A stretch of DNA of 40,625 nt from a virus. The stretch is taken from positions 1 to 40,625 of the IMG/VR virus record IMGVR_UViG_3300017706_000303, one strand, 5' to 3'. Every line of letters starts with the position of its first letter. The first letter of the stretch is position 1. A model generated the notes under the pieces. The model did not search any database. It was given only the letters and a program-made list of their open reading frames with translations, and had not been told where the DNA came from. A program made the position numbers and the translations under genes. Shown here one piece after another: positions 1 through 40,625 of this stretch.

Positions 1-168
1 AGGCATACGGTCAGCTTGAATGTCTGTACCAGCAACCAAGTCTTTAGTTAGGTTAAGTCCGTGTGAAGTGAACGGGATGTTCTGGAAGTTGCCAGATGGG
101 GTAATCCCGAATGTGGATTCAGTGATAAAGCTTAGGCTAGACCGTGAACCCTGTGCGAAGGTAGGCAT
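1..168 (-). CDS. Tail tube protein, partial (N-terminal 56 codons)
   Basis: This is the start of a minus-strand gene that runs off the left edge. The visible protein begins MPTFAQGSRSSLSFITEST and continues FGITPSGNFQNIPFTSHGLN. That pattern is typical of siphovirus tail tube (major tail) proteins, which polymerise into the tail lumen. The ATG is preceded by a GGAG ribosome site, and the gene follows the tail terminator directly, the usual gene order. The rest of the protein, the tail assembly chaperones and the tape measure would lie beyond base 1. The call rests on N-terminal pattern and position. Confidence 0.7.
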   Translation of the reverse strand, partial: MPTFAQGSRSSLSFITESTFGITPSGNFQNIPFTSHGLNLTKDLVAGTDIQADRMP

Positions 169-179
169 GTGTTATTCTC

Positions 180-605
180 CTAATTATAAATGTACCAGCC
201 GATTGTGATCGGTATGTAGTACCAAGGTGTGTCTAATAGGCCCTGAGCCCTTTCAGTATAATCTATAGACACGATGGTTGTTGTTCCGCCACTTGTGTAA
301 GAGACGTCAGTGTTTGACTCAAAGTTGTCAATTATTAGTTCAGCTAGGGTTTCTGCTGCGGCGGGTCCAGCATTCTCTGGTGCATGTACGTTTATATGGA
401 AGATGCCCCTATAAAGTATCTGAGCGTTTGGACCTCTTGCTGCTCTTACACGCTGCGTGGGAATAAACTCACACTGAACAAAAGAGGTGCCGGTGATAGG
501 GTTGAAGGAAACATTCTCGTAAGCTACAGAAAAAGAATTAGCAGTAGCTAGGGTGGCTAGTCGGCTTTCTAGTGCAGCTCGGATGGTTTTATGTATACTA
601 GCCAT
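180..605 (-). CDS. Tail terminator / tail completion protein (141 aa)
   Basis: The 141-aa protein begins MASIHKTIRAALESRLATLA and has a beta-rich remainder ending in an aromatic YIPITIGWYIYN tail. Proteins of this size and pattern between the neck gene and the tail tube gene cap the growing tail tube and join it to the head. The start overlaps the upstream stop in a TAATG arrangement, so translation is probably coupled. The function is inferred mainly from gene order. Confidence 0.6.
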   Translation of the reverse strand: MASIHKTIRAALESRLATLATANSFSVAYENVSFNPITGTSFVQCEFIPTQRVRAARGPNAQILYRGIFHINVHAPENAGPAAAETLAELIIDNFESNTDVSYTSGGTTTIVSIDYTERAQGLLDTPWYYIPITIGWYIYN

Positions 606-1042
606 TATTCAGCCCCTGTATCTACTGTTGCGCCACCAAGGATGTTAGCTAGTCTTGTGTATACGTGAGACCCACCTTGACCACCAGCTCTAGGGATGTT
701 CCCTCTTGGGTTGTTCTCAACTATACTAGCATGAGGAGAGTTGTTTCTAATGTTAAAGACGTCTTTAGTTAAGTCTAACTTACCAAGGTCAGACATAAGT
801 TGTTCCCTAGCTACCGAAGGTTTCCCAGACTTTCTTTTACGACCTCTAGCTGATCTACTTCTTGGAGCACCAGCAGTGTTACTTAACGTGTGGGACTCAA
901 TATAGGCACCTGTGTCTACAGGAGACTCTAACACTAAGAACTCTATAGACTGCACTAACATCTCTCTGACAGCATCTTCTGCTATAGTATCTAAATCTGA
1001 TATGACCTCTTCAAAAGTACCTGTAAGTTTAGTTTTAGCCAT
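605..1042 (-). CDS. Neck / HK97 gp10-like tail completion protein (145 aa)
   Basis: The chosen start gives MAKTKLTGTFEEVISDLDTI and has GGAGTAATT just upstream; a longer in-frame start seven codons earlier lacks such a site. The pattern VESPVDTGAYIESHTLSNT (an xxPVDTGxxxxS signature) followed by a basic segment RSRSARGRKRK and a C-terminal HASIVEN motif matches HK97 gp10-like neck proteins, where the 'PVDTG' and 'xAxxvEyG' motifs are typical. It sits between the stopper and terminator genes, in keeping with a head-tail connector role. Confidence 0.7.
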   Translation of the reverse strand: MAKTKLTGTFEEVISDLDTIAEDAVREMLVQSIEFLVLESPVDTGAYIESHTLSNTAGAPRSRSARGRKRKSGKPSVAREQLMSDLGKLDLTKDVFNIRNNSPHASIVENNPRGNIPRAGGQGGSHVYTRLANILGGATVDTGAE

Positions 1043-1044
1043 AA

Positions 1045-1401
1045 TTACTCCTGCACAGTACACAGATGACAGATAGGGATACCAGCAGAGAAGATAGTAG
1101 TCACAGAAAGTACCTTTACAGTGTCGCCGTTACCTATAACGAGATCTTCATCATCAGGAGTTATAGCTAACCCTTGAGCAGAGATAAGAAGCTTACGAGA
1201 CCCTCTTACGATTTCATCAGTGTTTCCAGCTATCCCTAGTGCATAGTTGTAGAAGTAGCCTAATATGGGATAATCTGTTGTAGCCTCTCCTGACCTACTA
1301 CCAGTAGCAGGATCATAAGCCCCATCTGTAGTAACCTTACGCAGAGTCAAAGACTGTCCGTGTTCGCTTACAAGTCTATATAAGTCACCAGACCTAAACA
1401 T
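1045..1401 (-). CDS. Head closure (stopper) protein candidate (118 aa)
   Basis: This 118-aa beta-rich protein begins MFRSGDLYRLVSEHGQSLTL. It has the layout of siphovirus head closure proteins: an early strand pair, a loop containing YDPATGSRSGE, and a late VIGNGDTVKVLSV strand. Such proteins plug the portal after packaging and dock the tail. AGGG precedes the ATG, and the gene lies between the adaptor and neck genes. The assignment is from context and general pattern. Confidence 0.55.
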   Translation of the reverse strand: MFRSGDLYRLVSEHGQSLTLRKVTTDGAYDPATGSRSGEATTDYPILGYFYNYALGIAGNTDEIVRGSRKLLISAQGLAITPDDEDLVIGNGDTVKVLSVTTIFSAGIPICHLCTVQE

Positions 1402-1410
1402 TACTTAGCC

Positions 1411-1878
1411 CTAACTGTTGTAGTCGTAAGAGTCGGATTCGTTATAACTTGCAGGATTTTTAAACCTATCTCTTCTAAAGCTGGGCTCTATTCTATCGGT
1501 ATTCTCACGAACAGCTTTAACAGAAGTTGCACTAATGCCACCGGCTTTGATACCTATGACAGCACCAGCAGTCTTACCCTGATACTCAAGGGTGTCTGCT
1601 AAGGTCATGTACTGCTTTGCCAGAGTAGAGTACTTAGAGGTTAAGACACCATCGAGTTCTGTGTCAACCAGTCGTGAATACTTGGACGATATGGCCCTAG
1701 CTGCCCAAGCAGCAGAATAATAAACATTGTTGCCAGTCTGAGTAAGACTAAATTCAATCTCCTCGTTCTCTAGCTGTTTATCAAAAGTGTCTGTATCACC
1801 AGACAACAACCTAACACTGTTCAATCTGCCAGCGGCAGTAGTTGTGCCAAGGGTAGTAGGATCATACGTCCAAGCCAT
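1411..1878 (-). CDS. Head-tail adaptor protein (155 aa)
   Basis: The N-terminus contains a short N-terminal 'LNSVRLLSGDTDTFDKQLENEE' pattern (R-x-L-x-G-D-T, then D-x-x-L-x-x-E-E). This is characteristic of HK97 gp6-like adaptors, which bind the portal ring. The middle is helical with repeated YS/KYS segments. The start codon overlaps the upstream gene's stop by one base. The position two genes after the major capsid agrees with an adaptor. Confidence 0.65.
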   Translation of the reverse strand: MAWTYDPTTLGTTTAAGRLNSVRLLSGDTDTFDKQLENEEIEFSLTQTGNNVYYSAAWAARAISSKYSRLVDTELDGVLTSKYSTLAKQYMTLADTLEYQGKTAGAVIGIKAGGISATSVKAVRENTDRIEPSFRRDRFKNPASYNESDSYDYNS

Positions 1879-2273
1879 TAACCGTTCTCCAACTCGCCGT
1901 AGTTACGCCTCCAACTACGGATCATACCTCGTTGCTTATCTAGTACCCTAGACTTCTTACAACGCTTTTTGTCATACTCTCTTGTTGTTGGTACAGCGGC
2001 TTTCACCTTTTCGTTAATACTGTCCACGAGGGCATTAAGTCCGTCTATGTCTAAGGCTTCAAGACCATCTCCCACTTTCATGCCAACTTCCTTAGCTGAG
2101 TTATGAAAGAGGGTTCTTTGATTGTATAGGATACGGACTTTGTTATCGTCTATACTGAGTTCTTTCCAAGGAAAGTGATCACCAGCAGCCCATTGTCTAC
2201 CGTTAGCGGTAAAGGGCACCCTTACGAACGTAGGGCGGTCCACTTGAAACGGGAAGTTTTCTTGTCTAATCAT
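1878..2273 (-). CDS. Conserved-type phage protein of unknown function next to capsid (131 aa)
   Basis: A start at MIRQENFPFQVDRP is preferred because AGGAGA lies at good distance upstream. A TTG start 17 codons earlier would place coding sequence across a hairpin and has no ribosome site. The protein has a beta-type N-terminal part with ANGRQWAAGDHFPW, a short helical stretch LEALDIDGLNALVDSINEKV that could be a small nucleic-acid-binding helix pair, and a very basic C-terminus (KKRCKKSRVLDKQRGMIRSW). No family was recognised. Its place between capsid and adaptor suggests a minor head component. Confidence 0.6.
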   Translation of the reverse strand: MIRQENFPFQVDRPTFVRVPFTANGRQWAAGDHFPWKELSIDDNKVRILYNQRTLFHNSAKEVGMKVGDGLEALDIDGLNALVDSINEKVKAAVPTTREYDKKRCKKSRVLDKQRGMIRSWRRNYGELENG

Positions 2274-2291
2274 GTCGGGGTCTCCTATGTG

Positions 2292-2317
2292 GGTGGGACA
2301 CCCTAGAGCATCCCACC
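2292..2317 (-). other. Stem-loop in the major capsid / downstream gene spacer
   Basis: A 7-bp perfect stem (GGTGGGA and TCCCACC) with a 12-nt loop lies 11 bases beyond the capsid stop codon and just ahead of the ribosome site of the next gene. There is no T-run, so it is not a classic terminator. It may stabilise the capsid mRNA end or reduce readthrough. The stem is seen directly; the role is inferred. Confidence 0.5.
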
Positions 2318-2327
2318 AGTTCAACTA

Positions 2328-3329
2328 TTATTGAACGATACCGTTGAAGAAGTAACCCAAGTCTGGGCCAACTACTTTCATGTCGTAGGACATTTTAACT
2401 TGAATGTGCTCTGCAACCTGTTGACGCTTGAGTGCATCATCAGAGAAGGACTCAACAGTAATACCCAGATTGTTTGCTCCAGGAATTGAGTTCCATGCAA
2501 AGGTCATACCAGCAGCAGGAGTCATAAGACCAGCACTTGATGGTGTGTGACACAACATAGCATGTTTACCACCGATAAAGGAAGTAGACTCAGCAGCACC
2601 TTCTACAGCAGTGTTCTTGACTGCTTCCATGACGTAGAGCTTCTCTACTTCAAAGATCTCAGCAATTTTAGCATCTGTGATCAGTGCAGTGTTGCTGACA
2701 GTCGAGCCACCGTTAAGGCGAGACAGAATGTCTGGGTGGTTGATCAGAATGTCACGGACTTCTTTACCGATAACCATAGTGTTTGGCTTATAGCCACCAG
2801 AAGCAAGTTGCATAGTGCGACGAGCATCTGTTACGTTCTGGATAGGTGTTGAGTTGGTGTAGTCGTTCCAGTATACAGGAGTACCTGCACCAGAAGCAGC
2901 ACCAGACACGTTAGTTGTCCAGACACCATTAGTAAAGAATGTCGAAGCAAACTGCTCCTCACGGTGGATCATCAGGCGCATAGCCAGAGTCTCCGCACCC
3001 GCTTGGCGGATTTGTAGTACTTCGTCTTCGTTAGCAATAGTCTGCTCGTCAAAGTCCATACCAAGACCATACACATCAGCAAAGTAGCTGCTGTTAGAAA
3101 TGGTCATACCGATACGGTTAACCTCAGTGCGTGGCGCAAGTTTCTTTACGTCACCAGTGCGGTTCATGTTGGCACGGTCATAGATGTAGTATTTGTCAGA
3201 CTGACGTGCGACACCTACCGTGGGAAATACCTTATCTGCGATAAAGTTCTCTTGTGATTGTGCATAGGCCAGTGTCAAGTTAGACAACGGACGGTCGATA
3301 TGCACCTGTGATGGGGTTAGCATTGGCAT
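2328..3329 (-). CDS. Major capsid protein (333 aa)
   Basis: The 333-aa protein begins MPMLTPSQVHIDRPLSNLTL. It has an N-terminal arm, then FIADKVFPTVGVARQSDKYY, an RANMNRTGD segment, and a long helix with the EETL-like stretch EVLQIRQAGAETLAMRLM. The C-terminal part contains GPDLGYFFNG. Size, alternating helix/strand pattern and position after the protease, scaffold-like and decoration genes fit an HK97-fold capsid protein. AAGGA precedes the ATG; a second ATG two codons in is possible. It would form the icosahedral shell, with assembly scaffolded and then matured by the protease encoded upstream. Confidence 0.85.
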   Translation of the reverse strand: MPMLTPSQVHIDRPLSNLTLAYAQSQENFIADKVFPTVGVARQSDKYYIYDRANMNRTGDVKKLAPRTEVNRIGMTISNSSYFADVYGLGMDFDEQTIANEDEVLQIRQAGAETLAMRLMIHREEQFASTFFTNGVWTTNVSGAASGAGTPVYWNDYTNSTPIQNVTDARRTMQLASGGYKPNTMVIGKEVRDILINHPDILSRLNGGSTVSNTALITDAKIAEIFEVEKLYVMEAVKNTAVEGAAESTSFIGGKHAMLCHTPSSAGLMTPAAGMTFAWNSIPGANNLGITVESFSDDALKRQQVAEHIQVKMSYDMKVVGPDLGYFFNGIVQ

Positions 3330-3353
3330 TATAATGTTCCTTATTCTATGCTA

Positions 3354-3725
3354 TTAAGCAGCAGCGTTGCCGCCTTGAATGAGTTCGATAGCAATGATCT
3401 GATCATCTACACCAGCTTCAGTTGCATAACCCATGATAATATTGCCAGTAGTGGCAGCGACAGCATCGCCATTGGCATCTGTTGCTACAGCAGCACCGGC
3501 TGCGATTGTACCGCCAGCCTTAACCATGACTTTACCTGTCATAGCTACTGTAGCAGCACTAGCAGCGGTTGGATTGTTGAGCAGAACACCAATGCAGTTT
3601 TCCCCTGCACCATTAGCCAGATCAACTTGACCGTCTGACTCTAGTGTTACGAACTTGAACTGTGCCGCCGAAAGGTCGATACCAGCAATGAATGTGCGGT
3701 TGTCCCGTGATTGAGTAACAGCCAT
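3354..3725 (-). CDS. Head decoration protein, DUF2190-like (123 aa)
   Basis: The sequence has a beta-barrel-like pattern with short strands and Gly/Ala turns. GKVMVKAGGTIAAGAAVATD and DANGDAVAA-type segments, and an N-terminal ECIGVLLN-like stretch (ENCIGVLLNNPTA here), are typical of DUF2190-type capsid decoration proteins. It is immediately upstream of the major capsid gene and has an AGGGGA ribosome site. The expected role is binding the outside of the expanded capsid and stabilising it. Confidence 0.7.
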   Translation of the reverse strand: MAVTQSRDNRTFIAGIDLSAAQFKFVTLESDGQVDLANGAGENCIGVLLNNPTAASAATVAMTGKVMVKAGGTIAAGAAVATDANGDAVAATTGNIIMGYATEAGVDDQIIAIELIQGGNAAA

Positions 3726-3727
3726 TT

Positions 3728-4528
3728 TTATTCCCCTTTATAGGATTTAGTGATAAGAGCTTTGCCTTCATCGGTCTTAGCTACAGCAGCGTAGGCCAAG
3801 GCATGTTCACTCTTTTTCATTTTATGTTCGTCCATGTAGGACTTTACGAGTGCCTCTAACTTATCGGTCGCAGAGGTGAACTCTCCGTCAACGTCAGATT
3901 TACCCAGCTCAGTCATACTACCTTCAAAGGCTTTGTCGGCTGCTTTGAGTGCTTGCATGATTGTTTCTTCGTCTCCGAAATTGGCAACCAAAGATTTGGC
4001 TACTTCAAGATCAAAGTGTGGTAGTTCGGCCTCTGCATGTTTAACTAAGACAGCATCTGCCTTAGCAACTTCTGCTTCTTCTAGTGCCTTAAGAATAGGC
4101 GCAGGAATATCAGCCTTGTTGATCTGTTCATCACCGTAAGTCACATACTCAGGTTCAACCGACTTCTCGATTGAGTCTGATTTAACGATGTAACCAGCTT
4201 CTTCCAGAGACTTGCTAAGGCGATCAATCTCGGCTTTAGCTAGGTCTAGTTCAGCTTGAATGGTGTCTACCTCGTCCAACGGACCTTGGTAATCTTTCTT
4301 CATGTCCATGTTATACATTTTCATAGCTTCGTCCTCGGACATACCTTTGTCCATGTAAGGCTTTAGCTTTGCTTTCATGTCATCAGACATTTTTTCTACT
4401 TCGTTCTCCATAGTTTCTCCCTCGGAGTTGTCCCTTTTATAAAGAGAGACCATTGCTTGTTTGTTAGCTGGACGATCAACCAAGGACAGTTCATCTAACT
4501 CAAGTTGTTTAAGTAAATTAGGCATCAT
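3728..4528 (-). CDS. Scaffold-like / head assembly protein (266 aa)
   Basis: The protein is highly charged and mostly helical, with acidic/basic heptad-like stretches such as DEVDTIQAELDLAKAEIDRL (a likely coiled coil around residues 85-110) and repeated 'K-A-x-x-E' helices. It begins MMPNLLKQLELDELSLVDRP, and LSLVDRPANKQA resembles the N-terminus of XkdF/protease-linked phage proteins. The start follows AAGGAATCTT and overlaps the end of the protease gene by 11 bases. Its place between protease and decoration/capsid genes fits a scaffolding protein cut by the protease. The role is inferred. Confidence 0.6.
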   Translation of the reverse strand: MMPNLLKQLELDELSLVDRPANKQAMVSLYKRDNSEGETMENEVEKMSDDMKAKLKPYMDKGMSEDEAMKMYNMDMKKDYQGPLDEVDTIQAELDLAKAEIDRLSKSLEEAGYIVKSDSIEKSVEPEYVTYGDEQINKADIPAPILKALEEAEVAKADAVLVKHAEAELPHFDLEVAKSLVANFGDEETIMQALKAADKAFEGSMTELGKSDVDGEFTSATDKLEALVKSYMDEHKMKKSEHALAYAAVAKTDEGKALITKSYKGE

Positions 4529-5462
4529 AAGATTCCTTGATTGCACGACCACCTATTGAGAAGGCCGCAAGTTCACCAGATTTGACCCTAGCCCAGACGT
4601 CATCGTCGTAGACTTTAAAAGCTACAACCCAACCCTCTCGGTCACTCTGGATGCCAAGGGACTCACCAATTTCTTTGGTGACAGGCATGGAGTGGATAAC
4701 CGCCCCAATCTGATCCCCTTTGTGCATTTCTTTACCGACACGAATATTCTCCATGAAGTTGTTCACGGCCTTTACAAGTGTCTCTGGTTCGATAACATCG
4801 CCTTGGCGATCAACCACAGGTTCGCCCTTTTCGGTAACGACTGAGGCCCACCCATAGACGAGACGTTGTTCGTCGTCCGCCTTGAGGATTTGTCCTTCGA
4901 TATTGTGTTTTGTGAGTTGTGACACTGAGGTTCCTCCCTCCCACATTCTGCAAGACCAGTACCCTGCTGTTGTCTTGTCCTTCTTTGAGTCGCAGTTATG
5001 CCTTGCACGGAAGTTGGCCCTAGCTTTCGGGTCATCTCGCCGTATCTCCATATTGGGGTCTCCGAAAGCCACACGTTTGATTTTACCTCCGCTTTGTACG
5101 AATACCTCAAACTTCTTGTTACCACCCTTAACACGGCGGGGTTTGTTTAAGGTAACTTGCTCCCCCTGATACTCAGCCTTTGTTACCTCTTCGTCAGACT
5201 TCTTACTACTAGAAGCATGAGAAGCTGGTAATAAATCTTTGTCGTGCTTAGGGGACTTAGAACCTGAGACGATACGAAGAAAGCTATTCACCCTAGCCAT
5301 AGCCCATTGCTCAGGAGAGCTTACGTTAGGTCTTACAGATCCGGGATTTGTCTTATATGCACCAATACCTCGACGATACACAGCCTGTAGCATAGAGGTC
5401 GTTACCTTATGCTTAGACTTGGCGTTGTGTGCTGTTACTTTTGCTTGTAGACCTTTTGCCAT
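4518..5462 (-). CDS. Prohead maturation protease, XkdF-like, with N-terminal DUF5824-like region (314 aa)
   Basis: The C-terminal half (about residues 185-314) carries the XkdF-type serine protease pattern: RLVYGWASVVTEKGEPVVDR, then QGDVIEPETLVKAVNNFM, MHKGDQIGAVIHSMPVTKE and a C-terminal AAFSIGGRAIKE. The candidate catalytic His is in MHKGD or VIHS and the Ser in FSIGG. The N-terminal half has a DUF5824-like region (TSMLQAVYRRGIGAYKTNPG) and a segment with FRARHNCDSKKDKTTAGYWS, also seen in phage head proteins. The GGAGG ribosome site supports the start. The family matures phage procapsids. The two-module layout is read from the sequence; family names are from memory. Confidence 0.75.
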   Translation of the reverse strand: MAKGLQAKVTAHNAKSKHKVTTSMLQAVYRRGIGAYKTNPGSVRPNVSSPEQWAMARVNSFLRIVSGSKSPKHDKDLLPASHASSSKKSDEEVTKAEYQGEQVTLNKPRRVKGGNKKFEVFVQSGGKIKRVAFGDPNMEIRRDDPKARANFRARHNCDSKKDKTTAGYWSCRMWEGGTSVSQLTKHNIEGQILKADDEQRLVYGWASVVTEKGEPVVDRQGDVIEPETLVKAVNNFMENIRVGKEMHKGDQIGAVIHSMPVTKEIGESLGIQSDREGWVVAFKVYDDDVWARVKSGELAAFSIGGRAIKESYDA

Positions 5463-5995
5463 TATGCTTGTCCTCCCATGCCAGCATGGTTTGTGCAGTA
5501 GTAGTGAAGAGTGGGTGTGCTGCCAGTTACAGCTATTGTGACTGTTGCCCCAGAGGAGCCAGCAGTACCCGACACAGTTACACCTGTAGTGTACTGAGAC
5601 CCTCCGCCATGTGTACCATTAGCAGTAGTAGAAAACCTGAGTGGGTGTCCAGAATTAGAGGAGTCTGACTGGTCAAAGATATAAGTATTACCAGCAACAA
5701 AATTTATGGAAGGGGTTACTGCTCCTCCAATGTAATACTTGTTTCCTGTACCAAACCCGTTAGTGCCAGAGGCCACTGTTACTACTAGAGTTGTGTCAGA
5801 GGAAAACTTAGCTAGATATTCTTTAAACCATTTGGCTTCTTTGAATGTAACAAACTTACTAAGCTTAGTAGGATTAGAGCCGTGAGTTACATCATATTTA
5901 GAGGTAGCAGTGTTAAAGGTAGCTATGTTTTCGTTGTTGTTACTTGCGTAAGAACCTTCACTCCTAGCCCATTTATTGTATTCTGTCCTAGACAT
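5462..5995 (-). CDS. Virion-associated protein with C-terminal cupredoxin-like domain (177 aa)
   Basis: The start at MSRTEYNKWARSEG is chosen for its AGGAG site and TAATG overlap with the upstream gene. Residues 1-75 are polar. Residues 85-177 form a beta-rich domain with GGAVTPSINFVAGNTYIFDQ, SGHPLRFS and TLHYYCTNHAGMGG. The His in GHPL and the Cys, His and Met in YYCTNHAGM are in the positions of type-1 copper ligands of plastocyanin-like proteins, although the His-Met spacing is shorter than in plastocyanin. Similar domains are known in marine phage structural proteins. Position among head genes suggests a virion component. Copper binding is a hypothesis. Confidence 0.55.
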   Translation of the reverse strand: MSRTEYNKWARSEGSYASNNNENIATFNTATSKYDVTHGSNPTKLSKFVTFKEAKWFKEYLAKFSSDTTLVVTVASGTNGFGTGNKYYIGGAVTPSINFVAGNTYIFDQSDSSNSGHPLRFSTTANGTHGGGSQYTTGVTVSGTAGSSGATVTIAVTGSTPTLHYYCTNHAGMGGQA

Positions 5996-6342
5996 TACAC
6001 GCTCCTGCAACGGAGTATTACCGCTCTTTGGATAGTTGTGGATATACTTGTGGTGATTGTGCAGATAAATGTGTAGTCTCGTCTATCTATGCCACCAGCG
6101 ACATAAATAATTGTGTTCTTGCCAGAAATTGCTTGAGCTATGTTGTGTATACTGTCTACAAAAGCATTACCATTGACAGTGTTTAAATCATAACCTGCGG
6201 GTAAAACATACTCTGTAGGGTAATCATTAGACCTTACAGACCATGTAACAGAGGTTATATTAAAGCCAGCAGCTATGTCCGACCAGTCTATGCTGTAATC
6301 TAGCAGTTCATCTGGGTCTTTATTGGGCCAAACTAGGCTCAT
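5995..6342 (-). CDS. Small beta-rich virion protein of unknown function (115 aa)
   Basis: The protein starts MSLVWPNKDPDELLDYSIDW and reads as a single immunoglobulin-like beta domain: 'SIDWSDIAAGFNITSVTWSV' strands, VNGNAFVDSIHN loop, and TIIYVAGGIDRRDYTFICTI. Phages often encode such a short 'WxxKDPDExLDYxIDW' protein near structural genes, where it is annotated as hypothetical or structural. GAGGAC precedes the ATG. It is tightly coupled to the cupredoxin-like gene downstream. No firm function can be given. Confidence 0.6.
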   Translation of the reverse strand: MSLVWPNKDPDELLDYSIDWSDIAAGFNITSVTWSVRSNDYPTEYVLPAGYDLNTVNGNAFVDSIHNIAQAISGKNTIIYVAGGIDRRDYTFICTITTSISTTIQRAVILRCRSV

Positions 6343-6353
6343 GTCTTGTCCTC

Positions 6354-8591
6354 TTATGCTGCAAGGTTGTAAGATTGACCGGCAGATAACGTAGGCTTAA
6401 CCTGTCGAACAAAGGATACTTGTGAGCGAGTTACGTTAAGTGACCTACCCCTGTTATACAAATCGGCTATAGCTGAGTAGTCAAACTTAATACCTGTTGC
6501 GGATAGGGTTGATACTTCGGGGGTTAATACTAAGCTGGCGTCTACAGCTACAGCTATTCTTGTGCCTACGGGCTCAATAGAAACAGTACCCTCAACTCCA
6601 CCGTCAACCTCTGCTAGACCTTTTACGCCTAAGATGCCTAATACTGGGGTTAACTCAAGACTTTCAGGAAGTTCAATATTAGCATCGCCGTGACCAGTAG
6701 CATTAAGGTTAACACTTAAGTCAGCCTGTTCTCCTGAAGGCTCTGCTTCTGCTTGGCCTATTGCAGTGAGGTCTGCTACGACAGGGGTAAGGGATTGTCC
6801 GACACAAACAGCATTAGCAAAAGTTTCAAAAGTTAAGCTACTGTTTAAGGATACTGTAACCTCTTGACTGTCGTTACTATAAACTATTTCCGTAGGGTTA
6901 GCTGTAAGGTCTGAGAAGCTTTCTTGTAGGATTAACTCACTTTGATACTGGGTTGCGTCCCAAGGGATAGTATTAAAACTCTGAGTGGTTACGGGTGTTG
7001 AACCAGCAGTTGCTTCAAAACCAGTGGAACCAAAGGGGAAGTTAAAGGAGAACTTGTTACCGTCTTGTAGAAGGACGTTATCTCCTGCATCCCCTGCTGC
7101 ACCATTCTGTAGGATACCCCCGTCAGGCTCAGTTGTAAGCTCCTTGTAGATAGGTACTAATGCAACTTTTGGACCCAGTAACTCTGAGACACTGGCTACC
7201 ATATTAAAGGTAGTGGTGCTAGTTCCTGCCGCTGAAAGTCCTGTAGGGTACGGGTAGACTACACTGTCTGCGTATTGACGATCTTGGGCGTGTAGTTTGA
7301 CAGGGGGGTTTAAGTACCACTGAGGATCAAACGATCCCACAGTCATATCAAAACCTACAGGGAAGGGTGTCAGGTCTTGCAGTTCTTCGGGTATATCTAC
7401 GTCAATAGGAGGGGGTGTAAGTTCCTTATAAGCCCTAACCAAGACTTTTGTCTGTATATGCCCCGAAGGTACAGCAGCCGTTGACTCAAAGCCCACAACA
7501 GGTTCAACAACCTCTGTGGTTATAGCCCCCAGACCTACAGTATTAAGTAGGGAGTGCTCTTGAGGTACAGGGGTTCCGTTAGGAAAGTTAGCGTCTGTTA
7601 TCTCTGGCTGTAACCTAATACCGTAGAAGATATAAGCTGCACCAAAATGGTAGTCACCAGTAGAGCCTACCCCATACCTGTCCGTACCAATATCCTGAAT
7701 CTGTACTGACTCAGGGGTCTCATTTATCTGTAGACCCTTTTCTTCATCTGGTAGTAAGTGGAATAAGGTTCTTGACTTATTCTCCCCTGCCATTTCTAGG
7801 GGTCTAGCAGGGTCTGTGGTTTCATCCCCAGCCTGAGCAGTCACTAAGGGGTCAAAATAAGTTGTACCTCTGATAGAGTTAGTTTCATCAAAGGTGTTAA
7901 TAGTCTGGAACTGACCTACGACTACGGCGTAATCACCGTCTTTACCATTAACAGGAGTGTTTTCATAAGTAGAGACACTTAACTCAAAGCTAGGGTCAGC
8001 TAGTGTAGTAACTGTAGCGGTATTAACACCGCCAACATCAGCAATATCTTCAGCAGGGGTTAGGTGGAAAAGGTGGGGAGTCTGAGGATATACACCACCG
8101 GGGGTTGTAGTGGCGGGGTAAGTGTATGTACCGTTAGTTAAGGGTGCAAAGGCATCTTGGTAAACTATCTGGTCATTAACTGCCCCGTTCAACTGTGTCT
8201 GCATAGACAGACCTTCAGCCGTACCGAAAGTAACTAATGCGTCATCCCAGATAGGTCCAGTGGTGGGATGATCACCACCATCGGAATTGAAACCTATTTG
8301 CTCCCTATTACCAAGAATAAGGTTCTTGTCGAAGTAATTACGACCCAGAGTAATACTGTCAGCAAATCTTGTGCTGCCCTCACCACCCTGAACGTACCAG
8401 ACAGTAGTATTATGCGCCCTTACTGCATCTGTAGATATGACAGCAACTGCTTTAGGGATTACAGTTGAGTTAGGTGTAGAAGCTGGTTCTGGACAAGATG
8501 CTTGAACCCCAGTAATACCAACTGGGACTATCTCTCTCTGAGTACCTGCGCCACCTAATGTGGTGGCTGCTATAGGGGCAAAACCTAGCAT
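6354..8591 (-). CDS. Large virion protein of unknown function, possible head fibre (745 aa)
   Basis: The N-terminus MLGFAPIAATTLGGAGTQRE is followed by about 700 residues of low-helix, Thr/Pro/Val-rich sequence. Spaced beta repeats near the C-terminus recur around ELTPVLGILGVKGLAEVDG, VVADLTAIGQAEAEPSGEQA and LVLTPEVSTLSATGI. The repeated 'L-T-P-x-x-x-x-L-x-x-x-G' pattern suggests tandem Ig-like or beta-sandwich units. The gene abuts the SPRY-domain gene and lies between portal and protease, so the product is probably a virion surface or head-attached fibre. No homologous family was recognised with confidence. Confidence 0.55.
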   Translation of the reverse strand: MLGFAPIAATTLGGAGTQREIVPVGITGVQASCPEPASTPNSTVIPKAVAVISTDAVRAHNTTVWYVQGGEGSTRFADSITLGRNYFDKNLILGNREQIGFNSDGGDHPTTGPIWDDALVTFGTAEGLSMQTQLNGAVNDQIVYQDAFAPLTNGTYTYPATTTPGGVYPQTPHLFHLTPAEDIADVGGVNTATVTTLADPSFELSVSTYENTPVNGKDGDYAVVVGQFQTINTFDETNSIRGTTYFDPLVTAQAGDETTDPARPLEMAGENKSRTLFHLLPDEEKGLQINETPESVQIQDIGTDRYGVGSTGDYHFGAAYIFYGIRLQPEITDANFPNGTPVPQEHSLLNTVGLGAITTEVVEPVVGFESTAAVPSGHIQTKVLVRAYKELTPPPIDVDIPEELQDLTPFPVGFDMTVGSFDPQWYLNPPVKLHAQDRQYADSVVYPYPTGLSAAGTSTTTFNMVASVSELLGPKVALVPIYKELTTEPDGGILQNGAAGDAGDNVLLQDGNKFSFNFPFGSTGFEATAGSTPVTTQSFNTIPWDATQYQSELILQESFSDLTANPTEIVYSNDSQEVTVSLNSSLTFETFANAVCVGQSLTPVVADLTAIGQAEAEPSGEQADLSVNLNATGHGDANIELPESLELTPVLGILGVKGLAEVDGGVEGTVSIEPVGTRIAVAVDASLVLTPEVSTLSATGIKFDYSAIADLYNRGRSLNVTRSQVSFVRQVKPTLSAGQSYNLAA

Positions 8592-10115
8592 CTACTGCCT
8601 ATTAAATCCTGAAGGTGCGGTGTAATTCAATGTAGAACCGGGACCGCAAATAATTTTGTATAGGGTGTCACGAGTGCTGGTGGTCTTGTTAGCGGCAAAC
8701 AAAGAGAACCTGTCAACCACACCACCTAAACTATATCCCGCACCAGTTAGAGGGTCACCTGTTGCGTTGTTCCACGTATTATTCCAACCCCACCAAACCT
8801 TTTTCGCATCTGTATCCCAAGCGACTTGAAGCACGTCCACCCCCGGAGTTAGTGAGAAATTTACGGTGGTTGTGAAAAAGCCTTGGTCATAACTGTTAAC
8901 AGAGGCGTTATGAATAGTGGCCCTTGCGCCGTAATTACCACCGGGGTGGAAAATAGAACATAATGGACCTGCTGTGGCGTGGGCTGAGTTATAACCATAA
9001 GTGTCGGCTACTAGGCCATCGTGATCCCCAATACCGATTACAAAATCCGATGCACTGCATGTGTGGCCCGTCATGATTTCAATTTCTGTATAGCCTTTTC
9101 CACTTCTTAACGGGCCTTGGTAGGTCATTCCTCCGTTAAAGTTGTAATGGGTGTGATCGACCCTGACCTCACTTACTGCACTATAGGTTTGAACAACCCT
9201 GTTAGCGTAAGCACGGGTCAAAGCTGGTACGGCTACATATTCTGTAAAGGAAAGAATCATAGAAGAGACGGACACAGCCGTGGCAATCCCGTCACTAATT
9301 CTAAACCTAAAAACAAGGTCGCCTTCATGGGCGGTATTAGTACTAGGGGTAAAAGTGTATACACCGTTTGATATAGCTATGTTAGTTACCATGTCTGGTA
9401 AATTAGAAGGGCCATATACATTACCACTTGAGTCGAAGGCGTCCCAATCGTAAATAATAGGGAAACCTGCATCATCAACAGCCGCAATAGTTATAGAAGA
9501 GGTACTGCCATCCGTATTAAGTTGAAAAGTGCTTGGAGGCAGGGTCGTGAATCTTGGGGCAAACTGTGACCCAGTGCTAACCCTGTCCCACTCTAGGCCA
9601 TCCCAAATGTAGAGGGTCTTGGTATCCTGAGTCCAAGCTAAGTCTGTAGCACTAGGGCTTGCTGGTAAAGCTGCATAATTGGCAACTTGAGATATTCCCC
9701 CAGAGGGGGCCACAGGCGCCCAGCTATTAGTGCTAGATACAAAAGTTAAGGCTTGTCCGTGGGCAGGAGTAGTACTATCTACATTAGCTATATCAGCTAG
9801 GTACTGTACTACGTCCTGAGCCAACATAGTGAATATTACTACACCAGCAGCGCCGACAGTTATTGCCCCGTTATTAGCAAGGGTAGAAGATGTAGGAGAC
9901 CTAGCCATAGTGTAGGTTCCGCCAGACAGTCCTATAGTACCAGTGCCCGATTCATATGATGTGCCGTCTTCTATGGTATACCTAACAATATCTCCATCAA
10001 CAACAGAAGCTTCAGCTAATCCTTGAAACCCTGATACAGCAGACCCGAAGGTTAAGTTACCTGTACCTGCTGCACCCGAGAGGGTCATCTTTGTTCTGTC
10101 TATGAATTTTACCAT
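8592..10115 (-). CDS. Adhesin-like virion protein with C-terminal SPRY-like domain (507 aa)
   Basis: The N-terminal region (MVKFIDRTKMTLSGAAGTGN) contains a pattern common in phage fibre/structural N-termini, and residues 140-185 contain the fibre-type motif ATDLAWTQDTKTLYIWDGLE. The middle (about 190-290) resembles a cadherin/Ig-like module. The last about 200 residues have a lectin/SPRY signature: GYTEIEIMTG, DFVIGIGD, and VLQVAWDTDAKKVWWGWNNT. SPRY domains bind proteins or glycans. Placed directly after the portal and a 158-aa protein, it may decorate the head rather than the tail. Receptor or surface binding is inferred. Confidence 0.6.
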   Translation of the reverse strand: MVKFIDRTKMTLSGAAGTGNLTFGSAVSGFQGLAEASVVDGDIVRYTIEDGTSYESGTGTIGLSGGTYTMARSPTSSTLANNGAITVGAAGVVIFTMLAQDVVQYLADIANVDSTTPAHGQALTFVSSTNSWAPVAPSGGISQVANYAALPASPSATDLAWTQDTKTLYIWDGLEWDRVSTGSQFAPRFTTLPPSTFQLNTDGSTSSITIAAVDDAGFPIIYDWDAFDSSGNVYGPSNLPDMVTNIAISNGVYTFTPSTNTAHEGDLVFRFRISDGIATAVSVSSMILSFTEYVAVPALTRAYANRVVQTYSAVSEVRVDHTHYNFNGGMTYQGPLRSGKGYTEIEIMTGHTCSASDFVIGIGDHDGLVADTYGYNSAHATAGPLCSIFHPGGNYGARATIHNASVNSYDQGFFTTTVNFSLTPGVDVLQVAWDTDAKKVWWGWNNTWNNATGDPLTGAGYSLGGVVDRFSLFAANKTTSTRDTLYKIICGPGSTLNYTAPSGFNRQ

Positions 10116-10131
10116 TAGGTATTACCTTAGA

Positions 10132-10608
10132 TTAAGCTATGCGGAGAATACTTGTGGTAGCTCCCGGAGCAGGGAACTGAATAGTAAAGTCACCACTTGT
10201 AGAACTGACTGTTCCTCCAAAAGAAAACACAGCAATAACTTCATTACCTGTGTTATTATGATTGTAAAGAATACAACCATCAGAGGCTACTGTTACGTTA
10301 CTAAAGGTAACATCATTAAAATCCATAACAGCAGTTGTAGTACCTGTTGCTATCTGAGGAAAACCTGAAGCTACAGTTGCTTCTGCACCATTATTACCTG
10401 CGTTAAGGGAGTATGTTGCATCATAGTTAGTACCAGACACCTCGTCAGAAAGTACAGTCCCAATGTCAAAAGTAGTGGAATCGTAGTCTCTAACAAGGTT
10501 CTCTTCTTCCTTTAGAAGAATGACCCTCATAGAATTGTCAAAGTCATGATTACCTTTAAGCAACTGTAGTTTAAACTGGTCACTCAGGGCTGTTGTAATA
10601 GTTCCCAT
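10132..10608 (-). CDS. Virion structural protein of unknown function (158 aa)
   Basis: The start MGTITTALSDQFKLQLLKGN is favoured by an AAGGA site right upstream; a longer in-frame start overlaps the portal gene and lacks one. The sequence has a short helix at the N-terminus followed by beta strands including AVMDFNDVTFSNVTVASDGC and ends with an FTIQFPAPGATTSILRIA strand. This type of small protein ('TTALCxSFKxELLxGxHxF') is often seen beside adhesins in phage structural operons. It probably links the adhesin-like protein to the virion, but that is a context inference. Confidence 0.6.
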   Translation of the reverse strand: MGTITTALSDQFKLQLLKGNHDFDNSMRVILLKEEENLVRDYDSTTFDIGTVLSDEVSGTNYDATYSLNAGNNGAEATVASGFPQIATGTTTAVMDFNDVTFSNVTVASDGCILYNHNNTGNEVIAVFSFGGTVSSTSGDFTIQFPAPGATTSILRIA

Positions 10609-10609
10609 A

Positions 10610-11977
10610 TTATAATTCCTTGTCTTCCTCTGCCTCCTCGGGCAGATCATTTGTTTCAGTTTCGACCTCTAGGTCAGGGTCATAGTTTAGTTCAGCAATA
10701 GCCATAAGGTCTTGTATGACCTCTGGATGATCACTGACGTTAATGTCTGCACCGTTAAGGTTACGAAGGAACCCTGCAATCTCACGTAGATCATGCGGAG
10801 CAACATCACCTGCCTTGATACAGGGCATCAGATCATAGTTAAGTCCGTTAAGCTGCCATAGGCGTTCTACCAGTTGCTTGTTAAGTACATCTACAATAGC
10901 TTGGATGTAGCTCTCTAAGGCACGTAGAAACAGGTCAGTCTTACTTTTAGAGAGTGCGTATGATCCATTGTTACCCCCACCGAGCATAAGAAACTCAGAA
11001 AGTACAGAACGGGCAATGTCATGTTGGTAACGTCTTACAATAGGATCAATATCTAAATTACGAGTTCCTGAACTGGACATTAACTCTACATCTACTAGAC
11101 GTACATTAGTAGGACTACCATCCTTGTCAGGATAGGTATCACTGGGGGTAATAATGTAGCCCTGTTCGTTGAACTTTACATCACGTAAGATTTGCTCAAG
11201 ATTGGCAACAAAACCTGTCTGTGCAGATGTAGCATCCCCAGAGAGGTACTCAGAAGGGATACGAGCTACAGGGATACCTGCTAACTCTCGCTCTACTGCT
11301 ATGGCTTCTATGGACTGTAAATTGTTTAAGTATTGGTACGATGTGTAAGCATTGCGTAGGATACTACGACCACTGGGATCACCGTTAATAGAAGTAGTTC
11401 TATAATAGAGGCTTTTGTTAGCTGGGATGTAGTGTTGAGAAAGTGCATAACCTGTATCCTGATAAAGCCCCAGTACTTCGCCTGTCTTGGTGTTTACATC
11501 AAACCTAGAGACTGTCCAAGGCGCACGACAAACAATTTTACGGACACCCATGCGCCCGTCAGTATACTTACTATACTTCTTATACGATTGTTTAGTAGGC
11601 CCAACACGGCGCTTATAGACAACCTCAAACCAAGCAAAGCCATACGACAAGCTTGATAACGCTTCCGCAATGTGGTCATCAAGCGAATGTTCCATGTCAT
11701 CAAAGACACTTTCCACAAATAGAGCTTCATTCTTAGCTTCTTCAGTATCATTAGCTGGTTCAACCTTGAGTTTGACGTCTCTAAGTACTTGTTCAGCAGC
11801 ATACATAACTGCGCCAATAGTACTGTCATTATCTCTCATTTCCCTATATTTACGGATAGCAGCTTTGCCACGTAACTCAGGAATAAATTCGTCCGAACGA
11901 ATCTGTCCATTTCGGACATTCTGTCCACTGACCCCTAGTGTTTGGGTCGCTTTAGTTTTACTCAATCTTCTGGGCAT
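10610..11977 (-). CDS. Portal protein (455 aa)
   Basis: The protein lies directly after the large terminase with a one-base overlap. It contains portal-type features: an N-terminal region with AAIRKYREMRDNDSTIGAVM, an SLSYGFAWFEVVYKRR strand pair, a basic loop around GRMGVRKIVCRAPWT, and a long helix region with PIVRRYQHDIARSVLSEFLM followed by GSYALSKSK. The Mu gp29/DUF935-like pattern 'GSYAxxxxK' in the stem-helix region is present. The dodecameric portal would sit at one capsid vertex and serve as DNA channel and terminase dock. An acidic C-terminal tail (EEAEEDKEL) is typical of portals. Confidence 0.8.
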   Translation of the reverse strand: MPRRLSKTKATQTLGVSGQNVRNGQIRSDEFIPELRGKAAIRKYREMRDNDSTIGAVMYAAEQVLRDVKLKVEPANDTEEAKNEALFVESVFDDMEHSLDDHIAEALSSLSYGFAWFEVVYKRRVGPTKQSYKKYSKYTDGRMGVRKIVCRAPWTVSRFDVNTKTGEVLGLYQDTGYALSQHYIPANKSLYYRTTSINGDPSGRSILRNAYTSYQYLNNLQSIEAIAVERELAGIPVARIPSEYLSGDATSAQTGFVANLEQILRDVKFNEQGYIITPSDTYPDKDGSPTNVRLVDVELMSSSGTRNLDIDPIVRRYQHDIARSVLSEFLMLGGGNNGSYALSKSKTDLFLRALESYIQAIVDVLNKQLVERLWQLNGLNYDLMPCIKAGDVAPHDLREIAGFLRNLNGADINVSDHPEVIQDLMAIAELNYDPDLEVETETNDLPEEAEEDKEL

Positions 11978-13350
11978 TATAGGAGTCCCTTAGCACTAGA
12001 ATATGCTAGTTTAAGTTGTGGCTTTGCGTACCCATTAAGACTAAGGTCGGTGATGGCCCATACACAGGCATCTAATCTATCTGGCGACCCTAAAGACCCA
12101 AGAGGTTCCCATTGAACCATCTGATCCTCCAAGTCGTTAAGCCCTCTGACGTGTTTAACTCTGCCTTGCTCATATAGTGCAGATACAGGTTCAGCCCTAG
12201 CCATCTTGCCTCTACTCGCATGAACGAGGCGTATGGGTAGAGCTTCATCTTCTGTGTGTAATGTGTGTCTTACCATGTCGCCGCCCTGATTCTTCTCGGC
12301 AACAATCCTATCAGCCATATGCTCTCTGTATAACTCAACAGCCTTAGCTGCCCAAGCTTGAGGACTATACTGTCCTGTATGATCCTCTAGGACATAAGCT
12401 GTACCGTTTACATCAACACCAGCTACTATGATACCAGTCATATCAGAGTCAGTGTTATTACTAATAGCGGGGTCTATGGCTACAACAATTCGGTTAAGCT
12501 GAGGGACGTCATCTTTGTCTACTTCACACTCAGCTAGTAACTTACGATTCCACAGGGCACCAGAGGCTTCGTCTAGTATTTCTGCGTATAACTCTTGTCT
12601 ACCTAGTCTAGTGCCCTCGTAGGTCTTCTTTACTGCTGTAAGGAAAGTATCAGCAAGATTAGCACTATTATCAAAAGTTGATCCAGTCGAGACATGAGTC
12701 TTCTCGTCATCTAGGATACTTCGTAATAACTTGGTAGTCTTAGGTGTAGTAGTAACAAAAACTATGGGTCGTTTACCTAAACGTAACCCAAACTGCATCA
12801 TATCCCATGTGTCTTGTGCATTTCTCCAAGCACATAACTCGTCACACCATGCACTGTAAGCCTGTGGACCCCTGAGTCTTTCTGGGTCTTCTGCTGAGAA
12901 AAAGACAGCCTTGGCACCATTAGCCCAAGTCATGCTGTTATTAGTAGGAGACCACACAGGATAACCCATGTCAGCCTTACGGTAGGTCTTGTCGCTCTTG
13001 TGGCAAACATTCAGAAGACCTGAGTCTCCCTCGACCATAACTCTACGAACGTCTCCTTTAGTGGGGGCAACACAATGAACGATCCTATCGCCCATCTTGA
13101 TTCTATGCCTTACCCACTCAGCTCCTGCTCTTGTCTTACCCCAACCTCGTCCTGCTAAAGCTACCCAAGTATTCCACTTACCTTCTGGCTCTAGTTGATC
13201 TGTTCTAGCCCAAAAGCTCCAATCATGTTGTAGCTCTTGTGCTTGGTCAGGTGTTAGCTGCTTAAGTGCCTCTTGTACCTTATCATCGGATAAAGCTCTT
13301 AGAGATTCTGCTGTAAGCTTACGCTGCGTCTTCTGTGTCAGGGTTTGCAT
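11977..13350 (-). CDS. terL: Terminase large subunit, GTA-like (457 aa)
   Basis: This is the packaging motor ATPase-nuclease. Walker A is ALAGRGWGKTRAGAEW (about residues 65-79), Walker B is SAWCDEL (about 166-172), and the coupling TTTP is near residue 200. The RNase H-like nuclease has an Asp in VVAIDPA (about 293), Glu in AEKNQGG (about 351) and Asp in RLDA (about 426). The Walker A form closely resembles the terminase of alphaproteobacterial gene transfer agents and related phages. The gene overlaps terS by 32 bases. Length is normal for the family. Confidence 0.9.
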   Translation of the reverse strand: MQTLTQKTQRKLTAESLRALSDDKVQEALKQLTPDQAQELQHDWSFWARTDQLEPEGKWNTWVALAGRGWGKTRAGAEWVRHRIKMGDRIVHCVAPTKGDVRRVMVEGDSGLLNVCHKSDKTYRKADMGYPVWSPTNNSMTWANGAKAVFFSAEDPERLRGPQAYSAWCDELCAWRNAQDTWDMMQFGLRLGKRPIVFVTTTPKTTKLLRSILDDEKTHVSTGSTFDNSANLADTFLTAVKKTYEGTRLGRQELYAEILDEASGALWNRKLLAECEVDKDDVPQLNRIVVAIDPAISNNTDSDMTGIIVAGVDVNGTAYVLEDHTGQYSPQAWAAKAVELYREHMADRIVAEKNQGGDMVRHTLHTEDEALPIRLVHASRGKMARAEPVSALYEQGRVKHVRGLNDLEDQMVQWEPLGSLGSPDRLDACVWAITDLSLNGYAKPQLKLAYSSAKGLL

Positions 13351-13735
13351 CTGTATCCTTGCCCAACAAAGTCATAAGGGCATCAATAGCACTTGAGTCT
13401 TGATCAGGGTCAGTATACTCGTCGGGGTCATTAACTGTGCTCTGAGGGCTCCAACCACCCTTACTACGCAAGAATAACTCCTGTGAAGCAAAGTGTCCTT
13501 CCATAGCTTGCTGTACGACTACATTACCAACCTTAGAGACAATCTCTGCTCTAGCTTCAGCTATGTCATTACCGTACAGCTTATAGAATGTACCATGAGA
13601 ACCGGGGGCATTCTGATACTTCTTAGCTACAGTAGCCATAATATCCTTAATGCTCACACCATCTTGAACCGCTTGCCGAACATACTTGGCAATAGGCACA
13701 CTATAAGGGAGTACTTGATTCTTAGGGTATGTCAT
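13319..13735 (-). CDS. terS: Terminase small subunit candidate (138 aa)
   Basis: The 138-aa protein starts MTYPKNQVLPYSVPIAKYVR, has a helix-turn-helix-like segment QAVQDGVSIKDIMATVAKKY near residues 18-38, a central helical region with AEARAEIVSKVGNVVVQQAM, and an acidic, disordered C-terminus rich in Asp and Pro. It immediately precedes and overlaps terL. That layout (DNA-binding N-terminus, oligomerising middle, terL-binding tail) is typical of small terminases that recognise the packaging site. The sequence itself is divergent, so the call depends on position. Confidence 0.65.
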   Translation of the reverse strand: MTYPKNQVLPYSVPIAKYVRQAVQDGVSIKDIMATVAKKYQNAPGSHGTFYKLYGNDIAEARAEIVSKVGNVVVQQAMEGHFASQELFLRSKGGWSPQSTVNDPDEYTDPDQDSSAIDALMTLLGKDTDANPDTEDAA

Positions 13736-13827
13736 TTTGTAGTAGCTTTAGTACCAATGGTTAGGTCTACAACAGCATCTTTCTTGGTTGTACCTAAGTT
13801 GGCAACAGCATCTTGTCTGTCAGACAT
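13732..13827 (-). CDS. 31-aa peptide upstream of terS
   Basis: A short reading frame, MSDRQDAVANLGTTKKDAVV and then DLTIGTKATTK, ends with its TGA overlapping the terS ATG (ATGA). The ribosome site AAGGA is well spaced, and the 19 nt around the start are identical to those at a fibre gene start at 36.7 kb. It may be a leader peptide coupling translation into terS, or a small virion or regulatory peptide. No family was recognised. Confidence 0.5.
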   Translation of the reverse strand: MSDRQDAVANLGTTKKDAVVDLTIGTKATTK

Positions 13828-13836
13828 TACGTTAGT

Positions 13837-13857
13837 TCCTTATGTTTAGCATAAGTT
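13837..13857 (-). promoter_or_regulatory. Operator-like paired palindrome / leader hairpin ahead of the late genes
   Basis: Two 10-bp near-palindromes of the AACATATGTT type (AGCATAAGTT and TCCTTATGTT on the plus strand) are separated by one base, so centres lie 11 bp apart. The same arrangement occurs at 14.30, 14.38 and 21.98 kb. On the minus-strand transcript the site can also fold as CTTATG-CTAAA-CATAAG right before the ribosome site of the 31-aa peptide. It could act on DNA (repressor or activator) or RNA (translation). Confidence 0.45.
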
Positions 13858-13944
13858 ATAATGGGGAGGGCAAGGTCAGATACTCTGCGTCTCACTCATG
13901 AATATATTCGGGGAGGTGTGAGCATGACGCTTGCCGTGCTACAC

Positions 13945-13972
13945 TACATAGGTATTCTTTTGTATATGTCAA
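13945..13972 (-). promoter_or_regulatory. Candidate late promoter, sigma70-like
   Basis: On the minus strand, TTGACA (13967-13972) and TATGTA (13945-13950) are separated by 16 bp. It lies about 115 bases upstream of the 31-aa peptide and points into terS and the whole late series. It is the only good sigma70-like pair seen in the spacer between 13.83 and 14.1 kb. The rest of that spacer is AT-rich with no convincing gene. Confidence 0.4.
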
Positions 13973-14100
13973 CCCCTAAAGTATAACTTTTTTATATCTT
14001 TCGTATAGAACATTGATTTAAAACAAAAGAAAGTTTTAGTTGGGCAACAAAATAATCATAAAAATTATAATAGTTACTACTACTAATGGTATATCAGGTG

Positions 14101-14289
14101 TCAAGGTTCAAGTTCTTCTACAAAGACTTCTTCATTAGTTATAAACTCTAAGAGGTCTATAAGGCAATCCTCTTTAGTTTTATTTATATAGTAATACTTA
14201 CGACCCTTGTATTTGACAACACAATAAACACTAAAGTCTATTATCCTTTTGTTGTCATGATGTATTATTTCTCTAAAGTCTACTAGCAC
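14101..14289 (-). CDS. Small protein of unknown function (62 aa)
   Basis: The frame starts with GTG (MLVDFREIIHHDNKRIIDFS) and has AGGG about ten bases upstream. It continues as VYCVVKYKGRKYYYINKTKE and ends in an acidic tail (NEEVFVEELEP). It resembles a small beta-alpha domain. A good sigma70-like promoter and two operator-like sites lie just upstream, so it may be an early regulator or anti-host peptide. No family was recognised. Confidence 0.5.
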   Translation of the reverse strand: MLVDFREIIHHDNKRIIDFSVYCVVKYKGRKYYYINKTKEDCLIDLLEFITNEEVFVEELEP

Positions 14290-14303
14290 CGCTTAAGTTC
14301 CCT

Positions 14304-14324
14304 AACATATGTATAACGTATGTT
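14304..14324. promoter_or_regulatory. Operator-like paired palindrome 1 upstream of the 62-aa gene
   Basis: Two AACATATGTT-type 10-bp palindromes (AACATATGTA and AACGTATGTT) are joined by one T, giving an 11-bp centre-to-centre spacing, about one helical turn. The site lies directly before the ribosome site of the 62-aa gene and downstream of its predicted promoter, where a bound protein would block elongation. Confidence 0.5.
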
Positions 14325-14378
14325 TCACTTAATTATTTAACTATTATGATTAAAACTAAAGTTATTGGTCTTATGTTT

Positions 14379-14399
14379 AACATACGTGTAACATATGTT
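14379..14399. promoter_or_regulatory. Operator-like paired palindrome 2 upstream of the 62-aa gene
   Basis: The sequence AACATACGTG-t-AACATATGTT again shows two near-perfect 10-bp palindromes at 11-bp spacing. It lies about 20 bp downstream of the predicted -10 element at 14420-14425. Together with the site at 14304 it makes a two-site control region. Confidence 0.5.
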
Positions 14400-14419
14400 A
14401 TGTCCTGTCCTGTCTTTGA

Positions 14420-14447
14420 CATATAGGAACTAATTTTTATTTGTCAA
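14420..14447 (-). promoter_or_regulatory. Candidate sigma70-like promoter for the 62-aa gene
   Basis: On the minus strand, TTGACA (14442-14447) is followed after 16 bp by TATATG (14420-14425). The -35 is inside a 13-bp sequence, TACCCCTTGACAA, that recurs at 22081-22093. Both operator-like pairs lie just downstream in the direction of transcription. Confidence 0.5.
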
Positions 14448-14506
14448 GGGGTAGACTCTGAGTAAAGTGTATGAGTGCGACACTTTGGCACACTCTTTGT
14501 TATGCT

Positions 14507-14564
14507 AAGGTATTTTTTTATGTTGTAGATATGAGCCCCAAGGTATTTTTTTATGTTGTAGATA
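14507..14564. repeat. Two 25-bp direct repeats containing T7 runs
   Basis: Identical 25-bp copies lie at 14507-14531 and 14540-14564, starting AAGGTATTTTTTTATGTTG. Their starts are 33 bp apart, about three helical turns. The repeats are in a stretch of about 330 bases (14290-14621) that otherwise holds only operators, a promoter and a hairpin. Possible roles are a doubled protein-binding site or plus-strand termination sites. Confidence 0.6.
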
Positions 14565-14589
14565 GGAGTGTGTTCGCACGGAGCGAGAA

Positions 14590-14610
14590 CCCTGGGTTGT
14601 ATTCCCAGGG
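14590..14610 (-). terminator. Stem-loop downstream of the 46-aa gene
   Basis: A 7-bp perfect stem CCCTGGG/CCCAGGG with a 7-nt loop lies 11 bases beyond the stop of the minus-strand 46-aa gene. The following minus-strand bases are only weakly T-rich (TTCTC), so termination may be partial. Confidence 0.4.
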
Positions 14611-14621
14611 GCCCCACTATC

Positions 14622-14762
14622 TTATAAGTTGATACCCCATGAGGCGAGTAACCAAGCGAGATCCTCTACCCATACGTGTGCAACTAGAACGATAGCTAGT
14701 ATGGCAGCAAGCTTACTTAAAGTTGTAATCAACAATTCTTCCTGACGTTGAGTAAGTCTCAT
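14622..14762 (-). CDS. Small predicted membrane protein (46 aa)
   Basis: The reading frame MRLTQRQEELLITTLSKLAA then ILAIVLVAHVWVEDLAWLLA ends SWGINL. It has an AGGA ribosome site 7 bases from the ATG. A polar N-terminus is followed by a hydrophobic stretch of about 30 residues, so it could cross the inner membrane once or lie along it. It lies downstream of the 132-aa gene on the same strand and may be its operon partner. Function unknown. Confidence 0.5.
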   Translation of the reverse strand: MRLTQRQEELLITTLSKLAAILAIVLVAHVWVEDLAWLLASWGINL

Positions 14763-14782
14763 TTTACTATCCTATAAGTAGA

Positions 14783-14806
14783 GGGAACCGACCGAAACCG
14801 GTTCCC
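14783..14806 (-). terminator. Stem-loop between the 132-aa and 46-aa genes
   Basis: GGGAACCG and CGGTTCCC form an 8-bp stem with an 8-nt loop just after the stop of the 132-aa gene. There is no strong T-run on the minus strand, so it probably attenuates transcription or protects the upstream message rather than fully ending it. Confidence 0.45.
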
Positions 14807-14818
14807 GTTAAAATTGTA

Positions 14819-15217
14819 TTAGTCCGCTTTCAGAGCTAGGCCCAGACCAACCTTGCCGAGGGCTTTTGCTTTGTTGGCGTCTTGATAACCTTTCAATTTT
14901 TTGACTACTGCCAATGTGTCTTTATTGAGGTTTTTGTTGAGGTATTCAGCAAAAGCGGCTCTAGTCTTGGGGCCATAATCAGATCCGCCATTGGTGAACT
15001 CACGGCTGAATGTATGCCAGACATGGGCAACTACGTCCTGCGACTGTTCAGCCTCAGCAAAGACAGCGACGGTCTGTTCCAGAGCATCTTTCATTACAGG
15101 AAAAAGAGCGCCACGTAGACCGTCTTGTATGTAGTCTGTGAAGACTTTTAGGTCTCCCGCTTTATTGGCTGCAACTAGCTTAGTTTGAGTAGTGGCGTCT
15201 TGGATAAGATTAGTCAT
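14819..15217 (-). CDS. Protein of unknown function (132 aa), minus-strand early-type gene
   Basis: The chosen start is MTNLIQDATTQTKLVAANKA; AAAGGG lies upstream, whereas in-frame extension upstream runs into promoter-like sequence. The protein is mostly helical, with FTDYIQDGLRGALFPVMKDA, a middle stretch SQDVVAHVWHTFSREFTNGG, and an alanine/lysine-rich C-terminus KALGKVGLGLALKAD. No membrane segment or known motif was recognised. Its own candidate promoter lies at about 15.28-15.31 kb, so it is transcribed apart from the late genes. It may be a host-takeover or capsid-independent early protein. Confidence 0.65.
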   Translation of the reverse strand: MTNLIQDATTQTKLVAANKAGDLKVFTDYIQDGLRGALFPVMKDALEQTVAVFAEAEQSQDVVAHVWHTFSREFTNGGSDYGPKTRAAFAEYLNKNLNKDTLAVVKKLKGYQDANKAKALGKVGLGLALKAD

Positions 15218-15280
15218 GATGTAAACCCTTTCAAGGTTCTGAGATATGGGGCGGCGAGTGTCCCCGTTTGCCGTACATAC

Positions 15281-15310
15281 ACTATGCACAGATAATGGTA
15301 TAGTAGTCAA
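15281..15310 (-). promoter_or_regulatory. Candidate promoter for the 132-aa gene
   Basis: On the minus strand, TTGACT (15305-15310) and CATAGT (15281-15286) are separated by 18 bp, about 60 bases upstream of the ATG. The -10 match is moderate, so this is tentative. Confidence 0.35.
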
Positions 15311-15371
15311 GTAAATAATTGCAGTAATAGTGAAAATAATACAAATCGCCATAGACGGCAGCAGAGCCGGG

Positions 15372-15500
15372 CTAATACAACCTATGGGCGATACAACTTA
15401 AAGTTGATCAGACCAGGACTAATACAACCTAAAAGCGATACAACCTAAGGTTGCTCAGAGTTAAACTAATACAACTTTAAGGCGATACAACCTATGGGTT
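15372..15500. repeat. Three tandem 47-bp repeats with internal palindromes
   Basis: Units begin with CTAATACAAC at 15372, 15419 and 15466; the first two are 47 bp and the third is cut to 35 bp. Each contains an ATACAAC pair 16 bp apart and a 13-bp palindrome at the same offset: CAACTTAAAGTTG (15394-15406), CAACCTAAGGTTG (15441-15453) and the imperfect CAACCTATGGGTT (15488-15500). The first two palindromes differ by paired changes that keep the symmetry. This favours a conserved protein-binding site or RNA hairpin over random repeats. They lie in the 1-kb gene-free stretch 15218-16223. Confidence 0.75.
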
Positions 15501-15517
15501 ATTAGAATCGTTCTAAT
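15501..15517. promoter_or_regulatory. Perfect 17-bp palindrome resembling an Irr/ICE box
   Basis: ATTAGAATCGTTCTAAT is a perfect inverted repeat with a 3-bp centre. It matches, from memory, the alphaproteobacterial iron control element form TTAGAA-N3-TTCTAA bound by Irr. It directly follows the 47-bp repeats and lies about 280 bp upstream of the minus-strand 132-aa gene. Regulation by host iron status is only a hypothesis. Confidence 0.35.
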
Positions 15518-15591
15518 TCTACTTTAAGCTGATCACCTTAAAGGCGAGCGAGTAAAATAAAATTCACTCAACCTAAAGGCGAGTGGCTCTG

Positions 15592-15945
15592 AGTCTGACT
15601 CTGAGTAATACTCTGACCCCTACCATGGGAAATAGCCGGACCCCTACCATGGGAAATAGCCCTACCGTGGGAAATAGCCTCGCTTCGCTCGTGGGCTCTG
15701 AGTCATACTAAGAGTAATACTATGACCCCTACCGTGGGAAATAGTCTGAGTCTTACTCTTGCTCCGCAAGCGGCTCTGAGTCATACTCTGAGTAATACTA
15801 TGACCCCTACCGTGGGAATTGGTCTTGCTCCGCAAGCGGCTCTGAGTCTTACTAATAGTCTTACTCTGACCCCTACCGTGGGAAATAGTCTGAGTAATCA
15901 TATGATTAAGAGCCGTAGTTCATCCGTTTACTCAGGAAAATACTA
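15592..15945. repeat. Composite repeat array A (six CCCCTACCGTGGGAAATAG motifs)
   Basis: Six copies of the motif lie at 15617, 15641, 15660, 15726, 15804 and 15870. The last four are spaced 66, 78 and 66 bp apart. Between them are GCTCTGAGT, AGTNATACT hexamer-type repeats (AGTAATACT, AGTCATACT, AGTCTTACT) and CTTGCTCCGCAAG mini-hairpins (two copies). The motif has CCC...GGG dyad character. No gene with a ribosome site was found across it. Possible roles are an origin, a regulator-binding array or a structured RNA. Confidence 0.75.
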
Positions 15946-15974
15946 AGACTCGGACTAAGAGTTCCCCCCCATCT

Positions 15975-16004
15975 GGACTTAATACTTTTGTTGCCCATAA
16001 GTCC
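15975..16004. other. Stem-loop between repeat array A and the plus-strand promoter
   Basis: GGACTTA and TAAGTCC form a 7-bp stem around a 16-nt loop, preceded by a run of seven C. It may end transcripts leaving the array or form part of its structure. Beyond it, to 16223, only the promoter below was recognised. Confidence 0.3.
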
Positions 16005-16120
16005 AATCCCCACCAGTTCTTACAAAATCTCAGAGGCTAAACCACCGTCAACAAAAGATATTCTCCCGGAGCACAATCCTGGACTTAACTATTATCAAAC
16101 CTCGTAGAATAAATCTCCGC

Positions 16121-16149
16121 TTGACTTCTGAGCCTATTTCTGCTATGTT
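16121..16149 (+). promoter_or_regulatory. Candidate sigma70-like promoter for the accessory block
   Basis: TTGACT (16121-16126) and TATGTT (16144-16149) are separated by exactly 17 bp, about 75 bases before the 528-aa gene's ATG. It is the best plus-strand promoter seen in the divergent region. Confidence 0.5.
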
Positions 16150-16223
16150 GATCTTGGGTCAGAATGTCTCTGGCCTGCTCACTCTGAGCTTTTACTAATA
16201 GTAGAACCAACAGGAGAACTATT

Positions 16224-17810
16224 ATGATTACTAGAGAACTTGCTGACGAATATATGCCAGAACGGTGTGTAAGATCTTGGGGACTGTCTCTTGAACAGTT
16301 CCCTAAGTATGACTTAGGCGATCACCCCGACCCTATGGGGCTTGCTCGTAGAGTAAGAAATCATTTTTATAATAGGGTAAATCGGATAGCTCAGGAGGAA
16401 ATAGACACTTACTATCACTTAATAAGAAAAGCCAGAGTTCGGGTTAATAACGATTACCTTGATAAGAATATTACCGAAGAACAGTGTGATACTCTATTAC
16501 ACATGCTCAGGAATACCTATTCGGAATATCGGTCGTTAATTAGTGATCAGATAGAGCTAATAGTGGAGACTATGTTGCCGAACCATGACCCTAAGTCTGC
16601 GGGTTTCTTGGTTCTCTGGCTAGACCAGAAAGGCAGAGACCGAGGCAGAGACGGACGCATTACCCTGCGTTCTGGCAAAGGTCTCAGAAAGATGTTTCCA
16701 TGTCTTACTGATAAAGAAATCGAGAACCTCAACGACGAATACCGCCATGAGTTCTCGGTCAAGGAACTGACTATTCACTCTGGTCAGACTAGGGCAGACT
16801 TTGTTCGTGCCAAGCACAGTCCCATAGGAAAACTAGAGAACCCAGATACTAGCTCTGGTCGTAAGTTTTTGGGTAATAGTTGTATGAGATACGACTTTAT
16901 CGAAACTAGGAAACTATCTATGCAGCCCACTGAGGCTTATGCCTCTGGGGATTTTACTGTCTACTGGACAGAAGATACCTCTGGCAAGATATGCAGTAAT
17001 GTAATTGTGTATGATGGGTCAGAAAATGACCCTGTAGCCGCACCAATATACGGCGTCTGTGAGAAGTCTATAGATACTCTGCAAGAGTTATTGTCTGAGA
17101 AAGGTATAGAGCTTTATACTCACTTCAACGGCAAGCGTTGGACTGGCGCTCGGCTATTACGTTTTGATAATTGTGATGGTGAATACGTCGGCCCATACCT
17201 TGACGTCCAACCCCAAGCTCTTAGCGAGACTGGTTGTGGCAAATACTTAGTTGTAGACCCTAACGGTTCTATTAGTGGCACTACCTATCAAGGTCTCTTA
17301 TATGGTAACGGACAAAGTTGTCATATCTGCGATGATGCTATTTGTCGGGGTAATGAGTATCACTATAATAATGAGACCTATTGCTCTGATTGTTACCATG
17401 ACCGTATCAGACAGTGTAACTATTGCGGCGATGACACAGAGACAGATGACTGCACCACTGTTCAGACTGAGTGCTCTGATTACGAAGAATACTGCGAGTA
17501 CTGCACTAATCAGCATACCATTGTTATTAGTAACGGTGAGATTTGGTTAGAGAGTGACACTAGAGTAACTGCAAATGGTGACACTATTAGTATTGATGAC
17601 TACAACGCTTCTTACTTTACCTCTGACTGGGACGGGCAAATCTACCCTGACCACAACCTAGCGCCACTAGAGAACGGTGACGTTGTATCTGTGACAGAGG
17701 CAGCAAACCACGGAAACTATTACTATTGTGACGACACTGGACTATGGAAAGAAAAGCCCGATGACAACTCAGATGACAACAACCCGTCAACCCCTATTAC
17801 TGAAAGCTAG
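16224..17810 (+). CDS. Zinc-finger phage protein of unknown function (528 aa)
   Basis: The ATG follows CAGGAG at good spacing. Residues 1-190 are helical and basic. The middle (about 215-270) has SGRKFLGNSCMRYDF, QPTEAYASGDFTVYWTEDTS and a GKICSNVIVYDG strand, a combination (SCM... P-x-x-x-Y-x-x-x-D) seen in a widespread group of uncharacterised phage proteins. The C-terminal third has at least four CxxC pairs: CHIC, CSDC, CNYC and CEYC, about residues 373-425, likely binding two or three zinc ions in LIM/RING-like knuckles. The end is acidic and Asn/Asp-rich. It probably binds nucleic acid or a protein partner. It is the first gene of the repeat-bounded block. Confidence 0.7.
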   Translation: MITRELADEYMPERCVRSWGLSLEQFPKYDLGDHPDPMGLARRVRNHFYNRVNRIAQEEIDTYYHLIRKARVRVNNDYLDKNITEEQCDTLLHMLRNTYSEYRSLISDQIELIVETMLPNHDPKSAGFLVLWLDQKGRDRGRDGRITLRSGKGLRKMFPCLTDKEIENLNDEYRHEFSVKELTIHSGQTRADFVRAKHSPIGKLENPDTSSGRKFLGNSCMRYDFIETRKLSMQPTEAYASGDFTVYWTEDTSGKICSNVIVYDGSENDPVAAPIYGVCEKSIDTLQELLSEKGIELYTHFNGKRWTGARLLRFDNCDGEYVGPYLDVQPQALSETGCGKYLVVDPNGSISGTTYQGLLYGNGQSCHICDDAICRGNEYHYNNETYCSDCYHDRIRQCNYCGDDTETDDCTTVQTECSDYEEYCEYCTNQHTIVISNGEIWLESDTRVTANGDTISIDDYNASYFTSDWDGQIYPDHNLAPLENGDVVSVTEAANHGNYYYCDDTGLWKEKPDDNSDDNNPSTPITES

Positions 17811-17817
17811 GTGGAGA

Positions 17818-18810
17818 ATGCATAATTTTATCGAGATGTTGGCCTATTGCCGACCACAGCACTCAGAAACTCAGAGAGAGTTCTGTGAAAAATACCTCAG
17901 ACCTGTATTCGGTCAACCAGACAATGAAGGCAACTATATTCTAGTCGTGGGCCATGCTCCGACTATTTGCTTTGCCAGCCATCATGACACTGTTCATAAG
18001 ACAGACGGTATGCAGGAAGTATTAGTCAAAGGTGACAACGCTTCCCTGCCGCCTCTCTCAGACAGCTCTTGCTTAGGCGCAGACTGTACGACTGGCATAT
18101 GGTTACAGCTAGAGATGATCAGAGCAGGTATCGAGGGTGTCTATGTTGTTCACGCCTCAGAGGAGATAGGTTGCTTAGGTTCCCGATACATTGTCGGACG
18201 CAACCCCAGATGGCTGCAAAGACTTAATGCCGTAATATCGTTCGACCGTAAGGGTACGGAAAGCGTTATTACACACCAGATGGGCTTGCGTACTGCGTCC
18301 GATGCCTTTGCAGTATCCTTGGCTAAAGTCTTAAACTTGCCTCTGCGTCCCGACGATACAGGCTCTTATACTGACAGCAACGAATATGCCTCTGATGTTT
18401 CGGAGTGTACTAATCTATCTGTAGGCTATTACAGCCAACATACTAAGAACGAACATCAGGACTTATACTATCTCAAGCAACTCAAGGATGCCCTAATAGC
18501 CGCAGACTGGTCGCAGCTAGTAATAGCCCGTGATCCGTCTATCTCAGAATACAAATACGAACGTGGCGGCTGGGATAGCGATTGGACTCGTGTTAATAGG
18601 CAATACAATACCTCTGCGTTTTTTGACGATATGTATCCTGCTCAGATAGGTAGCTCAGAACGTGATGAACGTGACGACCTAACAGACCTGCTCCGAGAAT
18701 ACCCTGCTCAGATAGCAGACTGGCTAGACGCTAATAACATCACCTATGACGACCTTATACAAGAGCTAGACCTTGTAGACCCTAAGATGCGGCGTGTTAC
18801 CTACTGGTAA
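17818..18810 (+). CDS. M20/M28/M42-like zinc metallopeptidase (330 aa)
   Basis: A start at 17818 (MHNFIEMLAYCRPQHSETQR) is preferred: it begins just after the upstream stop and has AGGTGGAG before it, while a longer start would overlap the 528-aa gene by 83 bases. All ligand positions of a two-zinc co-catalytic peptidase are visible: ASHHDTVH (His55/Asp57), CLGADCTTG (Asp89), HASEEIG (Glu115 general base and Glu116), SFDRKG (Asp143), and a late His in SQHTKNEH (208 or 213). These families act as aminopeptidases, di/tripeptidases or deacylases. The substrate is unknown. A phage gene of this class beside replication genes is unusual. Confidence 0.7.
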   Translation: MHNFIEMLAYCRPQHSETQREFCEKYLRPVFGQPDNEGNYILVVGHAPTICFASHHDTVHKTDGMQEVLVKGDNASLPPLSDSSCLGADCTTGIWLQLEMIRAGIEGVYVVHASEEIGCLGSRYIVGRNPRWLQRLNAVISFDRKGTESVITHQMGLRTASDAFAVSLAKVLNLPLRPDDTGSYTDSNEYASDVSECTNLSVGYYSQHTKNEHQDLYYLKQLKDALIAADWSQLVIARDPSISEYKYERGGWDSDWTRVNRQYNTSAFFDDMYPAQIGSSERDERDDLTDLLREYPAQIADWLDANNITYDDLIQELDLVDPKMRRVTYW

Positions 18811-18838
18811 TACCTAAACATCATACCAGACCTAATAG

Positions 18839-18874
18839 GGTTCGCTCAGACTTGACAATCTGGGCGAACCTTTT
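18839..18874 (+). terminator. Rho-independent terminator after the peptidase gene
   Basis: A 12-bp stem (GGTTCGCTCAGA with TCTGGGCGAACC, one G-T pair) with an 8-nt loop is followed by TTTT. It lies 28 bases beyond the peptidase stop codon and should end the two-gene transcript. The next about 150 bases hold further short GC-rich inverted repeats (CCCAC/GTGGG, TTGGC/GCCAA) and no certain gene. Confidence 0.7.
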
Positions 18875-19026
18875 GAGGTGAAAGAGGACGCCCACAGAGG
18901 CCGTGGGAGGCCCCTTAGAGAGCCAAGTCACCATTTGGCAGGTTACTATAGCCAAAACACAAGACGGGCCTGTACGGGCCGCATATGCAGCCAATCGCCC
19001 AGATCGGGCCAACTATGAGGTATACT

Positions 19027-19233
19027 ATGAGCAAAGAAGACATAGACACAAGCTGGCTAGAACACTTAGACACAGTAATAGCTCGGGAGCAGACCGAGAA
19101 AGACTTTGACAGGGAGGTTAATCAACTAATAGCTGACATTATTTGGTCAGTACCTGTCCCAAATCTAGGACATTGTCCTATTATTAATTGCTATATACCA
19201 CACACGGATCTTAGAAAGAGGACTAAAAAATGA
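19027..19233 (+). CDS. Small acidic protein of unknown function (68 aa)
   Basis: The start MSKEDIDTSWLEHLDTVIAR has GAGGT five bases upstream. A helical, charged N-terminal half is followed by NQLIADIIWSVPVPNLGHCP and a basic end RKRTKK. It ends in an ATGA overlap with the next gene, so the two are probably co-translated. Function unknown. Confidence 0.55.
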   Translation: MSKEDIDTSWLEHLDTVIAREQTEKDFDREVNQLIADIIWSVPVPNLGHCPIINCYIPHTDLRKRTKK

Positions 19234-19484
19234 AGATACGCATACACGTTAACCAACACATAATCAGAGCTAATGCCAAGACTGGTAGGAATGACCCAAC
19301 TCTGACCGCTAAGACCTATAAACATAATTACAGAATACATGAGGTAGACCTGCAGGTTATCTCAGAAGTAAAGTATGAGCCAGACCACCCGCTACCATGC
19401 GGAGCAAAAGTCTGGATCGAGGCACAGGCGCAAGAACTATTACTAACAAGTATTAGAGGAAGGGAGATTCTCCGTGTCTTATAA
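19230..19484 (+). CDS. Small protein of unknown function (84 aa)
   Basis: The protein MKIRIHVNQHIIRANAKTGR continues with EVDLQVISEVKYEPDHPLPC and AKVWIEAQAQELLLT. It is a strand-rich small domain with a basic N-terminal half. Overlaps on both sides (four bases upstream, eleven downstream) place it in a compact three-gene run with the 68-aa and 48-aa genes. No family was recognised. Confidence 0.55.
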   Translation: MKIRIHVNQHIIRANAKTGRNDPTLTAKTYKHNYRIHEVDLQVISEVKYEPDHPLPCGAKVWIEAQAQELLLTSIRGREILRVL

Positions 19485-19620
19485 TTACCGCCTAACTTTC
19501 TTTGACCAATATGGCAAGTTGATCTGTTATAAATCTTTTCGTAGCAGGTCAGAGGCAGAGTCAGAGTTAACTAGAGCAAAGAAAGCAGGACTATGGGTCA
19601 GGTTATTACCTATTAAATAA
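19474..19620 (+). CDS. Small basic protein, GTG start (48 aa)
   Basis: The frame MSYNYRLTFFDQYGKLICYK then SFRSRSEAESELTRAKKAGL ends WVRLLPIK. It has AGGGAG about eight bases before the GTG and overlaps the previous gene. A beta-hairpin followed by a helix (SRSEAESELTRAKKAG) resembles many tiny phage proteins. It is directly followed by a terminator. Function unknown. Confidence 0.5.
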   Translation: MSYNYRLTFFDQYGKLICYKSFRSRSEAESELTRAKKAGLWVRLLPIK

Positions 19621-19642
19621 TTCATACAATTACTAATACTAA

Positions 19643-19670
19643 GGCTCTGAGTAATACTCAGGGTCTTTTT
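19643..19670 (+). terminator. Rho-independent terminator made of the array hexamer motif
   Basis: GGCTCTGAGT-AAT-ACTCAGGGTC forms a 10-bp stem (two G-T pairs) and is followed by TTTTT. The stem is built from the same CTGAGTAATACT word that fills repeat array A, so array units may have been derived from, or into, terminators. Confidence 0.65.
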
Positions 19671-19680
19671 CTTTGTCCTA

Positions 19681-19797
19681 TTAATAGTAACACTATGAGT
19701 CATACTAAGACCAGGACTAATACTATCACTCTGACTAAGATTAATACTAAGAGTCATACTAATACTAAGAGTCATACTAATACTCTTAGGCCGGGCA
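19681..19797. repeat. AGTNATACT/ACTAAGAGT hexamer-periodic repeat tract
   Basis: A tract of six-base-periodic words (ACTAATACT, GAGTCATACT, CTAAGAG) includes a twofold 18-bp repeat, ACTAAGAGTCATACTAAT. The same words occur in array A. It fills part of the 345-base gene-free stretch 19621-19965. An overlapping minus-strand open frame has no ribosome site. Confidence 0.6.
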
Positions 19798-19822
19798 TTA
19801 CTAATAGCCCTACAGTAGAAAG

Positions 19823-20037
19823 CCCTCCGTGGGAATTTGGCCCCTACGTGGGAATTTAGTGTGACATTTTTGCCACCCCTACGTGGGAATTTGTACCCTA
19901 CGTGGGAATTTGCTTGCACCCTGCGTGGGAATTTGATCTAGTGCTGGCAGTGAAGGAGAAAAAATATGAGTGAAGAACTAAAAAGAGAGTTGCGTATGCT
20001 AGGCGTACTTGATTATAAGACCCCTACGGTGGAAAAT
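19823..20037. repeat. Repeat array B (CCCCTACGTGGGAATTTG, six copies)
   Basis: Copies start at 19823, 19841, 19876, 19896, 19919 and, degenerate, at 20021. The motif differs from array A by one missing base in the centre (CTACGTGGG against CTACCGTGGG) and by TTTG in place of ATAG. The last copy lies inside the coding sequence of a 45-aa gene. The two arrays flank the accessory block, with array A upstream and array B downstream. Confidence 0.75.
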
Positions 20038-20103
20038 GATACACCACCCATTTGGGTAAGGGACGATGTAACCTTCGATGATGAAGGTGAACCAAACTTC
20101 TAG
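19966..20103 (+). CDS. Small acidic protein containing a repeat copy (45 aa)
   Basis: The frame MSEELKRELRMLGVLDYKTP then TVENDTPPIWVRDDVTFDDE ends GEPNF. AAGGAG lies seven bases before the ATG. The stretch encoding KTPTVEND is the sixth array B motif copy. This shows that either the repeat inserted into a gene or the gene start arose from the repeat. The DNA-binding or other function is unknown. Confidence 0.55.
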   Translation: MSEELKRELRMLGVLDYKTPTVENDTPPIWVRDDVTFDDEGEPNF

Positions 20104-20112
20104 GAGAGTAAG

Positions 20113-20328
20113 ATGATAAATCGTGACCAGTTTATGAAGATGTATGACGAGTACGGAGAGTGTATGACTAAGTTAAAGAGAGTGCAGAAAGAGAACGAGA
20201 AACTACGAGAGAGCTACGAGATTCTTAAACGTGAAGCTGACTACTGGGAAAGAAAAGCTAAGAAGCTATTAGAAGAGAATCACAAGTTAGATGCACAAGT
20301 GAAATTATGGAAAGGAACAGCACCTTGA
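20113..20328 (+). CDS. Coiled-coil protein (71 aa)
   Basis: After MINRDQFMKMYDEYGECMTK almost the whole protein is a charged amphipathic helix with leucines and other hydrophobics in heptad positions (LKRVQKENEKLRESYEILKR, then READYWERKAKKLLEENHKL). It likely forms a dimeric or higher coiled coil. GGAGAG precedes the start and the gene follows the 45-aa gene by nine bases. No enzymatic motif is present; it may be a small scaffold or regulator. Confidence 0.6.
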   Translation: MINRDQFMKMYDEYGECMTKLKRVQKENEKLRESYEILKREADYWERKAKKLLEENHKLDAQVKLWKGTAP

Positions 20329-20394
20329 ATAACTATTTACTTTGTAGCGTAAATATCCAAAATATACGGCATAGCGTAAAAAAAGGACAGTAAA

Positions 20395-21144
20395 ATGATT
20401 AAAGTAACATATATAGACCACATGGGGTCAGACCTGAGTGTTGTTAATGCAGCTAGGGTAAGCTTTGGTAAGAAAAGTGAGTGGAACAACAAAGATTATG
20501 CTGACATATGGGACAATGAAACTAATACCACCACTAGGGTACACTACCCAAAACTTAAGAAAGCTGATGAAAAGTTGATCAAGTACCTAGCCAAGCACGG
20601 CCACTATAGCCCCTTTGGTCATGCCTTTGCATCCTTCCATGTCAAGGCTCCTATCTTTGTAGCTAGGCAGTTGGTCAAGCACAAGTTCCTACGTTGGAAT
20701 GAGGTTAGTCGTAGGTATGTGGATGATACACCTGAGTTCTATACCCCTAAAGTGTGGCGTGGTAAAGCTGAGGATAAAAAGCAGGGTTCTTCTGACAAAG
20801 TTATTACAGAGTTTCTTGTTCAAGGGGGGGATAGATACACACCTAACCACCTCAAGCAAACTATGGACATAGCTGACGGTTATGATTCTGTAATGGACGA
20901 GTCTTGCATGTCACTGTACTGGGACTTTATAAAAGCAGGAGTATGCCCAGAGCAAGCACGTATGGTGTTGCCACAAAGCACCATGACAGAGTGGTATTGG
21001 TCAGGTTCACTAGATGCTTTCATGGATATGTGTAACCTAAGATGTAAGTTGGACACACAGTATGAGACTAGGTTAGTTGCAGAATATATACTGAGTGAAA
21101 TGGTTAACCTATTCCCAGTATCAGTAGAGGCTTTAGTAAAATGA
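20395..21144 (+). CDS. thyX: FAD-dependent thymidylate synthase ThyX (249 aa)
   Basis: ThyX converts dUMP to dTMP using FAD and methylenetetrahydrofolate. The protein begins MIKVTYIDHMGSDLSVVNAA with RVSFG, has HGHYSPFGHA (residues 68-77) and the signature region RQLVKHKFLRWNEVSRRY (91-108). It differs from the usual RHRxxS form, reading KHKFLR; the remaining NEVSRRY part is intact, as in several phage ThyX. Late QARMVLPQSTMTEWYWSGSL supplies the second conserved substrate region. It starts a run with the methyltransferase and primase genes and supports phage thymidine supply. Confidence 0.9.
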   Translation: MIKVTYIDHMGSDLSVVNAARVSFGKKSEWNNKDYADIWDNETNTTTRVHYPKLKKADEKLIKYLAKHGHYSPFGHAFASFHVKAPIFVARQLVKHKFLRWNEVSRRYVDDTPEFYTPKVWRGKAEDKKQGSSDKVITEFLVQGGDRYTPNHLKQTMDIADGYDSVMDESCMSLYWDFIKAGVCPEQARMVLPQSTMTEWYWSGSLDAFMDMCNLRCKLDTQYETRLVAEYILSEMVNLFPVSVEALVK

Positions 21145-21860
21145 GACCTAAGACAATCATAAGTCTGTATGACTACACGGGCGAGGCTCTTAAGCCTTGG
21201 GCTAAAGCAGGGCATTGGTGCTATGCCTATGACATACAGCACGACGAGGAAGACAGGGTAGAAACCTATGACAGTGGGGGATCTATAACGTACACACATG
21301 CTGACCTACACGACTTTAAGCACATTACAACGGTAATTGGCAGGTTTATAGGTTGCGAACCTTTCTTTGGTATGGCTTTTCCCGTATGCACAGACTTAGC
21401 TGTCTCTGGGGCTGCATGGTTTAAGAAGAAAGCAGAAGCTGACCCAGAGTTTCAAGACAAAGCGGTTAGCCACGTACACAACTGTGCAAAGGTGTTTGAA
21501 GGTTTAGGCATACCCTACTTCATAGAAAACCCTGTAAGCGTGTTGGCTACTAAGTGGCGTAAGCCTGACTACAGCTTTCACCCTTATGAGTATGGAGGGT
21601 ACATCCCAGAGGACGAGGCAGAACACCCACAGTGGCCTGAATACATTCCAGATAGAGATGCCTACCGAAAGAAGACTTGCTTATGGACAGGTAATGGTTT
21701 TAGGATGCCTGAGAAAAAGGAGGTTGACTGCTCAAACTACTACGGTAATGGCTACAGTAAGCCTATGATGAAGCTAGGCGGGAAGTCTATGAGGACTAAG
21801 AACATAAGAAGTGCTACACCAAGGGGGTTTGCACAAGCTGTAATGGAGAGCAACAGATGA
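21141..21860 (+). CDS. C5 cytosine methyltransferase-like protein (239 aa)
   Basis: Motif I reads ISLYDYTGEALKPWAKAGHW followed by an acidic YDIQ, as in SAM-binding sites. The catalytic-loop region is GMAFPVCTDLAVSGAAWF, where CTxLAVSG replaces the classic PCQ, and YFIENPVSVL corresponds to the ENV motif. This form is common among phage C5-MTase-like proteins with a short target domain. It overlaps thyX by four bases. It could protect phage DNA from host restriction, or act on another pyrimidine substrate; DNA methylation is the usual family role but the substrate is not proven. Confidence 0.75.
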   Translation: MRPKTIISLYDYTGEALKPWAKAGHWCYAYDIQHDEEDRVETYDSGGSITYTHADLHDFKHITTVIGRFIGCEPFFGMAFPVCTDLAVSGAAWFKKKAEADPEFQDKAVSHVHNCAKVFEGLGIPYFIENPVSVLATKWRKPDYSFHPYEYGGYIPEDEAEHPQWPEYIPDRDAYRKKTCLWTGNGFRMPEKKEVDCSNYYGNGYSKPMMKLGGKSMRTKNIRSATPRGFAQAVMESNR

Positions 21861-21979
21861 AAATAGAATGGATAGACCCACACACATTATACATAATCCA
21901 CAACAACTATATGTATTGTGTGTTTGAACAAGATGGTAAAATTGTTATGGAAAGCAGAAAGCTACCCGCTAGTGACTAA
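21857..21979 (+). CDS. Small protein of unknown function (40 aa)
   Basis: The frame MKIEWIDPHTLYIIHNNYMY then CVFEQDGKIVMESRKLPASD overlaps the methyltransferase stop in an ATGA arrangement. It has the layout of a small beta-sheet. Its stop codon falls within the operator-like site at 21978. Function unknown. Confidence 0.5.
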   Translation: MKIEWIDPHTLYIIHNNYMYCVFEQDGKIVMESRKLPASD

Positions 21980-22040
21980 CATAAGTTTAACATAAGTTAT
22001 TACTATTATGTTTAATACTAATAGTTAAAAACTTATGTTT
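21978..22040. promoter_or_regulatory. Operator-like region ahead of the primase gene
   Basis: AACATAAGTT-t-AACATAAGTT (21978-21998) and AACTTATGTT (22030-22039) are AACATATGTT-type 10-bp units, the first two again spaced by 11 bp. The layout and sequence match the control region of the 62-aa gene at 14.30-14.40 kb. They precede the promoter of the primase-helicase operon, so one phage or host regulator could coordinate both. Confidence 0.5.
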
Positions 22041-22059
22041 AACTAAAGGGCCCTTAAGT

Positions 22060-22093
22060 TAGATGGGTCACTTTTGTTTGTTGTCAAGGGGTA
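22060..22093 (-). promoter_or_regulatory. Shared TACCCCTTGACAA element, possible antisense promoter
   Basis: The 13 bp TTGTCAAGGGGTA at 22081-22093 (TACCCCTTGACAA on the minus strand) is identical to 14441-14453. There it carries a -35 TTGACA. Here the -10 is weak (ATCTAA at 17 bp), so a promoter reading leftward into the operators is only possible. Confidence 0.3.
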
Positions 22094-22106
22094 AATAAAA
22101 ATAAAG

Positions 22107-22136
22107 TTTACCCTTGTATCTTTGTTGCCATATGAT
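22107..22136 (+). promoter_or_regulatory. Candidate promoter for the primase-helicase operon
   Basis: TTTACC (22107-22112) and TATGAT (22131-22136) are 18 bp apart and end 24 bases before the primase ATG. The -10 is a five-of-six match. The position downstream of the operators fits regulated early or middle expression. Confidence 0.4.
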
Positions 22137-22160
22137 ATGTGTTGTCGAAAGGAGAACACG

Positions 22161-23744
22161 ATGACTGAAATATCACACCAACCCTGTCCGTTTGTAGCCT
22201 GTGGCTCGTCTGACGCCTTTGCCTACAATACAGAAGGCACTGGCTATTGTCATAGTTGCGGACAGGGCTACCCTGCCAACAGGTCACACGAAACATTTGA
22301 CTGGGCAGAAGACAAGTACCCGAAGAAGGAAAGAGGAAACATGAGCGAATACATCCCGACCACAAAGACCATACCCACTACGGGTGATGGCAAGTATGTT
22401 GACATGAGGGGCATCAAAGCCTCTACTATGGAAGACTACGGTGTTATGACCTTTGATACCACACAAGAGTACAAGTACCCTAGTGGTGGCGTTAAGGTTC
22501 GTAACCTAGTAGAGAAAGGCTTTTGGGCTAAGAACGGGTTCAAGGGTGACGAGTTGTTTGGAATGAACCTCTTCACCGCTGGATCATCTAAGATGTTGAC
22601 CATAACTGAGGGAGAGCTAGACGCCCTCTCTGTGTCGCAGATGCTTAAGTCTGGCACCTACACTAACCCTGTGGTGTCGTTGCCCTCTGCTACCCCCTCT
22701 AAGAAACTGTGGGAGAACTGTAGTGAATGGATCAATAGTTTTGAAAAGATCATCATTAGTGTTGACGGGGATGAAGCTGGTAATGCTATTGCCACTAAAA
22801 TATCAAAGTTGTTCCCCAACAAGACTTACAGGGTGTCGCATGACAAGTACAAAGATGCTAACGAGTTTCTACAAGCAGGGGCTGGACAGGAGTTTAAGTC
22901 TGCTTGGTGGAACGCTAAGAAGTATGTTCCTGACAATGTTCTTAACACTGCTGATCAGTTCCTTAAGCTGTTTAGAGAAACTCCCGACCATCAGTTTGTG
23001 CCTACAGGTATACAATCCCTTGACGACAAAATCATGGGACTCATGCAGGGTCACTTTACCGTCATTAAAGCACCCACTGGTATCGGTAAGACAGAGGTGA
23101 TGCGGTTCTTAGAGTACAACCTGATACAAAAGAACGTACCATTCGCCAGTTGGCACTTAGAGGAGACAAAGCTTAGGAGCCTCTTAGGGCTTGTTAGTTA
23201 CTCTCTGGGTATGAATGTGACCCGAAGAGACCTGATCGACACGCAGGGTGCCACTGAGCAAGTAGAAGATGCCATCAGGAAGATAGCTAAGAACGAGTGT
23301 ATCTACCAGTTCTTCTTAGGTGATGGTCAAGGTACTGAGGAGTTGTGTGAACAGATCAGATACTTTCGTGAGGCTTGTGATGTTCGTTATGTATTCTTTG
23401 AGCCTATCCAAGATGTAGTGTCGGGTAGGTCAGAGAGTTCTAAGGAAGAGCTGTTGTCGGACTTGTCTGTACGGTTGTCTAAGTTAGCCGCAGAGCTTAA
23501 TGTGGGTATCATCACTATCGCACACACTAATGATGACGGTGATCCTAAGTATTGTAAAATGATTGGACAAAGGGCTTCGGTTATTATAGACTTGAGTCGT
23601 GACAGAGAAGCAGAAGACGAGCAGGAAAGAAACACAACGACCTTGAAGGTCGAGAAAAACCGCCCATGTAGTGAAGAGGGTTACGCTGGCTCTCTTCGGT
23701 TTAACATGGATACGTTTACATTACAGGAGTTGGACTATGGATAA
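22161..23744 (+). CDS. T7 gp4-like DNA primase-helicase (527 aa)
   Basis: The start MTEISHQPCPFVACG follows AAAGGAG; an upstream in-frame ATG lacks a site. The zinc-binding domain has Cys9, Cys14, Cys30 and Cys33. The TOPRIM primase core has LTITEGELDAL (Glu150) and IISVDGDEAG (Asp202/Asp204). The RecA-like helicase has APTGIGKTE (about 304-312), a Walker B-like VFFEPI in the 400s and an IITIAHTND motif. It would unwind DNA and prime lagging-strand synthesis at the fork with the encoded polymerase. A second start at MSEYIPTTK (22341) with its own AAGAGG site could make a zinc-less form. Confidence 0.9.
   Translation: MTEISHQPCPFVACGSSDAFAYNTEGTGYCHSCGQGYPANRSHETFDWAEDKYPKKERGNMSEYIPTTKTIPTTGDGKYVDMRGIKASTMEDYGVMTFDTTQEYKYPSGGVKVRNLVEKGFWAKNGFKGDELFGMNLFTAGSSKMLTITEGELDALSVSQMLKSGTYTNPVVSLPSATPSKKLWENCSEWINSFEKIIISVDGDEAGNAIATKISKLFPNKTYRVSHDKYKDANEFLQAGAGQEFKSAWWNAKKYVPDNVLNTADQFLKLFRETPDHQFVPTGIQSLDDKIMGLMQGHFTVIKAPTGIGKTEVMRFLEYNLIQKNVPFASWHLEETKLRSLLGLVSYSLGMNVTRRDLIDTQGATEQVEDAIRKIAKNECIYQFFLGDGQGTEELCEQIRYFREACDVRYVFFEPIQDVVSGRSESSKEELLSDLSVRLSKLAAELNVGIITIAHTNDDGDPKYCKMIGQRASVIIDLSRDREAEDEQERNTTTLKVEKNRPCSEEGYAGSLRFNMDTFTLQELDYG
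22341..23744 (+). other. Possible internal start giving a zinc-less helicase form (467 aa)
   Basis: ATG at 22341 lies directly after the zinc domain and is preceded by AAGGAAAGAGGAAAC, a good ribosome site. T7 makes gp4B from a comparable internal start. If used, the product would keep the TOPRIM and helicase domains but lack the template-recognition zinc ribbon. Translation from it is a prediction. Confidence 0.4.
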
Positions 23745-23973
23745 TACAGAAGAGTACTATAACTTTAACGAGGTTTACACAGTAATAGTCCCAAAGGAGA
23801 AAGGGCCACAGGATATTATTGTTAGGCTTGGGTGTGACGATAAGTATGACCCTGCTGCTTGGACATTGCTAGGCGCCTATGGTGACACAAGTGGTGAGTG
23901 GATAGATATTACAGTAGAAGAGTACTGCCAAGCTATAGAGTTAGTGCAGACAATACACAGGAGATTGATATGA
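23737..23973 (+). CDS. Small acidic protein of unknown function (78 aa)
   Basis: The start MDNTEEYYNFNEVYTVIVPK has CAGGAG upstream and overlaps the primase gene end by eight bases. It has beta strands (VYTVIVPK, IIVRLGCDDKYDPAAWTLLG) and a late helix EYCQAIELVQTIHRRLI. It overlaps the endonuclease VII gene by four bases, so it is embedded in the replication operon. It may be a replisome accessory protein, but no family was recognised. Confidence 0.6.
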   Translation: MDNTEEYYNFNEVYTVIVPKEKGPQDIIVRLGCDDKYDPAAWTLLGAYGDTSGEWIDITVEEYCQAIELVQTIHRRLI

Positions 23974-24380
23974 ACAAGACTTGTAATAAATGCGGAGAGA
24001 GTAAGCCTCTGAGTGAGTACTATGCTAACCCGAAAGCAGCAGATAACCTTCACTTAAGTTGTAAAAGTTGCCATTACGATAAGACTAGGTTAGTACTTCT
24101 GTTAAAAAAAGGTTTTGCCAGTTTAAAGCCTGATCGGTGTGAGTGTTGTGGGAACACAAGTGAGCCACTACAGGTTGACCATGACCACAATACTTTAATG
24201 TTTAGGGGGTTTATTTGTCAGAGTTGTAATATGACGATAGGTCGTGCAGGGGATAATTATGAGGCTGTCTTAAAAAAAGGCCTAGACCCCATGTTCTTAG
24301 ACTACTTAAATGTAGCTCAGTGGCGTATGGGTAATACAGCTTTTGATGCTGTTAGACGACGTAAGGGGAAAAAAGTATGA
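23970..24380 (+). CDS. Recombination endonuclease VII-like (136 aa)
   Basis: The chosen ATG follows GGAG. Two zinc pairs CNKC and CKSC lie at the N-terminus, then CECCG, the His-Me finger catalytic segment LQVDHDHNT (about residues 70-78) and CQSC. This is the endonuclease VII pattern (HNH-type). The family resolves Holliday junctions and branched DNA and trims packaged concatemers. Its place between helicase and polymerase genes suits recombination-dependent replication or debranching. Confidence 0.8.
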   Translation: MNKTCNKCGESKPLSEYYANPKAADNLHLSCKSCHYDKTRLVLLLKKGFASLKPDRCECCGNTSEPLQVDHDHNTLMFRGFICQSCNMTIGRAGDNYEAVLKKGLDPMFLDYLNVAQWRMGNTAFDAVRRRKGKKV

Positions 24381-26233
24381 CTATATTTGACATTGAAACT
24401 GATGGGTTCTTGGACAAGTTAACCAAGATACACGTTGTAAGCTACAAGACACCTGACATGGTAGAGCCTGTGTCTATGTTTGACTATGATGAAATGCGTG
24501 AGTTCTTCCTAAGCCAAGACACCCTGATAGGCCACTTCATTGTTGGCTTTGATGTTCCTGCGATTGAAAAGATCTTAGGTATTACTATTAAAGCTAAGTT
24601 GATCGACACTTTAAGCGTCAGTTGGTATCTCTCGCCAGAGAGGGCCAGTCATGGTCTTGCATCTTATGGTGAGGATTTCGGGGTGCCTAAACCTGTAGTA
24701 GATGACTGGGACAACTTGTCGCAGGACGAGTATGCTCACCGTTGTCAGGAAGATGTAAAGATCAACTCTCGTCTTTGGTCGATACAAGACAAGAAGCTTG
24801 ACCGTTTGTATGGGAACGACTTCGATAAGTTTAGGTTCTTAGACTATCTGACAACCAAAATGAGGACTGCTAGAGAGCAAGCTGACAATGGTTGGCGTCT
24901 TGATATAGCTAAAGCTAACGCCCTATTAGTTGATTGGGAAGCAGCTAAGGCAGTTAAGGTCAACCAGTTGATCCAAGTTATGCCAGAAAAGCAGCACTGG
25001 GTTATGAAGCACAAGCCAGCACTGGATAGAATGACTTTAAAGAACGGTCTGCCATCTGCTCGTGCAACTAAGTGGTTTGAGCTTTTGGCCGAAGCTAAGT
25101 ACCCATTGACTACAGAGAGCCTACGGGTGCTACAGAAGACTGAGCCAGCTAACCCTAACTCACCAGATCAGGTGAAGGACTGGCTGTTCTCTATGGGTTG
25201 GGAGCCTTGTACGTTTAACTTCGTTAAGGAAGGTGATGGTGTCAACATGGTAGAAAGGAAGATACCACAAATCCGTAAGGATGGTGAACTGTGTGCTAGT
25301 GTTAAACGTCTTATAGACGTTAACGAAGGTGTAGCCCTACTAGATGGTCTTACTGTGTTGTCGCATCGTATTGGCATCATCAAGTCGTTTATCTCCTGCG
25401 AGAAAGACGGGTTCCTCAAGGCTACCATCAGTGGTCTGACCAATACGTTTAGGTTCAAGCACTCACGCCCTCTGGTTAACTTGCCCTCAGTGGACAAGCC
25501 TTACGGCGAGGACATTCGTAGCTGCTTGATTGCACGGGAAGGTATGACTTTGTGTGGTGCTGATATGGTAAGCCTAGAGGATACTACTAAGCGTCACTAC
25601 ATGAAGCCACTTGACCCTGACTACGTTAACGAAATGTCTAAGGATGGGTTTGACCCTCACCTTGACCTTGCTAAGTTTGCTGGTGCTGTAACACAAGAGG
25701 ATATTGACAAGCACAACTCTGGTGAAGTTAGTCTCAAGGCGTTGCGTAAGAATTACAAGGTGGTTAACTACAGTGCTACATATGGCGTAGGAGCCCCTAA
25801 GCTGGCCCGTGAGACAGGTCTTACACAAACGGCAGCAGCTACCCTACTAGAAGCTTTTTGGGCTCGTAACTGGGCCGTACAGAAGGTGGCTAACCAAGCT
25901 AAGGTTAGGGAGTTGTTTGGCAAGTCTTGGATACAAAACCCTGTATCAAAGTTCTGGCATGTGTTGCGTAGTGACAAGGACAGGTTCAGCACACTAAACC
26001 AAAGTACAGGTGTCTACTGCTTTGACACTTGGGTTAGTTACGTCAGAGGTCATGGGGTCAATATACTAGGCCAGTTCCATGACGAGATAATCGCAGAAAT
26101 ACCACAAGCAAAGGGGGATGAACTGGCTAAAGACCTTAAAGACTGTATGAGATATGCCAATCAGGATGTAAACCTAAACATACCATTAGGTATCGACTAT
26201 TCTTTTGGTAAAAATTATGCAGAAATTCACTAA
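24377..26233 (+). CDS. Family A DNA polymerase with 3'-5' exonuclease (618 aa)
   Basis: Proofreading motifs are present: Exo I FDIETDG (Asp5, Glu7), Exo II LIGHFIVGFDVP (Asp59) and Exo III YAHRCQED (Tyr119, Asp126). Polymerase motif A is GADMVSLED (Asp396), motif B is RKNYKVVNYSATYG (Lys461, Tyr465, Tyr469), and motif C is GQFHDEII (His568-Asp569-Glu570). Motif A lacks the usual L-R after the Glu (reads DTTKRHYM). The residue at the E. coli Phe762 position appears to be Tyr. This is shorter than T7 polymerase (704 aa). It replicates phage DNA with the gp4-like helicase. Confidence 0.9.
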   Translation: MTIFDIETDGFLDKLTKIHVVSYKTPDMVEPVSMFDYDEMREFFLSQDTLIGHFIVGFDVPAIEKILGITIKAKLIDTLSVSWYLSPERASHGLASYGEDFGVPKPVVDDWDNLSQDEYAHRCQEDVKINSRLWSIQDKKLDRLYGNDFDKFRFLDYLTTKMRTAREQADNGWRLDIAKANALLVDWEAAKAVKVNQLIQVMPEKQHWVMKHKPALDRMTLKNGLPSARATKWFELLAEAKYPLTTESLRVLQKTEPANPNSPDQVKDWLFSMGWEPCTFNFVKEGDGVNMVERKIPQIRKDGELCASVKRLIDVNEGVALLDGLTVLSHRIGIIKSFISCEKDGFLKATISGLTNTFRFKHSRPLVNLPSVDKPYGEDIRSCLIAREGMTLCGADMVSLEDTTKRHYMKPLDPDYVNEMSKDGFDPHLDLAKFAGAVTQEDIDKHNSGEVSLKALRKNYKVVNYSATYGVGAPKLARETGLTQTAAATLLEAFWARNWAVQKVANQAKVRELFGKSWIQNPVSKFWHVLRSDKDRFSTLNQSTGVYCFDTWVSYVRGHGVNILGQFHDEIIAEIPQAKGDELAKDLKDCMRYANQDVNLNIPLGIDYSFGKNYAEIH

Positions 26234-26239
26234 AGGGGG

Positions 26240-26267
26240 TTGAAAGGTGAGCTTTCGATCCTATATA
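26240..26267 (+). promoter_or_regulatory. Candidate promoter ahead of the single-strand-binding gene
   Basis: TTGAAA (26240-26245) and TATATA (26262-26267) are separated by 16 bp, 28 bases before the ATG. A small GAAAG/CTTTC inverted repeat overlaps the spacer. This would give the abundant binding protein its own transcript. Confidence 0.5.
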
Positions 26268-26295
26268 CACTAAACCTCATATAAAGGAATGTAAA

Positions 26296-26796
26296 ATGAG
26301 TAAAGCAAAAGCAAGAGTTATCGTGATGAAGGGCTTTGTAGAGTATGCAAGGGTCTTCAAGGAGAACATGGATAGCAACCCTGACTTTCACCCGACAGGT
26401 CAGTTTAATATGAACTTCTACCCAGAGACAGAAGCTGACCTGCAAATGTACTGGGATGCTGGCGTGGCAAAAGAGTTTCGGGGCCATCAACGTCTTAAAG
26501 ACCCACGGTCAGGTGATGGCTATGGTATTGGTCAATACATTCGTCTCAAGCGTGACAATGTAAACCCTGTTGCAGAGACACTGGGGGGTGCTCCGCAGGT
26601 GGTTAACTGGTCTGGTGACGAGTTGACTAAGGGTTCTAACTGGTCTTTCTCTGACGGGGAGCTAGGCAACGGTACTAAGGTACAAGTTAAGGTCACTGTC
26701 TATGGTGAAGGTGATCGTACAGGACACCGCATTGATAAGGTCGGTGTGATTAACTTGGTGGAGTACCAGTCCACTGTGACAGAGGATGGCTTCTAA
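26296..26796 (+). CDS. Single-stranded DNA-binding protein candidate (166 aa)
   Basis: The protein starts MSKAKARVIVMKGFVEYARV, with a pattern 'ARVF...F...QFNMNFYPE' in the first third, a middle loop with a short RSGDGYGIGQYIRLKRD, and a late beta strand pair LGNGTKVQVKVTVYGEGDR. That layout is typical of phage gp2.5-like / DUF2815-like single-stranded-DNA-binding proteins, and the place between polymerase and exonuclease genes agrees. AAAGGA precedes the ATG. It probably coats single strands and coordinates the replisome. Confidence 0.6.
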   Translation: MSKAKARVIVMKGFVEYARVFKENMDSNPDFHPTGQFNMNFYPETEADLQMYWDAGVAKEFRGHQRLKDPRSGDGYGIGQYIRLKRDNVNPVAETLGGAPQVVNWSGDELTKGSNWSFSDGELGNGTKVQVKVTVYGEGDRTGHRIDKVGVINLVEYQSTVTEDGF

Positions 26797-26991
26797 GTGA
26801 AGCTTATCACTCTTAGCCAAGAAGCATGGGGGCCTGACGATAAACGTGAGGCTTCCTATTCATCCTCTAATGTAGAGACAATCGAGGACTTCCTAGACCA
26901 TTGTCAAAACGTGGCTAGGGTTGCAGGGTTCGGGGACTTAGCTATAGGGTCCAAGTTTATGGGCGGAGAGGAAACATGGTCCCAGTTTTAA
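26797..26991 (+). CDS. Small protein of unknown function, GTG start (64 aa)
   Basis: The frame starts with GTG directly after the stop of the binding-protein gene (MKLITLSQEAWGPDDKREAS) and overlaps the exonuclease start. It continues with a helix ETIEDFLDHCQNVARVAGFG. A GAGG lies about nine bases upstream. Tight packing supports it being expressed; the function is unknown. Confidence 0.5.
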   Translation: MKLITLSQEAWGPDDKREASYSSSNVETIEDFLDHCQNVARVAGFGDLAIGSKFMGGEETWSQF

Positions 26992-27716
26992 AGACTATCG
27001 TGGATGGCGACATAGTGGCATACCGTGCCGCCGCACACAAAGTAGAGGTAGATGGTGTAAAACGTGAGTGTACTGAAATAGAAGCACTAGAGTATGCTAA
27101 TGCTTTTATGAAGGAGATTATTGCAGAGTGTTCGTTCTATAATGAAACTGGCGACTACTCTGTTTATCTCACAGGTAAGGGTAACTTTCGTTTCGATATT
27201 GCTAAGACTGCGGTCTACAAAGGAAACAGAAGTGACAAACCTAAGCCTGACTACTTACAGTCAGTGCGTAAGTACCTGTCTGACGAGTGGGGTGCTGTAA
27301 CCTCAGAGGGTGAAGAAGCTGATGATCTAATAGCTATTGATGCTGCTAAGACAGGGTACAAAGCCTGTGTAGCTACCATTGATAAAGACATGCTACAGAT
27401 CAAGGGCCTTCACTATAACCTTAATAAGAAGACCTTTACCCTGATGGATCACTTTGATGGGTTGCATTGGTTCTATAAGCAAATACTTATGGGTGATGCA
27501 GCAGACAACATCAAAGGGCTTCACAGAGTTGGCCCTGTAAAAGCAGAGGACATGCTAGTTCACTGTAATAACGAGAAGGAGTTGTATCAAACCGTGGTAC
27601 ACAAGTACGATGGTGACGAAGAAAGGGTACTAGAGAATGCCCGACTACTATGGCTCAGACGGACGGAAGGGGAGATATGGGAACCGCCGCATCATCGAAA
27701 GCCAAAGGCCGCTTAG
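26976..27716 (+). CDS. 5'-3' exonuclease / FLAP-type nuclease (246 aa)
   Basis: The PIN-like fold motifs are seen: KTIVDGDIVAYRAAA (first Asp), KTAVYKGNRSDKPKPDY, SEGEEADDLIAID (paired acidic residues near 110-115), TIDKDMLQIKG, and the helix-three-turn-helix region LMGDAADNIKGLHRVGPVKA. These match T7 gp6-like and polymerase I-type 5' nucleases, which remove primers and degrade host DNA. It begins after GGAGAGG and lies downstream of the polymerase, as in T7-like replication modules. Confidence 0.85.
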   Translation: MVPVLKTIVDGDIVAYRAAAHKVEVDGVKRECTEIEALEYANAFMKEIIAECSFYNETGDYSVYLTGKGNFRFDIAKTAVYKGNRSDKPKPDYLQSVRKYLSDEWGAVTSEGEEADDLIAIDAAKTGYKACVATIDKDMLQIKGLHYNLNKKTFTLMDHFDGLHWFYKQILMGDAADNIKGLHRVGPVKAEDMLVHCNNEKELYQTVVHKYDGDEERVLENARLLWLRRTEGEIWEPPHHRKPKAA

Positions 27717-28024
27717 GTCAGCAGGAGATAAGAGATAAGATACTGAAAGCCTTTCCAGAACTAGAACCTGACGATGTTAGGTCAACGGCTATGGGCCAAC
27801 AAGGAGAGGACATACAGTTGAGCCCAAGGGCAAGAGAGCTTATCCCTATCTCCGCTGAGGTAAAGCGTAGGAAGAACTTGAAAACTATCTATGACTTTGT
27901 TGACCAAGCCAAACAGGGTGGTGAGTATGAGCCAGTAGTTTTCTTTAGAGCAGACCGACAAGAGTGGCTAGTTATAACTAAACTAGATCACTATATAGAC
28001 TTAATCAAAGGATGGAAGAAATGA
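27677..28024 (+). CDS. PD-(D/E)XK nuclease-like protein (115 aa)
   Basis: The start MGTAASSKAKGRLGQQEIRD is preferred because AAGGGGA lies five bases upstream; a start nine codons earlier lacks one. After an N-terminal helix, residues around GQQGEDIQLSPRAR and ISAEVKRRK provide Asp and Glu-x-Lys in the spacing of PD-(D/E)XK nucleases. The remaining YDFVDQAKQ, PVVFFRADRQEWLV strands fit the fold. Such phage proteins include Holliday junction resolvases. Its first 40 bases overlap the exonuclease gene. Confidence 0.55.
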   Translation: MGTAASSKAKGRLGQQEIRDKILKAFPELEPDDVRSTAMGQQGEDIQLSPRARELIPISAEVKRRKNLKTIYDFVDQAKQGGEYEPVVFFRADRQEWLVITKLDHYIDLIKGWKK

Positions 28025-28200
28025 TCACAATAGACAGAATTTTATCAGGGCCAGTAACCACACAGAAAGGTGTTAAGAGCCTTGTAGTAGAGGCAGGTGG
28101 GGAACCTATTACTTGGGCATCTTTGGGGTATCGTATCGACCAGATAGTAGATCACTTTAAGTTGTCCGATAAGCCTTACACAGTGCAACTTGAAACCTAA
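28021..28200 (+). CDS. Small protein of unknown function (59 aa)
   Basis: The start MITIDRILSGPVTTQKGVKS has AAGGATGG seven bases upstream and overlaps the nuclease-like gene's stop in ATGA. An alternative ATG three codons earlier is too close to the ribosome site. It has two strands and a helix (ASLGYRIDQIVDHFKL). No family was recognised. Confidence 0.5.
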   Translation: MITIDRILSGPVTTQKGVKSLVVEAGGEPITWASLGYRIDQIVDHFKLSDKPYTVQLET

Positions 28201-28364
28201 TGTCTGTGTACCATGATGACCATGAGTTACTTGGTGTTGTGGAAAACTTTGGGCTACTTCAACTAATGTTAGACGCAGGTTTGACTGAGGATGAAGTAGC
28301 CCTTCACTTGCACCACACAGGTTTAATAGACCTAGATGAATACTTAGAAGACGGAGACTACTAA
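28200..28364 (+). CDS. Small acidic protein of unknown function (54 aa)
   Basis: The start codon overlaps the previous stop (TAATG). The protein MSVYHDDHELLGVVENFGLL then QLMLDAGLTEDEVALHLHHT ends with GLIDLDEYLEDGDY. It is helical and acidic, resembling a small UBA- or helix-turn-helix-like fold (DAGLTEDEVALHL). The gene is too short for many gene finders but is in frame between coupled genes. Confidence 0.5.
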   Translation: MSVYHDDHELLGVVENFGLLQLMLDAGLTEDEVALHLHHTGLIDLDEYLEDGDY

Positions 28365-28365
28365 G

Positions 28366-28800
28366 ATGATTACGCAAGATGACATAGATGCTTTCTTAGA
28401 TATGGCAAAGGATGACTTTAACGATTTTCACATATTCCCAGATGCAACACCACAAGAGATGGTTACACAGTTCGTAGACCACATGGGACAACCTATGGAC
28501 AGGGAGTATAAGCTAGGCTCTGACTTAGAAGACTTTAGGTTTGCCCTAATGCGAGAAGAGTTCTACGAGGTTGTAGACGAGACAGAGCCACACAATAGGT
28601 TAAAGGAGTTGGCTGACCTACTATATGTAATCTATGGCTATGCTGTTACATTCGGATGGGACTTAGACGAAGCGTTTAGGCGAGTGCATGAGTCCAATAT
28701 GTCTAAGCTAGGGGACGATGGTAAGCCAATTAAAGACAACAACGGTAAGGTCATGAAAGGCCCTAACTATAAAAGACCCAACTTGAAGGATTTAGTATGA
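28366..28800 (+). CDS. MazG-like nucleotide pyrophosphohydrolase (144 aa)
   Basis: Residues 60-110 carry the all-alpha NTP pyrophosphatase signature: LMREEFYEVVDE (E-x-x-E) and LKELADLLYVIYGYAVTFGW (E-x-x-D), with a later VHESNMSKLGDDGKPI loop typical of phage MazG. This enzyme hydrolyses nucleoside triphosphates, possibly non-canonical dNTPs or signalling nucleotides. The gene overlaps the reductase gene by four bases, placing it in nucleotide metabolism. Confidence 0.8.
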   Translation: MITQDDIDAFLDMAKDDFNDFHIFPDATPQEMVTQFVDHMGQPMDREYKLGSDLEDFRFALMREEFYEVVDETEPHNRLKELADLLYVIYGYAVTFGWDLDEAFRRVHESNMSKLGDDGKPIKDNNGKVMKGPNYKRPNLKDLV

Positions 28801-30701
28801 ACAATTATCTACCAACAGACTACCAGACTTTTATTGCCACTAGCCGTTACGCTCGTTGGCTTGAAGGTTTAGGTCGTCGTGAAACATGGGGGGAGACTGT
28901 TAGCCGTTATATGTCTAATATCTTGTCTCCCCACCTGTCTAGTGACCCCGATGTTATGAGTGAGATTGAGGCAGCTATTCTTAGCCTTTCTGTCATGCCT
29001 AGTATGAGGTCACTTATGACTGCTGGTGTTGCTGCAAATAGAGACAACACCTGTATGTATAACTGTAGCTACTTACCCGTAGATGACCCTAAGTCTTTCG
29101 ACGAGGCTATGTTCATCCTCCTTTGTGGGACGGGGGTTGGTTTCAGTGTTGAGCGTCAGTTCATCACTAAACTCCCTGATGTTCCGCCTCTTTTCGATAG
29201 CGAAACGACTGTCGTCATCAAGGACAGCAAGGAAGGATGGGCTAAGGGTTTGAGACAAGTGTTGGCACTCCTATGGGCTGGTGAGGTTCCTAAGTGGGAT
29301 GTGTCTAAAGTTAGACCTGCTGGTGCTAAGCTTAAGACGTTTGGGGGTCGTGCTAGTGGTCCTGCTCCTTTGGTTGATTTGTTTAACTTTGCTGTTACTA
29401 CATTCAAAGCCGCACAGGGGCGTAGACTGTCCAGCCTTGAGTGTCATGACCTAATGTGTAAGATCGGTGAAGTTGTCGTTGTAGGGGGCGTTAGACGCTC
29501 TGCTATGATCTCTTTAAGCAATCTATCTGATGATCGTATGCGTCATGCTAAGTCAGGGGCTTGGTGGGAAAATGCAACCCATCGTGCCTTAGCTAATAAT
29601 TCTGTAGCTTATACAGAGAAACCAGACAGTATGTCATTCATGCGTGAGTGGACTGCACTAATGGAGAGTGGTAGTGGAGAACGAGGAATATTCAACAGAG
29701 AAGCGTCAGTTAGACAAGCAGCAAAAAATGGCCGTAGAGAGTCTGGCTATGAGTTCGGAACAAATCCATGCTCAGAAATCATACTTAGGCCGAATCAGTT
29801 CTGTAATCTTACGGAAGTTGTCATCCGTGCTAACGACAGTATCGAAGACCTTACAAGAAAAGTCCGTGTTGCAACTATACTTGGGACTATACAGTCCACC
29901 TACACCCACTTTCCATATCTGCGAAAGGTGTGGGGAACGAATACCGCATCCGAAAGGTTGCTCGGTGTGTCACTCACGGGGATAATGGACAACAAGCTAA
30001 TGACATTGGCTAATGAAGGCCTGTCAGAGACATTGGAGCATTTAAGGGATGTGGCTATTTCTACTAACGCTGAGTGGGCTGACCGTCTTGGTATCCCTCA
30101 TAGCACTGCTATTACTTGTGTCAAGCCAAGTGGAACAGTTTCCCAACTGGTTGATTCAGCTTCTGGCATTCATGCTCGTCACAGTCCCTATTATATCCGT
30201 ACTGTGCGTGGAGATAACAAAGACCCATTGACGCAGTTTATGATTGATCAGGGTATCCCTAATGAGCCTGACGTAATGAAGCCTGATGCCACTACAGTGT
30301 TTAGCTTCCCTATGCGTTCTCCTGTGGGTGCTGTTCATACTGCTGACATGACTGCTATAGAACAGCTAGAGATGTGGCTGATGTATCAACGTCACTGGTG
30401 TGAGCATAAGCCTAGCGTAACTATTAATGTCAAGGCTGACGAGTGGCTAGAGGTAGGAGCCTTTGTGTATAAACACTTTGATGAAATGTCTGGTGTTTCG
30501 TTCTTACCGTTTAATGAGCACACGTATCAACAAGCACCTTATCAGGAGTGTGACAAAGACCACTACCACGAGGTTGTAGAGACCTCTCCTGACAGCATTG
30601 ACTGGACTAAGTTGGCTAACTATGAAGTAGAGGACAACACCAGCGGTATGCAGACTATGGCCTGTACTGGTGACGTCTGTGAGATGGTGGACATTACATA
30701 A
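28797..30701 (+). CDS. nrdJ: B12-dependent ribonucleotide reductase, class II monomeric (634 aa)
   Basis: This enzyme reduces ribonucleotides to deoxyribonucleotides with adenosylcobalamin and needs no oxygen or subunit partner. N-terminal NTCMYNCSY (Cys86/Cys90), the active-site loop TNPCSEI (Cys325 as thiyl radical site) and FCNLTE (Cys336 as the redox partner) are present. The C-terminal CTGDVC pair (Cys623/Cys628) supplies electrons. Further conserved segments are LLCGTGVGFSVER and VKPSGTVSQLVD. The length fits the Lactobacillus RTPR type (about 700) slightly shortened. Many marine phages carry this gene, using host cobalamin. Confidence 0.9.
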   Translation: MNNYLPTDYQTFIATSRYARWLEGLGRRETWGETVSRYMSNILSPHLSSDPDVMSEIEAAILSLSVMPSMRSLMTAGVAANRDNTCMYNCSYLPVDDPKSFDEAMFILLCGTGVGFSVERQFITKLPDVPPLFDSETTVVIKDSKEGWAKGLRQVLALLWAGEVPKWDVSKVRPAGAKLKTFGGRASGPAPLVDLFNFAVTTFKAAQGRRLSSLECHDLMCKIGEVVVVGGVRRSAMISLSNLSDDRMRHAKSGAWWENATHRALANNSVAYTEKPDSMSFMREWTALMESGSGERGIFNREASVRQAAKNGRRESGYEFGTNPCSEIILRPNQFCNLTEVVIRANDSIEDLTRKVRVATILGTIQSTYTHFPYLRKVWGTNTASERLLGVSLTGIMDNKLMTLANEGLSETLEHLRDVAISTNAEWADRLGIPHSTAITCVKPSGTVSQLVDSASGIHARHSPYYIRTVRGDNKDPLTQFMIDQGIPNEPDVMKPDATTVFSFPMRSPVGAVHTADMTAIEQLEMWLMYQRHWCEHKPSVTINVKADEWLEVGAFVYKHFDEMSGVSFLPFNEHTYQQAPYQECDKDHYHEVVETSPDSIDWTKLANYEVEDNTSGMQTMACTGDVCEMVDIT

Positions 30702-31138
30702 TGGTAGAAGTTAGAAAGAGGTTTGAGCAAAGTCTGTACGATAGGTTTGACAATCCTGCAAAGGTCAAGCTTATCGAAATACTAGAGAAGCAGGGGCATA
30801 CAGTGTCTAATGTAAAGGAGAACTACTACGCAGATGTAGAAACTGTTAAGAAGGGTGTTACATACTACTCAGAGGGTGAAGTAAAGAGGGCATGGAAGGA
30901 GGAGTGGCCCGATGATTGGACAGAGATAAGGATACCTCACCGTAAGTCTAGGTTACTTAAGAAGTATAACAGTAACGTAAACTTCTATGTCTTTAACATT
31001 CACTTAACCCAGTGTTGGATGATCAGGGGGCAACAGATGACAGAAGAAGTTGTAAGGACTGCTAAAGGTCGTTATATTGCTAAGGGGGAATTGTTCTACC
31101 ATATTCCCTATAAAGAAGCGGAGTTAATAAGATTGTAG
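30701..31138 (+). CDS. PD-(D/E)XK nuclease-like protein (145 aa)
   Basis: The protein starts MVEVRKRFEQSLYDRFDNPA. After a helix, YYADVETVKKGVTYYSEGEV followed by KRAW gives an Asp and a Glu-Val-Lys in the restriction-endonuclease-like spacing, then WTEIRIPHRKSRLL and VNFYVFNIHLTQCWMI strands. This is a plausible PD-(D/E)XK fold. The start overlaps the reductase stop (TAATG). Biological role is unknown; DNA degradation or repair is possible. Confidence 0.5.
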   Translation: MVEVRKRFEQSLYDRFDNPAKVKLIEILEKQGHTVSNVKENYYADVETVKKGVTYYSEGEVKRAWKEEWPDDWTEIRIPHRKSRLLKKYNSNVNFYVFNIHLTQCWMIRGQQMTEEVVRTAKGRYIAKGELFYHIPYKEAELIRL

Positions 31139-31150
31139 AAAGGATAAGAT

Positions 31151-31372
31151 ATGGTATATGTTTATATAGTCGTTTTAAGCATGATGAAAGATGGGGAGCC
31201 TCACTTCTCTGTGAGAGCCCCTAATGCGACCTACAAGACAGAAGAAAGGTGTCAGGCTGTAAGGGAGCTTAATATGCTGTACTTACTTGAAACCCAACCC
31301 GACCCCAGTTATAAGTTTGTGAGTCAGTGCGTAGGGTTCCCGTCCCCTTTAAGTAAGAAGGGGAATTTGTAA
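31151..31372 (+). CDS. Small protein of unknown function (73 aa)
   Basis: The start MVYVYIVVLSMMKDGEPHFS follows AAAGGATAAGAT. A hydrophobic N-terminal segment (VYVYIVVLSMM) is followed by a mainly polar domain with two Cys (ERCQAVRELN, VSQCVGFPSP). It could be a small secreted or membrane-tethered protein, but the hydrophobic stretch is short. No family was recognised. Confidence 0.5.
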   Translation: MVYVYIVVLSMMKDGEPHFSVRAPNATYKTEERCQAVRELNMLYLLETQPDPSYKFVSQCVGFPSPLSKKGNL

Positions 31373-31503
31373 TGCCAGAGGTCTTGAAATTTGTTAAGCC
31401 AGACTATAAGTTATCTGATACAGATAAACAGTTCCTTGAACTAGAGGAACAGAAACGCCAGATAGAAGAGCAAGCTAGGCTTATAAGGAGTAAAGATGGC
31501 TAA
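31372..31503 (+). CDS. Small protein of unknown function (43 aa)
   Basis: The frame MPEVLKFVKPDYKLSDTDKQ then FLELEEQKRQIEEQARLIRS ends KDG. The start overlaps the previous stop (TAATG). The latter half is a charged amphipathic helix that may form a coiled coil. The last eight bases overlap the DUF3310 gene. Confidence 0.5.
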   Translation: MPEVLKFVKPDYKLSDTDKQFLELEEQKRQIEEQARLIRSKDG

Positions 31504-31750
31504 GTGGAAAGAGGTTGCAGCGTTCAACCCTTGTGACGATATGGTTAATCACCCACCACATTACGGGACAGGTAACATCGAGTGTATTGAATACATCGAG
31601 GACTTCTTAACCGAAGAGGAATACATCGGATACCTGCGTGGGAATATTGCCAAGTACTTACACAGGTGGCGTTATAAGAATGGTATAGAGGACCTAAAGA
31701 AAGCCGAGTGGTATGGTTCTAGGTTGATTAAGGTGGTGGATAATGCCTGA
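31496..31750 (+). CDS. DUF3310 / SaV-type phage protein (84 aa)
   Basis: The protein has the characteristic pattern VNHPPHYGTGNIECIEYIED, then GYLRGNIAKYLHRWRYKNGI and EDLKKAEWYGSRLI. This is the DUF3310 family, small helical proteins widespread in phages and sometimes called nucleotide kinase-like, though no enzyme activity is firmly known. It is the second last gene of the plus-strand operon. Confidence 0.8.
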   Translation: MAKWKEVAAFNPCDDMVNHPPHYGTGNIECIEYIEDFLTEEEYIGYLRGNIAKYLHRWRYKNGIEDLKKAEWYGSRLIKVVDNA

Positions 31751-31898
31751 TGTTATGTCCATAGTCCTTGTTGTCCAGACCCTGTTAATACTTTGGCTAG
31801 TGGGGAAGGTGGACAGGCTAGAGAAGGAAGTAGAGTTTAAGATGAAGGTGCCTATGTATGCTCTGTTTAGGCACTTAGAAGAAGAGCACAACAAATGA
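31743..31898 (+). CDS. Small predicted membrane protein (51 aa)
   Basis: The frame MPDVMSIVLVVQTLLILWLV then GKVDRLEKEVEFKMKVPMYA ends with a charged tail LFRHLEEEHNK. Residues 5-20 are a single hydrophobic membrane segment, followed by a short coiled-coil-like stretch. It overlaps the DUF3310 gene and ends just before the terminator. Lysis or host-envelope functions are possible but unproven. Confidence 0.55.
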   Translation: MPDVMSIVLVVQTLLILWLVGKVDRLEKEVEFKMKVPMYALFRHLEEEHNK

Positions 31899-31901
31899 AA
31901 A

Positions 31902-31940
31902 AAGCCCCCGAATCCTACATGGGAAACGGGGGCTTACTTA
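31902..31940. terminator. Bidirectional terminator between convergent operons
   Basis: AAGCCCCCG (31902-31910) and CGGGGGCTT (31927-31935) form a 9-bp GC-rich stem with a 16-nt loop that may pair further (TCC/GGA). On the minus strand it is followed by TTTTTT, a strong signal that ends the late operon. On the plus strand the downstream bases are moderately T-rich (TTACTTATTT). It sits exactly between the last plus-strand and last minus-strand genes. Confidence 0.8.
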
Positions 31941-32129
31941 TTTGTATAACTTTGGTACACAGTAGGCGACTGCCCTATCTTGGGGAGTTATACCGTGAGT
32001 GCTATACCTTTTGACAAGTGCAGCAGCATGACGGTTACAATCATCTAATAAAGTAAAGGTTAAGGTGGCATCTACTAACTCTCTACTCTCTCCTGTACCT
32101 ATATATAGTAGCAGTAAAAATACATACAT
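31938..32129 (-). CDS. Small protein with N-terminal signal-like segment (63 aa)
   Basis: The frame MYVFLLLLYIGTGESRELVD begins with a short hydrophobic stretch that may be a signal peptide. The rest, LDDCNRHAAALVKRYSTHGI and VAYCVPKLYK, contains two Cys that could form a disulphide. It is the last gene of the late operon, directly after the holin candidate, so an envelope or lysis role is possible. No lipobox was seen. Confidence 0.45.
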   Translation of the reverse strand: MYVFLLLLYIGTGESRELVDATLTFTLLDDCNRHAAALVKRYSTHGITPQDRAVAYCVPKLYK

Positions 32130-32131
32130 GG

Positions 32132-32485
32132 CTACTTCTTGCCAAAGAACTTACTCACAGACCTCATGCCTATACTGGCACTAACGATACCCCCCAAGGC
32201 AATCTGATACCACTGGGGCATAACCTCAAGTGCAGCAAAGCCACGGGCTACAATATCGTTGCCCCAATCTCCACAGAAGGCAAGTATTAGTGGGATACTG
32301 AACAGTAGGGTAATCCACTCATCTTTCCATGAGTTCTGAGTACCCTTCATAGCTTCTATGTCCCAGTCAATCTCACCAGTAAGCTGCTTCTTTTTAATCT
32401 CAGCTTCGGTTAACTTGATCTGTGTCTTGCCATCTATAACGCTTGTGGCTAGTCCTGTCAGGCTGCTAATAATAGAACCTATCAT
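32132..32485 (-). CDS. Holin, GTA 3TM-like (117 aa)
   Basis: The protein starts MIGSIISSLTGLATSVIDGK, has a polar helical segment with KLTEAEIKKKQLTGEIDWDI, then WKDEWITLLFSIPLILAFCG and a second hydrophobic region MPQWYQIALGGIVSASIGMR. This is the pattern of the 3TM holin family of gene transfer agents and related phages, in which holes in the inner membrane release the endolysin. Membrane segments are predicted at the N-terminus (short), around 58-77 and 90-110. It overlaps the preceding small membrane gene by four bases. Confidence 0.7.
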   Translation of the reverse strand: MIGSIISSLTGLATSVIDGKTQIKLTEAEIKKKQLTGEIDWDIEAMKGTQNSWKDEWITLLFSIPLILAFCGDWGNDIVARGFAALEVMPQWYQIALGGIVSASIGMRSVSKFFGKK

Positions 32486-32688
32486 TTTTCATGTCCTAAC
32501 CATACAGCAAAAGCACCAGTCATAGCACCAGTCACAGTGGCTGTTAGAGCAGTGGCTTGTGAAGTCATGGTCTCAGGGTCTAAGCCCATAAACCAGTATA
32601 AAACCTCTATATACATAAATGTCATAACCAGCATCATAAGACGTGGCAGTATCTTCCAATGTAAAACTCTTTCCATAGTAACGCTCAT
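32482..32688 (-). CDS. Small membrane protein, holin/antiholin candidate (68 aa)
   Basis: The protein starts MSVTMERVLHWKILPRLMML and has two hydrophobic segments, about residues 13-34 (ILPRLMMLVMTFMYIEVLYW) and 44-64 (TALTATVTGAMTGAFAVWLG), with a short polar loop between. The C-terminus is charged (GHEK). Size and topology fit a class II holin or antiholin beside the 3TM holin candidate. The call is from topology and position. Confidence 0.5.
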   Translation of the reverse strand: MSVTMERVLHWKILPRLMMLVMTFMYIEVLYWFMGLDPETMTSQATALTATVTGAMTGAFAVWLGHEK

Positions 32689-32699
32689 ACGAGTCTCCT

Positions 32700-33176
32700 T
32701 TACATAACAGACGCTATTAGCCAGATGCCCCCACCAAGTATGAGCAGGATGCCAAAAGATAGTCCACCTATAGCTAGGTTGTTCTGTATCTGGCGTTTAG
32801 CTTCCATAGCAGCGTAAACTGTTTCTTCTCTCTCTTTGCGTATTTGTCTACGCATCTGTAGCATGTCGTCATAAGTAGACGGGCCGAACCTCATATTGAG
32901 CATAAACTTTATTTCCTTCTCACGCTCCATGAGGGTCTTCTTACGGATGACAATATCCATAGCTTCTTGCTCTATGTTGTCATTACCGTGGGTCTTCTTG
33001 TCTAACCAAGTAGGGTTCTTACGTTGGGACTCAGCCTTGTTAATATCTGCAACAGCATTATACCAAGTGCCGAGCTGTGTCGATATGTCTTGCATTTCAC
33101 GACCAGCACCAACTAACATTTTAATACCTTTAAATGCGGTGTTAGCCGCAGCAAAAGCGGTGACTGGATCAATCAT
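32700..33176 (-). CDS. Membrane-anchored protein of unknown function in the lysis cluster (158 aa)
   Basis: The N-terminal part MIDPVTAFAAANTAFKGIKM is followed by a long charged helix region (MDIVIRKKTLMEREKEIKFM and YDDMLQMRRQIRKEREETVY) likely to form a coiled coil. The C-terminus is one hydrophobic segment (IGGLSFGILLILGGGIWLIA). This C-tail anchor layout occurs in phage internal or lysis-associated proteins and has no sure function. AAGGGT precedes the ATG. Confidence 0.6.
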   Translation of the reverse strand: MIDPVTAFAAANTAFKGIKMLVGAGREMQDISTQLGTWYNAVADINKAESQRKNPTWLDKKTHGNDNIEQEAMDIVIRKKTLMEREKEIKFMLNMRFGPSTYDDMLQMRRQIRKEREETVYAAMEAKRQIQNNLAIGGLSFGILLILGGGIWLIASVM

Positions 33177-33183
33177 ACCCTTC

Positions 33184-33435
33184 TTAGTCCTTCTCCATTA
33201 CCTCTAGCATCCTTTCAAGGGACTCTTTAATTCCCTTTATGTTTTCCTCAATCTTGCCTAGTTGCACGGCTTGCATATTAGACGATGCTTCGACAGCTTT
33301 CACATCACCACTTATTCTAACTATAGAGGCGTAGTTAGCATCTACGTCTGCCCTCATTTGAGAGATACTCCAAACTATCATTGCAGCTTGAAGTACCAAG
33401 GCAAACAGTAGTGTTGCCGATATATTTTTACCCAT
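33184..33435 (-). CDS. Small membrane coiled-coil protein, spanin or holin accessory candidate (83 aa)
   Basis: ATG at MGKNISATLLFALVLQAAMI is used; a TTG start ten codons earlier also lacks a clear ribosome site. One N-terminal membrane segment (SATLLFALVLQAAMIVWSIS) is followed by a polar coiled coil (VQLGKIEENIKGIKESLERM). This N-in, C-out layout resembles inner-membrane spanins and small phage membrane proteins located next to endolysins. The start is uncertain. Confidence 0.5.
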   Translation of the reverse strand: MGKNISATLLFALVLQAAMIVWSISQMRADVDANYASIVRISGDVKAVEASSNMQAVQLGKIEENIKGIKESLERMLEVMEKD

Positions 33436-33457
33436 TACGAAGCAGTCTTCTTCCCCC

Positions 33458-33838
33458 CTAGTCAAGGGGGTAGGCTTTCCAGTCTAGCTGGAAGTGTGGC
33501 CCATCAGGGAACTTCTTCCAATCACCACCCCATACGATCTTAATGTCTAGTTCCTTTGCAGCAGCCTTCATAGCATCACCAATAGGGTAGAAGTCATCCC
33601 ACTCCCATGATACAGGATAGGGGACAACATCAACTGCATGACCCGTCAGGTGACGAGACTTGAGTGTAGTTGACTTGCCTGTCCTCTTAAGCATACGCTG
33701 ACGTTCAATATTACGAACACCCTCAGTTACACTAAAGTCCTTTTCACTAATCTCTAATGCTCTTGTAACAACAGCAACCATATCGGGATGTACCCCAGAC
33801 AAGTTCTGCTTACTTCGTAGTCCTAGTTTGTATCCCAT
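33458..33838 (-). CDS. Endolysin, M15 peptidase family (126 aa)
   Basis: The zinc site is complete: SRHLTGHAVDVVPYP gives the S-x-H-x-x-G-x-A-x-D pattern (His and Asp ligands, about residues 81-90) and GPHFQLDW supplies the last His (about 115-117). The N-terminus MGYKLGLRSKQNLSGVHPDM is typical of phage L-alanyl-D-glutamate or D-Ala-D-Ala peptidases that cut peptidoglycan crosslinks or stems. No signal peptide is seen, so a holin is needed for export. AAGGAG precedes the start. It leads the lysis gene group. Confidence 0.85.
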   Translation of the reverse strand: MGYKLGLRSKQNLSGVHPDMVAVVTRALEISEKDFSVTEGVRNIERQRMLKRTGKSTTLKSRHLTGHAVDVVPYPVSWEWDDFYPIGDAMKAAAKELDIKIVWGGDWKKFPDGPHFQLDWKAYPLD

Positions 33839-33848
33839 TGGTTACTCC

Positions 33849-34265
33849 TTAAGATGGTTTAGTGGGCCATGTGACGTTGTTAGGGAACCCTGATTGTTGT
33901 GGCACATTTAACAGGTCTGTTCTGTATTGTGACCACTCTGTTTGCTTATCAGATGTAAGTTCTGCCCAACGTAAGGGGTTAGAAACCAAGGGGTCAACCT
34001 CTGTAAGCAACTTGTAGTCACGATCAGAACGAACCTGCTCTGCTGTTTCTGCATCTAACTCTTCCTGAGTGGGTGCAACGTAAGCTGTAAAATCTGCACC
34101 TATCAAAGACATTAACTCGCTGTTGTTTACAGTGTTGTCAGTGTCGGAGGGGTCTAAGGTGTAGGGTATCCACCCGTAATCGGGGTGACTGATTTCTACA
34201 TCAAAGCGAGTGTTATCAGAGTTAAGCGATTGAGCATTACGCACTTGTGTAATTGTAATAGTCAT
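33849..34265 (-). CDS. Tail fibre assembly chaperone, Phage_tail_APC-like (138 aa)
   Basis: The N-terminal domain TITITQVRNAQSLNSDNTRF looks like a fibre-accessory strand region. The C-terminal half has the APC pattern AEQVRSDRDYKLLTEVDPLV, then TEWSQYRTDLLNVPQQSGFP and a VTWPTKPS end. In other phages such proteins help distal fibres fold or attach. It overlaps the fibre gene 34265-35095 by one base, as expected for a chaperone encoded just after its fibre. Confidence 0.7.
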   Translation of the reverse strand: MTITITQVRNAQSLNSDNTRFDVEISHPDYGWIPYTLDPSDTDNTVNNSELMSLIGADFTAYVAPTQEELDAETAEQVRSDRDYKLLTEVDPLVSNPLRWAELTSDKQTEWSQYRTDLLNVPQQSGFPNNVTWPTKPS

Positions 34266-35095
34266 TATGAAATCCTCACAAATAAACTTCCAGATACATT
34301 TGAGTTACCTCCAGAAACCGTCTGTCCACTATTAAAATAGCCCGTATTTCCCATAAGACGCCAAGTTCCTGTCAAACTAGATGAACTAGCCCCGTTTGTA
34401 CCACCATGTCCAGTGTAAGTGTTTGCTGTGCGGAGGGAACTTCCCGAAACAGTGAACGTCCCCCCATTATTATTACCAAGCCCAGTATAGTACGCCAAGC
34501 AATAAGTACTAACGGCACCAAAGGTTGTACTACCCCCCGCTGCGGCAGACCATGATATATCCGTACCGTCCGAAGTTAAGACTTGACTCGCCGTTCCGGG
34601 AGATAGTGCTGCTGTGGTTCCACTCGGATTACTATATATAATCTGACCTCTAGTCAGTGTCGGGGGACCAGCAGACCACGAGAGGTCAGTACCATCACTT
34701 GTAAGGACAGTACCAGCACCACCCTTGACAAGTTCTGAGGTTACACCAGAGTTATTGCCGTATATAATAGAGCCTCTAGTTAAACTGTCTAAAAGGTTAA
34801 TGTCTGCCCCAGATGCAGTAATAGCCGTTGCCCCAAGAGTTAGCCCTTGTGTAGTGATAGACAACACATTATTATTAGACTGATCTAATACGCAAATACT
34901 GACCCAAGCATTGTTAGCCTCATTACGAAGCTTTAAGGTATTGGTATCTGTCTCATACCACCATTGATTAGCATAAGTAGTGGTAGGTTCTGCATCACCA
35001 GAAGAATTAGAAGCTAAAGCTACGAAAGCACTGTTAAGGTCTGCCCTAGTAGCAGGGAATAATTGATTAGCAATGTTAAAGTCGTGTTGGCTCAT
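34265..35095 (-). CDS. Tail fibre 2, paralogous N-terminus (276 aa)
   Basis: The first about 65 residues (MSQHDFNIANQLFPATRADL, then TTTYANQWWYETDTNTLKLR) are nearly the same as those of fibre 1 at 35.9-36.7 kb. This is the likely virion attachment module. The middle has two copies of a 38-residue repeat (LTRGSIIYGNNSG ... VLTSDGTDLSWSA and LTRGQIIYSNPSG ... LTSDGTDISWSA). The end is a Gly/Ser/Asn-rich tip (GLGNNNGGTFTVSGSSLRTA). Such tips often contact receptors. It is followed by the chaperone gene. Confidence 0.7.
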   Translation of the reverse strand: MSQHDFNIANQLFPATRADLNSAFVALASNSSGDAEPTTTYANQWWYETDTNTLKLRNEANNAWVSICVLDQSNNNVLSITTQGLTLGATAITASGADINLLDSLTRGSIIYGNNSGVTSELVKGGAGTVLTSDGTDLSWSAGPPTLTRGQIIYSNPSGTTAALSPGTASQVLTSDGTDISWSAAAGGSTTFGAVSTYCLAYYTGLGNNNGGTFTVSGSSLRTANTYTGHGGTNGASSSSLTGTWRLMGNTGYFNSGQTVSGGNSNVSGSLFVRIS

Positions 35096-35105
35096 GTTCT
35101 GTGTC

Positions 35106-35144
35106 CTACTCTGGCTTTACAGGCCATGTGATTGCAGTGTTCAT
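35106..35144 (-). pseudogene. Possible remnant of a tail chaperone gene C-terminus (12 codons)
   Basis: The codons MNTAITWPVKPE followed by TAG read like the end of the chaperone at 33849 (FPNNVTWPTKPS), sharing TWPxKP. They lie in the spacer just before fibre 2 and are too short to be a gene. They may be the leftover of a chaperone for fibre 1 lost by recombination. The match is short, so chance is possible. Confidence 0.35.
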
Positions 35145-35155
35145 TATAATAACCC

Positions 35156-35515
35156 TTATTCCACTGTTACGTTAGGGATGGGCTGAATTTCTGTCAGTTC
35201 CTCTGGAGTAGCAGCAGCCTCAATAGAAGCTAGTGCAGGGGCATCACGCAAGGCTTGCTTGTCAGCAATAATTTGTGTGGTGTCAGACCCTGTCTCCAAG
35301 GCCTTCATAAAGGCTGTGTCTAGTAATTCTAGCGGCTTTACACGAGCCTCACGAATTTTGTCACGCCATATGTCTCGTGCTACTACCATGTCTACAGAGA
35401 TAACCTCTGCATTAGTATCAGCTTCCCAAGCATTACGAAATGTACGTTCTGCTGGCACTTCATAATCTGCGGCGTCATAAGAAGTTGCGCCGATCTTTAT
35501 AAGTATTTGTGTCAT
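35156..35515 (-). CDS. Tail fibre-associated protein (119 aa)
   Basis: The start MTQILIKIGATSYDAADYEV is chosen because it overlaps the upstream stop in ATGA; a start five codons earlier is inside the upstream gene. It contains VPAERTFRNAWEAD and a helical region VVARDIWRDKIREARVKPLE with LLDTAFMKALETGSDT and KQALRDAP, a pattern typical of short phage fibre-accessory proteins. It shares the FRNAW word with the neighbouring 130-aa protein. It likely assists fibre 1 assembly. Confidence 0.55.
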   Translation of the reverse strand: MTQILIKIGATSYDAADYEVPAERTFRNAWEADTNAEVISVDMVVARDIWRDKIREARVKPLELLDTAFMKALETGSDTTQIIADKQALRDAPALASIEAAATPEELTEIQPIPNVTVE

Positions 35516-35904
35516 GCTGCTAACCTCCAAGCATTACGGAACTGTCTGTCAGACGGTACATCTTCTGTACGCACAATCTTAAACATTGGCCTGTTATACT
35601 CCACCGACCAGATGTGACGGGGGACGTCTTTCATAATTAGGTACTCAACAGCTTCCTCTTCAGTGAGCGGTCCAATTCGGGGTGCAGTCCACTGTTCTGC
35701 ACGTTTTTCTGGATCATGCTTAAAGGTGTCGTGCCGACCCTCTGCAATGGCCTGTTGCTCATCGTCCTGCAAAGTCCAGTAAACTGAGATAGGTGGTAGT
35801 AGTCCAGCCTTGGCCTCTTCAAGCCATTTGTCACTAGGGACAAGCACCATTGCGGGTTGCTCTGGCTGCTCTGGATCTTCAAATATTACCCTATACCTGC
35901 TCAT
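35512..35904 (-). CDS. Tail fibre-associated protein (130 aa)
   Basis: The protein starts MSRYRVIFEDPEQPEQPAMV and ends TEDVPSDRQFRNAWRLAA. The last segment resembles the start of the next protein's VPAERTFRNAWEAD, suggesting a conserved peptide that binds a common partner or a split or duplicated module. The middle is mixed helix and strand. It overlaps fibre 1 and the 119-aa gene by four bases each. The function is inferred to be fibre-related from context. Confidence 0.5.
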   Translation of the reverse strand: MSRYRVIFEDPEQPEQPAMVLVPSDKWLEEAKAGLLPPISVYWTLQDDEQQAIAEGRHDTFKHDPEKRAEQWTAPRIGPLTEEEAVEYLIMKDVPRHIWSVEYNRPMFKIVRTEDVPSDRQFRNAWRLAA

Positions 35905-36713
35905 TGTGTTATAACTACCTGCCCTCTGGTTGCGGCTTGGTCGCTTCTTTGGCCCATAGAATTTGTCCCGCCCGTGTTCCCAAAAGAAGCTCGCATTTGA
36001 GAAGTGCTGGCGCTTTGAGTCGAAGCAGACCCTTGAGGGTGGTTTGTCATAGGGGAAGTCCCAAAAGTGGTGGTGTAGTTAGCATTAGATTGGGTAGGGG
36101 AAAAGTTAACCCCGAAATCACCTAGGCCGTAGTCACTAATGCTAGACACACCTCCACTGTCCCTAATAGACGTTCCAGTATACCCATTAAAGTTTACAAA
36201 AGCATTTGTAGTACCAGCCCCTGCCCCTGCTGACATATACTCTTTAACAGTCTCCACTTTAGTCATTCGCATTGTTCCAGCATCGTTGATTAACATGCCG
36301 TCTCCGTCAGCCAGAGCATCTGTACCTCTAGCAGTCGCACCATTAATTAGGTTAAGTTCTGCTGTGCTGATAGTTGCGCCATTTAATTTATTTAACTCTG
36401 CTGTGGTTACAGTTGCACCACTTAACTTATTTAACTCTGCCGTGCTGACAGTTGCACCATCTAACTTATTTAATTCTGTAGCTGTTGAAGTCATACTAAC
36501 ATCAAGGGTTAGTACAGTCACCCACCCATCGTTAGCCTCGTTCCTAATCTTAAGGGTATTAGTGTCTGTCTCATACCACCATTGATTAGCATAAGTAGTG
36601 GTAGGCTCCGTGTCACCAGAAGAATTAGAAACAACAGCCAAGATAGCGTCATTTATGTCTGCTCTAGTGTTAGGAAAAGTTTGATTAGCAATATTAAAGT
36701 CATGCTGCGACAT
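35901..36713 (-). CDS. Tail fibre 1, paralogous N-terminus (270 aa)
   Basis: The N-terminal 65 residues match fibre 2 (MSQHDFNIANQTFPNTRADI, TTTYANQWWYETDTNTLKIR). Next come at least four 11-residue repeats of the form TAELNKLxGATV (about residues 80-135), a known trimeric fibre shaft motif, encoded by 33-bp DNA repeats at about 36.34-36.48 kb. The C-terminal part is Asn/Ser/Thr/Gly-rich (SNANYTTTFGTSPMTNHPQG and SQMRASFGNTGGTNSMGQRS). It likely forms a trimeric receptor-binding fibre. Confidence 0.7.
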   Translation of the reverse strand: MSQHDFNIANQTFPNTRADINDAILAVVSNSSGDTEPTTTYANQWWYETDTNTLKIRNEANDGWVTVLTLDVSMTSTATELNKLDGATVSTAELNKLSGATVTTAELNKLNGATISTAELNLINGATARGTDALADGDGMLINDAGTMRMTKVETVKEYMSAGAGAGTTNAFVNFNGYTGTSIRDSGGVSSISDYGLGDFGVNFSPTQSNANYTTTFGTSPMTNHPQGSASTQSASTSQMRASFGNTGGTNSMGQRSDQAATRGQVVITQ

Positions 36714-39559
36714 TACGTTAGTTCCTTTCCGTAGCCCTTAGCTACATAGTCTAGGGTTACAGCGTTTGTACTGGCTGACGAGCCGGTAAAGATGTTCATA
36801 GTAAAGCCAGTTCGGGTTTTATTTGTAATTGTGTATCTGTCACCATCTGTCATATCAGCTAAGGATATGCCTATAGCTGGCACATTAGCAAAAGCGTTTG
36901 TAAAGGTTACGTTAGTGGTTCCTGTAAAGGTTATGTCAGAACCCGATTCTACCCGATCAGGCATGTCTACTTCCACAGACAGTTCACTTATCTGAGGAGA
37001 AGAGGTTTCGGTTGTTGCACCTAACAATGCCCTAAACTCAAAAGCTCTTGCAGTTATATCACTTACGGAAAATGACTGCCAATCTGACCAAGTAGGAGTT
37101 CCTGCGGGGTCATCGTCAGTGTGCCTCAACTCTAAGGTAACAGATGTATCATCTGCATCAGACCCTACAGTATCAAATTCCCCTGTCGCAGAGTCAAAAA
37201 GTGTAGACTGTAGATCGAAGGTATCAGCATTGTTAAACCTAGTGGACTCAAAGCTATAACCTAACCTGCAAGTAGCTTTAAAACCAATGTCAAGATTGTT
37301 AGCAAAGTAGTATATGCCAGAACTTTCAAAGGTAGTTACAGTGTCGAAGTTATTGGGCCTATCGTCAAAGTCTCCCGTTGCAGAATCAAAAAGCTCACTT
37401 ATAAGTAACAACTTATTGTCAGCCTTTACTACGTTTGACTTAACTCCGCTAAAAGAGGGATGTTCTGTGAGCGTGGCTACAACATTTAATTCTTCCATGC
37501 CAACACTGGTGATAACAAACTTGGCAGCATTAATGGAGGTATTAGACCCACTAGCGGTATCGTCTACAGCTTTTATGAAGTAAGTGCCCGGACCTGCATC
37601 TGACAGAGATAAGGTACTACTGCCTGAAGGTACTTCAGCTAATAGAAAAGAAGAGTTGTATAAAGCACCAGAAATAGCCTTAGAATATCTAATGATGTAG
37701 TGAGCTAAGTCTAAGTCAGGTACTGGTGTCCAGCTTAGGAATAAGTTGCCTCCGACAAGGTTGCCAGAGAAGTTAGTTACATCAGCAGGAGGTGCGCCTA
37801 AAGGCTCTACAAACTGATTAGCCAGAGTATTATATGGACCGTGAACACCTAAAGAGTTAGTAGCTCTTGCCCTTACATCATAAAATCCGTCTTCTATGCC
37901 TACGACCTCTACACGATCTGTACCTACAAAAGCTCCGATTGTACCTAAAGACGTATAGTTTGTATCCCCTACTTTTCTGTACTGTACCTCTGCTGTGTCC
38001 ATAATGTTAGCAGTGTTTGTAACATCTATGGTCATAACCCCCAGTACTTTACCCTTGACTCTCCTTAGCTCTGACCCCAAAGTTAACCCAAGGGTAGGGA
38101 CAGTAAAGGGAGACAACAGGGTAGTATTATCTCTTTCGTAGACTATACCATCGTTGACTTCATCAAAGACACTTTCGGAAATTTCTCTTAGTGTCATTTC
38201 TACTTGAAGATCATATTGGTTTTGTAGTCCAAATGTCCAACCTACAACCTCAAACTCTTTGTTGGTCCAACCAAGTCTAGTGTTAGTAATTCTTACATTG
38301 TCACCTGTTTGTACTTGAAAAGCCCTGAGACCAAAAGAGGCTGTAAGGGTTAACTGTTGTCTGTTACGTTCTAGTACAATCCTAGCTGTTCTTCTGGCTT
38401 CTATAGAGTTATCAGTCCAAGGAAGATCATAGTCTATAGAAGATTCTTGCCCATTATCAGCAGTAACAAAAGCAGCATTAGTTACAGGTGGAAAATCTGT
38501 TACTTGCCAATTACTTTCTGAGCCTCTAAATGTGCCTTTGACACTGTTAAAGTTATCACGACGAGAGTGTCTAGTTGACAAGGTAAGGCCTGATCTAAGA
38601 TCATCTTCGTTGAGGTCTAGGACAGGGGCAGTCCACTTAGCAGCCTTTACGTTCCAGTAACCTTGGTTATACCATATAGTGCCCCCCATAGAGGTCATGA
38701 GGTCAGCTATGAGTTCTTGTGGTTCTATCCCTGTAGTAAAAGCACCATTGGCTGTATATCGTGTTGTACCAGCGTCTGTGTTAGTCTCGTCACATATGTT
38801 AGCAGCAGTAATAAAGGCTGTATCGTTTATGTTAGCGGTAGCTTCACCTAACCCGTACCCTGTAGCTGTCAGATAGTCCCTTGCACAAAGGGCAGGATTA
38901 TCGGACCAAGCAGTAGTTGAGGTTCTAGGATCGTATAACTTCTTGCCCTTAATGACAGCGGTAATCTCAGGGACGTTATTAGGGAAGGCGTCTACATCAT
39001 AAGTAAACTTACAATACAAGTAAGCAATGCCACGAAGTCTGTGGTTCCCTGTCCAACCAGACACAGCACTAACTAAGTTACTATCTGCGACTTGGTTTGG
39101 CGACCCTAAGTGTTGATAAATTTTAATCTTACCTTGATAGCGACTAGGAGAAGTTACAGTACCACTACTGTTTATAGTCGCTACTTCATCGTTAATGTAT
39201 ATTTCTTCAAAAGATTCTATCTCGTGTCCAGCAAAGGCAACAACCCTGTGAAGGTCTACGTTATCTGTACCTGTAGTACCTTCAAATATCCTAGCACCCG
39301 CAACTTTCATCTTACCATAGATGATCTGATGGGATATTGTAGAACCCCTTTGTGTTACTTCATAGCCCCTCTTACGACCAGCACCACCGGCACCGGCCAT
39401 GCTAGGTCTTAACGCTCTAGAGGTCTCGTAGGATAGTGCCGAGTATGCGTAAGCTGTACCCGCCCACGGTCCTACGGTAGCAGTTAAAGCAAAGGTTATA
39501 GCCGCATGTACTATTACCCTAACAATAGCTTTGGCAAGGCTTTTAAAGCTAAGACCCAT
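36713..39559 (-). CDS. Tail tip protein, lambda J-like central hub (948 aa)
   Basis: The N-terminus MGLSFKSLAKAIVRVIVHAA has a hydrophobic stretch. The core includes YEVTQRGSTISHQIIYGKMK, HRVVAFAGHEIESFEEIYIN and GIAYLYCKFTYDVDAFPNNV, the pattern of J-type host specificity proteins that form the tail tip. A fibronectin III-like domain (about residues 590-680: PPADVTNFSGNLVGGNLFLS, YIIRYSK) and beta repeats with LFDSATGEFD follow. The final about 200 residues may contact the receptor. AAGGAG precedes the ATG. Confidence 0.8.
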   Translation of the reverse strand: MGLSFKSLAKAIVRVIVHAAITFALTATVGPWAGTAYAYSALSYETSRALRPSMAGAGGAGRKRGYEVTQRGSTISHQIIYGKMKVAGARIFEGTTGTDNVDLHRVVAFAGHEIESFEEIYINDEVATINSSGTVTSPSRYQGKIKIYQHLGSPNQVADSNLVSAVSGWTGNHRLRGIAYLYCKFTYDVDAFPNNVPEITAVIKGKKLYDPRTSTTAWSDNPALCARDYLTATGYGLGEATANINDTAFITAANICDETNTDAGTTRYTANGAFTTGIEPQELIADLMTSMGGTIWYNQGYWNVKAAKWTAPVLDLNEDDLRSGLTLSTRHSRRDNFNSVKGTFRGSESNWQVTDFPPVTNAAFVTADNGQESSIDYDLPWTDNSIEARRTARIVLERNRQQLTLTASFGLRAFQVQTGDNVRITNTRLGWTNKEFEVVGWTFGLQNQYDLQVEMTLREISESVFDEVNDGIVYERDNTTLLSPFTVPTLGLTLGSELRRVKGKVLGVMTIDVTNTANIMDTAEVQYRKVGDTNYTSLGTIGAFVGTDRVEVVGIEDGFYDVRARATNSLGVHGPYNTLANQFVEPLGAPPADVTNFSGNLVGGNLFLSWTPVPDLDLAHYIIRYSKAISGALYNSSFLLAEVPSGSSTLSLSDAGPGTYFIKAVDDTASGSNTSINAAKFVITSVGMEELNVVATLTEHPSFSGVKSNVVKADNKLLLISELFDSATGDFDDRPNNFDTVTTFESSGIYYFANNLDIGFKATCRLGYSFESTRFNNADTFDLQSTLFDSATGEFDTVGSDADDTSVTLELRHTDDDPAGTPTWSDWQSFSVSDITARAFEFRALLGATTETSSPQISELSVEVDMPDRVESGSDITFTGTTNVTFTNAFANVPAIGISLADMTDGDRYTITNKTRTGFTMNIFTGSSASTNAVTLDYVAKGYGKELT

Positions 39560-39570
39560 TAGTTAACTCC

Positions 39571-40143
39571 TTACTGCGTTCTAGCTTTATCAGGGGTTCT
39601 TCCCCAAATTATCTCTTTGTCTTGTAAGTCCTCTATAAAATCCATACCAAGGTCTCCGGGATACACAGACTTCTGATAAGCAGAAGTGTATCTAGAAACT
39701 CTTGGTCTCTCTAAATCTATTAGTTTGTTTTCTACAGTTAGCTCTAAAGTAGCTGTATCAGGGTTTTCCTGTATATTCATCTGATCCATATAACCAGAAA
39801 AAGTCTGAGTTAAGGCTGTAGTGTCCGAGGTAATACCAAAGTAAATGTTACAAACACGACCCTGATATGGTTCCTGTAGAGCAAGAGAAACTACCTCAGA
39901 AGTCATACCGCTAAGAGTTATAGTAGCTCCTCTTACGGCAAGGTCAGAACCCTCTTCTACAGAGGATATATCTAGTAGATTGCCTGATCCTGTCCAAGTA
40001 TGCCCTCCGTAGGAAAGGTCTCCAACCCCTGTCCACAACCTAAGTTCATTAGGACTATCAAACAACAGTTCTACAGCAAAGAAGGTGGAGATTACATCAT
40101 CGTCTAGGGCATTAAGCACTACCGAGGGAATAGTCCTAGTCAT
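39571..40143 (-). CDS. Distal tail / baseplate hub protein, DUF2163-like (190 aa)
   Basis: The protein starts MTRTIPSVVLNALDDDVIST and contains LRLWTGVGDLSYGGHTWTGS, GATITLSGMTSEVVSLALQE and LELTVENKLIDLERPRVSRY. This ordered strand pattern (a surface-exposed domain with 'SYGGxTWTGxGxLLxISxxEE') matches phage and GTA baseplate components near the tail tip (DUF2163-like). It lies one gene after the tape measure region and just upstream of the J-like protein. It would bridge the tail tube end and the tip. Confidence 0.65.
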   Translation of the reverse strand: MTRTIPSVVLNALDDDVISTFFAVELLFDSPNELRLWTGVGDLSYGGHTWTGSGNLLDISSVEEGSDLAVRGATITLSGMTSEVVSLALQEPYQGRVCNIYFGITSDTTALTQTFSGYMDQMNIQENPDTATLELTVENKLIDLERPRVSRYTSAYQKSVYPGDLGMDFIEDLQDKEIIWGRTPDKARTQ

Positions 40144-40625
40144 TATACAATTACCTCTACAGCCTCAAAAGAGATACCATAGGTACTAGAGTTCCCTATC
40201 TCCCACTCTTGCACATTACTTGTTAACCTAAAGACCCCCTTAGCGTTGTCTACAGTTACAGCAGCACCAGAGTAAGTATCCTTGAGGTTAGGCCATATAT
40301 CTACCGATCCCGTAGCTGATACGTCTGCCAAAACTTTATGTAACTTAGATGTACTAGCTGTTCCTAGTTGTATGTAGTCACCAGCTTTAAGTGTTGTTCC
40401 GTCAGAGATAGTAATGGTCACAGATGAAGCACCAGCAGTACCCGTAGCTGTAAGAGAACTGTTAGTAGCTGTACCTCTAGGCTCTGTGCAGTTAGGATCA
40501 CCTAAAAGAAAGGTATGCACTGGACCTTGTAACGACAACAAGAAAGCTACCCAAGGTTCACCTAAGTCTCTGCGTACAGGTGGTATAGTCACAGAGGCTT
40601 CCCATGCTTGTCCTACATGTTGCAC
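40143..40625 (-). CDS. Distal tail protein, partial at the window edge (160 codons visible)
   Basis: The frame is open to the right edge; the first visible codon is GTG, so the true start is probably beyond the window. The part seen includes VRRDLGEPWVAFLLSLQGPV, then HTFLLGDPNCTEPRG and a beta-rich end FRLTSNVQEWEIGNSSTYGI. It resembles distal tail proteins that cap the tube after the tape measure. The stop overlaps the start of the next gene (TAATG). The missing N-terminus makes the call tentative. Confidence 0.55.
   Translation of the reverse strand: MQHVGQAWEASVTIPPVRRDLGEPWVAFLLSLQGPVHTFLLGDPNCTEPRGTATNSSLTATGTAGASSVTITISDGTTLKAGDYIQLGTASTSKLHKVLADVSATGSVDIWPNLKDTYSGAAVTVDNAKGVFRLTSNVQEWEIGNSSTYGISFEAVEVIV

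Follow-up and report, generated by a model that had tools for sequence, protein, structure and literature searches.

Two arrays of an asymmetric repeated site in a virus genome, read as probable tandem operators of early promoters

One close described counterpart of the repeats discussed here is found in the cluster A mycobacteriophages, such as L5 and TipsytheTRex, in which more than 20 asymmetric sites, the operators and stoperators, are spread over the genome (PMC9283540). The repeats of the present locus are likewise asymmetric, occur in many copies, and lie both at promoters and between genes. Like stoperators, they are oriented with transcription in the genome under study and in phages of the CRP-6 type, but they are opposed to it in phages of the CRP-811 type. 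They also differ from the cluster A sites in being packed into one or two rows rather than spread genome-wide (the genome under study has 12, all in two clusters), in their unrelated sequence, and in that no candidate repressor gene runs through all the array-bearing phage groups compared. A second comparison is with the GcrA/CcrM-dependent promoters that occur in Alphaproteobacteria (PMC3667746). Phages of the CRP-6 type resemble these in having GANTC directly after the -10 element; however, the spacer motif of the arrays is not GANTC, and the promoters of the genome under study have no GANTC. Halovirus HF2 is reported to have intergenic repeats that carry promoters (PMC8707807). The likeness is in the promoters held by intergenic repeats, but the virus belongs to another domain of life, the sequence is different, and here it is usually one late copy of the row that forms the promoter. 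Finally, the arrays recall iteron origins, in that near replication genes their direct repeats of constant orientation adjoin a tandem tract that is often AT-rich; unlike iterons, they recur at several promoters, and no initiator gene is tied to the motif.

The DNA analysed (the window) is the entire 40,625-base IMG/VR record IMGVR_UViG_3300017706_000303. Genes for terminase, portal, capsid and tail proteins run leftward, and the early genes, among them those for ThyX, a primase-helicase and a DNA polymerase of family A, run rightward at about 16.2-31.7 kb. By its terminase, the nearest named phage is Roseobacter phage CRP-6 (81%). The record may be incomplete by a few kb, as a tape-measure gene is not evident and one gene runs off the end. 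PF00940, the phage single-subunit RNA polymerase, was unmatched in the record and likewise in the control genomes, and the window region gave no meaningful Rfam match to a structured RNA.

A preliminary description of this DNA reported two related repeat arrays around a block of genes, which were proposed to form either a module that moves or duplicates or a replication or regulatory unit. The motif copies that it placed in the two arrays were recovered by pattern search (Table 1). The copies of array B, which can also be written CCCT[ACG]CGTGGGAA, are spaced 19, 35, 19 and 23 bases apart, and this spacing is the same in most relatives. A twelfth copy, CCCTACGGTGGAAAA, lies within the 45-aa gene after array B, and all 12 are on the + strand. 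When the window was searched with a pattern derived from the arrays of other phages, in the forms CCCNNCNRTGGRAAW and CCCNNCRTGGRAAW, it matched at 7 + 5 places, which are exactly the known copies and nothing else; about 0.04 would be expected by chance (shuffles gave 0.01 and 0.03 for the two patterns). The AGTNATACT word, also noted earlier, occurs 17 times in the window against 2.9 expected, with 9 of the 17 inside the two arrays.

Table 1. Coordinates of the arrays, genes and signals in the window
Feature	Position	Strand	Basis and remarks
Imperfect tandem repeats of 47 bp (CTAATACAACCTAAAGGCGATACAACCTAAAGTTGATCAGAC), upstream of array A	15372..15528		TRF, sequence
Array A, six copies CCCTACC[GA]TGGGAA[AT]	15618..15885; starts 15618, 15642, 15660, 15727, 15805, 15871	+	pattern search
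Promoter-like TTGACT-17-TATGTT before zinc-finger gene, spacer without motif	16121..16149	+	same site in L008, similar in L035
528-aa protein with C-terminal Cys pairs (ZF)	16224..17810	+	family occurs with and without arrays
M28-type peptidase	17818..18810	+	PF04389, phrog_4191
Intrinsic terminator hairpin after peptidase gene	18837..18872	+	-23.5 kcal/mol, z -6.2
Small genes, 82 aa (18985-19233) and 84 aa (19230-19484)	18985..19484	+	84-aa product matches phrog_8676
Third small gene, about 47 aa	19477..19620	+	gene comparison
Intrinsic terminator, hairpin includes AGTAATACT word	19641..19667	+	-15.6 kcal/mol, z -4.0; kept in nearly all aligned relatives
Hexamer-phased tandem tract (18/30-bp), upstream of array B	19680..19784	+	TRF, alignment; length varies among relatives
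Array B, five copies CCCT[ACG]CGTGGGAAT	19823..19932; starts 19823, 19842, 19877, 19896, 19919	+	pattern search, alignment
Imperfect dyad GTGACA-N4-TGCCAC, between the second and third copies of array B	19861..19876		sequence, alignment
Promoter with last B copy as 17-bp spacer: TTGCAC (19914-19919), TCTAGT (19937-19942)	19914..19942	+	alignment, spacer count
45-aa gene, first of ThyX/replication operon; motif copy at 20022-20036	19966..20103	+	reading frame, pattern search

The features between the arrays were partly as described before. Both proposed terminators are real by their folding scores (Table 1). The peptidase had been called M20/M42-like, but its Pfam match is to M28. The 528-aa protein labelled as a zinc-finger protein has no Pfam or PHROG match and shows only weak LIM-like Cys pairs. 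The promoter proposed ahead of the zinc-finger gene is present as a sequence, although promoter-like matches from a generic scan are no commoner in the region than in shuffles.

The motif belongs to a wider family, CCC-nn-C-n-RTGGRAA, and paired motifs of this kind were found by a general pattern scan in at least 119 viral stretches, including the cultivated phages CRP-6 and CRP-811; these array loci include related phages and are not independent lineages, many of the contigs are fragmentary, and for most contigs the host is not identified. The reversed pattern, used as a control, gave 0 matches in the same viral scan. With one copy taken from each of 118 loci among the matches listed, the consensus is CCCC-n-n-C-n-R-T-G-G-R-A-A-W, some positions of which are fixed by the search pattern used to find the copies. 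The base frequencies (CCCC..C.RTGGRAA) are without dyad symmetry, as expected of an asymmetric repeated site. Among 50,697 deposited phage records, matches occur only in CRP-6 and CRP-811, both of them Roseobacter phages. Their isolation hosts were pelagic Roseobacter strains that belong to the RCA and CHUG lineages (PMC6918029, PMC12629253). CRP-6 has five copies of the form ACCC(C)TCCGATGGAAAA, and other contigs carry CCCC[AT]CC[AG][AG]TGGAAAATGA. CRP-811 and CRP-6 have in common a 42-bp two-copy unit (97.6%); among the genes compared, the matches between CRP-6 and CRP-811, and between the window and CRP-811, are in tail proteins only. No array was found in CRP-821, CRP-823 and CRP-831, the sisters of CRP-811, or in 72,556 plasmids, and a narrow motif pair gave 8 matches in bacterial genomes, all of them unrelated repeats. 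Literature searches on the motif strings returned nothing relevant and text searches of the CRP-6 and CRP-811 papers turned up neither promoters nor repeats, so that a short site standing in rows at early promoters of many ocean phages is undescribed in the literature searched.

The architecture of the arrays is regular. Motif clusters are confined to one strand within each of the 118 loci (among the matches listed), and a simple tandem tract of varying sequence often lies 5' of the motif row. Nor are the arrays placed at random, an outcome for which the preliminary description had allowed: terminase genes lie upstream on the opposite strand in 100 of 102 matches, and in 102 of 102, on the 5' side of the array and within about 7 kb, when CRP-811 is taken as a circle, since the two remaining matches fit the rule only because CRP-811 is circular. 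In 79 of the 118 array loci (among the matches listed) a TTG-type -35 is separated from a -10 by a 17-bp spacer that a motif copy fills, although this count takes in related phages, and so does not represent independent events, and the 31 distinct promoter-like sites behind it include some chance matches. The -10 match at these spacer copies averages 2.4 of 6, versus 0.99 at the same offset from other copies. GANTC stands at a fixed offset after the -10 in 30 of 36 distinct copies that bear TTGAC, mostly of the CRP-6 type, a count that again takes in related phages; the layout of this type is TTGACC-CC[AT]CC..TGGAAA...-TANNGT-GATTC. Within the early region, L146, L164, L181, L206 and L223 have a second, small array, which likewise ends in a TTGACC-motif promoter, here ahead of the peptidase gene.

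In the window, the last copy of array B has the same placement, reading TTGCAC-CCTGCGTGGGAATTTGA-TCTAGT, 23 bases before the start codon and ahead of the ThyX/replication operon. Its -10 is weak, and a generic promoter scan does not report this promoter. The layout is nevertheless kept in 14 of 15 relatives in a 16-sequence alignment, the exception being the distant L107, which has the related layout TTGTAC-N17-TACTGT; L008 has a better -35, TTGACT. Across the 15 relatives the motifs, the spacing and the -35 and -10 elements of array B are mostly constant and the hexamer tract varies in length. No copy in array A has TTGAC, and the promoter ahead of the zinc-finger gene has no motif. In phages of the CRP-811 type the site is antisense to transcription, with no TTGAC in register. 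In these phages two arrays flank one gene of about 240-250 aa, with the motif antisense to it (L229 2047-2837, L092 1275-2107, L127 1715-2614, L178 3499-4335).

The arrays and the genes between them are not kept together as one unit across the phages compared. The block with its edges at the arrays is kept in the close relatives that span the region (L005, L006, L008-L010, L035, L036), where array A, block and array B follow in the same order with only small-gene changes, but it is dismantled in distant phages. There the order is ZF(+)-array-M28 (L145, L181, L187, L206, L213, L223) or ZF(-)-array-M28 (L131, L146, L157, L164, L176, L186, L191, L194, L199), and the ZF-M28 pair also occurs without an array (L015, L023, L024, L042, L080). 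Arrays without the genes of the block, which the preliminary description had named beforehand as the case against a module, are found in distant phages such as CRP-6, which has an array and neither ZF nor M28. Because the two genes are split by arrays, lack them, or are absent beside them, gene content and arrays are inherited separately, and the reading as a module that moves or duplicates fails on the gene orders of distant phages. IS21-like transposon ends, another model for such arrays, were rejected, as the array is absent from the plasmids searched and both arrays are in direct orientation. On the sequence evidence, the best reading is that the two repeat clusters do not bound a mobile block of genes but would be two copies of a regulatory DNA array.

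Arrays A and B are probably tandem operator arrays that control early promoters, and the operator and promoter layout lends support to the regulatory unit among the earlier proposals. From the sites, the promoter geometry and their conservation, all of which are observed, we infer binding and repression in the following way. Asymmetric sites of about 16 bp (CCCC-N-N-C-N-R-TGG-R-AA-W) stand in rows, all on the strand that points away from the late operon with the terminase genes; the early genes of the window and of phages of the CRP-6 type have the same direction. A predicted DNA-binding protein would fill the row and, at the promoter copy, compete with RNA polymerase, and early transcription would be held down or timed by the bound protein. 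The upstream copies would raise local occupancy at the promoter copy, as in a cooperative operator. Array A would serve the operon of the zinc-finger and peptidase genes, and perhaps also genes of the opposite strand, and array B the replication operon with its 45-aa gene, ThyX and primase/polymerase. A protein that activates while bound in a spacer of the normal 17 bp is less likely. It counts against the operator reading that CRP-821, CRP-823 and CRP-831 manage without arrays.

An alternative role would be that of replication-origin iterons, where an initiator binds the row and opens the adjoining AT-rich tract near the replication genes. The direct repeats, at about two helical turns (19, 21 and 25 bp), would suit this, as would the simple tandem tract that many phages have 5' of the row and the location of the arrays where late and early genes diverge; in the window, moreover, the cumulative GC skew reaches its minimum at the arrays. 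However, the skew minimum also tracks the switch in gene direction, so that both it and the array position can be put down to the divergent gene layout. In CRP-811 the genes run one way through the arrays and the skew minimum is at 9.0 kb, not at 2.0-2.8 kb; its sister phages replicate without the motif, which is moreover common to two replication gene sets (T7-like primase/PolA and RepA helicase). Since the window and the five loci with second arrays have two arrays each, each near a promoter, regulation fits better, and we consider an origin unlikely. DnaA boxes were rejected by eye, as the motif is without the TTATCCACA consensus. The arrays as recombination edges of a cassette, with array-gene-array units exchanged between phages, are less probable still. 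Such exchange would account for the single gene flanked by arrays in CRP-811, where homology to CRP-823 and CRP-831 sets in at the second array's edge (2846), for the same arrangement in L092, L127 and L178, and for the 42-bp unit common to unrelated phages. Yet the block is constant in the relatives of the window, other phages have a single array standing between its two main genes, and no integrase domain was found in the window record; any conserved operator would be expected to give short stretches of common DNA at promoters.

The terminase rule described above, which all 102 matches fit with CRP-811 as a circle, raises the further possibility of a packaging or terminase recognition site, oriented in accordance with the terminase genes. 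However, CRP-6-type and CRP-811-type phages have one and the same motif although their small terminase families differ, and sister phages with terminases of the CRP-811 type have no array; the copies at early promoters and the second arrays of the early region would also be left unexplained, and we judge this function highly improbable. We give equally little credence to the idea that the arrays act as a sponge, titrating a DNA-binding protein of the host, and that the promoter copy is a side effect of this: many tandem copies, common to phages of related hosts, would be in keeping with it, but a sponge needs no fixed copy in a 17-bp spacer, no constant -10 offset and no conserved spacing.

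If the arrays are operators, a protein must read them, and with less certainty we would take it to be host-made. A host factor is proposed because the site is common to phages whose replication genes are unrelated, and a host protein would be the simplest common factor because no non-tail gene common to the window, CRP-6 and CRP-811 was found among the genes compared. No gene that could be a candidate repressor was found in all of the array-bearing phage groups compared. A small, fast-changing phage protein is a less favoured possibility. A more specific version is conceivable, and on balance somewhat doubtful: a new host protein of pelagic Roseobacter would recognise CCCCNNCNRTGGRAAW, unrelated phages would have incorporated its site, in rows, at their early promoters, and the protein would silence incoming phages or report to them the state of the cell. 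The motif provides a testable handle on the start or delay of infection by phages of the pelagic Roseobacter cluster, and possibly on a new host regulator; if the host link holds, it would also allow metagenomic viruses to be assigned to this host group by a simple sequence test.

Several phage proteins were considered as readers of the site and rejected. A phage sigma factor is one of these, as a protein like CRP-6 gp14 is present in 39 of the 81 array loci compared and absent from the window. CRP-6 gp14 itself (L090 3586-4101), annotated as hypothetical, matches sigma70-ECF at 2.3e-10, just below the curated cut-off. GP88, the DUF7227-like protein or ZF might each have been a cognate regulator, and one of them is present in 23 of 32 well-flanked array loci versus 7 of 71 controls, but 9 are without any, and the three families are not detectably related to each other. 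GP88 (PF17338; L090 43218-44024) and the DUF7227-like Cys-rich protein (L229 754-1710) occupy a similar place beside the array and never occur together in the 32 well-flanked loci.

Some minor features of the region were also noted. Array A does not consist of coding repeats: there are open frames on both strands, yet a 67-bp unit breaks the frame and the spacing varies. At 15973-16052 of the window, TGGACTTA...TAAGTCCA enclose CTTTTGTTG, whose complement, CAACAAAAG, is found some 50 bases downstream, and the words CTTTTGTTG and CAACAAAAG are kept exactly or nearly in L005, L008, L009, L035 and L036; a hairpin or pseudoknot at 15960-16060 was rejected, its folding being no better than that of shuffles. 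Beside array A, the minus strand at 14101-14289 encodes a protein of 62-70 aa that is 97-98% identical in close relatives, and the neighbouring gene at 14819-15352 has 39 to 85% identity or is unmatched in relatives. The motif copy inside the 45-aa gene encodes the peptide TPTVEN; in L026 (at about 1100), where the array was not found, the 45-aa gene reads TPAVEI and the motif still fits. The dyad between copies 2 and 3 of array B is perfect (GTGACA-N4-TGTCAC) in L030 and L035, and in its general form, GTGACA-N4-TG[CT]CAC, it is a possible candidate for a second regulator site. The last 47-bp unit contains the palindrome TTAGAATCGTTCTAA, which is a recurrent element of the tandem units ahead of array A (window about 15500-15516, L008 7270-7350, L035 2860-2960) and has the look of a second, dimeric operator.
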